Assembly (NCBI GenBank): GCA_903874895.1
Contig: CAIQUG010000246.1
Location: forward strand, 1 to 57,775
Direction: 5' to 3'
Source: an uncultured Caulobacterales bacterium
GTDB lineage: Bacteria > Pseudomonadota > Alphaproteobacteria > Caulobacterales > Caulobacteraceae
DNA length: 57,775 nt
Shown here: positions 1 through 57,775 of the stretch, piece after piece
Layout: the number at the start of each line of letters is the position of its first letter
Position numbering within the stretch: the stretch's first letter is position 1
Translations under genes and position numbers: made by a program
The notes under the pieces: generated by a model
Databases searched by the model: none
What the model was told of the DNA's origin: nothing
Seen by the model: only the letters and a program-made list of their open reading frames with translations

Positions 1-788
1 ACGTGGATCTGGTGATCGGCTCCGGCCGGTTCATCCCGGGCTTCGAAGAGCAGCTCAAGGGTGCCAAGAAGGGTGCCGAGCTGGTTGTGAAGGTAACCTT
101 CCCCGAGGACTATCAAGCCGCGCATCTGGCGGGCAAGGACGCCGAGTTCGATGTGAAGGTGAAGGACATCAAGGTCGCCAAGGACAGCGAGCTGACCGAC
201 GAGTTCGCCAAGACCCTCGGTCTCGAGGACCTGGCCTCCCTGCGCCAGGCCCTGAAGGACCAGCTGTCCCGCCAGTATGACGGTGCCAGCCGCTTCAAGA
301 TGAAGCGTGCCCTGCTGGACGTGCTGGACGAGAAGCATTCCTTCGATCTGCCCCCCCGCATGGTGGAGAACGAGTTCCAGGTGATCTGGAACCAGGTGGA
401 GCAGGAACGTGCCGCCGGCCAGCTGTCCGACGAGGACAAGGACAAGACCGATGACCAGCTTCGCGCAGAGTATCGCCGCATTGCGGAGCGTCGCGTGCGT
501 CTGGGCCTGGTTCTGGCCGAGATCGGCCGCCGCAATGACGTGACGGTCTCCGAGCAGGAGATGAACAACGCCCTGATCGCCGAAGCCCGTCGTTACCCGG
601 GCCAGGAGCGGGAAGTGATCGAGTTCTATCGCCAGAATGCCCAGGCGGCCGCCCAGCTCCGCGCGCCGGTCTACGAGGAGAAGGTCGTGGACCTGATCTT
701 CTCCCGCGCCCAGGTGGAGAATTCCCCGGTGACCCGCGACGAGCTGTTTGCCGAGGACGATCTGCCGGAAAGCTACGGCGCGGCCTGA
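1..788 (+). CDS. tig: trigger factor, C-terminal part (5' truncated by window edge)
   Basis: Ribosome-associated chaperone and peptidyl-prolyl isomerase that meets nascent chains at the exit tunnel. The visible 261 residues open inside the FKBP-type PPIase domain ([19 protein letters not shown], then a VTFPEDY strand) and continue through the helical substrate-cradling C-terminal domain, with an acidic tail ([12 protein letters not shown]). The reading frame starts at base 3; the N-terminal ribosome-binding domain lies outside the window, so no start codon can be assigned. It is followed by clpP, clpX and lon, the usual proteobacterial neighbourhood. Identification is firm from motif and context. 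Confidence 0.95.
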
Positions 789-841
789 TCGCGACGGGTT
801 TTCTCCGTCGTTGCGGCGTTCCGCACAGCTTCTCGGGTCGA

Positions 842-859
842 GGTGGGTTGCAACTCACC
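842..859. promoter_or_regulatory. imperfect inverted repeat upstream of clpP
   Basis: Arms ggtgggttg and caactcacc match except for one G/T position, with no spacer. It lies 83 bases before the clpP start and overlaps a possible -35 (TTGCAA, 848-853) paired with a poor -10 near 871-878. It could be an operator or an RNA hairpin. A second small hairpin (cgacgg/ccgtcg, 792-810) just after tig may be a weak tig terminator. Both readings are inference. Confidence 0.3.
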
Positions 860-941
860 GCGGGGAAGGTGATATCCTAGGACATACCGCCACCGGGCCG
901 CACGTCCGGAGGGCGCTGTCATTGATGAGAAGAGGCCACGG

Positions 942-1574
942 ATGCGCGACCCCGAAAGCGTGATGATGAACCTGGTGCCGATGGTGGTCGAGCAGACCAG
1001 CCGTGGCGAGCGCGCGTTCGACATCTTTTCCCGGCTCCTGAAGGAGCGGATCATTTTCCTCACCGGACCGTTCGATGACGGCATGGCGTCGCTGATCACG
1101 GCCCAGCTGCTGTTCCTCGAGAGCGAGAATCCGAAGAAGGAAATCTCGATGTACATCAACTCGCCCGGTGGCATCGTCACCAGCGGCATGGCGATCTACG
1201 ACACCATGCAGTACATCCGGAGCCCCGTTTCGACCCTGTGCGCCGGCATGGCGGCCTCCATGGGTTCGTTCATCCTGCAGGCCGGTGCCAAGGGCCAGCG
1301 CATCGCGCTGCCCAATGCCCGGATCATGGTGCACCAGCCGTCGGGTGGCTTCCGCGGCCAGGCCTCGGACATCGAGCGTCATGCCGAGGACATCATCAAG
1401 ACCAAGAAGCGCATGAACGAGCTTTATGCGAAGCACACCGGCCAGCCGATCGAGGTGATCGAGCGCGCCCTCGACCGGGACAACTTCATGACCGCCGAAG
1501 AGGCCAAGGCCTTTGGTCTGGTGGATCACGTCTACGAGACCCGCGACGGGTCTGACCTCAGCATCGCGTCCTGA
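942..1574 (+). CDS. clpP: ATP-dependent Clp protease proteolytic subunit ClpP
   Basis: Serine peptidase that forms the tetradecameric chamber of ClpXP/ClpAP in the cytoplasm. The 210-residue length is typical. The catalytic triad is visible as S106 (GMAASMGS), H131 (MVHQPSGG) and D180 (ALDRDNF), with the same spacing as the E. coli triad. The start at 942 follows a purine-rich stretch (gagaagagg); M8 and M9 are alternatives, and the N terminus is probably processed. It is separated from clpX by a gene on the opposite strand, so the two subunits are not in one operon here. Confidence 0.98.
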
Positions 1575-1585
1575 GGACGATCGCC

Positions 1586-1623
1586 ACGGCCTGCTGCGAT
1601 CCCGCGGCAGGCCGTCGGTGTTT
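1586..1623 (+). terminator. stem-loop terminator between clpP and the HAD gene
   Basis: Thirteen-base arms (1586-1598 and 1603-1615) with one G-U pair and the 4-base loop atcc, followed by cggtgttt. It sits between the convergent clpP and minus-strand HAD gene, so it may serve both. Confidence 0.6.
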
Positions 1624-1637
1624 CGCGCCGGTCAGCC

Positions 1638-2309
1638 CTACGATCGCGCAGGGTCTGCGACGAACAGGCGCATGTACTTCTCGTCGGCCATGTCCAGCAT
1701 TTCCCTGTCGCCGATGGTGTCCCCATAGGCAGCGTGCAGGCGGATGTTGTCGCCGAAGACCTCCCGCAGACGACGGGCCTTTTCCGGTCCATGGCAATTG
1801 TTGCCTTCGAAGCAGCCCACGACCCGGTCGTTCTGGTCGAACAGCAGCTTGGTGCCAATCAGCACATCGGCACCCAGACCCCGGGCGAAGGGCGCGACCA
1901 CGATTTCGGGCGACGCCGTGACGATGACCATCCGGGCCCCGTGGGAGCGATGGCGACGCCAGACCTTCAGGGCGTCCGGCCGCAGAAGCAGCGGGGCCGT
2001 CAGGGTGGCGAACTCGTGGGCTTCCTGCTCGAGCAGGGCCCGGGGCATGCCCCGCAGGAAGGTGCGGACGGCGGCGGCCTTGATCTGCGCCCGGTCCCGG
2101 TTTCCGACCCAGCGCATGGCCGCCGGGGCCAGCCGGGCGAGGCCCAGGGCATAGCTGAAGGCCCCGTCCCGCCAGCGCAGGAAATCGGTGAATGAGTCGC
2201 GGGTCGTCAGTGTCCCGTCGAAATCAAATGCGACCACGGGCCCGCCGCGGGCTGCCTGCGGGCTGAGGAGGGGGTCTGGCCTCTGGCGTTCGTCGGATTG
2301 CATCACCAT
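1638..2309 (-). CDS. HAD-superfamily phosphatase, SerB-like (subfamily IB)
   Basis: Haloacid-dehalogenase-fold phosphohydrolase of 223 residues. Motif I is AFDFDGTLTTRDS with nucleophile D29 and acid/base D31; motif II is VIVTASPE; the conserved Lys is in the HGPEKARRL region; motif IV is YGDTIGDREML, the acidic Mg2+ site. The overall plan resembles phosphoserine phosphatase and related HAD-IB enzymes, but the substrate cannot be told from sequence. It is transcribed against clpP and diverges from clpX. ATG codons at residues 1 and 3 are both possible; the sequence before motif I is polar and poorly conserved-looking. The HAD assignment is firm; specificity is open. Confidence 0.85.
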   Translation of the reverse strand: MVMQSDERQRPDPLLSPQAARGGPVVAFDFDGTLTTRDSFTDFLRWRDGAFSYALGLARLAPAAMRWVGNRDRAQIKAAAVRTFLRGMPRALLEQEAHEFATLTAPLLLRPDALKVWRRHRSHGARMVIVTASPEIVVAPFARGLGADVLIGTKLLFDQNDRVVGCFEGNNCHGPEKARRLREVFGDNIRLHAAYGDTIGDREMLDMADEKYMRLFVADPARS

Positions 2310-2486
2310 TTGACCTACTCCAAGCCTATCAGCGGGCAGAATGCAAGGTGCGAGCCGATCATGCGCGCCTTGCCCCTTGATCGTGCCGAACGTCCTGTGC
2401 TCGAATACGCTTTGGAGGTTCGTCAGCTTTCTGTAAGCCTTGTATGTGTAGCTTCGGCTGCAGATGGCTTCAGATGAGCTGCTGCG

Positions 2487-2502
2487 ACCACCGAGAGGTG
2501 GT
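2487..2502 (+). promoter_or_regulatory. GNRA-loop hairpin in the clpX leader
   Basis: Perfect 6-bp stem accacc/ggtggt closed by the loop gaga, which fits the GNRA tetraloop rule. It lies 54 bases before the clpX start in the 246-base divergent gap between the HAD gene and clpX. No convincing -35/-10 pair was found in this gap. Confidence 0.35.
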
Positions 2503-2555
2503 TATCGTCGCCGCAACCGGACCTCCGGCCCTGCGGCTGAAAAGTGAGATGCGCT

Positions 2556-3815
2556 ATGACCAAAGCCGCCAGCGGCGATACCAAATCCACCCTCTACTGC
2601 TCCTTCTGCGGAAAGAGCCAGCATGAGGTGAGAAAGCTGATCGCCGGCCCGACCGTGTTCATCTGCGATGAATGCGTCGAGCTCTGCATGGACATCATCC
2701 GCGAAGAGCACAAGATCGCCTTCGTGAAGTCCAAGGACGGCGTTCCGACCCCGCGGGAAATCCGTGACGTGCTGGACGACTACGTGATCGGCCAGGACCA
2801 CGCCAAGAAGGTTCTCTCCGTGGCGGTGCACAACCACTACAAGCGTCTCAACCACGCCCAGAAGAACAACGACGTGGAACTGGCCAAGTCCAACATCCTG
2901 CTGGTGGGCCCGACGGGCTCGGGCAAGACCCTGCTGGCCCAGACGCTGGCCCGCATCATCGACGTGCCCTTCACCATGGCCGACGCCACCACCCTGACCG
3001 AAGCCGGTTATGTGGGCGAGGACGTGGAGAACATCATCCTGAAGCTGCTGCAGGCCGCGGACTACAATGTCGAGCGGGCCCAGCGCGGCATCGTCTATAT
3101 CGACGAGGTCGACAAGATCAGCCGCAAGTCCGACAACCCCTCCATCACCCGCGACGTGTCGGGGGAGGGCGTGCAGCAGGCCCTGCTGAAGATCATGGAA
3201 GGCACCGTGGCCTCCGTGCCGCCCCAGGGCGGCCGAAAGCATCCCCAGCAGGAATTCCTGCAGGTGGACACCACCAACATCCTGTTCATCTGCGGCGGGG
3301 CCTTTGCAGGGCTGGAGAAAATCATCTCCGGACGGGGCAAGGGCTCGTCCATCGGCTTCGGTGCCACGGTGAAGGATCCCGAGGACCGCCGCACCGGCGA
3401 GGTGCTCCGCAATGTGGAGCCGGACGATCTGCTGCGCTTCGGCCTGATCCCGGAGTTCATCGGCCGTCTGCCGGTCATCGCCACGCTGGAGGACCTCGAC
3501 GAGGTGGCCCTGGTGAAGATCCTGACCGAGCCCAAGAACGCCCTTGTGAAGCAGTATCAGCGCCTTTTCGAGATGGAATCGGTGGGGCTGACCTTCACCG
3601 ACGACGCCCTGCACGCCATTGCCCGCAAGGCCATCATGCGCAAGACCGGTGCCCGGGGCCTGCGCTCGATCATGGAAGGCATCCTCCTCGACACCATGTT
3701 CGAGCTGCCGACCTATCAGGGCGTAGAAGAGGTGGTGGTCAACGGCGAAGTCGTCGAAGGCCGCGCCCAGCCGCTGATGATCTATGCCGAAAAGCGGGGC
3801 GGTCAGGCCTCCTGA
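2556..3815 (+). CDS. clpX: ATP-dependent Clp protease ATPase subunit ClpX
   Basis: AAA+ unfoldase that feeds substrates into ClpP. From the ATG at 2556 it has 419 residues. The N-terminal zinc-binding domain shows C15, C18, C37 and C40; Walker A is GPTGSGKT (118-125); Walker B ends in DE at 183-184; the GYVG pore loop is at 151-154; the ClpP-docking IGF loop is at 266-268; sensor 2 is in GARGLRSI. The ATG at 2556 (MTKAASGD) is preferred over the GTG twelve bases upstream because it places the zinc-finger cysteines at their usual positions and follows a gtgag stretch. Confidence 0.98.
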
Positions 3816-3842
3816 TCCACCACCGTCGTCAGACATCTGGAG

Positions 3843-3867
3843 AGGCCGGGGCAACCCGGCCTTTTCT
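3843..3867 (+). terminator. Rho-independent terminator of clpX
   Basis: An 8-bp perfect GC stem (aggccggg/cccggcct) with loop gcaa, followed directly by tttcttgttt. It begins 28 bases after the clpX stop and separates clpX from lon. Confidence 0.85.
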
Positions 3868-3982
3868 TGTTTCGCATGGAAGCCGCCGGCTCCATCGCCC
3901 CGCCATCGAAAGATATTCACAGATTCGGCCGCCTTGCGACCGTTCGTGCCATGGCTTCGCCGGGGCGAAGGCGGCCATGATG

Positions 3983-4011
3983 CTTGAATAGGTGAGGCGA
4001 CCGTCCATCTA
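3983..4011 (+). promoter_or_regulatory. candidate heat-shock (sigma-32) promoter of lon
   Basis: CTTGAA (3983-3988), a 16-base spacer, then CCATCTA (4005-4011). This resembles the alphaproteobacterial sigma-32 pattern (CTTG, 16-17 bases, CCCAT-like), and lon is a classical heat-shock gene. The rest of the 336-base gap between clpX and lon (3816-4151) holds the clpX terminator, and I see nothing else in it. Promoter activity is inferred. Confidence 0.45.
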
Positions 4012-4151
4012 AGATGTCTAGACCCTGAGGCCGTCGCCGCGATCGGGACGGGCAGGGACCTCACCAGCTCCTGGTCGGGCAGTCCGCCGGCCAGTGGGTC
4101 TTGTTCGGGCTGATGCGGGGCCTAGCCCGCGTGCGGCCAAGGAGTGAACGC

Positions 4152-6548
<2,397 letters not shown>

Positions 6549-6572
6549 TCTCTTCAGGTCAGCACAGTCCGG

Positions 6573-6600
6573 ACGGGGTGGTCGAAAGGCCGCCCCGTTT
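6573..6600 (+). terminator. terminator of lon
   Basis: Nine-bp stem acggggtgg/ccgccccgt with one G-U pair and an 8-base loop, followed by ttcg. It starts 24 bases after the lon stop. Confidence 0.6.
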
Positions 6601-6748
6601 CGCGTCTGTGGGGAAAATCATGCGCGCGGGTCCCGTCTGGGGATTGTGACCCTCGCGTCCGCAAAGCGGTGCCCGGCGGGGTTGGTATGGATTTGCCCGG
6701 AATCAGCCGTTTTCCAGCAAATCCGAGGCCCACTGAGCGTTTTTGGTT

Positions 6749-6777
6749 TTGACGTACCGGAATTTCCGGTTCCATAC
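6749..6777 (+). promoter_or_regulatory. candidate hup promoter with a palindrome in its spacer
   Basis: TTGACG (6749-6754), a 17-base spacer and CCATAC (6772-6777). The spacer contains a perfect inverted repeat, accggaa-t-ttccggt (6756-6770), which could be a binding site placed to block or activate polymerase. The promoter call rests on the -35 and the spacing; the -10 is weak. Confidence 0.4.
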
Positions 6778-6844
6778 TCCGCTTTCTGGCGAAGATTGAC
6801 TCGCGCGACAGGCGCAGCCGCCACGGGTTGGGAGAAGAAAGAAC

Positions 6845-7120
6845 ATGACAACGAAGGCCGAACTGGTGGCGTCGATCGCCGAGAAGTCCGGACTGAACCA
6901 GAAGCAGGCAAAGGAAGCCCTGGACGCCTTCATCGAGTCCGTGACGGACGCGGTGAAGGGCGGCCAGGAAGTCCGCATCGTCGGCTTCGGCAGCTTTGTC
7001 CCGGTCGCCCGGGAAGCCGGCACGGCGCGGAACCCGCGCACCGGTGAAACGGTGGCCCGGCCGGCCTCCAAGACCGTTCGCTTCCGCGTCGGTGAGGGCC
7101 TGAAGTCGGCGATCAACTGA
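6845..7120 (+). CDS. hup: HU-family DNA-binding protein
   Basis: Small basic nucleoid protein that bends and wraps DNA as a dimer. The 91 residues are the normal HU size, with the helical N terminus (MTTKAELVASIAEKSGL), the VGFGSFVPVAREA strand and the DNA-contacting arm motif GTARNPRTGE. The ATG follows gggagaagaaag. The position after lon is common in proteobacteria. HU rather than IHF is preferred from the arm sequence and the lon neighbourhood. Confidence 0.95.
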   Translation: MTTKAELVASIAEKSGLNQKQAKEALDAFIESVTDAVKGGQEVRIVGFGSFVPVAREAGTARNPRTGETVARPASKTVRFRVGEGLKSAIN

Positions 7121-7169
7121 TCACGCACATCCGCCGGCGTGTCATTGGCGTGCCGACAGACCAAAGGGC

Positions 7170-7203
7170 AGGGGGTGATCCTTCGGGATCGCCCCCTTTT
7201 CCG
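7170..7203 (+). terminator. Rho-independent terminator of hup with UUCG loop
   Basis: Twelve-bp stem agggggtgatcc/ggatcgccccct (one G-U pair) closed by ttcg and followed by ttttcc. The UUCG loop and U run make it a textbook terminator. Confidence 0.9.
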
Positions 7204-7313
7204 TTTCCGTCAGGCGCTCCGGGGCATGGGTGCGTCGCCGTCCCGACGTTTTGGACTTTTCCTGCGGGGGTGAGACGTCTATCTGATGACCCGCGCGCCC
7301 GAACCGGTGCCGC

Positions 7314-7390
7314 GGGCGGCTAGCTCAGCTGGTTAGAGCATCTCGTTTACACCGAGAGGGTCGGGGGTTCGAATCCCTCGCCGCCCACCA
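7314..7390 (+). tRNA. tRNA-Val (anticodon TAC)
   Basis: A complete 77-base cloverleaf. The acceptor GGGCGGC pairs with GCCGCCC; the D arm is AGCTCAGCTGGTTAGAGC; the anticodon stem TCTCG/CGAGA encloses the loop TTTACAC, giving anticodon TAC; the T arm contains GGTTCGAATCC; the 3' CCA is encoded. It reads valine GTA-type codons. No strong promoter is obvious in the 110 bases between the hup terminator and the gene. Confidence 0.97.
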
Positions 7391-7472
7391 TCGCGCCGGC
7401 CGACCGCGGTGGACAGTCCACGTCGCCCGGTGACATGCCGGTGCGCCATTTCCGGGCAATGGGGAGGTTCGC

Positions 7473-8465
7473 GTGACGAAACGGGTCATTCCATTGCGGG
7501 CGACCGCACCGCTCGTCTGCGCGATGGCGTTGTTGGCGGCCCTGGGGATGGTGACGGTCACGCAGGTTCCAAGGATCTGGGCGGTCCTGAGCCTGTCCAT
7601 GGGCCACTATGTCTGGATGCCCCCTCCGTCGCCATTGAAGCCGACGCCCGGTGGGGCTATGGCCGGTCGTGTGCTGGCGGGCTATTGGCGGGTCCAGACC
7701 CTCGCGCCGGGGACCTACGCTATCGGCGAACCTCAGGACGATCCCGACAACTATGAATACCTTCTGGTGGGCAAGAGCCGGGCCCTGCTCATCGATTCCG
7801 GGGCCCATGTGCGGGACATTCACCCGGCCCTGGCGGAACTGACCCACCTGCCGGTCACGGTGATCCCCACACACCTGCACAGCGACCACACCAATGGGCT
7901 GCGGTACTTCGACCGCATCGCCCTGATCGACCTGCCGGAGACCCGTGGTCGCGTTACGCAGGGCAAGGTCCACCTGGCACGCTTCCAGTTCATGGCACCG
8001 TATTCACAGCCCACTCCGGTCTTTGCCGTGAGCGAGTGGGTGAAGCCGGACGGGGAGATCTACCTGGGCGGCCGAAGGGTGCGTGTGCTGTCGACGCCCG
8101 GACACACGGCCACGTCGGTGTCGATCCACGATCCGTCGGCCGGTCTGCTGTTCACCGGCGACATGATCTACACCACCACCCTCTTCGCCTTCATGCCGGA
8201 CTCGAGCCTGTCGGCCTATCTGGCGACGGCAGACCGGCTGCTGGCCATCCTGCCGCCGGACACGATGATCTACGGGGCCCATTGCTGCAGGAACGACCGA
8301 CCTGCCACGGCCCCCTGGCTGACCTTGCAGGACCTGCGCGACGTGCGCTCGGCGGTGGCGGCCGTGATGTCCGGCAAGGCCCGCGGGCAGGGGTGGCTGC
8401 TGAAGCGCTATCCGGTGAACGCCCGCATGACGCTGGCGACCTTCTATCCCCTGGGGAATCGCTAG
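7473..8465 (+). CDS. membrane-anchored metallo-beta-lactamase-fold hydrolase
   Basis: A 330-residue protein with an N-terminal hydrophobic segment (about 11-31) that should anchor it to the inner membrane or export it, and a C-terminal MBL-fold domain. Metal-binding motifs are THLHSDHTNG (H134, H136, D138, H139), TPGHTATS, TGDMIY and a late GAHC. The substrate is unknown: the family includes lactonases, glyoxalase II-like thioesterases and beta-lactamases, and nothing here decides between them. The GTG at 7473 follows ggggaggttcgc. It sits alone between two tRNA genes and ends at a bidirectional terminator. Confidence 0.8.
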   Translation: MTKRVIPLRATAPLVCAMALLAALGMVTVTQVPRIWAVLSLSMGHYVWMPPPSPLKPTPGGAMAGRVLAGYWRVQTLAPGTYAIGEPQDDPDNYEYLLVGKSRALLIDSGAHVRDIHPALAELTHLPVTVIPTHLHSDHTNGLRYFDRIALIDLPETRGRVTQGKVHLARFQFMAPYSQPTPVFAVSEWVKPDGEIYLGGRRVRVLSTPGHTATSVSIHDPSAGLLFTGDMIYTTTLFAFMPDSSLSAYLATADRLLAILPPDTMIYGAHCCRNDRPATAPWLTLQDLRDVRSAVAAVMSGKARGQGWLLKRYPVNARMTLATFYPLGNR

Positions 8466-8512
8466 GCAGCCGGTCTGTCGCGAGGCGGGCAGACATCTGC
8501 CGCCGAGGCGCA

Positions 8513-8560
8513 GAAAAACGCTCGGCCCCGTGTGTCGACGGGGCCGAGGGCGTTGTTTTA
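8513..8560. terminator. bidirectional terminator between the MBL gene and tRNA-Asp
   Basis: Perfect 10-bp stem ctcggccccg/cggggccgag (8521-8530, 8539-8548) with an 8-base loop. It is flanked by gaaaaacg on the left and ggcgttgtttta on the right, so both transcripts end in a U-rich tail. It fits the convergent arrangement. Confidence 0.8.
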
Positions 8561-8573
8561 TCTGATGAAAGAG

Positions 8574-8650
8574 TGGCGCGAGAGACGGGACTTGAACCCG
8601 CGACCCCCGGCGTGACAGGCCGGTACTCTAACCAACTGAGCTACTCCCGC
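8574..8650 (-). tRNA. tRNA-Asp (anticodon GTC)
   Basis: On the minus strand the acceptor GCGGGAG pairs with CTCTCGC (one G-U). The D arm is GCTCAGTTGGTTAGAGT; the anticodon stem CCGGC/GCCGG encloses CTGTCAC with anticodon GTC; the T arm contains GGTTCAAGTCC; CCA is encoded. Length is 77 bases. Confidence 0.96.
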
Positions 8651-8689
8651 GCATCCCGTCAGGCAGCCGTGCCGCCCAGCGAGGCGCGT

Positions 8690-8719
8690 GACATAGCTGC
8701 ACGTCCGATTGCCTGTCAA
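8690..8719 (-). promoter_or_regulatory. promoter of tRNA-Asp
   Basis: On the minus strand, a consensus -35 TTGACA is followed after 18 bases by TATGTC (or after 17 by CTATGT). The expected start site is about 35 bases before the mature tRNA. It lies in the 154-base divergent gap shared with the DJ-1-family gene. Confidence 0.6.
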
Positions 8720-8804
8720 GCGATATGGGTCGACGATCTGGCGATGATCCAAATTAGCGCCTAACAGTGACGTCCGGACCCGGGCGCAAGGCGACACGAG
8801 CGAG

Positions 8805-9497
8805 ATGTTTGAAATCGGATTCCTCCTGTTTCCAGGCCTGACCCAGCTGGACCTCACCGGGCCTGCCCAGGTGCTGAGCCGGATGAGCGACGCCCGGGTG
8901 CATTTCATCGCCCGGACCCTCGAGCCGGTGCCCAGCGACTGCGGCCTGTCGCTGGTGCCGACCTGCACCTTCGAAACCGCTCCGCACCTCGACCTGTTGT
9001 GCGTGCCGGGCGGCATGGGGGTCGATTCGGTGATGGACGATCCGGCGAGCCTGGATTTCGTCCGCCGCACGGGGCAGGGGGCGGAGTTCGTGACATCGGT
9101 CTGCACTGGCTCTCTGATCCTGGGGGCCGCGGGACTGCTGGTGGGCTACCGGGCAGCTTGCCACTGGGCTTGGCGGGATCTTCTGCCCCTGTTCGGGGCT
9201 TCGCCCTGCGAGGAGCGGGTGGTGATCGACCGGAACCGCATCACCGGCGGCGGCGTGACGGCGGGCATCGACTTTGCCTTCCGGGTGATCGAACAGTTGC
9301 GGGGCCTTGCGGAGGCGGAGCGACTTCGGCTCGGGCTGGAGTACGACCCCCAGCCCATCGGCATGGGCGGCACGCCGTCGACGGTCAGCGCCGGCGTGCT
9401 GCACGCCGTGCGCCTGCGCTACGATGCGCTGGGAATGAGCGCCCGGCGGGAGGCCATCGCCCGCCACGCCCGAAGCCTCGGCCTTGCGGACGGTTGA
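8805..9497 (+). CDS. DJ-1/PfpI family protein, isonitrile hydratase-like
   Basis: A 230-residue protein of the class I glutamine-amidotransferase-like DJ-1/PfpI superfamily. The nucleophile elbow is [15 protein letters not shown] with C100 and T101, and the N-terminal TQLDLTGP supplies D16. These three residues and the length match cyclohexyl-isocyanide hydratase (InhA), so hydration of isonitriles to N-formyl amides is the best guess; the family also includes regulators and glyoxalases. No AraC-type DNA-binding domain is present. It precedes nuoA by 82 bases but has no functional link to it. Confidence 0.8.
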
Positions 9498-9579
9498 CCC
9501 ACATTTTCCCGAGATCGGCCTTGGAGGCATGGGCGTCCTTGGGCTACAAGCCAGCACGAGTCCGCTGACAGAGGGCGTG

Positions 9580-9957
9580 ATGAACGCATTCCTTTTACAA
9601 TATCTGCCGATCCTGGTGTTCCTGGCCGTGGCTGTGGTGCTGGGTGCGCTGTTCATCGTCGGAGCCTGGGCGCTCGCGCCCAAGCATCCGGATCCGGAAA
9701 AGATCTCCGCCTACGAGTGCGGCTTCAACGCCTTCGAGGATGCGCGGATGAAGTTCGACGTGCGGTTCTATCTCGTGGCCATCCTGTTCATCATCTTCGA
9801 CCTCGAAGTGGCGTTCCTGTTCCCCTGGGCCGTGAGCCTGATGAAGATGCCCCACGCGAGCGGTCTGTTCGCCTTCTGGTCCATGCTGGGCTTCCTCGGC
9901 GTGCTGACTGTCGGCTTCATCTACGAATGGAAGAAGGGAGCCCTGGAATGGGAGTGA
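9580..9957 (+). CDS. nuoA: NADH-quinone oxidoreductase subunit A
   Basis: Small membrane subunit of complex I at the junction of the peripheral arm and membrane arm. It has 125 residues and three hydrophobic helices; the conserved loop [19 protein letters not shown] carries the redox-sensitive Cys, followed by [25 protein letters not shown]. The ATG at 9580 ([10 protein letters not shown]) fits the family and follows cagagggcg; upstream in-frame codons encode no conserved sequence. It is the first gene of the nuo operon, and its 3' end overlaps nuoB by 10 bases. Confidence 0.96.
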
Positions 9958-10559
9958 CCACGGGCGAGACCACGGGCAGCGCGGTTGTCGGCGCGACATC
10001 GTCCCTGATCGTCCCGGCGGGCGCCGGGGCACGGGCCGGGGTGGAAGGCTATGACCCCAAGCTCCACGACCCCTATTTCGACAAGCTGAACGGCGTCCTG
10101 GCCGACCGGGGCTATGTGGTCGCCGCGCTGGAAGACGTGGTGAACTGGGCCCGCACCGGATCGCTGATGTGGATGACCTTCGGGCTCGCCTGCTGCGCCG
10201 TCGAGATGATGCAGGCGTCCATGCCGCGCTATGACCTGGAGCGGTTCGGTTTTGCGCCCCGTGCGAGCCCGCGGCAGTCCGACGTGATGATCGTGGCCGG
10301 CACCCTGACCAACAAGATGGCCCCGGCCCTGCGCAAGGTCTATGACCAGATGCCCGAGCCGCGCTACGTCATCTCCATGGGCAGCTGCGCCAATGGCGGC
10401 GGCTACTACCACTACAGCTACGCCGTCGTGCGCGGCTGCGACCGGATCGTGCCCGTGGACGTCTACGTGCCGGGCTGCCCGCCGACGGCGGAGGCCCTGG
10501 TCTACGGGGTGCTGCAACTGCAGAAGAAGATCCGCCGCACCGGTACGGTCGAGCGCTAG
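9948..10559 (+). CDS. nuoB: NADH-quinone oxidoreductase subunit B
   Basis: Carries cluster N2, the last Fe-S centre before quinone. The 203 residues include the tandem cysteines of [10 protein letters not shown] plus GSCANGGG and [10 protein letters not shown]. An unusual Gly/Ala/Thr-rich stretch of about 38 residues precedes the conserved [18 protein letters not shown]. The ATG at 9948 follows aagaagggag and overlaps the end of nuoA, suggesting translational coupling. Confidence 0.97.
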
Positions 10560-10572
10560 GAGACGAGGGACC

Positions 10573-11178
10573 ATGTCCACCAAGGCCCTTCAGGAGCTCG
10601 GTCAGGCGATCCTCGATCGCTCGGGCGGTCGTGCGCAGCGTTTCGAGGTCGCGGTCGAGGAACTGACCGTCCACACCACCGTCGACCACGTGGTCGAGCT
10701 GCTTCGGCTGTTGCGGGACGATGTGTCGTTCCGTTTCAACCAGCTGACCGACCTGTGCGGCGTGGACTATCCGGAGCGGCCGCTGCGCTTCGACGTGGTC
10801 TATCAGCTGATCTCGTACACGAAGAACGTGCGCCTGCGGGTCAAGGTGCAGACCGACGAGGAGACACCCGTCCCGTCTGTGACGCCCGTCCATCCCTGCG
10901 CGGACTGGTTCGAACGCGAGACATTCGACATGTATGGCGTGTTCTTCTCCGGACACCCCGACCTTCGCCGGATCCTGACGGACTACGGCTTCCACGGACA
11001 TCCCCTGCGCAAGGACTTCCCGATGACGGGATACGTCGAGGTGCGCTGGGACGAAGAGCTCAAGCGCGTGGTCTATGAACCGGTGAAGCTGGTTCAGGAG
11101 TACCGGGCCTTTGATTTCCTGTCGCCGTGGGAGGGGGCCCAGTACGTCCTTCCCGGAGACGAAAAAGCCGGGGGGTAG
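10573..11178 (+). CDS. nuoC: NADH-quinone oxidoreductase subunit C
   Basis: 30-kDa-type peripheral-arm subunit of complex I that helps form the quinone cavity with NuoD. The 201 residues contain the family signature [20 protein letters not shown] followed by [18 protein letters not shown]. The ATG at 10573 follows gagacgaggga. NuoC and NuoD are separate genes here, not fused as in E. coli. The stop is 3 bases from the next small membrane gene. Confidence 0.97.
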
Positions 11179-11181
11179 GGG

Positions 11182-11619
11182 ATGTTCTTGACCAAGCAGG
11201 CATTGCGGTCCGCGACAGCGTTCTTTCTTCTGACGTTTTCCACGGCCTTTCTGATGACCATCGGGATCCGGCTGACCGGCTGGTTCACCCGGGCGCCCGA
11301 GGTCTCGCAGGTGGCGACCCAGGACCTGGGGATCGCCATCATGGTCGGTGTGGTGGCTTTGGCGGTCGGTTCGACCATCCGCCGGATGGATGCGGTGGAA
11401 CTGCGCAGCGCCCTGATCGGGGCTGCGTCGGTCCTTCTGGCCATTCCCACATCTTATGCGGCGATCAATCACAAATGGGACGTGTCGACCTTCGTCGTGG
11501 TGAGCTTCGGCGTCGTGCTGCTGCTGGCAGGCCTGCTGGTGGCCCTGACGACCCGCAGCGAGGCGGAGAGCGACTTGATCCGGAAATATGAAGCGGAGCA
11601 GATCATCAATGGCCAGTGA
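11182..11619 (+). CDS. uncharacterised four-helix membrane protein inside the nuo operon
   Basis: A 145-residue protein that I do not recognise. About four hydrophobic segments are visible (roughly 11-29, 47-64, 77-95 and 100-122), with an acidic, charged C-terminal tail ([16 protein letters not shown]). It starts 3 bases after nuoC and overlaps nuoD by 11 bases, so it is surely co-translated with complex I genes. It matches no canonical Nuo subunit. Possible roles are accessory subunit, assembly factor or membrane-arm stabiliser; this is inferred from position only. Confidence 0.8.
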
Positions 11620-12853
11620 AACCCCGGCCGTTGCCGACAGCGCTGCCGGCAACGTGGTCAGCGCGGACGGCGAGGAAACCCGCCTGCGGAAGTTCAACAT
11701 CAACTTCGGTCCCCAGCACCCGGCGGCCCACGGCGTTCTGCGTCTGGTGCTGGAACTGGATGGCGAGGTGGTGGAGCGGGTGGACCCGCATATCGGCCTG
11801 CTGCACCGCGGCACCGAGAAGCTGATGGAGGCCCGCACCTACCTCCAGAACACCCCTTACTTCGACCGGCTGGACTATGTGGCTCCGATGAACCAGGAGC
11901 ACGCCTTCGTCCTGGCCATCGAGAAGCTGGCCGGGATCGAGGTGCCCTATCGCGGCAAGGTCATCCGCGTCCTGTTCGACGAGATCGGCCGGATCCTCAG
12001 CCATCTGCTGAACGTGACGACCCAGGCCATGGACGTGGGCGCGCTCACCCCGCCCCTGTGGGGTTTCGAAGAGCGCGAAAAGCTCATGATCTTCTATGAG
12101 CGCGCGTCCGGCGCCCGGCTGCACGCCAACTACTACCGTCCCGGCGGTGTCCACCAGGATCTGACGCCGGAGCTGATCGCCGACATGCGCCGCTGGTGCG
12201 CCGAGTTTCCCCGCAAGCTCGACGACATCGACAACCTGATCACGCCGAACCGTATCTTCAAGCAGCGGAACGTGGACATCGGTGTCGTCACCCAGGAGGA
12301 AGCCTATGCCTGGGGCTTCACCGGCGTGATGCTGCGGGGCTCGGGCATCGCCTGGGATCTGCGCAAGGCCCAGCCCTACGAGATCTATGCCGACCTCGAC
12401 TTCGACATCCCGCTTGGCAAGAACGGCGACTGCTATGACCGCTATCTCGTCCGGATGGAGGAGATGCGCCAGTCGGTGAAGATCATGAACCAGTGCCTGG
12501 ACCTGCTGGACAAGCACAAGGGCCCGGTCCTGCTGGAGAACTCCAAGTACACGCCGCCCCGCCGGGGTGAGATGAAGCGCTCGATGGAGGCGCTGATCCA
12601 CCACTTCAAGCTCTACACCGAGGGGTTCCACGTCCCCGCCGGCGAGGTCTACACGGCCGTCGAGGCACCCAAGGGCGAGTTCGGCGTCTATCTGGTGGGC
12701 GACGGGACCAACAAGCCCTATCGTTGCAAGATCCGCGCGCCGGGTTATTCGCATCTGCAGGCCCTGGACTGGATGGCCCGGGGGCACATGCTGGCGGACG
12801 TGTCCGCCGTGCTGGGCTCCCTCGACATCGTGTTCGGAGAGGTCGACCGGTGA
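11609..12853 (+). CDS. nuoD: NADH-quinone oxidoreductase subunit D
   Basis: 49-kDa-type subunit forming the quinone-reduction site with NuoB. The 414 residues include [42 protein letters not shown] and the C-terminal DIVFGEVDR. The ATG at 11609 (MASETPAV) is preferred over the one at 11588, which would extend the overlap with the upstream gene; either way the first 30 residues are not conserved-looking. The stop overlaps a GTG start of another small membrane gene by 4 bases. Confidence 0.97.
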
Positions 12854-13230
12854 ACCCGGTCCTGGGCGGGATTGCCCTGACCCTGGTGTCTGTTTCGGTC
12901 CTGGCGATCATGACCGTGATCCGCTGGTGGCTCGCTCGCTCTCACTGGGATCACCACCCGGCCGGTCGCCGGGGCTATCTGAACGACGTGATCCTGATGA
13001 CGGCGACCTTTGCGCCCATGATCCTGGCCGGCCTGATCTTCCGCATCGAGCTGCTGTCAGGTCAGACGGCTGCGCTGATGCCCTACCTCTACGGCGGTCT
13101 CCTGACCGCCTTCGCCATACGCGTCGTCCTGCGACGCATCCCGCCCTTCGGCCCTGCCAACCAGCGTCTGACCGACAGCCGCATGGCCGCACTGGCCGCC
13201 AAGGCCTCAAACTCCAGGAAAGCCGACTGA
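12850..13230 (+). CDS. uncharacterised small membrane protein between nuoD and nuoE
   Basis: A 126-residue protein starting at a GTG that overlaps the nuoD stop (GTGA). Hydrophobic segments lie near 5-25, 45-65 and 74-94; the tail is basic ([17 protein letters not shown] and a Ser/Lys-rich end). It corresponds to no standard Nuo subunit and I do not recognise the family. The tight overlap before and the single-base gap to nuoE show that it is a genuine operon member. Function unknown. Confidence 0.75.
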
Positions 13231-13231
13231 C

Positions 13232-13894
13232 ATGTCCGTCCGCCGTCTCAGTGCCCAGCAACCCGACGCCTTCGCCTTTTCCCCCGACACGATGGAAAAG
13301 GCCCAGTGGTGGATGACCAAGTATCCGGCGGAGCGGAAGGCCTCGGCGGTGATCCCGATCCTGTGGCTCGTGCAGAAGCAGGAGGGCTGGGTGTCCGAGC
13401 CCGCCATCCGCGCGATCGGCGACCTGCTGGGCATGCCGAAGATCCGCGTTCTGGAGGTTGCGACCTTCTACACCATGTTCCAGCTGGAACCGGTGGGCAC
13501 CGCCGCGCTGATCCAGGTCTGCGGCACCACACCCTGCATGCTCCGCGGGTCCGAGGCCCTGATGGAGCTCTGCCGCAGCGAGATCGGTCCGAAGGACAGG
13601 CTGTCGGCGGACGGCAAGTTCACCTGGCAGGAGGTCGAGTGCCTGGGGGCCTGTGCCAATGCCCCCATGGCCCAGATCAATGACTATTATTACGAGGACC
13701 TGACGCCGGACAGTCTGAAGGCCATCATCGAGGCCTTCCGTCGGGGAGAGACTCCGAAGGCCGGCTCCGCCGCGGGCCGCCATTCGTCCGAGCCGGCGGA
13801 GGGAGCCCTGACGCTGACCGATCCCAGTCTCTATGACGGCAGCCGGGCGGTGCCGATCACCCAGCTTCCGAACGCCAAGGAACCGGCCGTCTGA
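13232..13894 (+). CDS. nuoE: NADH-quinone oxidoreductase subunit E
   Basis: 24-kDa-type flavoprotein-arm subunit with the 2Fe-2S cluster N1a. The 220 residues show VCGTTPCMLRG and CLGACANAP, which provide the four cysteine ligands, after the thioredoxin-like leader. It is about 50 residues longer than the compact E. coli form because of a low-complexity C-terminal tail starting near RRGETPKAGSAAGRHS. The gene starts 1 base after the preceding stop, and its stop shares one base with the next start (TGATG). Confidence 0.97.
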   Translation: MSVRRLSAQQPDAFAFSPDTMEKAQWWMTKYPAERKASAVIPILWLVQKQEGWVSEPAIRAIGDLLGMPKIRVLEVATFYTMFQLEPVGTAALIQVCGTTPCMLRGSEALMELCRSEIGPKDRLSADGKFTWQEVECLGACANAPMAQINDYYYEDLTPDSLKAIIEAFRRGETPKAGSAAGRHSSEPAEGALTLTDPSLYDGSRAVPITQLPNAKEPAV

Positions 13895-14115
13895 TGGAGG
13901 ACGTGCCGAAGCCCACCGAGGCCCTGGCCCTGGCGGCCCTGCAGCGGCGGTTCCGGCGGATGGTGATGGCGATGTCGGTCTGCGGCCTTGTGGCCGTGGC
14001 CGGGGCTGTCTGCTTCTTTGCCGCGCACCAGCCGTGGGGTCTGTGGCTTTTTATCGCGGCTCTGGTGAGCGGGTTCGCCGCACAGGTGTGGTTCGTGGCG
14101 GCCATGCGTCGCTGA
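13894..14115 (+). CDS. uncharacterised 73-residue membrane protein between nuoE and nuoF
   Basis: Two hydrophobic segments (about 22-44 and 49-68) flanked by arginines (ALQRRFRRM at the start, AAMRR at the end). The ATG overlaps the nuoE stop by one base, arguing for coupled translation. Its small size could make it a single-hairpin accessory subunit or assembly helper. I do not recognise it; the coding call rests on the overlap and clear membrane topology. Confidence 0.7.
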   Translation: MEDVPKPTEALALAALQRRFRRMVMAMSVCGLVAVAGAVCFFAAHQPWGLWLFIAALVSGFAAQVWFVAAMRR

Positions 14116-14682
14116 CCGCATAGGTATCCGCGGCAGGCTGGGACATGGGCTGTCATCACGGCGCAGAATGAACCGTGCGAGTATGTCCGGTAGCGGATCG
14201 TCCGATGGGGACGACGGTTCGGAGGGGCGGGTTTGAGTAAGCGTGATGCGCCTGACGCGGGGATGAAGCCCCCCGGTTCGGGAGAGCAAGGGGCGGTCGC
14301 ATCGGGTGCGACCGGTCCGGCCCGCCGGGGTCGTCAGCGCCGGACCGGACTGGGCGTCGTTCTGAATCTGATCGGCGCGGCCGCCATGGCCGTGGTGGGT
14401 GTGCCGTTCCGAGGGGCGGAGGGCCCCGCAGGCGGTGCAGAAGTCTCCGGCGGCGCGAGTTCCCGGTTGGTTTTGGGTGCGTCTGGCGCTATGTCGCAGT
14501 CCACGTCGTCCGACAACGGCGAGAGTCGCGCGCCCACCCCGGCGGACCCCGGAATTCCGGGGCCTGCGGATCGTATCCGGTCCTTCGAGACCGATGACAC
14601 CGATCCGGAGCGACATCGACAGTCGGAACTCATCAAGGGCCGTGCTGCGGATACGAGATCCGCCGCGGCTGGGAGATCGCGA
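14116..14682 (+). other. 567-base stretch before nuoF without a confident gene
   Basis: The largest gene-poor stretch of the window, inside an otherwise tightly packed operon. From a TTG at 14233, preceded by ggaggggcggg, the frame stays open for 150 codons into nuoF. The predicted peptide is low-complexity (Gly, Ala, Ser, Arg) with one hydrophobic patch (about 40-58, [15 protein letters not shown]). A perfect 16-base palindrome, ccccggaattccgggg, lies at 14547-14562. It may be an internal promoter region, a decayed gene or a leader; nothing decides. Confidence 0.4.
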
Positions 14683-15996
14683 ATGGTCGGCATCCTGGAA
14701 GACAAGGATCGTATCTTCACCAACCTGTACGGATTCCACGACTGGGGTCTGGAGGGGGCGAAGGCGCGGGGGTGCTGGAACGCGACCCGCGAGATCCTGC
14801 AACAGGGCCCGGACTGGATCATCGACAACATGAAGGCGTCAGGCCTGCGCGGCCGGGGCGGTGCGGGTTTCTCCACCGGCCTGAAGTGGTCCTTCATGCC
14901 CAAGGAAGTCGGCGCACGACCGCATTATCTGGTGGTCAATGCCGACGAGTCGGAGCCGGGTACCTGCAAGGACCGGGAAATCCTGCGCCACGACCCGCAC
15001 CTGCTGATCGAGGGATGCCTGATCGCCTCCTTCGCCATGCACGCCCACGCCTGCTACATCTACCTGCGCGGGGAATATGTGCGGGAGCGCGAGGTCCTAG
15101 AGGAAGCGGTGAAGCAGGCCTACGAGGCCAGGCTCATCGGCAAGGACAACATCCACGGCTGGGACTTCGACCTCTACGTCCATCATGGGGCAGGGGCCTA
15201 TATCTGCGGCGAGGAAACGGCGCTCCTGGAGAGCCTGGAAGGCAAGAAGGGCCAGCCCCGCCTGAAGCCGCCGTTCCCGGCGGGTGCCGGCCTCTACGGC
15301 TGCCCGACGACCGTGAACAATGTGGAGTCCATTGCCGTGGCCGGGACCATCCTGCGCCGCGGGGCCGCATGGTTTGCAGGCCTTGGCCGGGCCAACAACA
15401 CCGGCACCAAGCTGATGTGCATCTCCGGCCACGTGAACAAGCCGTGCAACGTAGAAGAAGCCATGTCGATTCCCCTTCGCCAGCTGCTGGAAGAGCACTG
15501 CGGCGGCGTGCGCGGGGGCTGGGGTAACCTGAAGGCCGTCATCCCGGGCGGCTCTTCGGTGCCGATGATCACTGCGGAACAGTGCGAGACCGCGCTGATG
15601 GACTTCGACTCCCTGCGGGAACTGCGCTCCGGCCTCGGCACCGCCGCGGTGATCGTCATGGACAAGTCCACCGATCTGGTCCGCGCCATTGCCCGCATCA
15701 GCTATTTCTACAAGCACGAAAGCTGTGGACAATGCACGCCCTGCCGGGAGGGCACCGGCTGGATGTGGCGCGTCATGGAGCGCATGGCGAGCGGCGAGGC
15801 GGAGATGAAGGAGATCGATCTTCTCCTCGATGTGGCGTCCCAGGTGGAAGGCCATACCATCTGCGCCCTCGGAGACGCAGCCGCCTGGCCAATTCAGGGC
15901 CTGTTCCGGCACTTCCGTCCAGAGATCGAGGATCGTATCGCCAGCTACCGCAGCGGTCGTCCCCACGTGCAGGGCCATGCCATCGCCGCCGAGTAA
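14683..15996 (+). CDS. nuoF: NADH-quinone oxidoreductase subunit F
   Basis: 51-kDa-type subunit that binds NADH, FMN and cluster N3; the electron entry point of complex I. From the ATG at 14683 it has 437 residues, the usual length, with the nucleotide-binding [16 protein letters not shown], the FMN-site [33 protein letters not shown] and the cluster ligands [12 protein letters not shown] plus a late Cys in GHTICALGD. The start follows gggagatcgcga. The frame is open for 150 more codons upstream, but that extension shows no NuoF-like sequence. Confidence 0.96.
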
Positions 15997-16080
15997 GCTC
16001 GGATGGGCTCTTGCCTTATGCCGCAAAGTGTTTCACCACCCCGCCACTGCCGCACCGCCGAAGACTAGGATCCCGTCGAG

Positions 16081-18141
16081 ATGCCCATCGCCAAGGTCAA
16101 TGGCATAGAGGTCGAGTTCGAGCCGGGCATGACCGTGCTCCAGGTCGCTGAACTCGCCGGGGAAGAGATCCCGCGCTTCTGCTACCACGAACGCCTGTCC
16201 ATCGCCGGCAACTGCCGCATGTGCCTGGTGGAGGTGAAGCCCGGTCCGCCCAAGCCGCAGGCGTCCTGCGCGCTGCCCGCCGCGGACAAGCAGGAGATCT
16301 TCACCAACACGCCGATGGTCAAGAAGGCGCGGGAAGGGGTGATGGAGTTCCTGCTGGTCAATCACCCGCTGGACTGCCCGATCTGCGACCAGGGCGGCGA
16401 ATGCGACCTGCAGGACGAGGCCATGGGTTATGGCCGCGTCGGATCGCGGTTCGACGAGAACAAGCGCGCCGTGGACGAGAAGTTCATGGGGCCGCTGATC
16501 AAGACCACCATGACCCGCTGCATCCAGTGCACCCGCTGCGTCCGCTTCGCCACCGAGGTGGCTGGCGTGTTGGAACTGGGCCTCCTGAACCGTGGCGAGG
16601 ATGCGGAGATCAGCACCTATCTCGAAGGCGCCGTGACGTCCGAACTGTCCGGCAACCTCGTGGACCTCTGCCCGGTGGGGGCCCTGACCTCCAAGCCCTA
16701 CGCCTTCAACGCCCGGCCGTGGGAGCTGACCAAGACCGAGACCGTGGACGTGATGGACGGTCTGGGGGCCTCCATCCGCGTGGATGCCCGGGGACCCGCG
16801 GTCCTGCGGGTGCTGCCCCGCGCCAATGACGAGATCAACGAGGAGTGGATCTCCGACAAGACCCGCCACGCGGTGGACGGCCTGTCCCGCCAGCGGCTGG
16901 ACCAGCCGTATGTGCGGATCGACGGCAAGCTGCGTCCTGCCAGCTGGGGTCAGGCCTTTGCGGCCATCGCTGCCCGGATCAAGGCGACGACGCCGGATCG
17001 CGTGGGCCTGATTGCCGGGGACCTGCAGGACGCCGAGTCCATGAAGGCCGCCATGGACCTGTTCCGGTCCCTGGGCGTTGCCAGCATCGATTGCCGCCAG
17101 GACGGAAGTGTCCTCGGCCACGGCCCGCGGGAGAGCTGGCTGTTCAACGCGACCATCGCCGGTATCGACGAGGCTGACGCCATCATGATCATCGGGGCCA
17201 ATCCGCGCCTCGAGGCTCCCGTGCTGAACGCCCGGATCCGCCGACGCTGGCTGACCGGCAAGGTGCTGACCGGCGTGATCGGCGAGGCCGCCGACCTGAC
17301 CTATCGCTATAACCACCTCGGCACCTCGCCGGACGCGATCCGCCAGTTCGTGGCCCACGGCAAGATTTCCAAGGAAAGGCCGATGTTCATCATCGGTCAG
17401 GGCGCGCTGAACCGCCCGGATTCCGCCGCGGTGCTGAGCCTGCTCGGGCAGGCGGCAGCCTCCATGGGCGTGGTGCGCGAGGGCTGGAACGGCTTCAACG
17501 TGCTGCACACGGCGGCCTCCCGCGTGGGTGGCCTCGACATGGGCTTCATCCCGGCGGCCGGGGGACGCAGCGCGCCGCAGATGCTGGCTGCGGCCGAGAC
17601 CGGCGAGCTGGACGTCCTCTACCTGCTGGGGGCTGACGAGATCGATACCTCTCGTCTGGGCAAGGCCTTCGTGATCTATCAGGGCACCCACGGGGACGCC
17701 GGGGCCCAGGCTGCCGACGTGATCCTGCCGGGTGCCGCCTACACCGAAAAGCCGGGCATCTATGTCAATACCGAGGGCCGGACCCAGATCGCCAACCGGG
17801 CCGTGTTCCCCAAGGGCGACGCCAAGGAAGACTGGAGCATCTTCCGGGCCCTGTCCGAGGATCTGGGCCATCGGCTGCCCTATGACAGCCTCGAGGCCTT
17901 GCGCCGCAAGCTGATCCAGGATCATCCGACCTTCGGCCAGGTGGACCATGCACCGGGACACGTCTCCGCGGCGGCGTTCGACGTCGGTTCGATCGGCGCA
18001 GCGGGGGCGGTCTCGGACACGCCGTTCCAGTCGCCGGTCACGGAGTTCCACCTGACCAACCCCATCGCGCGCGCCAGCGTTACCATGGCCGAGTGCGCCC
18101 GAAGCCTGAAGGCCGCCCGCGGCCTCCTGGCAGCGGAATAG
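16081..18141 (+). CDS. nuoG: NADH-quinone oxidoreductase subunit G
   Basis: 75-kDa-type subunit that wires electrons through several Fe-S clusters. The 686 residues begin with a 2Fe-2S ferredoxin domain ([18 protein letters not shown]), then the His/Cys-ligated cluster N5 ([18 protein letters not shown]) and N4 ([10 protein letters not shown] with DLCPVGAL), and end in a molybdopterin-oxidoreductase-like domain without molybdenum chemistry. An 84-base gap separates it from nuoF. Confidence 0.97.
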
Positions 18142-18154
18142 GAGCGGGGAGCCC

Positions 18155-19231
18155 ATGGGCGACATTCAAGACTTCTGGGGCACTCCTGCCGGTTGGACCG
18201 TGATCACCCTGGGTGAGGTGCTCCTCGTGGTGGTGGGGGTCCTGATCAGCCTCGCCTTTCTGCTGCTCGCCGACCGCAAGGTCTGGGCCGGGGTGCAGAT
18301 GCGCAAGGGGCCGAACACGGTGGGCGCCTTCGGCCTGCTGCAGTCCTTCGCCGACTTCATCAAGTTCCTGCTGAAGGAAATCGTCATCCCGGCCGGGGCC
18401 GACCGGACCGTATTCCTGCTGGCGCCGCTGGTCAGCTTCGTGCTCGCCTTCATCGGCTGGGCCGTGATCCCGTTTGCGCCGGGCTGGGTGGTGTCCGACA
18501 TCAATGTGGGAATCCTCTACCTGCTGGCCATGTCATCCCTGGGTGTCTACGGGATCATCATGGGGGGCTGGGCCTCCAACTCGAAGTATCCGTTCCTGGG
18601 CAGCCTGCGTTCTGCCGCGCAGATGGTTTCCTACGAGGTCTCCATCGGCTTCATCATCGTCACGGTGATCCTGCTGACCGGCTCCATGAACCTTCAGACC
18701 ATTGTCGAGCATCAGTCCGGCGGCTTCTGGAACTGGAACGTGTTCGGCGGCGGGCTGGAGAAGAACTGGCCCATGGCCTTCGTCATGGTGCCGATGATGG
18801 TGATGTTCTTCATCTCCGCCCTGGCAGAGACCAACCGCCCACCCTTCGACCTGCCCGAGGCGGAATCGGAACTGGTGGCCGGGTACCAGGTCGAGTATTC
18901 GTCCACCCCGTACCTGCTGTTCATGATCGGCGAGTATTCGAACATCGTCCTGATGTGCGCGATGATCTCGATCCTGTTCTTCGGCGGATGGCAGGCCCCG
19001 TTCCCGACGCCGTCCCTGGCAGGCTGGGCCCCGATCCTCTCCGGTCTGTTCGGTCTCCTGTGGTTCGCCATCAAGGTGGTCTTCTGGTTCTTCATGTTCG
19101 CCATGATCAAGGCGATCGTGCCGCGCTATCGCTATGACCAGCTGATGCGCCTGGGCTGGAAGATCTTCCTGCCCACGTCCCTCGTCGCCGTCGCCGTCGT
19201 GGCCGGATGGCGCATTTTCACCAGCGTCTGA
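18155..19231 (+). CDS. nuoH: NADH-quinone oxidoreductase subunit H
   Basis: Membrane subunit that forms the quinone entry channel next to NuoB/NuoD. The 358 residues contain about eight hydrophobic helices, an early [18 protein letters not shown] loop and the conserved [20 protein letters not shown] loop with quinone-site carboxylates. Start ATG at 18155 lies 13 bases after nuoG, with a gagcgggga ribosome site. Confidence 0.97.
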
Positions 19232-19244
19232 GGAGAGCGCCAGC

Positions 19245-19742
19245 ATGTCCTTCTTCACGCGCATCGGTCAGGCCGCCAAGGGTGCCCTGATGCTCGATTT
19301 CATCGGGGCCTTCGGCATGGGGCTGCGCTATCTCGCGGCCCCCAAGAAGACCATCATGTATCCCTTCGAGAAGGGCCCCCTCAGCCCGCGCTTCCGGGGC
19401 GAGCATGCGCTCCGCCGCTATCCCAGCGGGGAAGAGCGCTGCATCGCCTGCAAGCTGTGCGAGGCCATCTGCCCGGCCCAGGCCATCACTATCGAGGCCG
19501 AGCCCCGGGCCGACGGCAGCCGCCGCACCACCCGCTACGACATCGATATGGTGAAGTGCATCTATTGCGGTCTCTGCCAGGAGGCGTGTCCGGTGGATGC
19601 CATTGTCGAGGGACCGAACTTCGAGTTTGCGGTCGAGACCCGCGAAGAACTTCTCTATGACAAGGATCGCCTGCTGGCCAACGGGGACCGTTGGGAGCGG
19701 GAAATCGCGAAAATTCTGGAACTGGACGCGGCCTACCGCTGA
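19245..19742 (+). CDS. nuoI: NADH-quinone oxidoreductase subunit I
   Basis: Ferredoxin-like peripheral subunit with two 4Fe-4S clusters (N6a, N6b). The 165 residues contain [12 protein letters not shown] and [16 protein letters not shown], the two CxxCxxCxxxCP motifs. A hydrophobic, partly amphipathic N terminus contacts the membrane arm. It is followed by an 80-base spacer with a strong inverted repeat before nuoJ. Confidence 0.97.
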
Positions 19743-19765
19743 TCGCGGGGGTCGAACGGGGCAAT

Positions 19766-19801
19766 GGACGGACGAAGGCGGCACGCCGCCCTCGTCGGTC
19801 C
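19766..19801. repeat. near-perfect inverted repeat between nuoI and nuoJ
   Basis: Arms of 17 bases (19766-19782 and 19785-19801) pair at 15 positions around ggcggc-ac-gccgcc. The downstream sequence cgaaaggaag has no T run, so it is not a typical terminator. It lies in the only sizeable spacer between nuoG and nuoN, so an mRNA processing or stability hairpin is plausible. Confidence 0.5.
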
Positions 19802-19822
19802 GAAAGGAAGCTGACAAGCGCC

Positions 19823-20434
19823 ATGGATCTGCAGGCGATCGCATTCTACACGCTGGCCGCCGTCATGCTGGCCGCCGCCGGGCTCGTGGTCACGGCCAGG
19901 AACCCCGTGCACTCGGTGCTGTTCCTGATCCTGGCCTTTTTCAGCGGGGCCGGGTTGTTCGTCCTTCTGGGGGCGGAATTCCTGGCGATGCTGCTGATCG
20001 TCGTCTATGTGGGCGCGGTCGCGGTCCTGTTCCTGTTCGTGGTGATGATGCTGGACGTGGACTTCGTGTCCCTGCGGTCCGGCTTTGCCCAGTACATGCC
20101 GATCGGGCTGGTCGTCTCCGGGCTTCTGCTGGTGGAGATGGTGATGGTCTCCGGTGCCGTCGCCTCCAGCGGTGCCGCTTCCCGGGTCAAGGCCGCCGCC
20201 GAGACCGGCCAGAGCAACATCGAGCAGATCGGCCGGGTGCTCTATACCGACTATGTCTACTTCTTCCAGGCGGCGGGTCTGGTGCTGCTGGTGGCCATGA
20301 TCGGCGCCATCGTGCTGACCCTGCGCCACAAGCCCGGCGTCCGCCGCCAGAACATCGCCGACCAGACGGCCCGGACCCGCAAGTCCGGCCTGTCCATCGT
20401 CAAGGTCGCGACCGGAGAGGGGATTTCCGAATGA
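19823..20434 (+). CDS. nuoJ: NADH-quinone oxidoreductase subunit J
   Basis: Membrane subunit of complex I with five hydrophobic helices; 203 residues. Family features are [20 protein letters not shown], the [15 protein letters not shown] segment and the pi-bulge-region motif [20 protein letters not shown]. The ATG at 19823 matches the family N terminus; the frame is open further upstream but that part reads through the intergenic hairpin. The stop overlaps nuoK (ATGA). Confidence 0.97.
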
Positions 20435-20739
20435 GCGTGGGTCTTCCCGCCTATCTGGCCGTCGCGGCGGCCCTGTTCACCATCGGGGTGTTCGGCATCT
20501 TCGTGAACCGGCGCAACATCATCGTCGTGCTGATGTCCATCGAGCTGATCCTCCTGGCCGTGAACATCAACCTGGTCTCGTTCTCCATGTTCCTGCATGA
20601 CGTGGTCGGGCAGATCTTCGCCATGTTCGTGCTGACCGTGGCCGCCGCCGAGGCGGCCGTCGGTCTGGCGATCCTGGTCACCTTCTTCCGCAACCGCGGC
20701 GACATCGCGGTTGACCATGCCAATATGATGAAAGGCTGA
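20431..20739 (+). CDS. nuoK: NADH-quinone oxidoreductase subunit K
   Basis: Small three-helix membrane subunit (102 residues), homologous to mitochondrial ND4L and MrpC. The conserved membrane glutamates are visible in [19 protein letters not shown] and in the [13 protein letters not shown] helix. The ATG overlaps the nuoJ stop by 4 bases. Essential for proton translocation with NuoA and NuoJ. Confidence 0.97.
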
Positions 20740-20741
20740 GC

Positions 20742-22805
20742 GTGAGCGTCGAGCCTCTCCTTCTGACCCTCGTCTTCGGTCCCCTGGTCGGTGCCACCCT
20801 GGCCGGCCTGTTCGGCCGACGCCTGGGCGATCTCGTCTCCATGAGCGTCACCACGGGCCTGTTGTTCCTGAGCTGCGGTCTGGCCTGGGATGTCTTCTGC
20901 GGCTTCTGGGCCGGGCATTCCCGGCCGGTGACCATCGAGATCCTGCCCTTCATCAATGTGGGGGACTTCCATTCGGCCTGGTCCATCCGCCTCGACACCC
21001 TGTCGGCGGTGATGCTGATCGTGGTGACCACGGTCTCGGCGCTCGTGCACCTCTACAGCTGGGGCTACATGGCGGACGATCCGTCCAAGCCCCGGTTCTT
21101 CGCCTATCTGTCCCTTTTCACCTTCGCCATGCTGATGCTCGTGACGGCGGCGGACTTCATGCAGCTGTTCTTCGGCTGGGAAGGGGTGGGGCTGGCCAGC
21201 TACCTGCTGATCGGCTTCTGGTTCAAGAAGGACACGGCGTCGTCTGCCGCCATCAAGGCGTTCGTGGTGAACCGGGTCGGCGACTTCGGCTTTGCGCTGG
21301 GCATCATGACCGTCTTCTGGATGTTCCACACGATCCGCTTCGCCGAGCTGTTCCCCCTGATCGCGGCGAAGCAGAACGCGACCTGGTCGTTCATCGGCCA
21401 GGACTGGAGCGCCCTGGATCTGGCGGGCTTCCTTCTGTTCATCGGGGCCATGGGCAAGTCGGCCCAGTTCTTCCTGCACACCTGGCTGCCGGACGCGATG
21501 GAGGGGCCGACGCCCGTCTCCGCCCTGATCCATGCGGCGACCATGGTCACCGCCGGGGTCTACATGGTCTGCCTGCTGTCGCCGCTCTATGAGCATGCGC
21601 CGGTGGCCCGGGCGATCATCACCGTGATCGGGGCCATCACGGCCCTGTTCGCCGCCACCGTCGGCCTGGCGCAGAACGACATCAAGCGCGTGATCGCCTA
21701 CTCGACCTGTTCGCAGCTCGGCTACATGTTCTTCGCCGCCGGCGTCGGGGCCTATCAGGCGGCCATGTTCCACCTGTTCACCCATGCCTTCTTCAAGGCC
21801 CTGCTGTTCCTCGGCGCCGGCTCCGTCATCCACGGCATGCACCACGAGCAGGACATGCGGAAGATGGGCGCGGTGGGCAAGTTCCTGCCGATCACCTATG
21901 CGGTCATGGTCATCGGCACCATTGCCATCACGGGCCTCGGCATCCCGATCAAGGGCATGGAGTTCGGTTTCGCCGGCTTCTTCTCCAAGGACACGATCCT
22001 GGGCGCGGCCTATGTGGCGGGGGAGCATTCGCCTTACGGCTACTTCGCCTTCTGCATCGGCATCTTCGCCGCCGGTCTCACCGCGTACTACTCCTGGCGC
22101 CTGATCTTCATGACCTTCAACGGCACGGCCAAGTGGGGCCCGCACGAGGACCATGGGCATGACGATGCCCATGCCCATGACGACCACGCGCACGACGATC
22201 ATGCCCATGACGATCATGGTCACGGCCATGGGGACTTCAAGCCGCACGAGAGCCCGGTGGTCATGCTGATCCCGCTGTTCGTGCTGGCGGCGGGGGCCAT
22301 CGGCGCAGGCTTCCTGTTCGCCCCGTCCTTTGTCGGCGAGCACCGGGAGGCCTTCTGGCAGGGGGCCATCTTCACCGCCAAGTCCAACGAGGTTCTGGAG
22401 AAGATCGAGAGCCTGCCGAGCTGGGTCGGCTACCTGCCGCTGGTGGTGTCGGTGCTGGGCGCTCTGGTGGCCATCTACTTCTACCTGCTGCGGGAAGGTC
22501 TCGCGAAGCGGATCGCCGACAATGACGGCCCGCTGCATCGCTTCCTCTATAACAAGTGGTACTTCGACGAGCTGTACCAGGCGGTGTTCGTCAACGGTGC
22601 CAAGGCACTGGGGGACCTGTTCTGGAAGGGTGGCGACCAGAAGATCATCGATGGGCTGGGCCCCAACGGCTTTGCCTGGCTGGCGGGTTTCGCCGGCCGG
22701 CAACTGGGCCGCATCCAGTCCGGTCTCGTCTATCATTATGCCTTCGTGATGCTCCTCGGCGTGGCGGGACTCCTGTCCTACGCGCTGTGGGCCTTCACGC
22801 ACTGA
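20742..22805 (+). CDS. nuoL: NADH-quinone oxidoreductase subunit L, with His/Asp-rich loop
   Basis: Distal antiporter-like proton-pumping subunit that also carries the long lateral helix. The 687 residues start at a GTG 2 bases after nuoK. Typical motifs are [18 protein letters not shown], the [20 protein letters not shown] loop and a late discontinuous helix region. Residues 468-502 form a hydrophilic loop with 13 histidines and many aspartates, built from repeated HDD/HA units (bases 22143-22247), which may bind metal ions. The loop keeps the frame open and its codon use matches the gene. Confidence 0.97.
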
Positions 22806-22815
22806 GGGGGCGACC

Positions 22816-24318
22816 GTGAGCCATATCCTTTCCCTCACCACCTTCGCGCCGATCATCGGCGTGCTTGCCATCCTCCTGCTGCGCCTGGTGGCCGGCAAGA
22901 ATGGCGAGGAGGCGGCCGGTCGCGCGTCCCTGTGGGTCGCCCTGTCCACCACGCTGGCGACGTTCGCCCTGTCGGTGCTGATGCTGGCCAATTTCGACGC
23001 CCATGCCACCGGCTTCCAGTTCACGGAAGACGCGCCGTGGTTCTCGGTGATCCACTACGCCATGGGCGTGGACGGGATCTCGGTGCTGTTCGTGCTCCTG
23101 ACCACCTTCCTGATGCCGATCTGCATCCTGGCCAGCTGGTCCAGCATCAAGACCCGGCTGGTGGAGTACCTGATCGCCTTCCTGGTGCTCGAGACCCTGA
23201 TGATCGGGGTATTCACCTCGCTGGATCTCGTGCTCTTCTACGTCTTCTTCGAGTTCGGCCTGATCCCGATGTTCCTGATCATCGGCGTCTGGGGCGGCAA
23301 GAACCGGGTCTATGCGGCCTACAAGTTCTTCCTCTACACCCTGCTGGGGTCGGTGCTGATGCTGGCCGCGATCCTGTCCATGACCATGATCGCGCACACC
23401 ACCTCGATCCCGGCCCTGATGCAGTTCCACTTCGCGCCGGAACTGCAGATCATCTTCTTCCTGGCGTTCTTCGCATCGTTTGCCGTGAAGATGCCCATGT
23501 GGCCGGTGCACACCTGGCTGCCCGACGCCCACGTGGAGGCCCCCACCGCGGGCTCCGTGATCCTGGCGGGCGTGCTGCTGAAGATGGGGGGCTACGGCTT
23601 CCTGCGCTTCTCCCTGCCCATGTTCCCGCAGGCGGCGACCTATTTCACGCCGATGATCTTCGCCCTGTCGGCCATCGCCATCGTCTACACCTCGCTGGTG
23701 GCCTTCCGGCAGACGGACATGAAGAAGCTGATCGCCTATTCCTCGGTGGCGCACATGGGCTTCGTCACCATGGGCATCTTCTCCGGCACCCTTCAGGGCG
23801 TGCAGGGGGCGGTGTTCCAGATGCTGAGCCACGGGGTGATCTCGGGCGCGCTCTTCCTCTGCGTCGGCGTGATCTATGACCGCATGCACACCCGGGAGAT
23901 CGCCTTCTACGGCGGTCTGGCGGACAAGATGCCCTGGTACGCCGCCACCTTCCTCCTGTTCACCATGGGCAATGTGGGTCTGCCGGGGACCAGCGGCTTC
24001 GTGGGTGAGATCCTGACCATGACCGGGGTCTACGGCTCGCCCAGCACGGCGGGGACCTGGACGGCGCTGGTGTCGGCGTCCGGCGTGATTCTGTCGGCGG
24101 TCTATGCCCTGACCCTCTACAAGCGGGTGATGTACGGAAACGTGACCAATCCCAAGCTTTCCGGCATCCTCGATCTCGACACACGGGAGGTGGCGATCTT
24201 CGCTCCCCTGATCGTCAGCGCCCTCGCGCTCGGCGTCTATCCGCATCTGGTATTCAGCTTCACCGACGCGTCGGTCGCCAGCCTGGTGACCGTATGGCGC
24301 GCTGCGGTCGGCGGCTGA
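22816..24318 (+). CDS. nuoM: NADH-quinone oxidoreductase subunit M
   Basis: Antiporter-like proton-pumping subunit in the middle of the membrane arm. The 500 residues contain fourteen or so hydrophobic helices, the conserved [18 protein letters not shown] with its pumping glutamate, and the [20 protein letters not shown] loop. The GTG at 22816 follows gagggggcgacc, 10 bases after nuoL. Confidence 0.97.
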
Positions 24319-24331
24319 GGGAGAAGAGTTG

Positions 24332-25768
24332 ATGGGTCTCGACAGCGCCCTGACGATCGCGCAACCCGAACTGCTTCTCGCCGCGGCGGCACTGGGCCTG
24401 CTGGTGGTGGGGGCCTTTACCGGCCGTCTGAGCATGACGCTCGTATCCTGGGGCGCGATGGCGGCTCTTGGCGGCGCCGCGGTGCTGGCGGCCACCGGTC
24501 CGCTGGGTTCGGCGTTCCGGGGGGCGTTCGTGTCCGACGGCGCGTCCGTCTTCGCCAAGGTGATCATCTATGCCGCCAGCGGTGTCGCGGTGTTCCTGGG
24601 AGAGCGCTGGCTGACCCGTGTGGGCAACGCCAAGTTCGAGTATCCGGTGCTCATCCTCCTGGCGGCCCTGGGCATGGGCATGATGGTGTCCGCGGGCGAC
24701 CTGATTTCCCTCTACATCGGGATCGAGCTCCAGTCCCTGGCCCTCTATGTCCTGTGCGCCTTCCAGCGGGATGATGCGCGGGCGTCAGAGGCGGGGCTGA
24801 AGTACTTCGTGCTGGGGGCCCTGTCCTCGGGCCTGCTGCTGTACGGGGCTTCGCTGATCTACGGTTTCGCCGGCTCGACGCGGTTCTCGGACATTGCGGG
24901 TGCGGTGCACGGCCCGGCCTCCATGGGCATCGTGTTCGGCCTGGTGTTCCTGATCTGCGGCCTGGCCTTCAAGGTGTCGGCCGCACCGTTCCACATGTGG
25001 ACGCCGGACGTCTATGAGGGTGCGCCGACCCCGGTGACGGCGCTGCTGGCCGCGGCCCCCAAGGTGGCGGCCATGGTGCTGTTCGCCCGGGTCCTCTCCC
25101 AGGCCTTCCCGCACGACATTCCCCAGTGGAGTCAGGTGGTCACGGCCATTGCGCTGATCTCGGTCACGGTGGGTGCGCTCGGCGGTCTGGTGCAGAAGAA
25201 CCTGAAGCGGCTCTTGGCCTATTCCTCCATCGCCAATATCGGCTACGCCCTGCTGGGTCTGGCCTCGGGCAGTGAGGCGGGCCTGCAGGCCATGTTGATG
25301 TTCCTGGTCCTCTACGTGATCGATGTGACCGGCTTCTTCGCCTGTCTTCTGGCCCTGTCGCGGGGCGGCAAGCCGATGGAGACCCTGCCGTCGCTGGCCG
25401 GTCTCGTTCGCCTGCGCCCCGGTCTGGCCATCGCCATCACCATCCTCTCCCTCAGCGTTCTGGGTCTGCCGCCCCTGTCGGGCTTCTGGGCCAAGTTCTA
25501 CGTCTTCAAGGCTGCGGTCTCGACCCACGGGATGGAACCGGCAGCGGTCTACGGCCTGGTCATGAGCGTGGCGGCGGCCTTCTATTACCTGCGGATCATC
25601 AAGACCATGTGGTTCGACCCGCCGGAGGGGGCCACCGATGCGCCGCCGCTGGACGCCCGCCTGGTGGCGCTGGGATCGGCTGCGTTTTCCTTCCCGCTGG
25701 TCATACCGGCACTGGCGGTTCTTGATCCTCTGGCCCTGGCTGCGGCCAAGGCCTTCGGACTGGCGTGA
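24332..25768 (+). CDS. nuoN: NADH-quinone oxidoreductase subunit N
   Basis: Third antiporter-like subunit, nearest to the quinone site. From the ATG at 24332 it has 478 residues; a TTG directly before it is an alternative that adds one residue. Motifs include YIGIELQSLALYVLCAF, the FHMWTPDVYEGAPTPVTALL loop and KRLLAYSSIANIGYALLGL. It follows gagggagaagag. The stop overlaps the GTG of birA (GTGA), tying the cofactor genes to the nuo transcript. Confidence 0.97.
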   Translation: MGLDSALTIAQPELLLAAAALGLLVVGAFTGRLSMTLVSWGAMAALGGAAVLAATGPLGSAFRGAFVSDGASVFAKVIIYAASGVAVFLGERWLTRVGNAKFEYPVLILLAALGMGMMVSAGDLISLYIGIELQSLALYVLCAFQRDDARASEAGLKYFVLGALSSGLLLYGASLIYGFAGSTRFSDIAGAVHGPASMGIVFGLVFLICGLAFKVSAAPFHMWTPDVYEGAPTPVTALLAAAPKVAAMVLFARVLSQAFPHDIPQWSQVVTAIALISVTVGALGGLVQKNLKRLLAYSSIANIGYALLGLASGSEAGLQAMLMFLVLYVIDVTGFFACLLALSRGGKPMETLPSLAGLVRLRPGLAIAITILSLSVLGLPPLSGFWAKFYVFKAAVSTHGMEPAAVYGLVMSVAAAFYYLRIIKTMWFDPPEGATDAPPLDARLVALGSAAFSFPLVIPALAVLDPLALAAAKAFGLA

Positions 25769-26538
25769 CCGAGATTTCCGCCGCCGCCGGAGAGCCCGTT
25801 CCGGTTCTCGTCCTCGAGAGCGTGGACTCGACCAATGCCGAGGCCCGTCGCCTGGCGGAGTCCGGCGACCTGGGGCCCCGCTGGATCACTGCGCGGTTCC
25901 AGACGGCGGGACGGGGTCGCCGGGGCCGGGCCTGGGACACGGCCGAGGGGAATCTGGCGGCCACACTGCTGATGACCACTGACCGGACGCCGGGGGATGC
26001 CGCGCGCACCTCGTTCGTCGCCGCCGTCGCCGTTGCCGATGCCTTGGGCGCCTATCTGCCCGACAGCCTCATCCGGCTAAAATGGCCGAATGACGTGCTG
26101 GTGGACGACCGGAAGATCTGCGGCATCCTGATCGAGTCCGGCCGGATCCCCGGGGCGGACCGTCTTTGGCTGGCCGTGGGCATCGGGATCAATCTGCGGC
26201 ATGCGCCAAACGTCGTGGATCGTCCGGCCACCTGTGTCGCCGACCATCTCCGCGCCGACGTTGCAACACCGCCGACGCCACGGGCGGCCCTGGACGGTCT
26301 GGCGCGGGCCTTCGCCCATCGGCAGGGACAGTGGGATGCCCTCGGCTTCGACCCGATCGTCGAGGCCTGGACCGGTCGGGCCATTGGCCTCGGCGGTCCG
26401 TGCGCCGCGCGACTGGCGATGGAAACCGTCGAGGGAATTGCCGAAGGGCTGGATCCCGACGGGTCCCTGCGCCTGCGCCTGACGGACGGCGGGGTGCGCC
26501 GCATCGCCGCCGGCGACGTGTTTTTCGGAGGAAGATGA
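25765..26538 (+). CDS. birA: biotin--[acetyl-CoA-carboxylase] ligase (monofunctional)
   Basis: Attaches biotin to biotin-dependent carboxylases through biotinyl-5'-AMP. The 257 residues contain the catalytic loop QTAGRGRRGRAW (46-57) and KWPNDVLVDDRKICGIL (106-122), and a short SH3-like C-terminal domain. There is no N-terminal helix-turn-helix, so unlike E. coli BirA it should not repress bio genes. The GTG start overlaps the nuoN stop by 4 bases. Confidence 0.93.
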   Translation: MTEISAAAGEPVPVLVLESVDSTNAEARRLAESGDLGPRWITARFQTAGRGRRGRAWDTAEGNLAATLLMTTDRTPGDAARTSFVAAVAVADALGAYLPDSLIRLKWPNDVLVDDRKICGILIESGRIPGADRLWLAVGIGINLRHAPNVVDRPATCVADHLRADVATPPTPRAALDGLARAFAHRQGQWDALGFDPIVEAWTGRAIGLGGPCAARLAMETVEGIAEGLDPDGSLRLRLTDGGVRRIAAGDVFFGGR

Positions 26539-26541
26539 GCC

Positions 26542-27318
26542 ATGCTTCTTGCCATCGAACAGGGCAATACCAACACGGTCTTCGCCGTCCATGACGGTTC
26601 CGAGTGGATCGCCCAGTGGCGCTCGGCCACCGATCCGTCCCGGACCGCTGACGAGTACGGCGTCTGGCTGTCCCAGTTCCTCGCCATGAAGGACCTGGTC
26701 CTGCGCGACCTGGACGGCTGCATCATTTCCAGTGTGGTGCCCCAGTCGATCTTTCATCTGCGCAACCTGTCCCGTCGGTATCTGCACACCGAGCCCCTCG
26801 TCATCGGGGAGAACGCCCGGCTGGGCGTGGAGATCCGCATCGACAAGCCGTCGGAAGCCGGGGCGGACCGACTGGTCAACGCCGTGGGAGCCCATGCGGC
26901 CTATTCCGGGGCCCTGATCATCGTCGACAGCGGGACGGCCACGAATTTCGATGTCGTGGCGGCCGATGGGGCCTTCGAGGGGGGCGTGATCGCACCGGGC
27001 ATCAACCTGTCGATGCAGGCCCTGCACCAGGCCGCCGCGCGGCTGCCGCGGGTGGCCATCCAGCGCCCCGGCAGCGTCATCGGCCGTGATACGGTCACCG
27101 CCATGCAGTCCGGTGTGTTCTGGGGCTACATGGCCCTGATCGAAGGCATGATCGACCGCATCCGCACCGAGTACGGTGCCCCCATGACCGTCGTCGCCAC
27201 GGGCGGCGTCGCCTCCCTGTTCGAGGGCGCCACTGACAAGATCGACATCTTCGACCCTGACGTCACCATTCGCGGCATGCTGGAAGTCTGGCGCCGCAAC
27301 CAGCAAGGCGCCGCATGA
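26542..27318 (+). CDS. coaX: type III pantothenate kinase
   Basis: Catalyses the first step of coenzyme A synthesis, phosphorylating pantothenate. The 258 residues start with the ASKHA-fold phosphate loop [14 protein letters not shown] and contain [18 protein letters not shown], the catalytic aspartate region, and [15 protein letters not shown]. It lies 3 bases after birA and overlaps rnj by 4 bases (ATGA). Type III kinases differ from E. coli CoaA and are usually insensitive to CoA feedback. Confidence 0.95.
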
Positions 27319-28997
27319 CCCGTACCTCCGACGCCGAACTCGTGTTCCTGCCCCTGGGCGGCTCCAACGAGATCGGCATGAACTTCAATCTGTACGGCTA
27401 TGGCCCGCCGCACGCCCGCAAGTGGATCGTGGTTGACCTGGGCGTGACCTTCGGTGACCTGACGACCCCCGGCGTCGAGATCATCATGCCGGACCCCACC
27501 TTCCTCGAGGAGAATGTCGACAACCTGCTGGGCATCGTTCTGACCCATGCCCACGAGGATCACATCGGGGCGCTGCCCTGGCTGTGGCCGCGCCTGAAGG
27601 CCCCGCTCTTCGCCACACCCTTCACCGCCTATCTGATCCGCGAGAAGCTGCGGGATGCCGGTGTGCTGGACCAGGCCGTGATCACCGAGATCCCGCTGAA
27701 CGGCCGCCTGACTCTGGGCCCGTTCGACCTGGAACTGGTGACCCTGACCCACTCCATCCCCGAACCCAACGGTGTGGCCATCCGCACGCCGCTGGGTACC
27801 ATCCTGCACACCGGCGACTGGAAGATCGATCCGGATCCGCTTCTGGGCGCGGTCACCGACAGTGCGGCGATCCAGCGCCTGGGGGACGAGGGCATCCTCG
27901 CCATGGTCTGCGATTCCACCAATGTCTTCGTCGAGGGCGAGGCAGGGTCCGAGGCGGATGTGCGCGATGCGCTGACCCAGCTGATCAAGGGCCTGTCCGG
28001 CAAGGTCGCCGTGGGCTGCTTCGCCTCCAACGTGGCGCGGATGGACAGTGTCATCCGGGCGGCGGAGGCGGCGGACCGCCGGGTCTGCCTTCTGGGCCGC
28101 TCCATGCACCGCATGGCCGGCGCCGCCAAGTCCGTGGGGCTGCTGTCCGACGTGGCACCCTTCGTGACGGAGAAGGAGGCGGGTTACTTCCCGTCCGACA
28201 AGATCCTCTATCTGTGCACCGGCAGCCAGGGGGAGCCCCGCGCCGCCCTGTCCCGGGTGGCGGAGGGCAACCACCCCCAGGTGACCCTGGGGGCCGGGGA
28301 TTCCTGCGTCTTCTCCAGCCGGGTCATTCCCGGAAACGAGATCGCCATCCGCAACCTGCAGAACCGCCTCGCCGACCGGGGGGTGCGCCTCTACACCGAC
28401 CGGGACCATCCGGGCATCCATGTCTCCGGTCACCCCTGCCGGGACGAACTGGCCCAGATGTATGCCTGGGCCCGCCCGCGGATCGCCGTCCCGACCCATG
28501 GGGAGCGCCGCCACCTGCTGGAGCACAAGGCCTTCGCCCGGGACCTGCAGGTGCCCGAACAGATCGCCCCCCGCAACGGCGACATGGTTCGCCTGGCCCC
28601 GGGTCGGGCGGAGATCATCGACGAGGTGAAGTCCGGCCGCCTGTTCCTCGACGGCGGCGTCATCACCCCGGAGAACAGCGAGCCCCTGCGGGAGCGCCGC
28701 CACGCCGCGCACAATGGCATCCTCGTGGTCTCCATCGTCATGGACAAGCGGGGTCGCCTGGCCGATGGCCTTGAGATCCGCTCCATCGGCCTGCCGGGGG
28801 ACGCCGACAATCCTCTGGAGGAGGCGCTGGACGATCTCGCCGACGCCATCGAGGCCGCCATCAACCGCCTCGACCGCAAGGAGCGGGAGGACGATACGGC
28901 GGTGGAGATGTGTGTCTCCCGGACCGTGAAGAAGGTCTCCCAGCGCCTGTGGGAACGCCGCCCCGTGGTCGAGACCATCGTCGTACGCGTCGGATGA
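27315..28997 (+). CDS. rnj: ribonuclease J
   Basis: Beta-CASP metallo-hydrolase with 5'-3' exo- and endonuclease activity in RNA turnover and rRNA maturation. The 560 residues carry THAHEDHIG (H78, H80, D82, H83) for the two zinc ions, the LHTGDWKID motif, and a beta-CASP domain with [14 protein letters not shown] and [11 protein letters not shown]. The start overlaps the coaX stop. Alphaproteobacteria commonly have RNase J alongside RNase E. Confidence 0.95.
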
Positions 28998-29040
28998 GCC
29001 TATATAGTCCCCAGGATATCCAGAGCCTCAGGAGGCGACC

Positions 29041-29466
29041 ATGATCGGCAAGCTCAACCATATCGGCGTGGCCACGCCGTCCATCGACGAGTCCGTCAAG
29101 CTCTATCGCGACGTCCTGGGGGCGACCTCCATCACCGACAAGTGGGCCATGCCGGAGCAGGGGGTATGGGTCTGTTTCGTCAACCTGCCCAACAGCCAGA
29201 TCGAGCTGATCGAGCCCTATGGCGACGCCTCGCCCCTGACAGGCTTCCTGGCCAAGAACCCCGCGGGCGGCCAGCACCATGTCTGCTTCGAGGTGGAGGA
29301 CATCATCGCCGCCCGGGACGACATGCGGGCCAAGGGGGCCACCATCCTCGGGACCGGGGAACCCCGGATCGGCGCCCACGGAACGCCGGTGATCTTCGTC
29401 CATCCGAAGAACATGGGCGGCGTGTTGGTGGAGTTGATGGAGACGCCCAAGGGGGCGGCGCACTGA
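29041..29466 (+). CDS. mce: methylmalonyl-CoA epimerase
   Basis: Interconverts (R)- and (S)-methylmalonyl-CoA in propionyl-CoA catabolism. The 141-residue vicinal-oxygen-chelate protein shows likely metal ligands H7 (LNHIGVATP), Q53 (NSQIELIEP), one of H79/H80 (GQHHVCFEVED) and E131 (GGVLVELMET). The ATG follows tcaggaggcgacc, a strong ribosome site. No mutase gene is in the window. Confidence 0.92.
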   Translation: MIGKLNHIGVATPSIDESVKLYRDVLGATSITDKWAMPEQGVWVCFVNLPNSQIELIEPYGDASPLTGFLAKNPAGGQHHVCFEVEDIIAARDDMRAKGATILGTGEPRIGAHGTPVIFVHPKNMGGVLVELMETPKGAAH

Positions 29467-29469
29467 TCC

Positions 29470-29715
29470 ATGGATCTGGCCTGGACCCTGTCCCTCTACT
29501 TCATCACCTGGTGGATGGTGCTGTTTGCCATCCTGCCGTTGGGGGTGCGCAGCCATCACGACGAGGGCACCACCCCCGGCGAGGGGCATGATCCGGGAGC
29601 ACCGGTGAACCCGAACCTGAAGAAGAAGGCGATCACCACCAGCTGGGTGACGGCGATCATCATCGCCATCGTCTGGATCATCGCCCGCTTCAATCTGGTC
29701 CAGCTGCCCCACTGA
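29470..29715 (+). CDS. DUF1467 family membrane protein
   Basis: An 81-residue protein with two hydrophobic helices (about 5-24 and 58-76) joined by a hydrophilic loop rich in His, Asp, Gly and Pro. The opening [21 protein letters not shown] and the GVRSHHDEG segment are typical of the DUF1467 family that accompanies mce and proS in alphaproteobacteria. Function unknown. It starts 3 bases after the mce stop. Confidence 0.85.
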
Positions 29716-29818
29716 CCCGGCCATCATCGGGGCCTTCACCCGGCTCGCCGCCGTTGCCAAGGCGCGCCGCCGCGGGCTAAGTGCCCGTCATCCCACACCC
29801 AGTCATGGAATCTGCCTC

Positions 29819-31138
29819 ATGCGCCTGTCGCGCTTCTTTCTGCCGGTCCTGAAGGAAAACCCCTCGGAGGCGCAGATCGTCTCGCACCGGCTCATGCTGC
29901 GGGCCGGCATGATCCGCCAGGAGGCCGCGGGGATCTATGCCTGGCTGCCCCTGGGCTTTCGCGTTCTGAAGAAGATCGAGCAGATCGTCCGCGAGGAGAT
30001 GGATCGCGCCGGAGCGGTGGAGCTGCTCATGCCCACGCTCCAGCTGGCCGACCTGTGGCGGGAGAGCGGCCGTTACGACGATTACGGCCAGGAGATGCTG
30101 CGCATCAAGGACCGACATGAGCGGGAGATGCTCTACGGCCCCACCAACGAGGAGATGATCACCGAGATCGTCCGTGCCTCGGTCCGGTCCTACAAGGACC
30201 TGCCGAAGATCCTCTATCACATCCAGTGGAAGTTCCGGGATGAGCAGCGCCCCCGGTTCGGCGTCATGCGCGGGCGGGAGTTCCTCATGAAGGACGCCTA
30301 TGGCTTCGACATCGACGAGGCCGGTGCCCGGCACAGCTACAACAAGATGTTCGTCGCCTATCTGAACCTGTTTGACCGGATGGGCCTGAAGGCGGTGCCC
30401 ATGCGCGCCGATACCGGCCCCATCGGCGGGGACCTGAGCCACGAGTTCATCATCCTGGCCGAGACCGGAGAGAGTGCGGTCTTCTGCCACAAGGATCTGG
30501 TGGACATGCCGCCGCCGGGGATCGACCTGGACTGGGACGGAGACCTGCAGCCCCTGGTGGACCAGCGGACCCGCCTTTATGCCGCCACGGAGGAAATGCA
30601 CGATCCGGCCCGGTTCGAGGCCGAGGCACCAGAGGACAAGCGTCTTTCCGCCCGGGGGATCGAAGTGGGGCACATCTTCTATTTCGGCGAGAAATACTCC
30701 AAGGCCATGAAGGCCAATGCCACGGGAGCCGACGGGGTCGACCGGCCGATCCAGATGGGCAGCTACGGCGTCGGGGTGTCCCGCCTGCTCGGCGCGATCA
30801 TCGAGGCCAGCCACGACGACAACGGCATCATCTGGCCGGACAGCGTGGCCCCCTTCGGCGTAGGCATCATCAACATGCGCCCCGGTGACGCTGCCGTGGA
30901 TGCGGTCTGCGCCGACGCCTATGCGGCCCTCACCCAGGCCGGCCGCGAGCCCTTGCTGGATGACACCGCCGAGCGGGCAGGTGCCAAGTTCGCCACCATG
31001 GACCTGATCGGGCTGCCCTGGCAGCTGGTGGTCGGACCCAAGGGCGTGGCCGACGGGGTGGTGGAGCTGAAGCGCCGCGCCACCGGCGAGCGACATGTCG
31101 TGCCCCTGACCCGGGCGCTGGAGATCATCGGCGGATGA
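29819..31138 (+). CDS. proS: prolyl-tRNA synthetase, short form without editing domain
   Basis: Charges tRNA-Pro with proline. The 439 residues have the class II motifs ([18 protein letters not shown] as motif 2; the late [14 protein letters not shown] as motif 3) and a C-terminal anticodon-binding domain ([14 protein letters not shown]). The roughly 180-residue INS editing domain of E. coli ProS is absent, as is usual in alphaproteobacteria, so clearance of Ala-tRNA-Pro would need a free-standing protein encoded elsewhere. The stop overlaps the next start (ATGA). Confidence 0.96.
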
Positions 31139-32433
31139 GCGATGCCACGATACCCGGACAGCTGCCGACCGGCGCCCCCTTCGGGGCGTGGGAGCGGGCG
31201 CTGGCCTTCCGGTATCTGAAGGCCCGCCGCAAGAACGGCGGCATCGCCCTGATCGCCTGGATCAGCTTCATCGCTGTGACCCTCGCCGTGGGGGCACTGA
31301 TCATCATCATGTCGGTGATGAACGGGTTCAGATCCGAGATCGTGTCCCGCATGGTCGGGTTCAACGGCCACATCTACGTGCAGGGGCCGGCCACGGGTGC
31401 CCCCACCCGGGACGCCTTGATCAGCCGGATCCGGGCCGTGCCCGGGGTGGTGCAGGTGGTTCCGGTGGTTCAGGCCCAGGCCCTGGTGGTCGGGCCAGGC
31501 CAGGTCACCGGTGCCATCGTCCGGGGCATGCGGCCGGAGGACCTGCGCGGCACGCCGATCATTGCCCGCAACATCAAGGGCGGCTCCCTCGACGGCTTCG
31601 GTCAGGGCGAATATGGCGGCGACATGGTGCTGGCCGGGTCCGGCATGGCCGACCGGCTGGGGGTGAAGGCCGGGGACAGCATCAGCGTCATCTCCCCAAA
31701 CGGTGCGGCGACGGCGTTCGGCTCGACCCCGCGGCGCAAGTCCTACACCGTCGGCGGCGTCTTCAATGTGGGCCTCACCCAGTACGACGCGGCCTATATC
31801 TACATGCCCCTGGAGCAGGCCCAGCTGCTGTTCGGCCGCGGCGACACCGTTGACCTCCTGGAGGTCAATCTCGACGACGCCGACCATATCGATGCCCTGA
31901 AGCCCTCGATCCAGGCCGCGGCCGGGACCGGCGCGGTCCTGACCGACTGGCGGGACGAGAACCACGCCTTCTTCAACGCCCTGCAGGTGGAGCGGGTGGC
32001 CATGCGCATCATCCTGATGATCGTCGTGGCCATCGCCATGCTGAACATCATCTCCGGCCTGATCATGCTGGTGAAGAACAAGGGGCGGGACATCGCGATC
32101 CTGCGCACCATCGGGGCCAGCCCCGGCGCGGTGATGCGGGTGTTCGTCATGGTCGGTGCCGCCATCGGCCTCTCCGGCGCCGCCTGCGGCCTGATCTTCG
32201 GCACCCTGTTCTGCATCTACATCGACCCGATCCAGAGCTTCGTGGAACATGTGACCGGGGTCAGCGTCTTCGCGCCCGAGGCCTATTTCCTTCCGCGTCT
32301 ACCGGCCCGGGTGGAGCCGGGGGAGGTTGCCCTGGTGATGGCCTGGTCCATCCTGATGAGCCTGGTGGCGGCCATCATGCCCGCCTGGCAGGCCTCCCGC
32401 CTCGATCCGGTGGAGGCCCTTCGCTATGAGTGA
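31135..32433 (+). CDS. lolC: lipoprotein-releasing ABC transporter permease (LolC/LolE type)
   Basis: Inner-membrane permease that releases lipoproteins to the periplasmic chaperone LolA. The 432 residues show the N-terminal [18 protein letters not shown], one hydrophobic helix, a large periplasmic domain, and three C-terminal helices starting near [19 protein letters not shown], with [15 protein letters not shown] and a final [13 protein letters not shown]. It overlaps proS by 4 and lolD by 8 bases. Only one permease gene is present, so it may work as a homodimer. Confidence 0.94.
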
Positions 32434-33121
32434 GCCGGCGCCGATCCTGTCCCTGCGGGACGTCACACGGACCTATCCGGTGGGCGACGGCCAGACCCTG
32501 GAAGTCCTGAGGGGCATCGACCTCGACCTGTGGCCAGGCGAGATCGTCGGCCTGATCGGCCCGTCCGGGTCCGGCAAGTCGTCCCTGCTGCATGCCGCCG
32601 GTCTGCTGGAGCGCCCCACGTCGGGGGAGGTCCGCATCGATGGGGTGGACTGCGGCGGACTGAACGAGGCAGGGCGGACGGCCCTTCGGCTCCATCGGAT
32701 CGGCTTCGTCTACCAGTTCCACCATCTGTTGCCGGAGTTCTCGGCCCTCGACAATGTCGCCATGCCGGCGATGATCGCAGGCCGACCGGCGGGTGCGGCC
32801 CGGGACCGTGCCCGGACCTTGCTGACCCGCATGGGTTTGCAGGACCGCCTCGGCCACCAGCCTGCCCAGATGTCCGGCGGGGAGCAGCAGCGGGTGGCCA
32901 TTGCCCGGGCGCTCGCCAACCGTCCGGGACTGATCCTGGCGGACGAGCCGACGGGCAATCTCGATCCTGTCACCTCCACGGCCGTGTTCGAAGCCCTGAA
33001 GGCCCAGGTGCGCAACGAGGGGGTCACGGCCCTGGTGGCCACCCACAATCTCGAGCTGGCCAGTCACATGGACCGCGTGTTTGCCATGCAGTCCGGCGGT
33101 CTTGTTCCCCGCCAGCCCTGA
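32426..33121 (+). CDS. lolD: lipoprotein-releasing ABC transporter ATPase LolD
   Basis: ATPase that powers lipoprotein release with LolC/E. The 231 residues contain Walker A GPSGSGKS (45-52), the Q-loop in [17 protein letters not shown], the signature [15 protein letters not shown], Walker [14 protein letters not shown] and the switch His in [17 protein letters not shown] is characteristic of LolD. It is the last gene of the tightly packed run that begins at nuoA. Confidence 0.95.
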
Positions 33122-33167
33122 GCCATTCGCCGATCCCGGCCGTTCCGAAAAAGTGGGGAAGGGGGGG

Positions 33168-33196
33168 CTTGCCATGAGAACAAAAGGGGAATAGGA
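33168..33196 (+). promoter_or_regulatory. candidate promoter of the sidA-like gene
   Basis: CTTGCC (33168-33173), a 17-base spacer and ATAGGA (33191-33196). The -10 runs into the LexA box, so a bound repressor would occlude polymerase. The match to consensus is modest. Confidence 0.4.
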
Positions 33197-33209
33197 ACAA
33201 AGACAGAAC
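33195..33209 (+). promoter_or_regulatory. LexA (SOS) box, GAAC-N7-GAAC
   Basis: GAAC (33195-33198), seven bases, GAAC (33206-33209): the reverse complement of the alphaproteobacterial LexA site GTTC-N7-GTTC. It lies 27 bases upstream of the small ORF and about 160 bases upstream of dnaE. Position, spacing and the downstream gene agree with SOS control. Confidence 0.75.
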
Positions 33210-33235
33210 GGACTATTCGATTGGGGAGATCACAG

Positions 33236-33325
33236 ATGTTGCAGTTCACGCGTGAGACACTGGCGCTTGCATCCGTCGCAAGCTTCGTCTGGATGATGGT
33301 CGAAGTCGCGCGCATGTTCGCCTGA
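33236..33325 (+). CDS. sidA: SidA-like SOS-induced cell-division inhibitor peptide
   Basis: A 29-codon ORF, too short for routine gene calling. A strong ribosome site (ggggag, 33223-33228) sits 7 bases before the ATG. The peptide begins MLQFTRETLALAS and continues through a hydrophobic stretch with FVWMMVEVARMFA, giving one membrane helix. In Caulobacter crescentus, SidA is a 29-residue inner-membrane peptide that is SOS-induced and inhibits division through FtsW/FtsN, and to my knowledge its gene lies close to dnaE. Length, topology, LexA box and neighbour all agree here; direct sequence comparison was not possible. Confidence 0.75.
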   Translation: MLQFTRETLALASVASFVWMMVEVARMFA

Positions 33326-33370
33326 CGATTCGTCGCCGGTTCACCCGGCTGGAAGCAGGGAAGGGTGGCC

Positions 33371-36796
<3,426 letters not shown>

Positions 36797-36804
36797 CGGG
36801 GGAG

Positions 36805-36824
36805 CTGCCCAGCCCGAATGGGCA
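36805..36824 (+). terminator. weak stem-loop after dnaE
   Basis: Arms ctgccca and tgggcag with a 6-7 base loop, 9 bases after the dnaE stop. It is followed by gccgggggg, not by a T run, so efficiency is doubtful. Confidence 0.35.
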
Positions 36825-36875
36825 GGCCGGGGGGCAACGGCTGCGGCCGACAGCAGTGGCGTCCCGCATTCCGGC

Positions 36876-36904
36876 TTGATTTATCGCGGCTTTCAGCCTA
36901 GGAA
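36876..36904 (+). promoter_or_regulatory. candidate promoter of rpsB
   Basis: TTGATT (36876-36881), a 17-base spacer and TAGGAA (36899-36904) in the 232-base gap before rpsB. It would give a leader of about 115 bases, which suits a ribosomal-protein gene under translational control. The -10 is not close to consensus. Confidence 0.35.
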
Positions 36905-37028
36905 CCGCGCCATCCCACACGCAGACGTTCGGCGGGTAGCGGGCCTTGGCCCGTCGACCTTCCGTTCCGGCGCCGGGTCACGGCGATTTGTCTGCGGAGG
37001 TCAACCGGAAGAAGGACACAACAGGACC

Positions 37029-37871
37029 ATGGCACTTCCCGAACTCTCCATGCGCCAGCTGCTCGAAGCCGGCGCCCACTTCGGCCACCAGACGCACCGG
37101 TGGAACCCGAAGATGGACCGCTACATCTTCGGTAGCCGCGCGAATATCCACATCATCGACCTGTCCCAGACCATGCCGCTGCTGCACCAGGCGCTGCTGA
37201 AGGTCCGGGAAGTCGCCGCCGGTGGCGGCCGGGTGCTGTTCGTCGGCACCAAGCGTCAGGCCTCGGACCCCGTGGCGATCGCGGCCAAGCGCTGCGCCCA
37301 GTATTACGTGAACCATCGCTGGCTGGGCGGCACGCTCACCAACTGGCGCACCATCTCCCTGTCAATCGCCCGCCTGCGCGAGCTCGAAGGCCTGCTCGAC
37401 AACGAGGGGGGGCAGGGCCGCACCAAGAAGGAACTGCTGCAGCTGACCCGCGAGCGGGAAAAGCTGGAACTGTCCCTGGGCGGCATCAAGGACATGGGCG
37501 GCATTCCCGACCTGATGTTCGTGATCGACACGAACAAGGAAGCCATCGCGATCCAGGAAGCGCGCAAGCTGAACATCCCGGTGGTGGCGATCCTCGACAC
37601 CAACTGCGATCCGGAAGGCGTCGCTTATCCGATCCCGGGCAATGACGATGCGGCCCGCGCCCTGCAGCTGTACTGCGACCTGATCGCCGACAGCGTCCTT
37701 GACGGTCTGGCCGCCGGCCAGGCCTCCCTGGGCGTGGACCTCGGTGCGGCCATTGCGCCGGTGGAGCCGGTCCTTGCGACCGTCGCCGCGGTAGAGCCGG
37801 CCACCCCCGTCGATCCCGAGCTGGAAGCTGCCATGGGCGGTGCTCCGGCGGACGGTTCGGCGGAAGCCTGA
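37029..37871 (+). CDS. rpsB: 30S ribosomal protein S2
   Basis: Structural protein of the small subunit. From the ATG at 37029 ([20 protein letters not shown]) it has 280 residues, with the typical [25 protein letters not shown] and [19 protein letters not shown] motifs. An Ala/Pro/Val-rich C-terminal extension of about 45 residues beyond the E. coli length is common in alphaproteobacteria. The start follows aacaggacc; an earlier in-frame start would add non-conserved sequence. Confidence 0.97.
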
Positions 37872-37937
37872 TCAGGGGCCCCGTCGGGGCCTTGGCCGGG
37901 GTGCCCCGAGCGCCCCGGCGGTTGATTTGAAACACAT

Positions 37938-37962
37938 GCGTCCTCGCCCTCGGCGGGGACGC
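37938..37962 (+). terminator. hairpin between rpsB and tsf, possible attenuator
   Basis: Arms gcgtcctcgcc and ggcggggacgc form an 11-bp stem (one G-U pair) with a 3-base loop, followed by tcttgtctg. A second GC hairpin (ggcccc-gtc-ggggcc, 37877-37891, then tt) lies just after the rpsB stop. Both sit in the 123-base spacer, so partial termination or processing could set the S2 to EF-Ts ratio. Confidence 0.5.
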
Positions 37963-37994
37963 TCTTGTCTGTAATCAAAACGGAGGTTGTCGCC

Positions 37995-38933
37995 ATGGCC
38001 GAGATCACGGCTGCGCTCGTTAAGGAACTGCGGGAGAAATCCGGCGTTGGCATGATGGACTGCAAGAAGGCCCTCTCGGAAAACGCAGGCGACATGGACG
38101 CGGCCCTGGACTGGCTGCGGGCCAAGGGCCTGTCCAAGGCCGCCAAGAAGGCGGACCGGGTCGCTGCCGAAGGCCTTGTGGCCGTTGCTCAGGTCCGGAC
38201 CGGCAAGGCGCAGGTCGGCGCGCTGGTGGAACTGAACGCCGAGACCGACTTCGTGGCCCGCAACGAGCTGTTCCAGTCGGCGGCCCGCGGAGCGGCCCAG
38301 GCCGCCCTGTCGGCTGCGAACGACGTGGAAGCGGTGAAGACCGCCTCGACGCCGGCGGGTGAGGTTGTGTCTGACGTGATCACCGGCCTGATCGCAACCA
38401 TCGGCGAGAACATGGTCCTGCGCCGCTCGGCCCGCTTTGCGGTCACCGAAGGTGTCGTGGCGGCCTATGTGCACAACGCCATTGCCCCGGACCTCGGCCG
38501 CATGGGCGTGCTCGTGGCGCTGGAATCGGCCGCCGACACGGACAAGCTCAACGAGCTCGGCCGCAAGATCGGCATGCACGTGGCGGCCACGGCGCCGCTC
38601 GCCCTGACCGTCGATGAGGTCGACCCGGCCGCGGTGGAGCGGGAACGCGCCATCTTCGCCGAGCAGGCCGCGGAGTCGGGCAAGCCGGCCAATGTGGTCG
38701 AGAAGATGATCGAAGGCCGCATCCGCAAGTTCTACGAGGAAGTCGTGCTGCTGAAGCAGGCCTTCGTCATGAACCCGGACCAGACCGTGGAACAGCTGAT
38801 CGCCGACCAGGCGAAGGAGCTGGGCGCCCCGATCAAGATCGTCGGCTTCACCCGCCTGGCGCTGGGTGAAGGCGTCGAGAAGAAGGTCGACGACTTCGCC
38901 GGCGAAGTGGCGGCCCTGACCGGTCAGGCCTGA
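37995..38933 (+). CDS. tsf: translation elongation factor Ts
   Basis: Guanine-nucleotide exchange factor for EF-Tu. From the ATG at 37995 it has 312 residues. The N-terminal UBA-like domain contains [16 protein letters not shown]; the core contains the [10 protein letters not shown] contact motif; the tail has the repeated subdomain [16 protein letters not shown] ggagg site lies 8 bases before the start; an in-frame start 30 bases earlier is not needed. Confidence 0.97.
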
Positions 38934-38983
38934 TACGGCCGGGGGAGCGGCGCGCTCTGGCGCTCGCCCTCCCGCAACGGACC

Positions 38984-39018
38984 AACGGCGCCGTCCCGGA
39001 TCGGGCGGCGCCGTTTTC
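38984..39018 (+). terminator. Rho-independent terminator of tsf
   Basis: Ten-bp stem aacggcgccg/cggcgccgtt enclosing a small inner ccc/ggg hairpin, followed by ttcg. It begins 51 bases after the tsf stop and separates rpsB-tsf from pyrH. Confidence 0.8.
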
Positions 39019-39144
39019 GTACCCGGACCCCTCCCGTCTGCGTCCGCGCTGCCGGCGTTGCCTGGCGAGATTGGCCGTCGCCTTCAGCGGCGACGGGGCT
39101 ATGATGCCGGGGTCGATTCTTCGAGCAGGCGGACCTTTGTACCC

Positions 39145-39936
39145 ATGAGTGAGACCGAGCCTTCCAGCCATGCCACGGCCACCGGCACCCCTTCGTCGGC
39201 GGGACATGCGCCGCTCTATCGCCGGGTCCTGCTGAAGGTCTCGGGCGAGGTGCTGATGGGGGACACCCCCTACGGCATCGACATGTCCACGGTGGATGCC
39301 GTGGCCCGTTCCGTGGCGGAGATCGCGGGTCTGGGCGTGGAGTTGTGCCTTGTCATCGGCGGCGGCAACATCTTCCGCGGCCTGTCGACGGCCGCCAAGG
39401 GGATGGAGCGGGCCAGTGCCGACTACATGGGCATGCTGGCCACCGTGATGAACGCGCTGGCCATGCAGAACGCGCTGGAGCGGCTGAACGTCGACACGCG
39501 GGTCCAGTCCGCCATCCCCATGCAGACGGTGTGCGAGCCCTATATCCGGCGCCGTGCCCAGCGGCATCTGGAGAAGGGTCGAGTGGTGATCTTCGCCGCC
39601 GGCACGGGCAACCCCTTCTTCACCACCGATACCGCCGCGGCCCTCCGGGCGGCGGAGATGGGGTGCGACGCCCTGTTGAAGGGCACCAGCGTCGACGGCG
39701 TCTATACCGCCGATCCCAAGCGGGACCCGAAGGCCGAGCGGTACGACGCCCTGACCTATCTCGACGTGCTGGCCAAGGACCTGCGGGTGATGGACGCTTC
39801 TGCCATCAGCCTGATGCGGGAGAACGCCATTCCCATCGTGGTGTTCTCGATCCGGACGCCGGGCGCGCTGCGCGATGTCATTTCCGGTCGTGGCGTGCAT
39901 ACAGTGATCACGGAGTCGGTGGACGCTCAGGACTGA
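39145..39936 (+). CDS. pyrH: UMP kinase
   Basis: Phosphorylates UMP to UDP; a hexameric enzyme of the amino-acid-kinase fold. From the ATG at 39145 it has 263 residues: a polar N-terminal tail of about 22, then [46 protein letters not shown] and a late [17 protein letters not shown]. The frame is open upstream but the family begins near LYRRVLLK, and the chosen ATG is the closest reasonable start. It leads the pyrH-frr-uppS group. Confidence 0.96.
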
Positions 39937-39944
39937 GGCATGCT

Positions 39945-39990
39945 AGCCCCGCCTGCGGCGCGGTCCTTCGACGGGCCGCAGAGGGGCTTT
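39945..39990 (+). terminator. long stem-loop between pyrH and frr
   Basis: Outer arms agcccc/ggggct and inner arms ctgcggc/gccgcag enclose a 14-15 base loop; ttga follows. It lies 9 bases after pyrH. Short T run, so it may only partly terminate. Confidence 0.4.
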
Positions 39991-40061
39991 GACCTCAAAG
40001 GACTTCAGGCTGTTCGGCACAGGCCGCGACGGCCTCGGACGCTATCAGGGACGACAGGATC

Positions 40062-40625
40062 ATGAGCAACAGCAAGCCGGACCTCGCACGGTACCGCGAT
40101 CGGATGGACAAGGCCGTCGGGGCCCTGAAGGAGGAGTTCGGCGGCCTGAGGACCGGTCGCGCCTCGTCCTCGCTCCTCGATCCGGTGATGGTGGAAGCGT
40201 ACGGCTCCACGGTCCAGCTCAACAGCGTCGCGGCCATCAACGTGCCGGAACCCCGCATGATCACCGTCAGCGTCTGGGACAAGAGCATGGTCGGACCCGT
40301 GGACAAGGCCATCCGCAGCGCAGGGATCGGCCTGAATCCCGTGGTGGACGGCCAGACCCTTCGCGTTCCCATTCCGGCCCTCACGGAGGAACGGCGCAAG
40401 GATCTGGTGAAGCTGGCCGGCAAGTATGCCGAACAGCAACGGGTCGCCGTCCGCAACGTCCGTCGCGACGCCATGGAAGAGCTGAAGAAGGCGGAGAAGG
40501 ACGGGGAGATCTCCAAGGACGATCACAAGCGTCTGGAGACCGAGGTCCAGGGCTTCACCGACGGTGCCATCAAGCGGATCGACGAGGCCTTGAAAACCAA
40601 GGAACAAGAGATCATGCAGGTCTAG
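40062..40625 (+). CDS. frr: ribosome recycling factor
   Basis: Splits post-termination ribosomes together with EF-G. The 187 residues begin [19 protein letters not shown] and show the family signature [16 protein letters not shown], the hinge region, and a long C-terminal helix ([20 protein letters not shown]). The pyrH-frr-uppS-cdsA order is a conserved proteobacterial arrangement. Confidence 0.97.
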
Positions 40626-40668
40626 GGATCCGCTGCGATCGATACCGCACCGCGGAGACAGGAGCCTG

Positions 40669-41430
40669 ATGATGTCGCCGAAGCCGGCCAAGGATGTTTC
40701 CGCGATGACGACCGCCCGGCACGTGGCGATCATCATGGACGGTAATGGCCGCTGGGCGAAGCGCCGGGGGATGCCCCGCACCTTCGGTCATCAGGCCGGC
40801 GTGAATGCCCTGAAGCGCACGGTGGAGGCCGCACCCCAGCTGGGGATCGAATGGCTGACGGTCTTCGGCTTCTCCACGGAAAACTGGCGGCGTCCGGCCA
40901 GCGAGGTCACCGAGCTGATGGGTCTGCTCAAGGCCTATGTGAAGACAGACCTGGCCCGGCTGGAACGGGAGGGCGTGCGGGTGCGCATCATCGGCCGACG
41001 GGACGGCCTGCCGCCGGATATCCTGTCCATCATCGACGATGCCGAGAAGCGAACGGCCCGGAACGACCGCTTCAACCTGCAGGTGGCCTTCAACTATGGC
41101 GGGCGGGCCGATATCACCGATGCCGCGACCCGGTTTGCCAAGGACCTTGCGGCGGGACGGATCAGCCGGGATGCCGATCTGGAGGCGACCTTCGCGCGAT
41201 ATCTGTCCACGTCTGCCGGACCCGCACCGGATCTGATCATCCGCACCTCAGGGGAACAGCGCCTGTCCAATTTTCTCCTCTGGGAAGCCGCCTATGCCGA
41301 GTTTGTCTTCCAGGACGTGCTCTGGCCGGACTATGGACCCGATGCCCTGAGGGCGGCGGTCCAGGAATATCTGGGACGGGAGCGCAGATATGGGGGGGTC
41401 GACGCGGATGACGTCCTCGCCCCCGGTTAA
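40669..41430 (+). CDS. uppS: (2Z,6E)-undecaprenyl diphosphate synthase
   Basis: cis-Prenyltransferase that makes the C55 lipid carrier for peptidoglycan and O-antigen. The 253 residues contain HVAIIMDGNGRWAKRRG with the Mg2+-binding D24, FGFSTENWRRP and the late IIRTSGEQRLSNFLLW and EAAYAEFVFQDVLWPD motifs. Two adjacent ATGs (40669 and 40672) follow acaggagcctg; either may be used. Confidence 0.96.
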   Translation: MMSPKPAKDVSAMTTARHVAIIMDGNGRWAKRRGMPRTFGHQAGVNALKRTVEAAPQLGIEWLTVFGFSTENWRRPASEVTELMGLLKAYVKTDLARLEREGVRVRIIGRRDGLPPDILSIIDDAEKRTARNDRFNLQVAFNYGGRADITDAATRFAKDLAAGRISRDADLEATFARYLSTSAGPAPDLIIRTSGEQRLSNFLLWEAAYAEFVFQDVLWPDYGPDALRAAVQEYLGRERRYGGVDADDVLAPG

Positions 41431-42271
41431 GCGTTTCGACTGGGGGAATCTCCGGCTCCGTATCCTGTCCGCCGTCGTCCTGGGCCCTGCGACCTTCCTG
41501 TTGCTGTGGTTCGGCGGCTGGCCGTTCCTGGTCATGGTCGCCATCGCCTCGACCCTTCTGGCGATCGAGTGGGGACTGATGAGTACCCCGGAAGCGCGGA
41601 GCCGAACGGCGGGACTGGTCACCGCGGCGGTGCTGCTGCCGCTGTTCCTGGCTTATCGGGACGACACACGGACGGCCTGCATCGTCCTGCCGCTGACCGC
41701 TCTGGCCGCGGCCCTTGCCGCGCGGCAGTTGCGATGGTCGGATCGCAGCCTCGACATCGCGTTCGGCGTTCTCTACCTCGGGCTGCCCGGGGTCACCCTG
41801 ATCTGGCTGCGCCATGATCCGGGGGGGAGGGGATGGGCCACGACCCTGCTGGCCGCCACCTGGTCTGCGGACATCTTTGCCTTCGTCGCGGGAAACATCC
41901 TGAAGGGGCCGAAGCTTTGGCCGCGGTTTTCGCCAAACAAGACCTGGTCGGGCTTCTTTTTCGGTCTCGCCGGCGCCATCGTGGCGGCCCTGGCGGTCTC
42001 GGCGGTCGGAATCGGGGATGGCGGACCGGGGCTTCGGCTGGCGGCGCCTGTGGGGGTGGCCGTGGGACTTGCCACCATGGCGGGCGATCTGTGGGAGTCG
42101 ATCTTGAAACGCAGGTTCGGCGTGAAGGATTCCGGTGATCTGATTCCCGGACATGGCGGGCTTCTGGACCGGGTCGACGGCTTGATGTTTGCCATCCTCG
42201 TGGCCGCAGTCCTGCGCCTGTGTCTGCCGGTTGGCATTGGGGATGGCGTGGGTGTGGGGATCTTCCGGTGA
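41408..42271 (+). CDS. cdsA: phosphatidate cytidylyltransferase
   Basis: Makes CDP-diacylglycerol for all phospholipids. From the ATG at 41408 it has 287 residues and about eight hydrophobic helices; the CDP-alcohol signature reads [19 protein letters not shown] followed by [12 protein letters not shown]. The start overlaps the end of uppS by 23 bases; an ATG at 41390 is possible but would overlap more. The stop overlaps dxr (GTGA). Confidence 0.94.
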
Positions 42272-43470
42272 CGGCGCGACGGGTGAGTGTGCTGGGGTCT
42301 ACAGGGTCGGTCGGCGTGTCGACCCTCACCTTGCTGGACGAAGCCGTGCGAGCCGGTGAGGCCGAGGTCCAGGTCGAGGTCCTCGTGGCGGGTCGCAATG
42401 CGGCCCTGCTGGCGGACCAGGCCCTGCGCTGGCGCCCGGCCATGACCGTCATTGCCGACGAAACGGCTCATGAGGAGTTGGCGCAGCGCCTTGCCGGTTC
42501 CGGCCTTGCGACATCGGCGGGCACGCCGGCGGTCCTGGAAGCGTCGGCCCGGCCGGCCGACTGGGTGATGGCCGCCATCGTCGGCGCGGCCGGACTGGCC
42601 CCGACCCTTGCCGCGGCAGGCACCGGGGCCGTGATCGCGCTGGCCAACAAGGAAAGCATCGTCTGCGCCGGACCGGCCATGATCGCGGCGGTGCGAGCGG
42701 CCGGCGGTACGGTCATCCCGGTCGATTCCGAGCATTCGGCCATCTTCCAGGCGCTGCGCGGGGAGAATACCCGGCGGGTGGCACGGCTGATCCTCACGGC
42801 GTCAGGCGGTCCCTTCCGGACCTGGACACGCCAGCAGATGTCGGCGGTGTCCCCCGACGAGGCCATGGACCATCCCGTCTGGCGCATGGGCCCGAAGATC
42901 TCCCTCGACAGCGCGACCCTTGCCAACAAGGGCCTGGAACTGATCGAGGCGTCGTATCTTTTTGACACGCCGGAACGACAGATCGACGTGCTGGTTCACC
43001 CCCAGAGCATCATCCACTCGATGGTGGAGTTCCAGGACGGCTCAACGCTGGCCCAGATGGGACCGCCGGACATGCGCACGCCGATCGCCTGCGCCTATGC
43101 CTGGCCCGACCGTCTGCCCTGGGCAGCCCCGCGGCTCGATCTGGCGGCGCTCGGCCAGCTGAGTTTCGAAGCCCCCGATATCGAACGGTTTCCCGTGCTG
43201 GGACTGGCCCGTGAGAGCCTGCGGATGGGTGGCCACGCCCCCTGCGCGTTCAATGCCGCCAACGAGGTGGCGGCCCACGCCTTCCTCGAAAAGCGGATCG
43301 GCTTCCTCGATATCGCCGGTGTGATCGCCGACAGCCTTGCCAAGGCCGCGGGCGGCATCCTTCTTGCGGGGAGGAATGGCGGTCAGACGGTGGAGGCCGC
43401 GATGGACGTCGATACCAGCGTACGACGGATCGCGCAGGACATCCTGTCCCGATCCGCCGCCTTGATTTGA
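42268..43470 (+). CDS. dxr: 1-deoxy-D-xylulose 5-phosphate reductoisomerase
   Basis: Second enzyme of the MEP isoprenoid pathway, converting DXP to MEP with NADPH. From the GTG at 42268 it has 400 residues: NADPH-binding GSTGSVG (10-16), [12 protein letters not shown], the metal and substrate site [13 protein letters not shown], and the flexible loop around the [16 protein letters not shown] region. The start overlaps the cdsA stop by 4 bases. It provides precursors used by UppS. Confidence 0.96.
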
Positions 43471-43497
43471 CCATTTCGGAAAGGTTCCTTGAACGTC

Positions 43498-44739
43498 ATG
43501 GCACAATTGCTTCACCCCTTCCTCGGCTCGATGGCCAACCTGGTCATGTCGGTGGGCTCGTTCCTGGTGATCCTGACGATCGTGGTGACCATCCATGAAC
43601 TGGGGCACTTCCTGGTCGCGCGCGGGTTCGGGGTGGCGGTGGACCGCTTTGCCATCGGCTTCGGCAAGCCGCTGTGGACCCGCAAGGACAAGAGCGGCGT
43701 GGAGTGGCGGATCGGCTGGCTGCCGCTGGGCGGGTATGTGCGATTTGCAGGAGACGCCGATGCCAGTTCCAGTGTCCCGGACGCCGAGGATCTGGACGAT
43801 CTGCGCGACCAGATCATTCGCAAGCAAGGCCCTGACGCCGTCAGCCGCTACTTCCATTTCAAGCCGATCTGGCAGCGGTCCCTGGTTGTCGCCGCCGGAC
43901 CCGCCGCGAACTTCGTCCTCTCGATCTTTCTGTTCGCGATCTTCGCCAGCGCGGTGGGCATCAACACCGTCTCGCCGCGGATCGGGGCGGTTCTGCCGGG
44001 ATCGCCGGCCGCCCAGGCAGGCCTCCTGCCGGGAGACCTGATCACGTCCGTCGACCAACGGCCGGTGACCGATTTCAAGCAACTCGTGGAATATGTTCAC
44101 CTGCGGGCCGGCGAGACCCTCGAGGTGGCGTACCTGCGGGACGGTGTCGCCCATGTGACCCACGCGGCGCCGCTGCGGGTCACCCAGCGGGACGAGTTGA
44201 CCGGGCGCAGCATGCAGGTCGGTCAGATCGGTCTCGGGCCGTCGCGGCGCCAGCAGGACTACGTACAGATCCATCTCGGCCCGATCGCGGCGGTGGGCTG
44301 GGGCGTGCATGAAACGTGGGACATTGTCGCAACAACCGTGACTTATCTTTCGCGGATCGTGACGGGCAAGGAGTCGCCGACACAGCTCTCCAGCTTCCTC
44401 GGCATGGCCCAGACGGCCGGGGCCGTCGCCAAGGCCGGTGCCGACAGCGCGCCGGATCTGATGGGCAAGGCCGGCGGCGTCATCATTAACCTCTTGAGTT
44501 TCGCGGCCCTTGTGTCCACGGCGGTCGGCTTCATGAACCTGTTGCCTGTGCCGGTTCTGGACGGTGGCCACCTGTTGTTCTACGGCTACGAGGCGCTGGC
44601 GCGACGTCCGGTGGGGGCCCGTGTCCAGGCTGCCAGCTACAGGATCGGACTTGCCTTGCTGCTCGGATTGATGTTGTTCGCCACATGGAATGATCTCCAG
44701 CAGCGAAGCGTCTTCAATCTCCTGGGCTTTACGTCGTAA
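43498..44739 (+). CDS. rseP: site-2 intramembrane zinc protease RseP/MmpA
   Basis: Cleaves transmembrane substrates such as anti-sigma factors; the Caulobacter homologue MmpA degrades the polarity factor PodJ. From the ATG at 43498 it has 413 residues. HELGH (33-37) gives two zinc ligands and the catalytic Glu; the third ligand is D355 in NLLPVPVLDGGHLL. A PDZ domain lies between (IGAVLPGSPAAQAGLLPGD). A TTG at 43489 with a closer ggaaagg site is an alternative start. It lies between dxr and bamA, as in many proteobacteria. Confidence 0.94.
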   Translation: MAQLLHPFLGSMANLVMSVGSFLVILTIVVTIHELGHFLVARGFGVAVDRFAIGFGKPLWTRKDKSGVEWRIGWLPLGGYVRFAGDADASSSVPDAEDLDDLRDQIIRKQGPDAVSRYFHFKPIWQRSLVVAAGPAANFVLSIFLFAIFASAVGINTVSPRIGAVLPGSPAAQAGLLPGDLITSVDQRPVTDFKQLVEYVHLRAGETLEVAYLRDGVAHVTHAAPLRVTQRDELTGRSMQVGQIGLGPSRRQQDYVQIHLGPIAAVGWGVHETWDIVATTVTYLSRIVTGKESPTQLSSFLGMAQTAGAVAKAGADSAPDLMGKAGGVIINLLSFAALVSTAVGFMNLLPVPVLDGGHLLFYGYEALARRPVGARVQAASYRIGLALLLGLMLFATWNDLQQRSVFNLLGFTS

Positions 44740-44760
44740 AGCCGGTTCAAATTTGTACGG

Positions 44761-47301
44761 ATGACCTTGCGCCTGATGCCCAGACAAACGCCGCCCGCCC
44801 GCCGAGCCACCCTGGCTTCAAGCCTGGTCTTCCTGCTGACGACCACGGGTCTTGCCTCGCCGGTCCTCGCCCAGACGGCCGGGCAGCAGGCGTCGTCCCT
44901 TCCGGGAAGCCGCGCTGACAAGGTCAACGGCGCGGAAACACCGCGGGTCACGCCTGGTGTGAAGCCGGCACCCGCGGCAACGCCGGAACAACTGAACCGG
45001 GAGGCGCGGACCGCGACCCCGGCCGCCGGTGCCGTGGCCGCCTCGCCCAATCCGGTGGCCCTGGTGCGCCGCATCACCGTTCAGGGAAACGAGCGGATCG
45101 AGTCCGGCACCATCCTGTCCTATCTGCCCATCGCCGTGGGGGAGGGCGCAGACGCCGCCCGCATCGACCTGGCGCTGAAGACCCTGGCGCGCACCGACCT
45201 GTTCAGTGACGAGCGGATCGAACTCAATCCCGAAACCGGCGAACTGCTGGTCCGCGTGGTGGAGAACCCGATCATCAATCAGGTGATCTTCGAGGGAAAC
45301 TCCGCCCTCGGAACCGACAAGCTCAAGGACGAGGTGTCGATCCACCCGCGGGCGATCTTCACCAAGAGCCACGTCCTTCAGGACGTGCAGCGGATCGTGG
45401 AACTCTATCGTCGCTCGGGCCGCATCTCCGTGGTGGTGACGCCGAAGATCATCGAACTGCCCCAGCGCCGGGTGGACCTGGTATTCGAGATCAACGAAGG
45501 CCCCAAGACCGGAATTCTTAAGGTTAACTTCCTTGGTAACAAGGCGTTCAGTGCCAATGCACTGCGCGATGTTGTGGTCACCAAGGAAACCCGCTGGTGG
45601 CACTTCTTCAGTTCGAACGACAACTTCGATCCGGACCGGATCGAGTACGACCGTGAACAGCTCCGAAAGCACTACACCAATCGTGGTTACTATGATTTCC
45701 GGGTGATCTCCTCGACGGCGGAACTCCAGCCTGATCAGAAGAACTTTGCCATCACCTTCGTGGTGGACGAGGGCCCGCGCTACAAGTTCGGCCGCCTGCG
45801 GGTGGACACGGACCTCAAGAAGCTGAACGGCGACGCCATGCGCGCGATCCTGCCGATCCGGGAAGGCTCGGTCTATGCGAGCGAGCGGATCGAGTCGGCG
45901 GTGGACAACCTGACCTTCGCAGCGGGCGCGCTGGGCTTTGCCTTCGTCGATATCCGCCCGCGCTATCACGCCAATCCCGACAGCCGGACCGTGGACGTGA
46001 CCTTCGACGTGAAGGAAGGGCCCCGCGTCTACATCGAGCGGATCGACATCGTCGGCAACACGGTCACCCTCGACCACGTGATCCGTCGCGAGATCAGCCT
46101 CGCCGAAGGGGACGCCTACAACCGCGTCTTGGTGGATCGCTCCAAGACCGAGATCAAGCGTCTCGACTTCTTCAAGACGGTGGATATCGACCAGCTGCCC
46201 GGCAGTGCGGCCGACAAGACCATCCTGCGGGTGAAGGTTCAGGAGCAGCCGACGGGCGAACTGTCCTTCGGGGCCGGTTATTCGTCCGTGGACCAGCTGC
46301 TCCTCGACGTCGGCGTCAGCCAGCACAACTTCCGGGGCCGCGGCCAGGATGTCCGGGTCCGCGCCTCGGTCGGGTCTCTGCGTCAGCAGATCGACCTGGC
46401 CTTCACCGAACCGCGGTTCCTCGACCGGGACCTGCGGGCCGGGTTCGACCTCTATTCCTACCGCTATGACTATTCGTCGCAGGCGGGCTTCAATTCCCAG
46501 GCGGTTGGCGCGACATTCAATCTCGGCTTCCCGCTGAACGTGAACACCTATCTGTCGACCCGCTACGCGGTCCACGCCGACCGGGTGCTGGTGGCCAATG
46601 GGTCCTGTTCCGGCACGACCGTGTCGCAGACCATCTGCGACCAGACCGGCTCGCACCTGACGTCGGCGGTGGGTTACACCCTGACCCTTGACCGCCGGAA
46701 CGACCCCCGCCGGGCGACCCGCGGCTTCTACGTCAACTTCAAGCAGGACTTCGCCGGTGCCGGGGGGGACGTGAAGTATCTCCGGACCGAGACCGAGGGC
46801 GGCTGGTACTACGGCTTCAATTCGGCCTTCGTCCTCAGCGTCACCGGGTCCAGCGGGCTGGTCAGCGGCTGGGGCGGTGACTCGATCCGGATCAACGACC
46901 GGTTCTTCAAGGGTGGCAACACCTTCCGCGGCTTCCAGGTCGCCGGGATCGGGCCGCGGGATACCCAGTACGACGAAGCCCTCGGCGGCAAGTTCTACGC
47001 GATCCAGACGACCGAGCTCAGCATCCCGAATGGCCTGCCGGAACAGTATGGCATCCGCACGGCGCTGTTCTCCGACATCGGCACCCTGGGTCTGCTGGAC
47101 AAGTCGTCCAAGGCGACCGGCCAGTACGGCGCCACCAACCCGAAGATCGTCGACGACCTCGGTCTGCGGGCTTCGGCAGGCCTCAGCGTCTTCTGGACGT
47201 CGCCCCTCGGACCGATTCGTCTGGACTTTAGTCAGGTTTTGTCCAAAGAAACCTACGACAAGACAGAGAGTTTCCGTTTCTCCACCAGCACCCAGTTCTG
47301 A
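44761..47301 (+). CDS. bamA: outer membrane protein assembly factor BamA
   Basis: Omp85-family core of the BAM complex that inserts beta-barrels into the outer membrane. The 846 residues have a signal peptide ending VLA-Q near residue 37, a Pro/Ala-rich linker, five POTRA domains (starting at ALVRRITVQGNERIESGTIL) and a 16-stranded barrel. The barrel includes the RFFKGGNTFRGFQVAGIGPR region (the VRGF/Y-type lid motif) and ends in Phe, as expected for an outer-membrane sorting signal. Confidence 0.96.
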   Translation: MTLRLMPRQTPPARRATLASSLVFLLTTTGLASPVLAQTAGQQASSLPGSRADKVNGAETPRVTPGVKPAPAATPEQLNREARTATPAAGAVAASPNPVALVRRITVQGNERIESGTILSYLPIAVGEGADAARIDLALKTLARTDLFSDERIELNPETGELLVRVVENPIINQVIFEGNSALGTDKLKDEVSIHPRAIFTKSHVLQDVQRIVELYRRSGRISVVVTPKIIELPQRRVDLVFEINEGPKTGILKVNFLGNKAFSANALRDVVVTKETRWWHFFSSNDNFDPDRIEYDREQLRKHYTNRGYYDFRVISSTAELQPDQKNFAITFVVDEGPRYKFGRLRVDTDLKKLNGDAMRAILPIREGSVYASERIESAVDNLTFAAGALGFAFVDIRPRYHANPDSRTVDVTFDVKEGPRVYIERIDIVGNTVTLDHVIRREISLAEGDAYNRVLVDRSKTEIKRLDFFKTVDIDQLPGSAADKTILRVKVQEQPTGELSFGAGYSSVDQLLLDVGVSQHNFRGRGQDVRVRASVGSLRQQIDLAFTEPRFLDRDLRAGFDLYSYRYDYSSQAGFNSQAVGATFNLGFPLNVNTYLSTRYAVHADRVLVANGSCSGTTVSQTICDQTGSHLTSAVGYTLTLDRRNDPRRATRGFYVNFKQDFAGAGGDVKYLRTETEGGWYYGFNSAFVLSVTGSSGLVSGWGGDSIRINDRFFKGGNTFRGFQVAGIGPRDTQYDEALGGKFYAIQTTELSIPNGLPEQYGIRTALFSDIGTLGLLDKSSKATGQYGATNPKIVDDLGLRASAGLSVFWTSPLGPIRLDFSQVLSKETYDKTESFRFSTSTQF

Positions 47302-47314
47302 GATCTGAGACATC

Positions 47315-47983
47315 ATGACCCACATCAAAACCCTCCTGGCCGCAGCGGCCGCCCTGGCCATCGCGTCGACCCCGGCTCTGGCCCAGACCACGCCGAAGCC
47401 TGCGACTCCGGCCGCCAAGCCGAAGGCCGCCGCGGCCGCGCCCGCCGCGAAGGCAGCACTGCCGCCCCTGACCCTCGGTGCGGCCATCCCCGGCGTCTGC
47501 CTGTTCAGCGAAGAGGGGGCTGTCAGCCGCTCCTCCGCGGGTGAAGCCATCAACAAGCGCATGCAGCAGCTGGCGGCGCAGGTTCAGGCTGAACTGGGTC
47601 CCGAGCAGACCAGCCTCGATGCGGATATCAAGACCTTCAAGGACAAGGCCGCCTCCCTCCCGCAGGACCAGCAGCAGCAGCAGGGTTCCGCCCTGCAGCA
47701 GCGCATGCAGGACTTCGACGGCAAGCGCGCCCAGCGTCAGAAGGAGCTTGAGGCCACCCTGCGCAAGGCGATCAATCGCGTGGATGTGGAACTCGAGCCC
47801 ATCGTACGGACCGTCGTGTCCGGCCGCTCTTGCGGCCTGCTGCTGAAAGCGGATACCGCCATCTACGCAGCGAACCCGCAGATGGACATCACCACCTCGG
47901 TGATCGAGCAACTGAACACGAAACTCCCGACCGTGACCTTCGATCGCGAGCACCTCGACGCCCAGGCTGCCCAGCAGCGTTGA
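47315..47983 (+). CDS. skp: OmpH/Skp-family periplasmic chaperone
   Basis: Holds unfolded outer-membrane proteins on their way to BamA. The 222 residues begin with a signal peptide cleaved near ALA-Q (residue 23), then a Lys/Pro/Ala-rich linker (about 24-48), a short beta strand (GVCLFSEEGAV), and a long Gln-rich coiled coil (about 70-155), including a run of five glutamines in QDQQQQQGSALQQRM. It is longer than E. coli Skp because of the linker. It lies between bamA and lpxD, the standard position. Confidence 0.9.
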   Translation: MTHIKTLLAAAAALAIASTPALAQTTPKPATPAAKPKAAAAAPAAKAALPPLTLGAAIPGVCLFSEEGAVSRSSAGEAINKRMQQLAAQVQAELGPEQTSLDADIKTFKDKAASLPQDQQQQQGSALQQRMQDFDGKRAQRQKELEATLRKAINRVDVELEPIVRTVVSGRSCGLLLKADTAIYAANPQMDITTSVIEQLNTKLPTVTFDREHLDAQAAQQR

Positions 47984-48028
47984 TGGCGACGAGACAGCGT
48001 GCGGGCGTCCGCGTAATCTGCGCACCCG

Positions 48029-49078
48029 ATGCCCGATTCGCGCTTCTTTGAGTCTCTTGGCCCGCTGACCCTTTCTGCGCTCGCAGAGAGGGCCGGCGCG
48101 GTGCTGGCGGACTCCGAACACGGGGATCGACTGATCCGCCGCGTGGCCCCGCTGGCCCGCGCCGCGGATGCCGACATCACCTTCCTGTCCGACAAGCGCT
48201 ACCTGGCCGACCTGCGGACGACGCGGGCAGGGGCCGTCTTCGTGACCGAGGCTCACCGATCGGAGGTGCCGGACGGCTGTGCCGTTCTGGTGACGGGGGA
48301 GCCTCAGGCCGCCTATGCCCGAGCGTCCCTTGCCCTTCATCGCATACGGACACACCCCATGGGCAGTGCGGCGATCCATCCCGACTGCCATCTGGAAGAC
48401 GGGGTCGAGATCGGTCCGGGGGCCGTCATCGGTCCGGGCGCGGTCATCGGCGCTGGATCCCGGATCGACGCCAACGCCGTCATCGGTCCCGGTGTCTGCG
48501 TGGGGCGTCAGTGCCATGTGGGGGCTGGGGCATCGATCAGCTTCGCCCTGGTCGGGGACCGGGTCCGGGTCTATTCCAACGCGGTGATCGGCGCAGCAGG
48601 CTTCGGCGTGGCCGGGTCCCGTCAGGGGGCCATCGACATTCCTCAACTGGGGCGGGTGATCGTCCAGGACGACGTGACTGTCGGTGCCAATACCTGCATC
48701 GACCGCGGGGCCTGGGACGACACACAGATCGGCGAACGCACCAAGATCGATAACCTGGTCCAGATCGGACACAATGTGCGCATCGGCCGCAACGGGCTGC
48801 TGGCGGCCTTCACCGGTATTTCCGGCAGCGTGACCGTAGGCGACGGCGTGACCTTCGGGGGCGGTGCCGGCATTGCTGATCACATCACCATCGGTGCCGG
48901 TGCCTCCATCGCCGGAGCCGCGGGCGTGACCCGGGATGTACCGCCCGGGGAAGTCTGGGGTGGCCACCCGGCCCGCCCTCTCAGCCGCTTCCTGCAGGAG
49001 CACGCATGGGTGGCGCGCCAGACACGCACCCGCGGCAAGGCCAGGGCCGTGCGCACCACTGATCCAGAAGGGGCTTGA
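48029..49078 (+). CDS. lpxD: UDP-3-O-acylglucosamine N-acyltransferase
   Basis: Third acyl step of lipid A synthesis, adding a hydroxyacyl chain from ACP. The 349 residues have an N-terminal uridine-binding domain, a left-handed beta helix of hexapeptide repeats (from AAIHPDCHLEDGVEIGPGAV) and the catalytic H248 in NLVQIGHNVRIG. A basic C-terminal helix follows (RQTRTRGKARAVR). It is 4 bases from fabZ. Confidence 0.95.
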   Translation: MPDSRFFESLGPLTLSALAERAGAVLADSEHGDRLIRRVAPLARAADADITFLSDKRYLADLRTTRAGAVFVTEAHRSEVPDGCAVLVTGEPQAAYARASLALHRIRTHPMGSAAIHPDCHLEDGVEIGPGAVIGPGAVIGAGSRIDANAVIGPGVCVGRQCHVGAGASISFALVGDRVRVYSNAVIGAAGFGVAGSRQGAIDIPQLGRVIVQDDVTVGANTCIDRGAWDDTQIGERTKIDNLVQIGHNVRIGRNGLLAAFTGISGSVTVGDGVTFGGGAGIADHITIGAGASIAGAAGVTRDVPPGEVWGGHPARPLSRFLQEHAWVARQTRTRGKARAVRTTDPEGA

Positions 49079-49081
49079 AAC

Positions 49082-49570
49082 ATGTCCAGCGAAGGCGAAG
49101 ACACATCGTCGGCGGTCACACCGGGACCCTCCGTCGAGATCGCGGAGATCCTGGAGCGTCTGCCGCATCGCTATCCGTTCCTGTTGCTGGACCGGTGCGA
49201 GGACTACCAGGAAGGCGTGTCCATCATCGGCGTCAAGTGCGTGACGGTGAACGAGCCCTTCTTCCAGGGACATTTCCCCGAGAACCCTGTCATGCCCGGC
49301 GTGCTGATCGTCGAGGCCATGGCCCAGTCCGGGGCGATCCTGATGTCGAAGACCCTCAGCGTCGACAAGCGCGGCAAGACCATCCTGTTCATGACCATGG
49401 ACAACGTGCGGTTCCGCATGCCCGCCCGCCCCGGAGACGTGCTGCGGATGCCTGTCCGCGTGACCCGGGTCCGGGGTGACATCTTCCGATTCCGCGGCGA
49501 GACCTACATCAACGGCAAGCTCGCCGCGGAAGCGGAATGGGCGGCGATCCTGATTGCGAACCCCACATGA
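49082..49570 (+). CDS. fabZ: 3-hydroxyacyl-[ACP] dehydratase FabZ
   Basis: Hot-dog-fold dehydratase of fatty-acid synthesis that competes with LpxA/LpxD for hydroxyacyl-ACP. The 162 residues show [12 protein letters not shown] and [20 protein letters not shown] with catalytic H64 and E78. The first 20 residues are a variable extension. The stop overlaps lpxA (ATGA). Confidence 0.97.
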
Positions 49571-50355
49571 CCCGAATTCATCCGACGGCCCTGATCGATC
49601 CCGGTGCTGAACTGGCGCCGACCGTGGAGATCGGCCCCTATTGCGTCGTCGGACCCAGGGTCGTGCTTCATGACCATGTCCGTCTGGTGTCCCATGTGGC
49701 CGTCGAAGGCGTGACCGAGGTCGGAGCGGAAACCACGGTCGGGCCCTTCAGTTCACTCGGGGGACCGCCCCAGCACATGGCCCACCGGGGCGAGGAGACG
49801 CAGCTCGTGGTCGGCCCCCGGAACTCCATCCGCGAGCATGTGACCATGAATACCGGCACCGTGATGGGCGGCGGCGTCACGCGCGTCGGTTCGGACGGTC
49901 TCTTCATGGTGGGCTCGCACGTGGCCCATGACTGCGTCGTCGGCGACCAGGTGATCTTTGCCAACAACGCGACCCTTGCCGGTCATGTCCATGTGGGGGA
50001 CTACGTGTTCATGGGCGGGCTGTGTGCCGTTCACCAGTACACCCGCATCGGGCGCTATGCGATGGTCGGCGGCGGCGGCATCGTCACCCGGGACATCATT
50101 CCCTTCGGATCGGTATGGGGAAACCATGCCGTGCTCGAAGGGCTCAATCTCGTGGGCCTGAAGCGCCGCGGATTCAGCCGGGAGGCGATCAACGACCTTC
50201 GTGCAGCCTGGCGCATGCTGTTTGCCCCCGAAGGGGCGTTCTCCGAGCGTCTCGAGGATGTGGCCCGGGTCTTTGCCCACTCCCCCGAGGTGACGGAAAT
50301 CGTGGAATTCATTCGCGCCGAAGCCAACCGGCCGCTCTGCCAGCCGGTTCCTTGA
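49567..50355 (+). CDS. lpxA: UDP-N-acetylglucosamine acyltransferase
   Basis: First step of lipid A synthesis. From the ATG at 49567 it has 262 residues: a hexapeptide-repeat beta helix starting [18 protein letters not shown], with the catalytic H121 in [26 protein letters not shown], and a C-terminal helical domain ([15 protein letters not shown]). The start overlaps the fabZ stop by 4 bases. Confidence 0.97.
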
Positions 50356-50369
50356 GCGGGGGGCGGGCC

Positions 50370-51257
50370 GTGGGCTCCGGAGCGGGCGCCCTGACGGGCG
50401 GGGCTCGGCCAAAGCTGGGGATCGTGGCCGGCGGTGGCGGCCTGCCCCTGGCACTGGCGCAGCGCTGCCGGACCTCCGGCCGTCCGTTCCATGTGATCCG
50501 CCTGCGGGGCTTTGCCGATCAGGCTCCGGAGGACCTGCCAGGGGATACGATCGGCATCGCCGAGATCGGCAAGGTCATGGGCTCTCTCCGGGCCCATGCC
50601 TGTGAGGCCGTGTGTTTTGCCGGCTATGTGAAGCGCCCCGACCTGGCCGCCCTGAAGCCGGACCTGCGGGGTCTGACGGTTCTGCCTGGGGCCATCGCCG
50701 CCGCGCGTCACGGGGATGACGCCCTGATGACCTATCTGGTGGGTGTCTTCGAGCAGGAGGGCTTCCAGATCGAGGGGGCGGACGATGTGGACGAGGGGCT
50801 CACCCTTGGCCACGGCCCCATGGGCCGGATCGTTCCGTCCAGCGCAAACGCTCTCGATATCCGTCGGGGCCTGGAGGTGGCGCGCGTGATCGGCTCCATG
50901 GATATCGGCCAGGGGGCCGTGGTGGTCGATGGGCTGGTGCTGGCCGTCGAAGCCCAGGAAGGTACCGACGCCATGCTGCAGCGCTGTGCGGCCCTTCCGC
51001 AGGACATCCGGGGCACGGCAGCGGACCGGCGCGGGGTGCTCGCCAAGTGCCCCAAGCCCATGCAGGAGATGCGGATCGACCTGCCGACCATCGGCGTTTC
51101 CACCGTCGAGGGGGTTGCCGCCGCCGGACTTGCGGGGATCGTCGGCGAGACCGGCCGGATGCTGGTGATGGACCGCGCAGGCGTGGTGGCGGCCGCGGAC
51201 CGGCTCGGCGTGTTTGTCCTCGGGGTGGATCCTGAAACGGCGGACGTGGAGACGTGA
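50370..51257 (+). CDS. lpxI: UDP-2,3-diacylglucosamine pyrophosphatase LpxI
   Basis: Hydrolyses UDP-2,3-diacylglucosamine to lipid X; the Caulobacter-type replacement for LpxH. From the GTG at 50370 (after gagcggggggcggg) it has 295 residues; a TTG overlapping the lpxA stop at 50352 is an alternative. Motifs are KLGIVAGGGGLPLALAQRC, VCFAGYVKRPDLAALKPD, RHGDDALMTYLVGVFEQEG and ALDIRRGLEVARVIGSMDIG, followed by the C-terminal LAKCPKPMQEMRIDLPTIG. It sits between lpxA and lpxB, as expected for this enzyme. Confidence 0.93.
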   Translation: MGSGAGALTGGARPKLGIVAGGGGLPLALAQRCRTSGRPFHVIRLRGFADQAPEDLPGDTIGIAEIGKVMGSLRAHACEAVCFAGYVKRPDLAALKPDLRGLTVLPGAIAAARHGDDALMTYLVGVFEQEGFQIEGADDVDEGLTLGHGPMGRIVPSSANALDIRRGLEVARVIGSMDIGQGAVVVDGLVLAVEAQEGTDAMLQRCAALPQDIRGTAADRRGVLAKCPKPMQEMRIDLPTIGVSTVEGVAAAGLAGIVGETGRMLVMDRAGVVAAADRLGVFVLGVDPETADVET

Positions 51258-52438
51258 CCCGTCCCGTCAGGCTGCTGCTGACCGCGGGGGAAGCATCGGG
51301 TGATCGGCTGGGCGCGGGCCTGATCCGGGCGCTCCGCCGCAAACTGCCGGATCAATCGCTGGACGTGATGGGCGTTGGCGGCCGTCTGATGGCGGCGGAG
51401 GGGCTCGAGAGCCTGTTCGACATGTCGGAACTGTCGGTCCTGGGTCTGTTCGAGGGCGTCCGGGCCTTTCCCCGGATCGTGCGCCGGGCCAATGACGTGG
51501 CGGCACTTGCGCGGCAGTCGCAGCCGGATCTCGCCGTCCTGATCGATAGCTGGGGCTTTTCCCTTCGGGTGGCCCAGCGGCTGCGCCGTCTCCAACCGCC
51601 TGTCTTCGTCGTCAAATATGTGGGGCCGCAGGTCTGGGCCTCGCGCCCGGGTCGTGCGCGGACGCTGGCGGGGGCTGTGGACCACCTCCTGTCCACCCAG
51701 CGGATGGACGCGCCCTATTATGCCGATCTGGGCCTGCCGCTGACCTTTGTCGGCAATCCGGCTCTGACGATGGACCTGTCCGGGGTGGACGGCCCCCGCG
51801 GGCGACAGCGTCTTGGCCTGGGCCCGGAGGAGCCTCTGTTGCTCGTACTGCCGGGGAGCCGGGCGTCGGAAGTGGCGCGCCTGTCCGAGCCCTTCGGGGC
51901 CGCGGCGGCGCAGCTCGCCGCAGCCGTGCCCGGTCTGACCGTGGCCGTGGTCGTGGCCCCCACAGTGGCGGAGCAGGTTCGGGCGGCCGTCGCCCGCTGG
52001 ACCGTACCCGTCCGATGGATCGAGTCCGATGCGGACAAGCTCGACATCATGGCGGGCTGTACCGCGGCCCTGGCCGCCAGCGGCACGGTGTCGACGGAGC
52101 TTGCCCTGTGTGGGGGACCCATGGTCATCGGCTACCGGATCGGGGATCTGTCCTATGCCCTGCTGAAGCCCCTGATGCGGACGCGGTTCGTGACACTGTT
52201 CAATATCGCCGCGGACCGGGAAATCGCCGCGGAGCGCCTGCAGTCGCGCTGTACGGCACCGGAACTGGCCGCGGCGCTCCTGCCCCTGCTGACCGATGCC
52301 CGGACGCGCCGCGCCCAGAGCGCGGCCCAGACCGAGGCGCTCGGCCTGATGGGTCTGGGGGAGGCAGATCCCTCGGACCGGGCGGCAGATGCCCTGATCG
52401 GCGACCTGCGGGCCCGCGGCGTGCTGGCGGATCGCTAG
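51254..52438 (+). CDS. lpxB: lipid-A-disaccharide synthase
   Basis: GT19 glycosyltransferase that joins lipid X to UDP-diacylglucosamine. The 394 residues begin [20 protein letters not shown] and include [17 protein letters not shown], the [15 protein letters not shown] region, [15 protein letters not shown] and the sugar-nucleotide site [19 protein letters not shown]. The GTG start overlaps lpxI by 4 bases. It closes the envelope cluster. Confidence 0.95.
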
Positions 52439-52503
52439 AACCCCCTCGCCGGACGGGACGGCTATGGCTATCGTCCCCCTTCGTTCGAAGGAGTGTCTGC
52501 CCC

Positions 52504-53817
52504 ATGCGTATCGTCCGCTCTCTGACCCGCATTCTCGGCCTGAGCCTCGCCCTTGGCCTCGGGGTCGCCTCGCGGCCGGCACCGGCTGCGGAGACGACCC
52601 CATCCTCTACGCTCATGCGACCCCAGGGGGTCTGGACCGCGGGAAGCGGCGTTCATCCGGGCTGGGCCGTTCTCGTCACCGGAGACAGGATCACCGCCGT
52701 CGGGCCGGTGGCCGAGCTGTCCGTCCCCCCTGGTGCGACCGTGATCGATCTGCCCGGCCAGACCCTGATGCCCGGCCTCATGGACCTGCATTCGCACCTG
52801 CTGCTGCATCCCTACAACGAGACCCTGTGGGACGATCAGGTCCTCAAGGAGGCCCCGGACTACCGGGTCCTGCGGGCGGTGAAGCAGGCCCGGGCCACCC
52901 TGATGGCAGGCTTCACCACCCTGCGGGATCTGGGCACGGAAGGGGCGGGCTATTCCGACGTATCCCTGAGACAGGCGATTGATGACGGCCTGATCCCCGG
53001 GCCCCGACTGGCGGTGGCGACGCGGGCGATCGTGGCCTATGGGGCCTATGGCCCCGCCGTGCGCCGTTACCGACCCGACCTTGCCCTCCCGCAGGGGGCG
53101 GAGGAGGTCAGCGGCACCGATTCGGCGGTCAAGGCCGTCCGCGAGCAGGCGGCCCACGGAGCGGACTGGATCAAGTTCTATGCCGACTACAGGGTGGGTC
53201 CGAAGGGGGAGGCCATGGCGACCTTCACCCTCGAGGAAATGAAGGCGATGGTCGAGGCGGCCCATGGCCTGGGACGGCCGGTGGCGGTCCACGCCTCCAC
53301 CAACGAGGGGATGCGCCGCGCGGCGCTGGCCGGCGTCGACACGATCGAGCACGGGACGGAAGGCACCGAAGAGGTGTTCAAGCTGATGGCGGCACGGGGG
53401 GTCGCCTATCTGCCGACCCTCACTGCAGAAGAGGCCATTTCCGAATATTTCGGCGGATACCATCCGGCGACCGACCCGCCGACGGTCCAGATCCGGGACG
53501 CCGAACGGGCGTTCCGTCTGGCTCTGAAAGCCGGCGTGCGCATCGGGCTCGGCAGCGATGTGGGCGTCTTTCCCCACGGGGATAATGTGCGGGAGCTGGT
53601 CTGGATGGTCCGCGACGGCATGACGCCGGTCCAGGCCCTCACCGCCGCGACTGAGGTGAGTGCGGAGATCCTGCATCGGGGGGACAGTCTGGGGCAGGTG
53701 AAGACCGGCTACCTGGCCGATCTCATCGCCGTCCCGGGGGACCCCACCACCGACGTCGCCGTGGTGCGCAGGGTCGACTTTGTGATGAAGGGTGGCGTCA
53801 TCTATCGCCGCCCCTGA
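52504..53817 (+). CDS. exported metal-dependent amidohydrolase (imidazolonepropionase-like, possible dipeptidase)
   Basis: Amidohydrolase-superfamily protein of 437 residues with a likely signal peptide (hydrophobic 10-21, APAA-E near 29). The binuclear site is visible: H96 and H98 ([13 protein letters not shown]), K224 (DWIKFYADY), H263 (AVHASTNEG), H283 (DTIEHGTEG) and D352 ([14 protein letters not shown]). Related exported enzymes in Caulobacter are Xaa-Arg/Lys or Xaa-Pro dipeptidases, so peptide hydrolysis in the periplasm is a reasonable guess. The ATG follows cgaaggagtg; it is not overlapped with lpxB and may have its own promoter. Confidence 0.82.
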
Positions 53818-53839
53818 CCCGTCTTGAACGACCGGACGT

Positions 53840-53873
53840 GAAAAAGGGGCCCGCAGATTGTCTGCGGACCCCT
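53840..53873 (-). terminator. Rho-independent terminator of gltA
   Basis: Read on the minus strand, a 13-bp stem with one mismatch and a 3-base loop is followed by TTTTT. It starts 29 bases beyond the gltA stop and separates it from the convergent amidohydrolase gene, which it may also terminate less efficiently. Confidence 0.85.
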
Positions 53874-53901
53874 CTGTCTCTTCGGTCCTATCCCGTCGGG
53901 A

Positions 53902-55200
53902 TCAGCGCTTCTCGATCGGGACGAATTCCCGGATGGTCGGGCCGGTATAGACCTGACGGGGACGGCCGATCTTCTGGGAGGGATCCTCGATCATTTCCTT
54001 CCACTGGGCGATCCAGCCCACGGTTCGGGCCAGAGCGAACAGCACGGTGAACATCTCGCTCGGGAAGCCCATCGCGCTCAGCGTGATGCCCGAGTAGAAG
54101 TCGATGTTCGGATAGAGCTTGCGCTCTACGAAGTAGGGGTCGCTCAGGGCGATCCGCTCCAGTTCCATGGCCACCTGCAGCAGGGGCTCGTCGCGCTTGC
54201 CCAAAACGTCCAGCACCTCGTGGCAGGTCTTCTGCATCACCTTGGCGCGGGGGTCGTAGTTCTTGTAGACCCGGTGGCCGAAGCCCATCAGGCGATAGCG
54301 GCGATCCTTCACCCCCTGCACATATTCCGGGATGCGGTCGACCGTGCCGATCTCCTTCAGCATATTGAGCGCCTCTTCGTTGGCTCCCCCATGGCTCGGG
54401 CCCCACAGGCAGGCGATGCCTGCCGCGATGCAGGCGAACGGATTGGCGCCGGACGAGCCCGCCAGGCGGACGGTGGAGGTGGAGGCGTTCTGCTCGTGGT
54501 CCGCATGGAGGATGAAGATCCGATCCATGGCCCGGGCCAGCACCTTGTTGACCTTGTAGTCCTCGGCCGGCACCGCGAAGCACATGCGCAGGAAGTTGTC
54601 TGCATAGCCGAGCTCGTTGCGCGGATAGACGAAGGGCTGGCCCACCGCGTACTTGAAGGCCCGGGCGGCAATGGTCGGCATCTTGGCGATCATCCGGTGC
54701 GCCGAGATCTGGCGCTGACGCTCGTCATGGATGTTGGTGCTGTCGTGATAGAAGGCCGACAGGGCCCCCACGGCCCCGACCATGATCGCCATGGGATGCG
54801 CATCCCGACGGAAGGTCTGGAAGAACCGGTCGAACTGCTCGTGCAGCATGGTGTGGTAGGTGATGGTCCGCTCGAACTCGGCGAACTGGGTGGCTGTCGG
54901 CAGTTCCCCGTGCAGGAGAAGGTAGCAGACCTCGAGGAAGCTGGAGTTTTCCGCAAGCTGATCAATGGGGTAGCCGCGGTACAGCAGGACACCAGCGTCG
55001 CCGTCGATATAGGTGATCTGGCTTTCGCAGCTGGCGGTGGAGGTGAAGCCCGGATCGTAGGTGAACACGTCGGCTTCGGCGTACAGCTTTCGGATGTCGA
55101 CCACGTCCGGACCGGTGGATCCCTTCAGGATCGGCATTTCGACCGTCTTGTCGCCGATCGTGAAGACGGCATTCCCGCCAGGGGTGACCTTGCTATCCAT
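53902..55200 (-). CDS. gltA: citrate synthase (type II)
   Basis: Entry enzyme of the TCA cycle, condensing oxaloacetate and acetyl-CoA. The 432 residues match the hexameric, NADH-sensitive Gram-negative type: a beta-rich N-terminal domain, and catalytic H270 ([11 protein letters not shown]), H309 ([15 protein letters not shown]) and D367 (YPNIDFYSG), equivalent to E. coli H264, H305 and D362. Transcribed after gltX but with its own candidate promoter and a 5' hairpin. Confidence 0.97.
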
Positions 55201-55223
55201 CGAATTCCCCGAATTGCTGCACC

Positions 55224-55241
55224 GCGAACGGCCCCGTTCGC
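55224..55241 (-). promoter_or_regulatory. perfect hairpin in the gltA 5' leader
   Basis: Eight-bp perfect inverted repeat gcgaacgg-cc-ccgttcgc, ending 24 bases before the gltA start. It lies directly downstream of the candidate promoter, so it could be an operator or an RNA hairpin affecting translation. Confidence 0.4.
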
Positions 55242-55267
55242 ATTAACCCAAATCGGTACGCCGTCAA
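55241..55267 (-). promoter_or_regulatory. candidate promoter of gltA
   Basis: Minus-strand TTGACG (55262-55267) followed after 15 bases by TTAATG (55241-55246). The -35 is close to the Caulobacter sigma-73 type (TTGACG); the spacing is short and the -10 is imperfect. Confidence 0.4.
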
Positions 55268-55310
55268 CTCTTCGAAACCGGTAAACGGCAACGAAGATTG
55301 TTCATTCTCC

Positions 55311-56711
55311 TTACGCTTCCCTCAGGAGGGCGTCGTTCAGCCGGGCGAGGCTCTCTTCGCGCCCGAGGGACAGCAGCAGGGTCGCCAGATCCGGGGCCAC
55401 CCCTCCGCCGGACAGGATCCCCCGCAGGGCCGGTCCGAACTTGCCGATCCCGACGCCTTCGGTGCCGGCAAAGGCGCGGATCATGGCCTCCAGTGCCTCC
55501 CGCTCGAAGGGGGTGGCGGCAATCTGGTCCTGCAGGCGGGCCAGCCGCTGGCGGGTCTCGGGAGTCAGCAGGCCCTGGGTCCGCTCATCGAGGGCGAGGG
55601 GGCGGGTCTTCAGGACGAAGGCGAGGGAATCTGCGATGTCCAGGGTGGTCTTGGCCCCTTCCTTGAGCAGTCCGATGAGGGCGGACAGGCGCCCGACCAC
55701 CTCCGCCGGGACGGTTTCCCCCCGGGCGGTCAGGACGCGGGTGACCAGGGCCGCCAGGCGGTCGTTGTCGGCCTCCTTCAGGTAGTGGGCATTGATGAAG
55801 CCCAGCTTCTGCCAGTCCAGACGGGCGGGGGACTTCACGACGTCGGTGACGTCGAACCACGCCGAGGCCTGGGCATCGGTGAAGATCTCGTCGTCGCCAT
55901 GTCCCCAGCCGAGGCGGGTCAGATAGTTGCGCATGGCCTCGGGAAGATAGCCCATGTCGGCGAATTCCCCGACAGCCTGGGCCCCGTGACGCTTGGACAG
56001 CTTGGCCCCATCCGGCCCATGGATCAGGGGGATGTGGCCCATGGCCGGGACCTCCCAGCCGAAGGCCTGATAGATCAGGGTCTGCCGGGCGGCGTTGTTC
56101 ACATGGTCATCGCCCCGGATGATATGGGTGACCCCCATGTCGTGGTCGTCCACGACCACGGCCAGGTTGTAGGTGGGGGCGCCATCCGACCGCAGCAGGA
56201 CCAGGTCATCCAGCTCGATATTGCGGAAGCGGATCTCGCCCTTCACCAGATCATTCAGGACCGTCTCCCCCTCCAGCGGACCCTTGAAGCGGATCACATG
56301 AGGGGCGTCAGGTTCGTTGGGAGTCCGGTCCCGCCACGGGCTGCGAATGGCGCGTCCTTCGGCCCGGGCCGCTTCCCGCATGGTTTCCAGTTCGGCGACC
56401 GTCAGGTAGCAGCGATAGGCCCGCCCGGCGGCCAGCAGTTCCATCACCGCCTCCCGGTGGCGGTCGGCGCGGGCGTGCTGGAACACGGGTTCGGCATCCG
56501 GGGTCACGCCCAGCCAGCTCAGGCCCTCGAAGATCGCGGCCACGGCCGCCTCCGTCGACCGCTCCCGATCCGTGTCCTCGACCCGCAGGAGGAAGCGTCC
56601 ACCCGTATGACGTGCATACAGCTGGTTGAACAACGCGGTCCGCGCGCCCCCAATGTGCAGGAAGCCGGTGGGCGAGGGGGCGAAGCGGGTGACGACGGGA
56701 CGAGGGGACAT
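55311..56711 (-). CDS. gltX: glutamyl-tRNA synthetase
   Basis: Class I synthetase that charges tRNA-Glu (and often tRNA-Gln in alphaproteobacteria, followed by amidotransferase conversion). From the ATG at 56711 it has 466 residues, with the HIGH-type motif in APSPTGFLHIGGAR (HIGG at 19-22), the KMSKS-type motif GAKLSKRHG and an alpha-helical anticodon domain. The frame is open further upstream but lies in divergent comEC. The start is 42 bases from comEC. Confidence 0.95.
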   Translation of the reverse strand: MSPRPVVTRFAPSPTGFLHIGGARTALFNQLYARHTGGRFLLRVEDTDRERSTEAAVAAIFEGLSWLGVTPDAEPVFQHARADRHREAVMELLAAGRAYRCYLTVAELETMREAARAEGRAIRSPWRDRTPNEPDAPHVIRFKGPLEGETVLNDLVKGEIRFRNIELDDLVLLRSDGAPTYNLAVVVDDHDMGVTHIIRGDDHVNNAARQTLIYQAFGWEVPAMGHIPLIHGPDGAKLSKRHGAQAVGEFADMGYLPEAMRNYLTRLGWGHGDDEIFTDAQASAWFDVTDVVKSPARLDWQKLGFINAHYLKEADNDRLAALVTRVLTARGETVPAEVVGRLSALIGLLKEGAKTTLDIADSLAFVLKTRPLALDERTQGLLTPETRQRLARLQDQIAATPFEREALEAMIRAFAGTEGVGIGKFGPALRGILSGGGVAPDLATLLLSLGREESLARLNDALLREA

Positions 56712-56753
56712 GGAGCGCCTTGCAGGCCGGAGCAGCGAAGCGCGGTGTCTAGC

Positions 56754-57775
56754 ATGAGCGCCTCGGCGGAGCCTAGGCCCGGCCTCGGAAAACGCGCTGC
56801 GGTCTGGCTCCGGGCGGAACTGGCGGCGCAGGTGCCGCGCCTGGCGCTCTGGCGACCGGTGGCGTTCGGAGCCGGGGCTGCGGTCTATTTCGGACGGTCC
56901 GAAGAGCCGCCGGTCTGGGTCATCATCGGGTGTATCGCGCTGGCCGCTGCGCTTTTCGCCGGTCTGCGGCGATGGGCCGCACCGGCGGGAATTGCCGGTG
57001 CCCTGATCCTGGTGGCCTTCGCCGCGGCCGGCTTCGCGGGCGCGGCGCTGCGGACGGGCCTGGTCGATCGTCCCGTCGTGCCGATCAATCTGGGCGCGGT
57101 GGAGGTGGAGGGAGAGGTGATCGACATCCGAAGCCCATCGGCGGAGCGGTGGCGGTTGCTGATCGTTCCCTCCCGCATCGGCGACCTCGGCACCGCAGCC
57201 CTGCCGGGTCGCATCCGCCTCGTCACCCCTCCGGGAGACGAGACCCGCCCCGGCGATCACGTGCGCCTTCGGGCCATCCTCAATCCGCCGGCAGGACCCG
57301 CAAGTCCCGGGGCCTATGACTTTGCCCGGGACGCCTTCTTCGAGGGCATCGGCGGTGTCGGGGCCGCCCTCTCTGCCGTCGAGGTGTCACCCGGTCGGGA
57401 CCTTCGGGGGCTGGATGCGGTGGAGGCGCGCCTGAACCAATGGCGATGGGGTCTCGCCACCCGTCTGGCAGAGGACCTGGACGGGCTGCGCGGGGCCGGG
57501 CGGCCCTCGACCGGACTGGTGGCGGCGCTGGCCACCAGTCACGAAGCCTGGTTGCCGAAGGAGGCGGAGGACGACCTGCGGGGCTCGGGCCTGGCGCACA
57601 TGCTGGCGATTGCCGGGCTGCACATGGCGGCCGTCAGCGGCTTTGTCTATGCCGCCGTCCGTCTGTCGGTGGCGGCCGTGCCGGCCCTGGCGCTGCGCCT
57701 GCCCGGGCACAAGCTGGCGGCCCTGTGCGGCCTCCTGACCGTGGGGATCTATCTCGCCCTGTCCGGTGCGCACCC
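56754..57775 (+). CDS. comEC: ComEC/Rec2 family DNA-uptake channel, N-terminal part (3' truncated)
   Basis: The frame opens at the ATG at 56754 (MSASAEPRPGLGKRA) and stays open to the window end, giving 340 residues. Early hydrophobic helices are followed by an OB-like DUF4131 domain (VEVEGEVIDIRSP, GRIRLVTPPGDETRPGDHVR, then NPPAGPASPGAYDFARD) and the beginning of the competence domain, with the signature LRGSGLAHMLAIAGLHMAAV. This is the inner-membrane channel that passes single-stranded DNA into the cytoplasm. It diverges from gltX with a 42-base gap that must hold both promoters. Confidence 0.92.
   Translation, partial: MSASAEPRPGLGKRAAVWLRAELAAQVPRLALWRPVAFGAGAAVYFGRSEEPPVWVIIGCIALAAALFAGLRRWAAPAGIAGALILVAFAAAGFAGAALRTGLVDRPVVPINLGAVEVEGEVIDIRSPSAERWRLLIVPSRIGDLGTAALPGRIRLVTPPGDETRPGDHVRLRAILNPPAGPASPGAYDFARDAFFEGIGGVGAALSAVEVSPGRDLRGLDAVEARLNQWRWGLATRLAEDLDGLRGAGRPSTGLVAALATSHEAWLPKEAEDDLRGSGLAHMLAIAGLHMAAVSGFVYAAVRLSVAAVPALALRLPGHKLAALCGLLTVGIYLALSGAH

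What the first reader, a model, noticed from the sequence alone, without database searches (positions are those of the whole stretch)
33168..33325. SOS-controlled 29-residue membrane peptide (SidA-like) between lolD and dnaE
A LexA-type direct repeat GAAC-N7-GAAC lies under a candidate promoter, followed by an ideal ribosome site and a 29-codon ORF encoding a single membrane helix. The known Caulobacter SidA is also 29 residues, SOS-induced and, to my recollection, located next to dnaE. Gene callers normally miss ORFs this short.
Basis: partly seen in the sequence, partly recalled or inferred. Interest (0 to 1): 0.75.

Follow-up and report, generated by a model that had tools for sequence, protein, structure and literature searches.

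The report
SidA, DNA-damage brake beside dnaE
This relative of Caulobacter carries a 29-amino-acid gene of the SidA family behind two LexA-type DNA sites and just ahead of its replicative DNA polymerase gene; the peptide would likely halt cell division when DNA is damaged, and probably related peptides sit at the same spot in other Alphaproteobacteria that the current family model does not recognise.

Summary
The 29-codon ORF at 33236-33325 (+) scores 43.2 bits against the curated NCBIfam equivalog div_inhib_SidA (cut-off 35). It is 59% identical to a Caulobacter vibrioides peptide and ends 45 nt before dnaE. The window lies in a Caulobacteraceae genome, so in itself this is a new member of a known family. 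Two things go further. First, two tandem LexA-type boxes precede it (33178-33192, 7 of 8 bases; 33195-33209, 8 of 8); both forms occur together in 58 of 117 named relatives. Second, the layout (GAACN7GAAC, short hydrophobic ORF, dnaE) recurs in three other families of the order and in 12 further families of the class: 17 of 17 boxed dnaE flanks have such an ORF at the box, while 71 boxless flanks give no model match at E below 2.6. A common model finds one copy in each of 19 of 153 genomes, 18 of them at dnaE. Left-out families beat composition-matched shuffles in 15 of 16 tests. The 24 peptides tested from outside Caulobacteraceae miss the SidA model. SOS induction, LexA binding and FtsW inhibition are inferred, not tested.

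The parts
32426..33121 (+). lolD, upstream neighbour (not a constant neighbour in the family)
   Evidence: top NCBIfam hit TIGR02211, 243.9 bits, below its cut-off of 307.75; named loci
33169..33174 (+). -35-like TTGCCA, starting 9 nt before LexA-type box 1; weak in itself, but TTG[AC] starts 9 or 10 nt before the first box in 74 of 113 named family loci
   Evidence: sequence; no sigma-70 match by the consensus scan
33178..33192 (+). LexA-type box 1, GAAC-N7-GAAT (7 of 8 bases)
   Evidence: GAACN7GAAT is present in 88 of 117 named family loci
33190..33197 (+). possible -10 region (AATAGGAA), overlapping the end of box 1 and the start of box 2; inferred from similar AATAAG in relatives
   Evidence: by eye; inference
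33195..33209 (+). LexA-type box 2, GAAC-N7-GAAC (8 of 8 bases)
   Evidence: conserved
33223..33228 (+). ribosome binding site GGGGAG
   Evidence: sequence
33236..33325 (+). sidA, 29 codons plus TGA: MLQFTRETLALASVASFVWMMVEVARMFA
33371..36796 (+). dnaE, DNA polymerase III alpha subunit (ATG; an in-frame GTG lies at 33365), 45 nt after sidA with no terminator-like site found between
   Evidence: NCBIfam NF004226.0, 1430 bits over cut-off 1002

Best explanation
This is the sidA gene of a Caulobacteraceae bacterium, and its 29-residue peptide, predicted to be a single membrane helix, likely stops septum formation after DNA damage, as SidA does in Caulobacter crescentus. Shown here: sequence membership of SidA, purifying selection on the codons, two tandem LexA-type boxes just upstream, a genome in which such boxes precede lexA, recA and other repair genes, and an FtsW that keeps the three residues tied to SidA. 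Inferred: LexA sits on both boxes and shuts the promoter; RecA-driven LexA cleavage opens it; the peptide inserts in the inner membrane and holds FtsW/FtsI/FtsN inactive until LexA returns. Also inferred: with only 45 nt and no terminator found before dnaE, part of the message probably runs on into dnaE. The same unit (LexA-type box, mini-membrane peptide, dnaE) is found beyond Caulobacteraceae, and many of the peptides there share a register with SidA (an acidic residue just before the helix, Trp 12 and/or 17 residues later), so this brake on division is probably an old alphaproteobacterial device.
For: NCBIfam SidA equivalog, 43.2 bits over cut-off 35. 71 of 119 genomes of the family are over the cut-off (in the 14 named control genomes 1 is over the cut-off, not named, and 9 ring at the loose E of 10). 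31 of 34 family loci sampled only by dnaE have the ORF upstream (2 of the 36 family genomes were not read). Stop after codon 29 in 116 of 117 named loci. dN/dS 0.28. GAACN7GAAC in 83 of 115 named loci; GAACN7GAAT or GAACN7GAAC in 113 of 117. Boxes before lexA, recA, uvrA, ssb, ImuA-like and ruvC genes in this genome (20 places picked by eye out of 100 listed). FtsW A31, F145, A246 kept in 5 of 5 Caulobacteraceae genomes examined. Wider family. Function of SidA: PMC4211646 (passages).
Against: No expression, binding or phenotype data for this organism. The box alone is at the chance level in the window. 12 of the 31 family loci with the ORF have no exact GAACN7GAAC within 600 nt. Three of 34 family loci lack the ORF and one other family of the order lacks it in 18 of 18 loci read, so it is dispensable. 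The helix rests on hydropathy alone. The C. crescentus NA1000 SidA letters were not obtained; comparison was through the NCBIfam model and other C. vibrioides strains. FtsW of this genome scores 333.9 bits, just under its NCBIfam cut-off of 337.5. The Trp offsets were chosen after seeing the peptides. A model of Caulobacteraceae SidA alone ranks the class peptides only weakly (best E 0.025, an unrelated ORF at rank 4).
Confidence: 0.88

Rival explanations
1. The short ORF is a leader peptide whose translation tunes dnaE, and the LexA-type boxes exist to make dnaE damage-inducible; the peptide itself does nothing.
For: dnaE follows in 112 of 112 named loci that could be read, with a median gap of 31 nt to the extrapolated start of the match; no terminator-like site is found between.
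Against: The amino acids, not just an open frame, are conserved and the sequence is that of the SidA family, whose C. crescentus member inhibits division when overproduced (PMC4211646, passages). In other families the distance from ORF to dnaE match reaches about 290-310 nt, long for a leader mechanism.
Confidence: 0.06
2. The peptide is an SOS-induced membrane-depolarising toxin of the TisB/DinQ sort, slowing growth rather than blocking FtsW.
For: Size and single hydrophobic stretch fit; SOS control would fit.
Against: It matches SidA and no other NCBIfam or Pfam model; the FtsW residues tied to SidA are kept. No search for an antisense RNA was made.
Confidence: 0.03
3. The wider peptides outside Caulobacteraceae are unrelated membrane micro-ORFs that arose separately under LexA control at dnaE.
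For: Identity to the window peptide is only 7-28%, the SidA model does not match them, and a model of Caulobacteraceae SidA alone ranks them weakly.
Against: Models built without a family rank that family's peptides above the unrelated upstream ORFs in 11 of 12 families, and in 15 of 16 tests at most 7 of 1000 composition-matched shuffles reach the real score. Place, size, box and, in 13 of 21 representatives, the acid-to-Trp register coincide.
Confidence: 0.2
4. Chance ORF downstream of a chance box.
For: Box frequency in the window is at the chance level.
Against: Conservation of box, start, stop and residues in relatives.
Confidence: 0.01

Closest known systems
SidA of Caulobacter crescentus (NCBIfam NF033228.1 div_inhib_SidA)
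   Same: 29 residues, one hydrophobic stretch, curated profile met, LexA-type box, dnaE downstream in the named relatives
   Different: 59% identical to a C. vibrioides T5M6 peptide; no functional data here; NA1000 sequence not compared directly
DidA of C. crescentus
   Same: Small one-helix inhibitor acting on the FtsW/I/N complex (PMC4211646, passages)
   Different: 71 residues, SOS-independent, reported to bind FtsN; not aligned here
YneA (Bacillus), SosA (Staphylococcus), SulA (E. coli)
   Same: SOS-induced division inhibitors; YneA is also reported to act on FtsW (PMC13396833, title and start of abstract only)
   Different: Different size and, for SulA, a different target (FtsZ; PMC4211646, passage); sequences not compared here; analogues only

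Membership tests
SidA (window peptide) | Score above the curated NCBIfam equivalog cut-off | tested here: met
   43.2 bits against 35; 40.9 bits in the genome search
SidA (window peptide) | About 29 residues with a single membrane helix | tested here: met
   29 codons; best 17-residue Kyte-Doolittle mean 1.89; no dedicated helix predictor was run
SidA (window peptide) | LexA box upstream | tested here: met
   33195-33209 exact, 33178-33192 7 of 8; conserved in relatives; binding not tested
SidA (window peptide) | Position just upstream of dnaE | tested here: met
   45 nt gap; 112 of 112 named loci that could be read
SidA (window peptide) | Induction by DNA damage through LexA | not testable with these tools
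   needs transcript data
SidA (window peptide) | Binds FtsW and blocks division | not testable with these tools
   only indirect: FtsW A31, F145, A246 kept in this genome
SidA as curated, for peptides outside Caulobacteraceae | Score above the NCBIfam cut-off | tested here: not met
   5 of the 29 members of alignment A1 match at E 1 or better, as many as it has Caulobacteraceae members; 24 do not
Wider dnaE-linked SOS micropeptide family (proposed here) | Profile relationship to the other families when left out | tested here: met
   f91 is the weak case (46 of 1000 shuffles reach its score; 7 unrelated ORFs rank above it)
Wider dnaE-linked SOS micropeptide family (proposed here) | LexA-type box upstream and dnaE downstream | tested here: met
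   17 of 17 boxed class loci have the ORF at the box; 71 boxless loci give no model match at E below 2.6 (the model includes most of the boxed peptides)

The most novel reading that the evidence does not exclude
SidA is the visible tip of an ancient, class-wide alphaproteobacterial family: an SOS-controlled one-helix division brake hard-wired to the replicative polymerase gene. One LexA-controlled promoter makes a sidA-dnaE message, so that damage at once halts septation and raises polymerase III alpha. Outside Caulobacteraceae the family has stayed nameless.
Probability: 0.5. Interest if true: 0.75.

Novelty: new member of a known kind. Interest (0 to 1): 0.52.

Why it matters
Known SOS division inhibitors differ from lineage to lineage, and to my knowledge few Alphaproteobacteria have one assigned. 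If the dnaE-linked peptides outside Caulobacteraceae act like SidA, one testable gene at a fixed address answers what stops division after DNA damage in at least 12 further families. It also gives a natural set of highly diverged, presumably FtsW-binding helices from which the contact (the acidic residue and the Trp at +12 or +17) could be read. The two tandem LexA-type boxes and the missing terminator before dnaE raise a second checkable point: whether the replicative polymerase is itself part of the SOS response here.

Tried and rejected
Chance ORF: rejected by conservation. Box rarity in the window as evidence: rejected, it is at the chance level. lolD as the defining neighbour: rejected. 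Of 117 named Caulobacteraceae-type loci, 72 have LolD upstream on the same strand (median distance 1142 nt) and 32 with over 800 nt held have none; dnaE is the constant neighbour. LolD linkage is seen elsewhere too (13 of 17 boxed and 42 of 71 boxless class loci). dN/dS from the pattern-fetched set (0.20) is biased because the pattern fixed residues; its 16 pattern-free codons give 0.33, and the dnaE-sampled set, restricted to genes of exactly 29 codons with a loose core (22 of 33 loci scanned), gives 0.28, which I use. Recurring weak SidA-model hits inside ORFs of about 430-540 aa are sub-threshold and were not followed up. Pfam gave no match for the peptide. Whether the wider family is in print: searches of the held library showed no such paper among the rows listed (11 of 11, 20 of 157, 7 of 7, 20 of 22, 15 of 28; titles and starts of abstracts), nor did the passages seen of PMC4211646, PMC12700426, PMC9578287, PMC13384398 and PMC4117421. 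The original SidA paper (Modell et al. 2011, recalled) is not held and may list orthologs.

Sampling to know: the outer-family loci are the best-matching 30 of 56, 30 of 55, 30 of 54 and 20 of 31 genomes with a dnaE match; four were dropped because the dnaE start could not be placed (two f5, two f2). The 88 class flanks are those of the better dnaE matches, mostly larger genomes, out of 147 class genomes with a match outside the own order. In one search the ORF limit was 45 codons (15 of 17 boxed loci); it was raised to 50 after reading two loci (17 of 17), with the random-position control run at the raised limit. Six class loci had only reverse-oriented GTTCN7GTTC, and no ORF was tied to it. 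Boxless flanks do hold some hydrophobic short ORFs (5% of random positions have one), but none matches the model. In one search, 2 of the 17 boxed loci (G378, G452) fell below the threshold.

Script errors corrected: read minus-strand loci in the wrong orientation (redone); one search stopped on an ambiguous residue (redone); one search took antisense frames for some FtsW (redone); the second half used a faulty expression (redone).

Full report
What is there. Between lolD and dnaE the sequence holds, in order, a -35-like TTGCCA (33169-33174), GAACAAAAGGGGAAT (33178-33192), GAACAAAGACAGAAC (33195-33209), GGGGAG (33223-33228) and a 29-codon ORF from ATG 33236 to TGA 33325, followed 45 nt later by the dnaE ATG at 33371. 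DnaE is over its NCBIfam cut-off; LolD is the top hit but below its own. No intrinsic-terminator-like site and no sigma-70 match is found in 33080-33480.

What it is. The peptide matches the NCBIfam equivalog for the cell division inhibitor SidA over its 29 positions, 43.2 bits against a cut-off of 35. Pfam gave no match. C. vibrioides strains OR37, T5M6 and DSM 9893 are among the carriers; the T5M6 peptide is 59% identical to the window's. In the family search 71 of 119 genomes are over the cut-off. Sampling by dnaE alone, which does not look at the peptide, 31 of 34 family loci read carry the ORF; two further family genomes were not read.

Coding and control evidence. The stop follows codon 29 in 116 of 117 named loci, though the search pattern reached only codon 20. 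In 22 genes from dnaE-sampled loci median dN/dS is 0.28 and variation is highest at third positions. GAACN7GAAC lies within 120 nt of the start in 83 of 115 named loci, against 0-5 for spacings N4-N6 and N8-N11; N1, N2, N3, N12, N13 and N14 give 16, 5, 11, 19, 55 and 46, which I read as the spacing between halves of neighbouring boxes. GAACN7GAAT occurs in 88 of 117 loci, both forms in 58, and one or other in 113. TTG[AC] starts 9 or 10 nt before the first box in 74 of 113, and by eye an AATAAG-like -10 follows box 1. So the sidA promoter often carries two operators, whereas a 2025 paper reports that about 97% of C. crescentus SOS promoters carry one LexA box (PMC12700426, passage). The box type is meaningful in this genome: of 20 box places picked by eye from 100 listed, six precede genes whose best NCBIfam hits are lexA, recA, uvrA (a fragment, under its cut-off), ssb, imuA (under its cut-off) and ruvC. 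A seventh looked like mmcB by eye (recalled) with no NCBIfam match; the other 13 were not assigned.

Target. FtsW of this genome keeps A31, F145 and A246 (C. vibrioides numbering), where changes that suppress SidA are reported; so do all 5 Caulobacteraceae genomes examined. Among 10 genomes of other families, position 31 is Ala in 3, 145 Phe in 5 and 246 Ala in 9. FtsW matches are over the NCBIfam cut-off in 6 of 15 genomes; this genome's is 333.9 against 337.5. The suppressor data and the FtsW/FtsI/FtsN model come from PMC4211646 (passages).

The wider finding. In three other families of the order an exact GAACN7GAAC box followed by a short hydrophobic ORF (mostly 28-34 residues) precedes dnaE in 13 of 30, 18 of 30 and 24 of 28 loci read; a fourth family has none in 18. 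Across the class, 88 dnaE flanks outside the order were read, out of 147 genomes with a match: 17 have the forward box, and 17 of 17 have such an ORF ending within 230 nt of it (15 of 17 at the length limit first used). Random positions in boxless flanks give 178 of 3550, and the reverse strand at the same places 0 of 17. The 71 boxless flanks give no match better than E 2.6 to a common model (reverse strand: 2.0). That model includes most of the boxed peptides, so only its silence on boxless flanks is informative. The 17 come from 12 families.

Are they related? In the alignment the helices line up almost without gaps, and an acidic residue with Trp at +12 and/or +17 occurs in 13 of 21 representatives (restricted shuffles: mean 3.8, at most 9 in 2000; offsets chosen after inspection). 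Models built with a whole family left out rank that family's peptides above the unrelated upstream ORFs in 11 of 12 families; f91 has 7 above it. A model of Caulobacteraceae SidA alone is weak (best E 0.025, an unrelated ORF at rank 4), while one of the four Caulobacterales families puts boxed peptides in its first 11 ranks. Against composition-matched shuffles, 15 of 16 families have at most 7 of 1000 at or above the real score; f91 has 46 (the f12 and f45 peptides were trimmed at the N-terminus). The window's own peptide scores 19.0 bits against a model holding no Caulobacteraceae sequence, 0 of 1000 shuffles. In a six-frame search of 153 whole genomes the common model finds one match in each of 19 genomes: two of the own family, 15 of the 17 boxed loci (G378 and G452 fall below the threshold) and two not seen before (G467, G341). 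18 lie at dnaE; the 19th (G341) sits at a contig end whose missing side would hold dnaE, and that genome's dnaE sits at another contig end. Both new ones have an exact box and an acid with Trp at +17. The 24 members from outside Caulobacteraceae do not match NCBIfam SidA. Three such peptides had relatives in the protein collection, all without a name or called hypothetical where a name is given, one from a Parvibaculaceae bacterium.

How it works. Best supported: LexA covers both boxes; RecA-driven LexA cleavage releases the promoter; the peptide enters the inner membrane and holds FtsW/I/N inactive. All steps after the sequence evidence are inferred from C. crescentus. Read-through into dnaE is an inference from spacing.

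Verdict. As a gene it is an ordinary family member; the class-wide extension is the new part and needs a bench test.

Noticed in passing
L446 (G026:C3:315102-315185, minus strand): A second, 37-residue SidA-like peptide (28.5 bits, below cut-off) in one Caulobacteraceae genome, away from dnaE, directly after a large ORF and with no GAACN7GAAC or GAACN7GAAT on that strand of the 2.5 kb read: a possible paralogue free of SOS control.
   Followed up: partly
family f2 (L288-L307) and Caulobacteraceae genomes G021, G022, G035: These have dnaE but no box-linked peptide in the flank (f2: 18 of 20 loci read; the three genomes). G022 and G035 have no SidA-model match even at E 10, G021 only a chance-level one. 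How they stop division after damage is open.
   Followed up: partly
G011, G013, G030, G031, G067, G084, G085, G098, G111, G117 and others: Weak SidA-model matches (positions 9-28) inside ORFs of about 430-540 aa, in several genomes about 2 kb from sidA; perhaps a Lol transporter permease helix. Below threshold.
   Followed up: no
window 33178-33209 and named loci L081-L197: Two tandem LexA-type boxes; in several Caulobacter (such as L113, L133) a further box, GAACATCTTGTGAAC, lies just upstream of them.
   Followed up: partly
L405 (G000:C122:3367-3381): An exact GAACN7GAAC box 26 nt before a 151-aa ORF that looked like the DNA repair protein MmcB (recalled); NCBIfam gave no match.
   Followed up: partly
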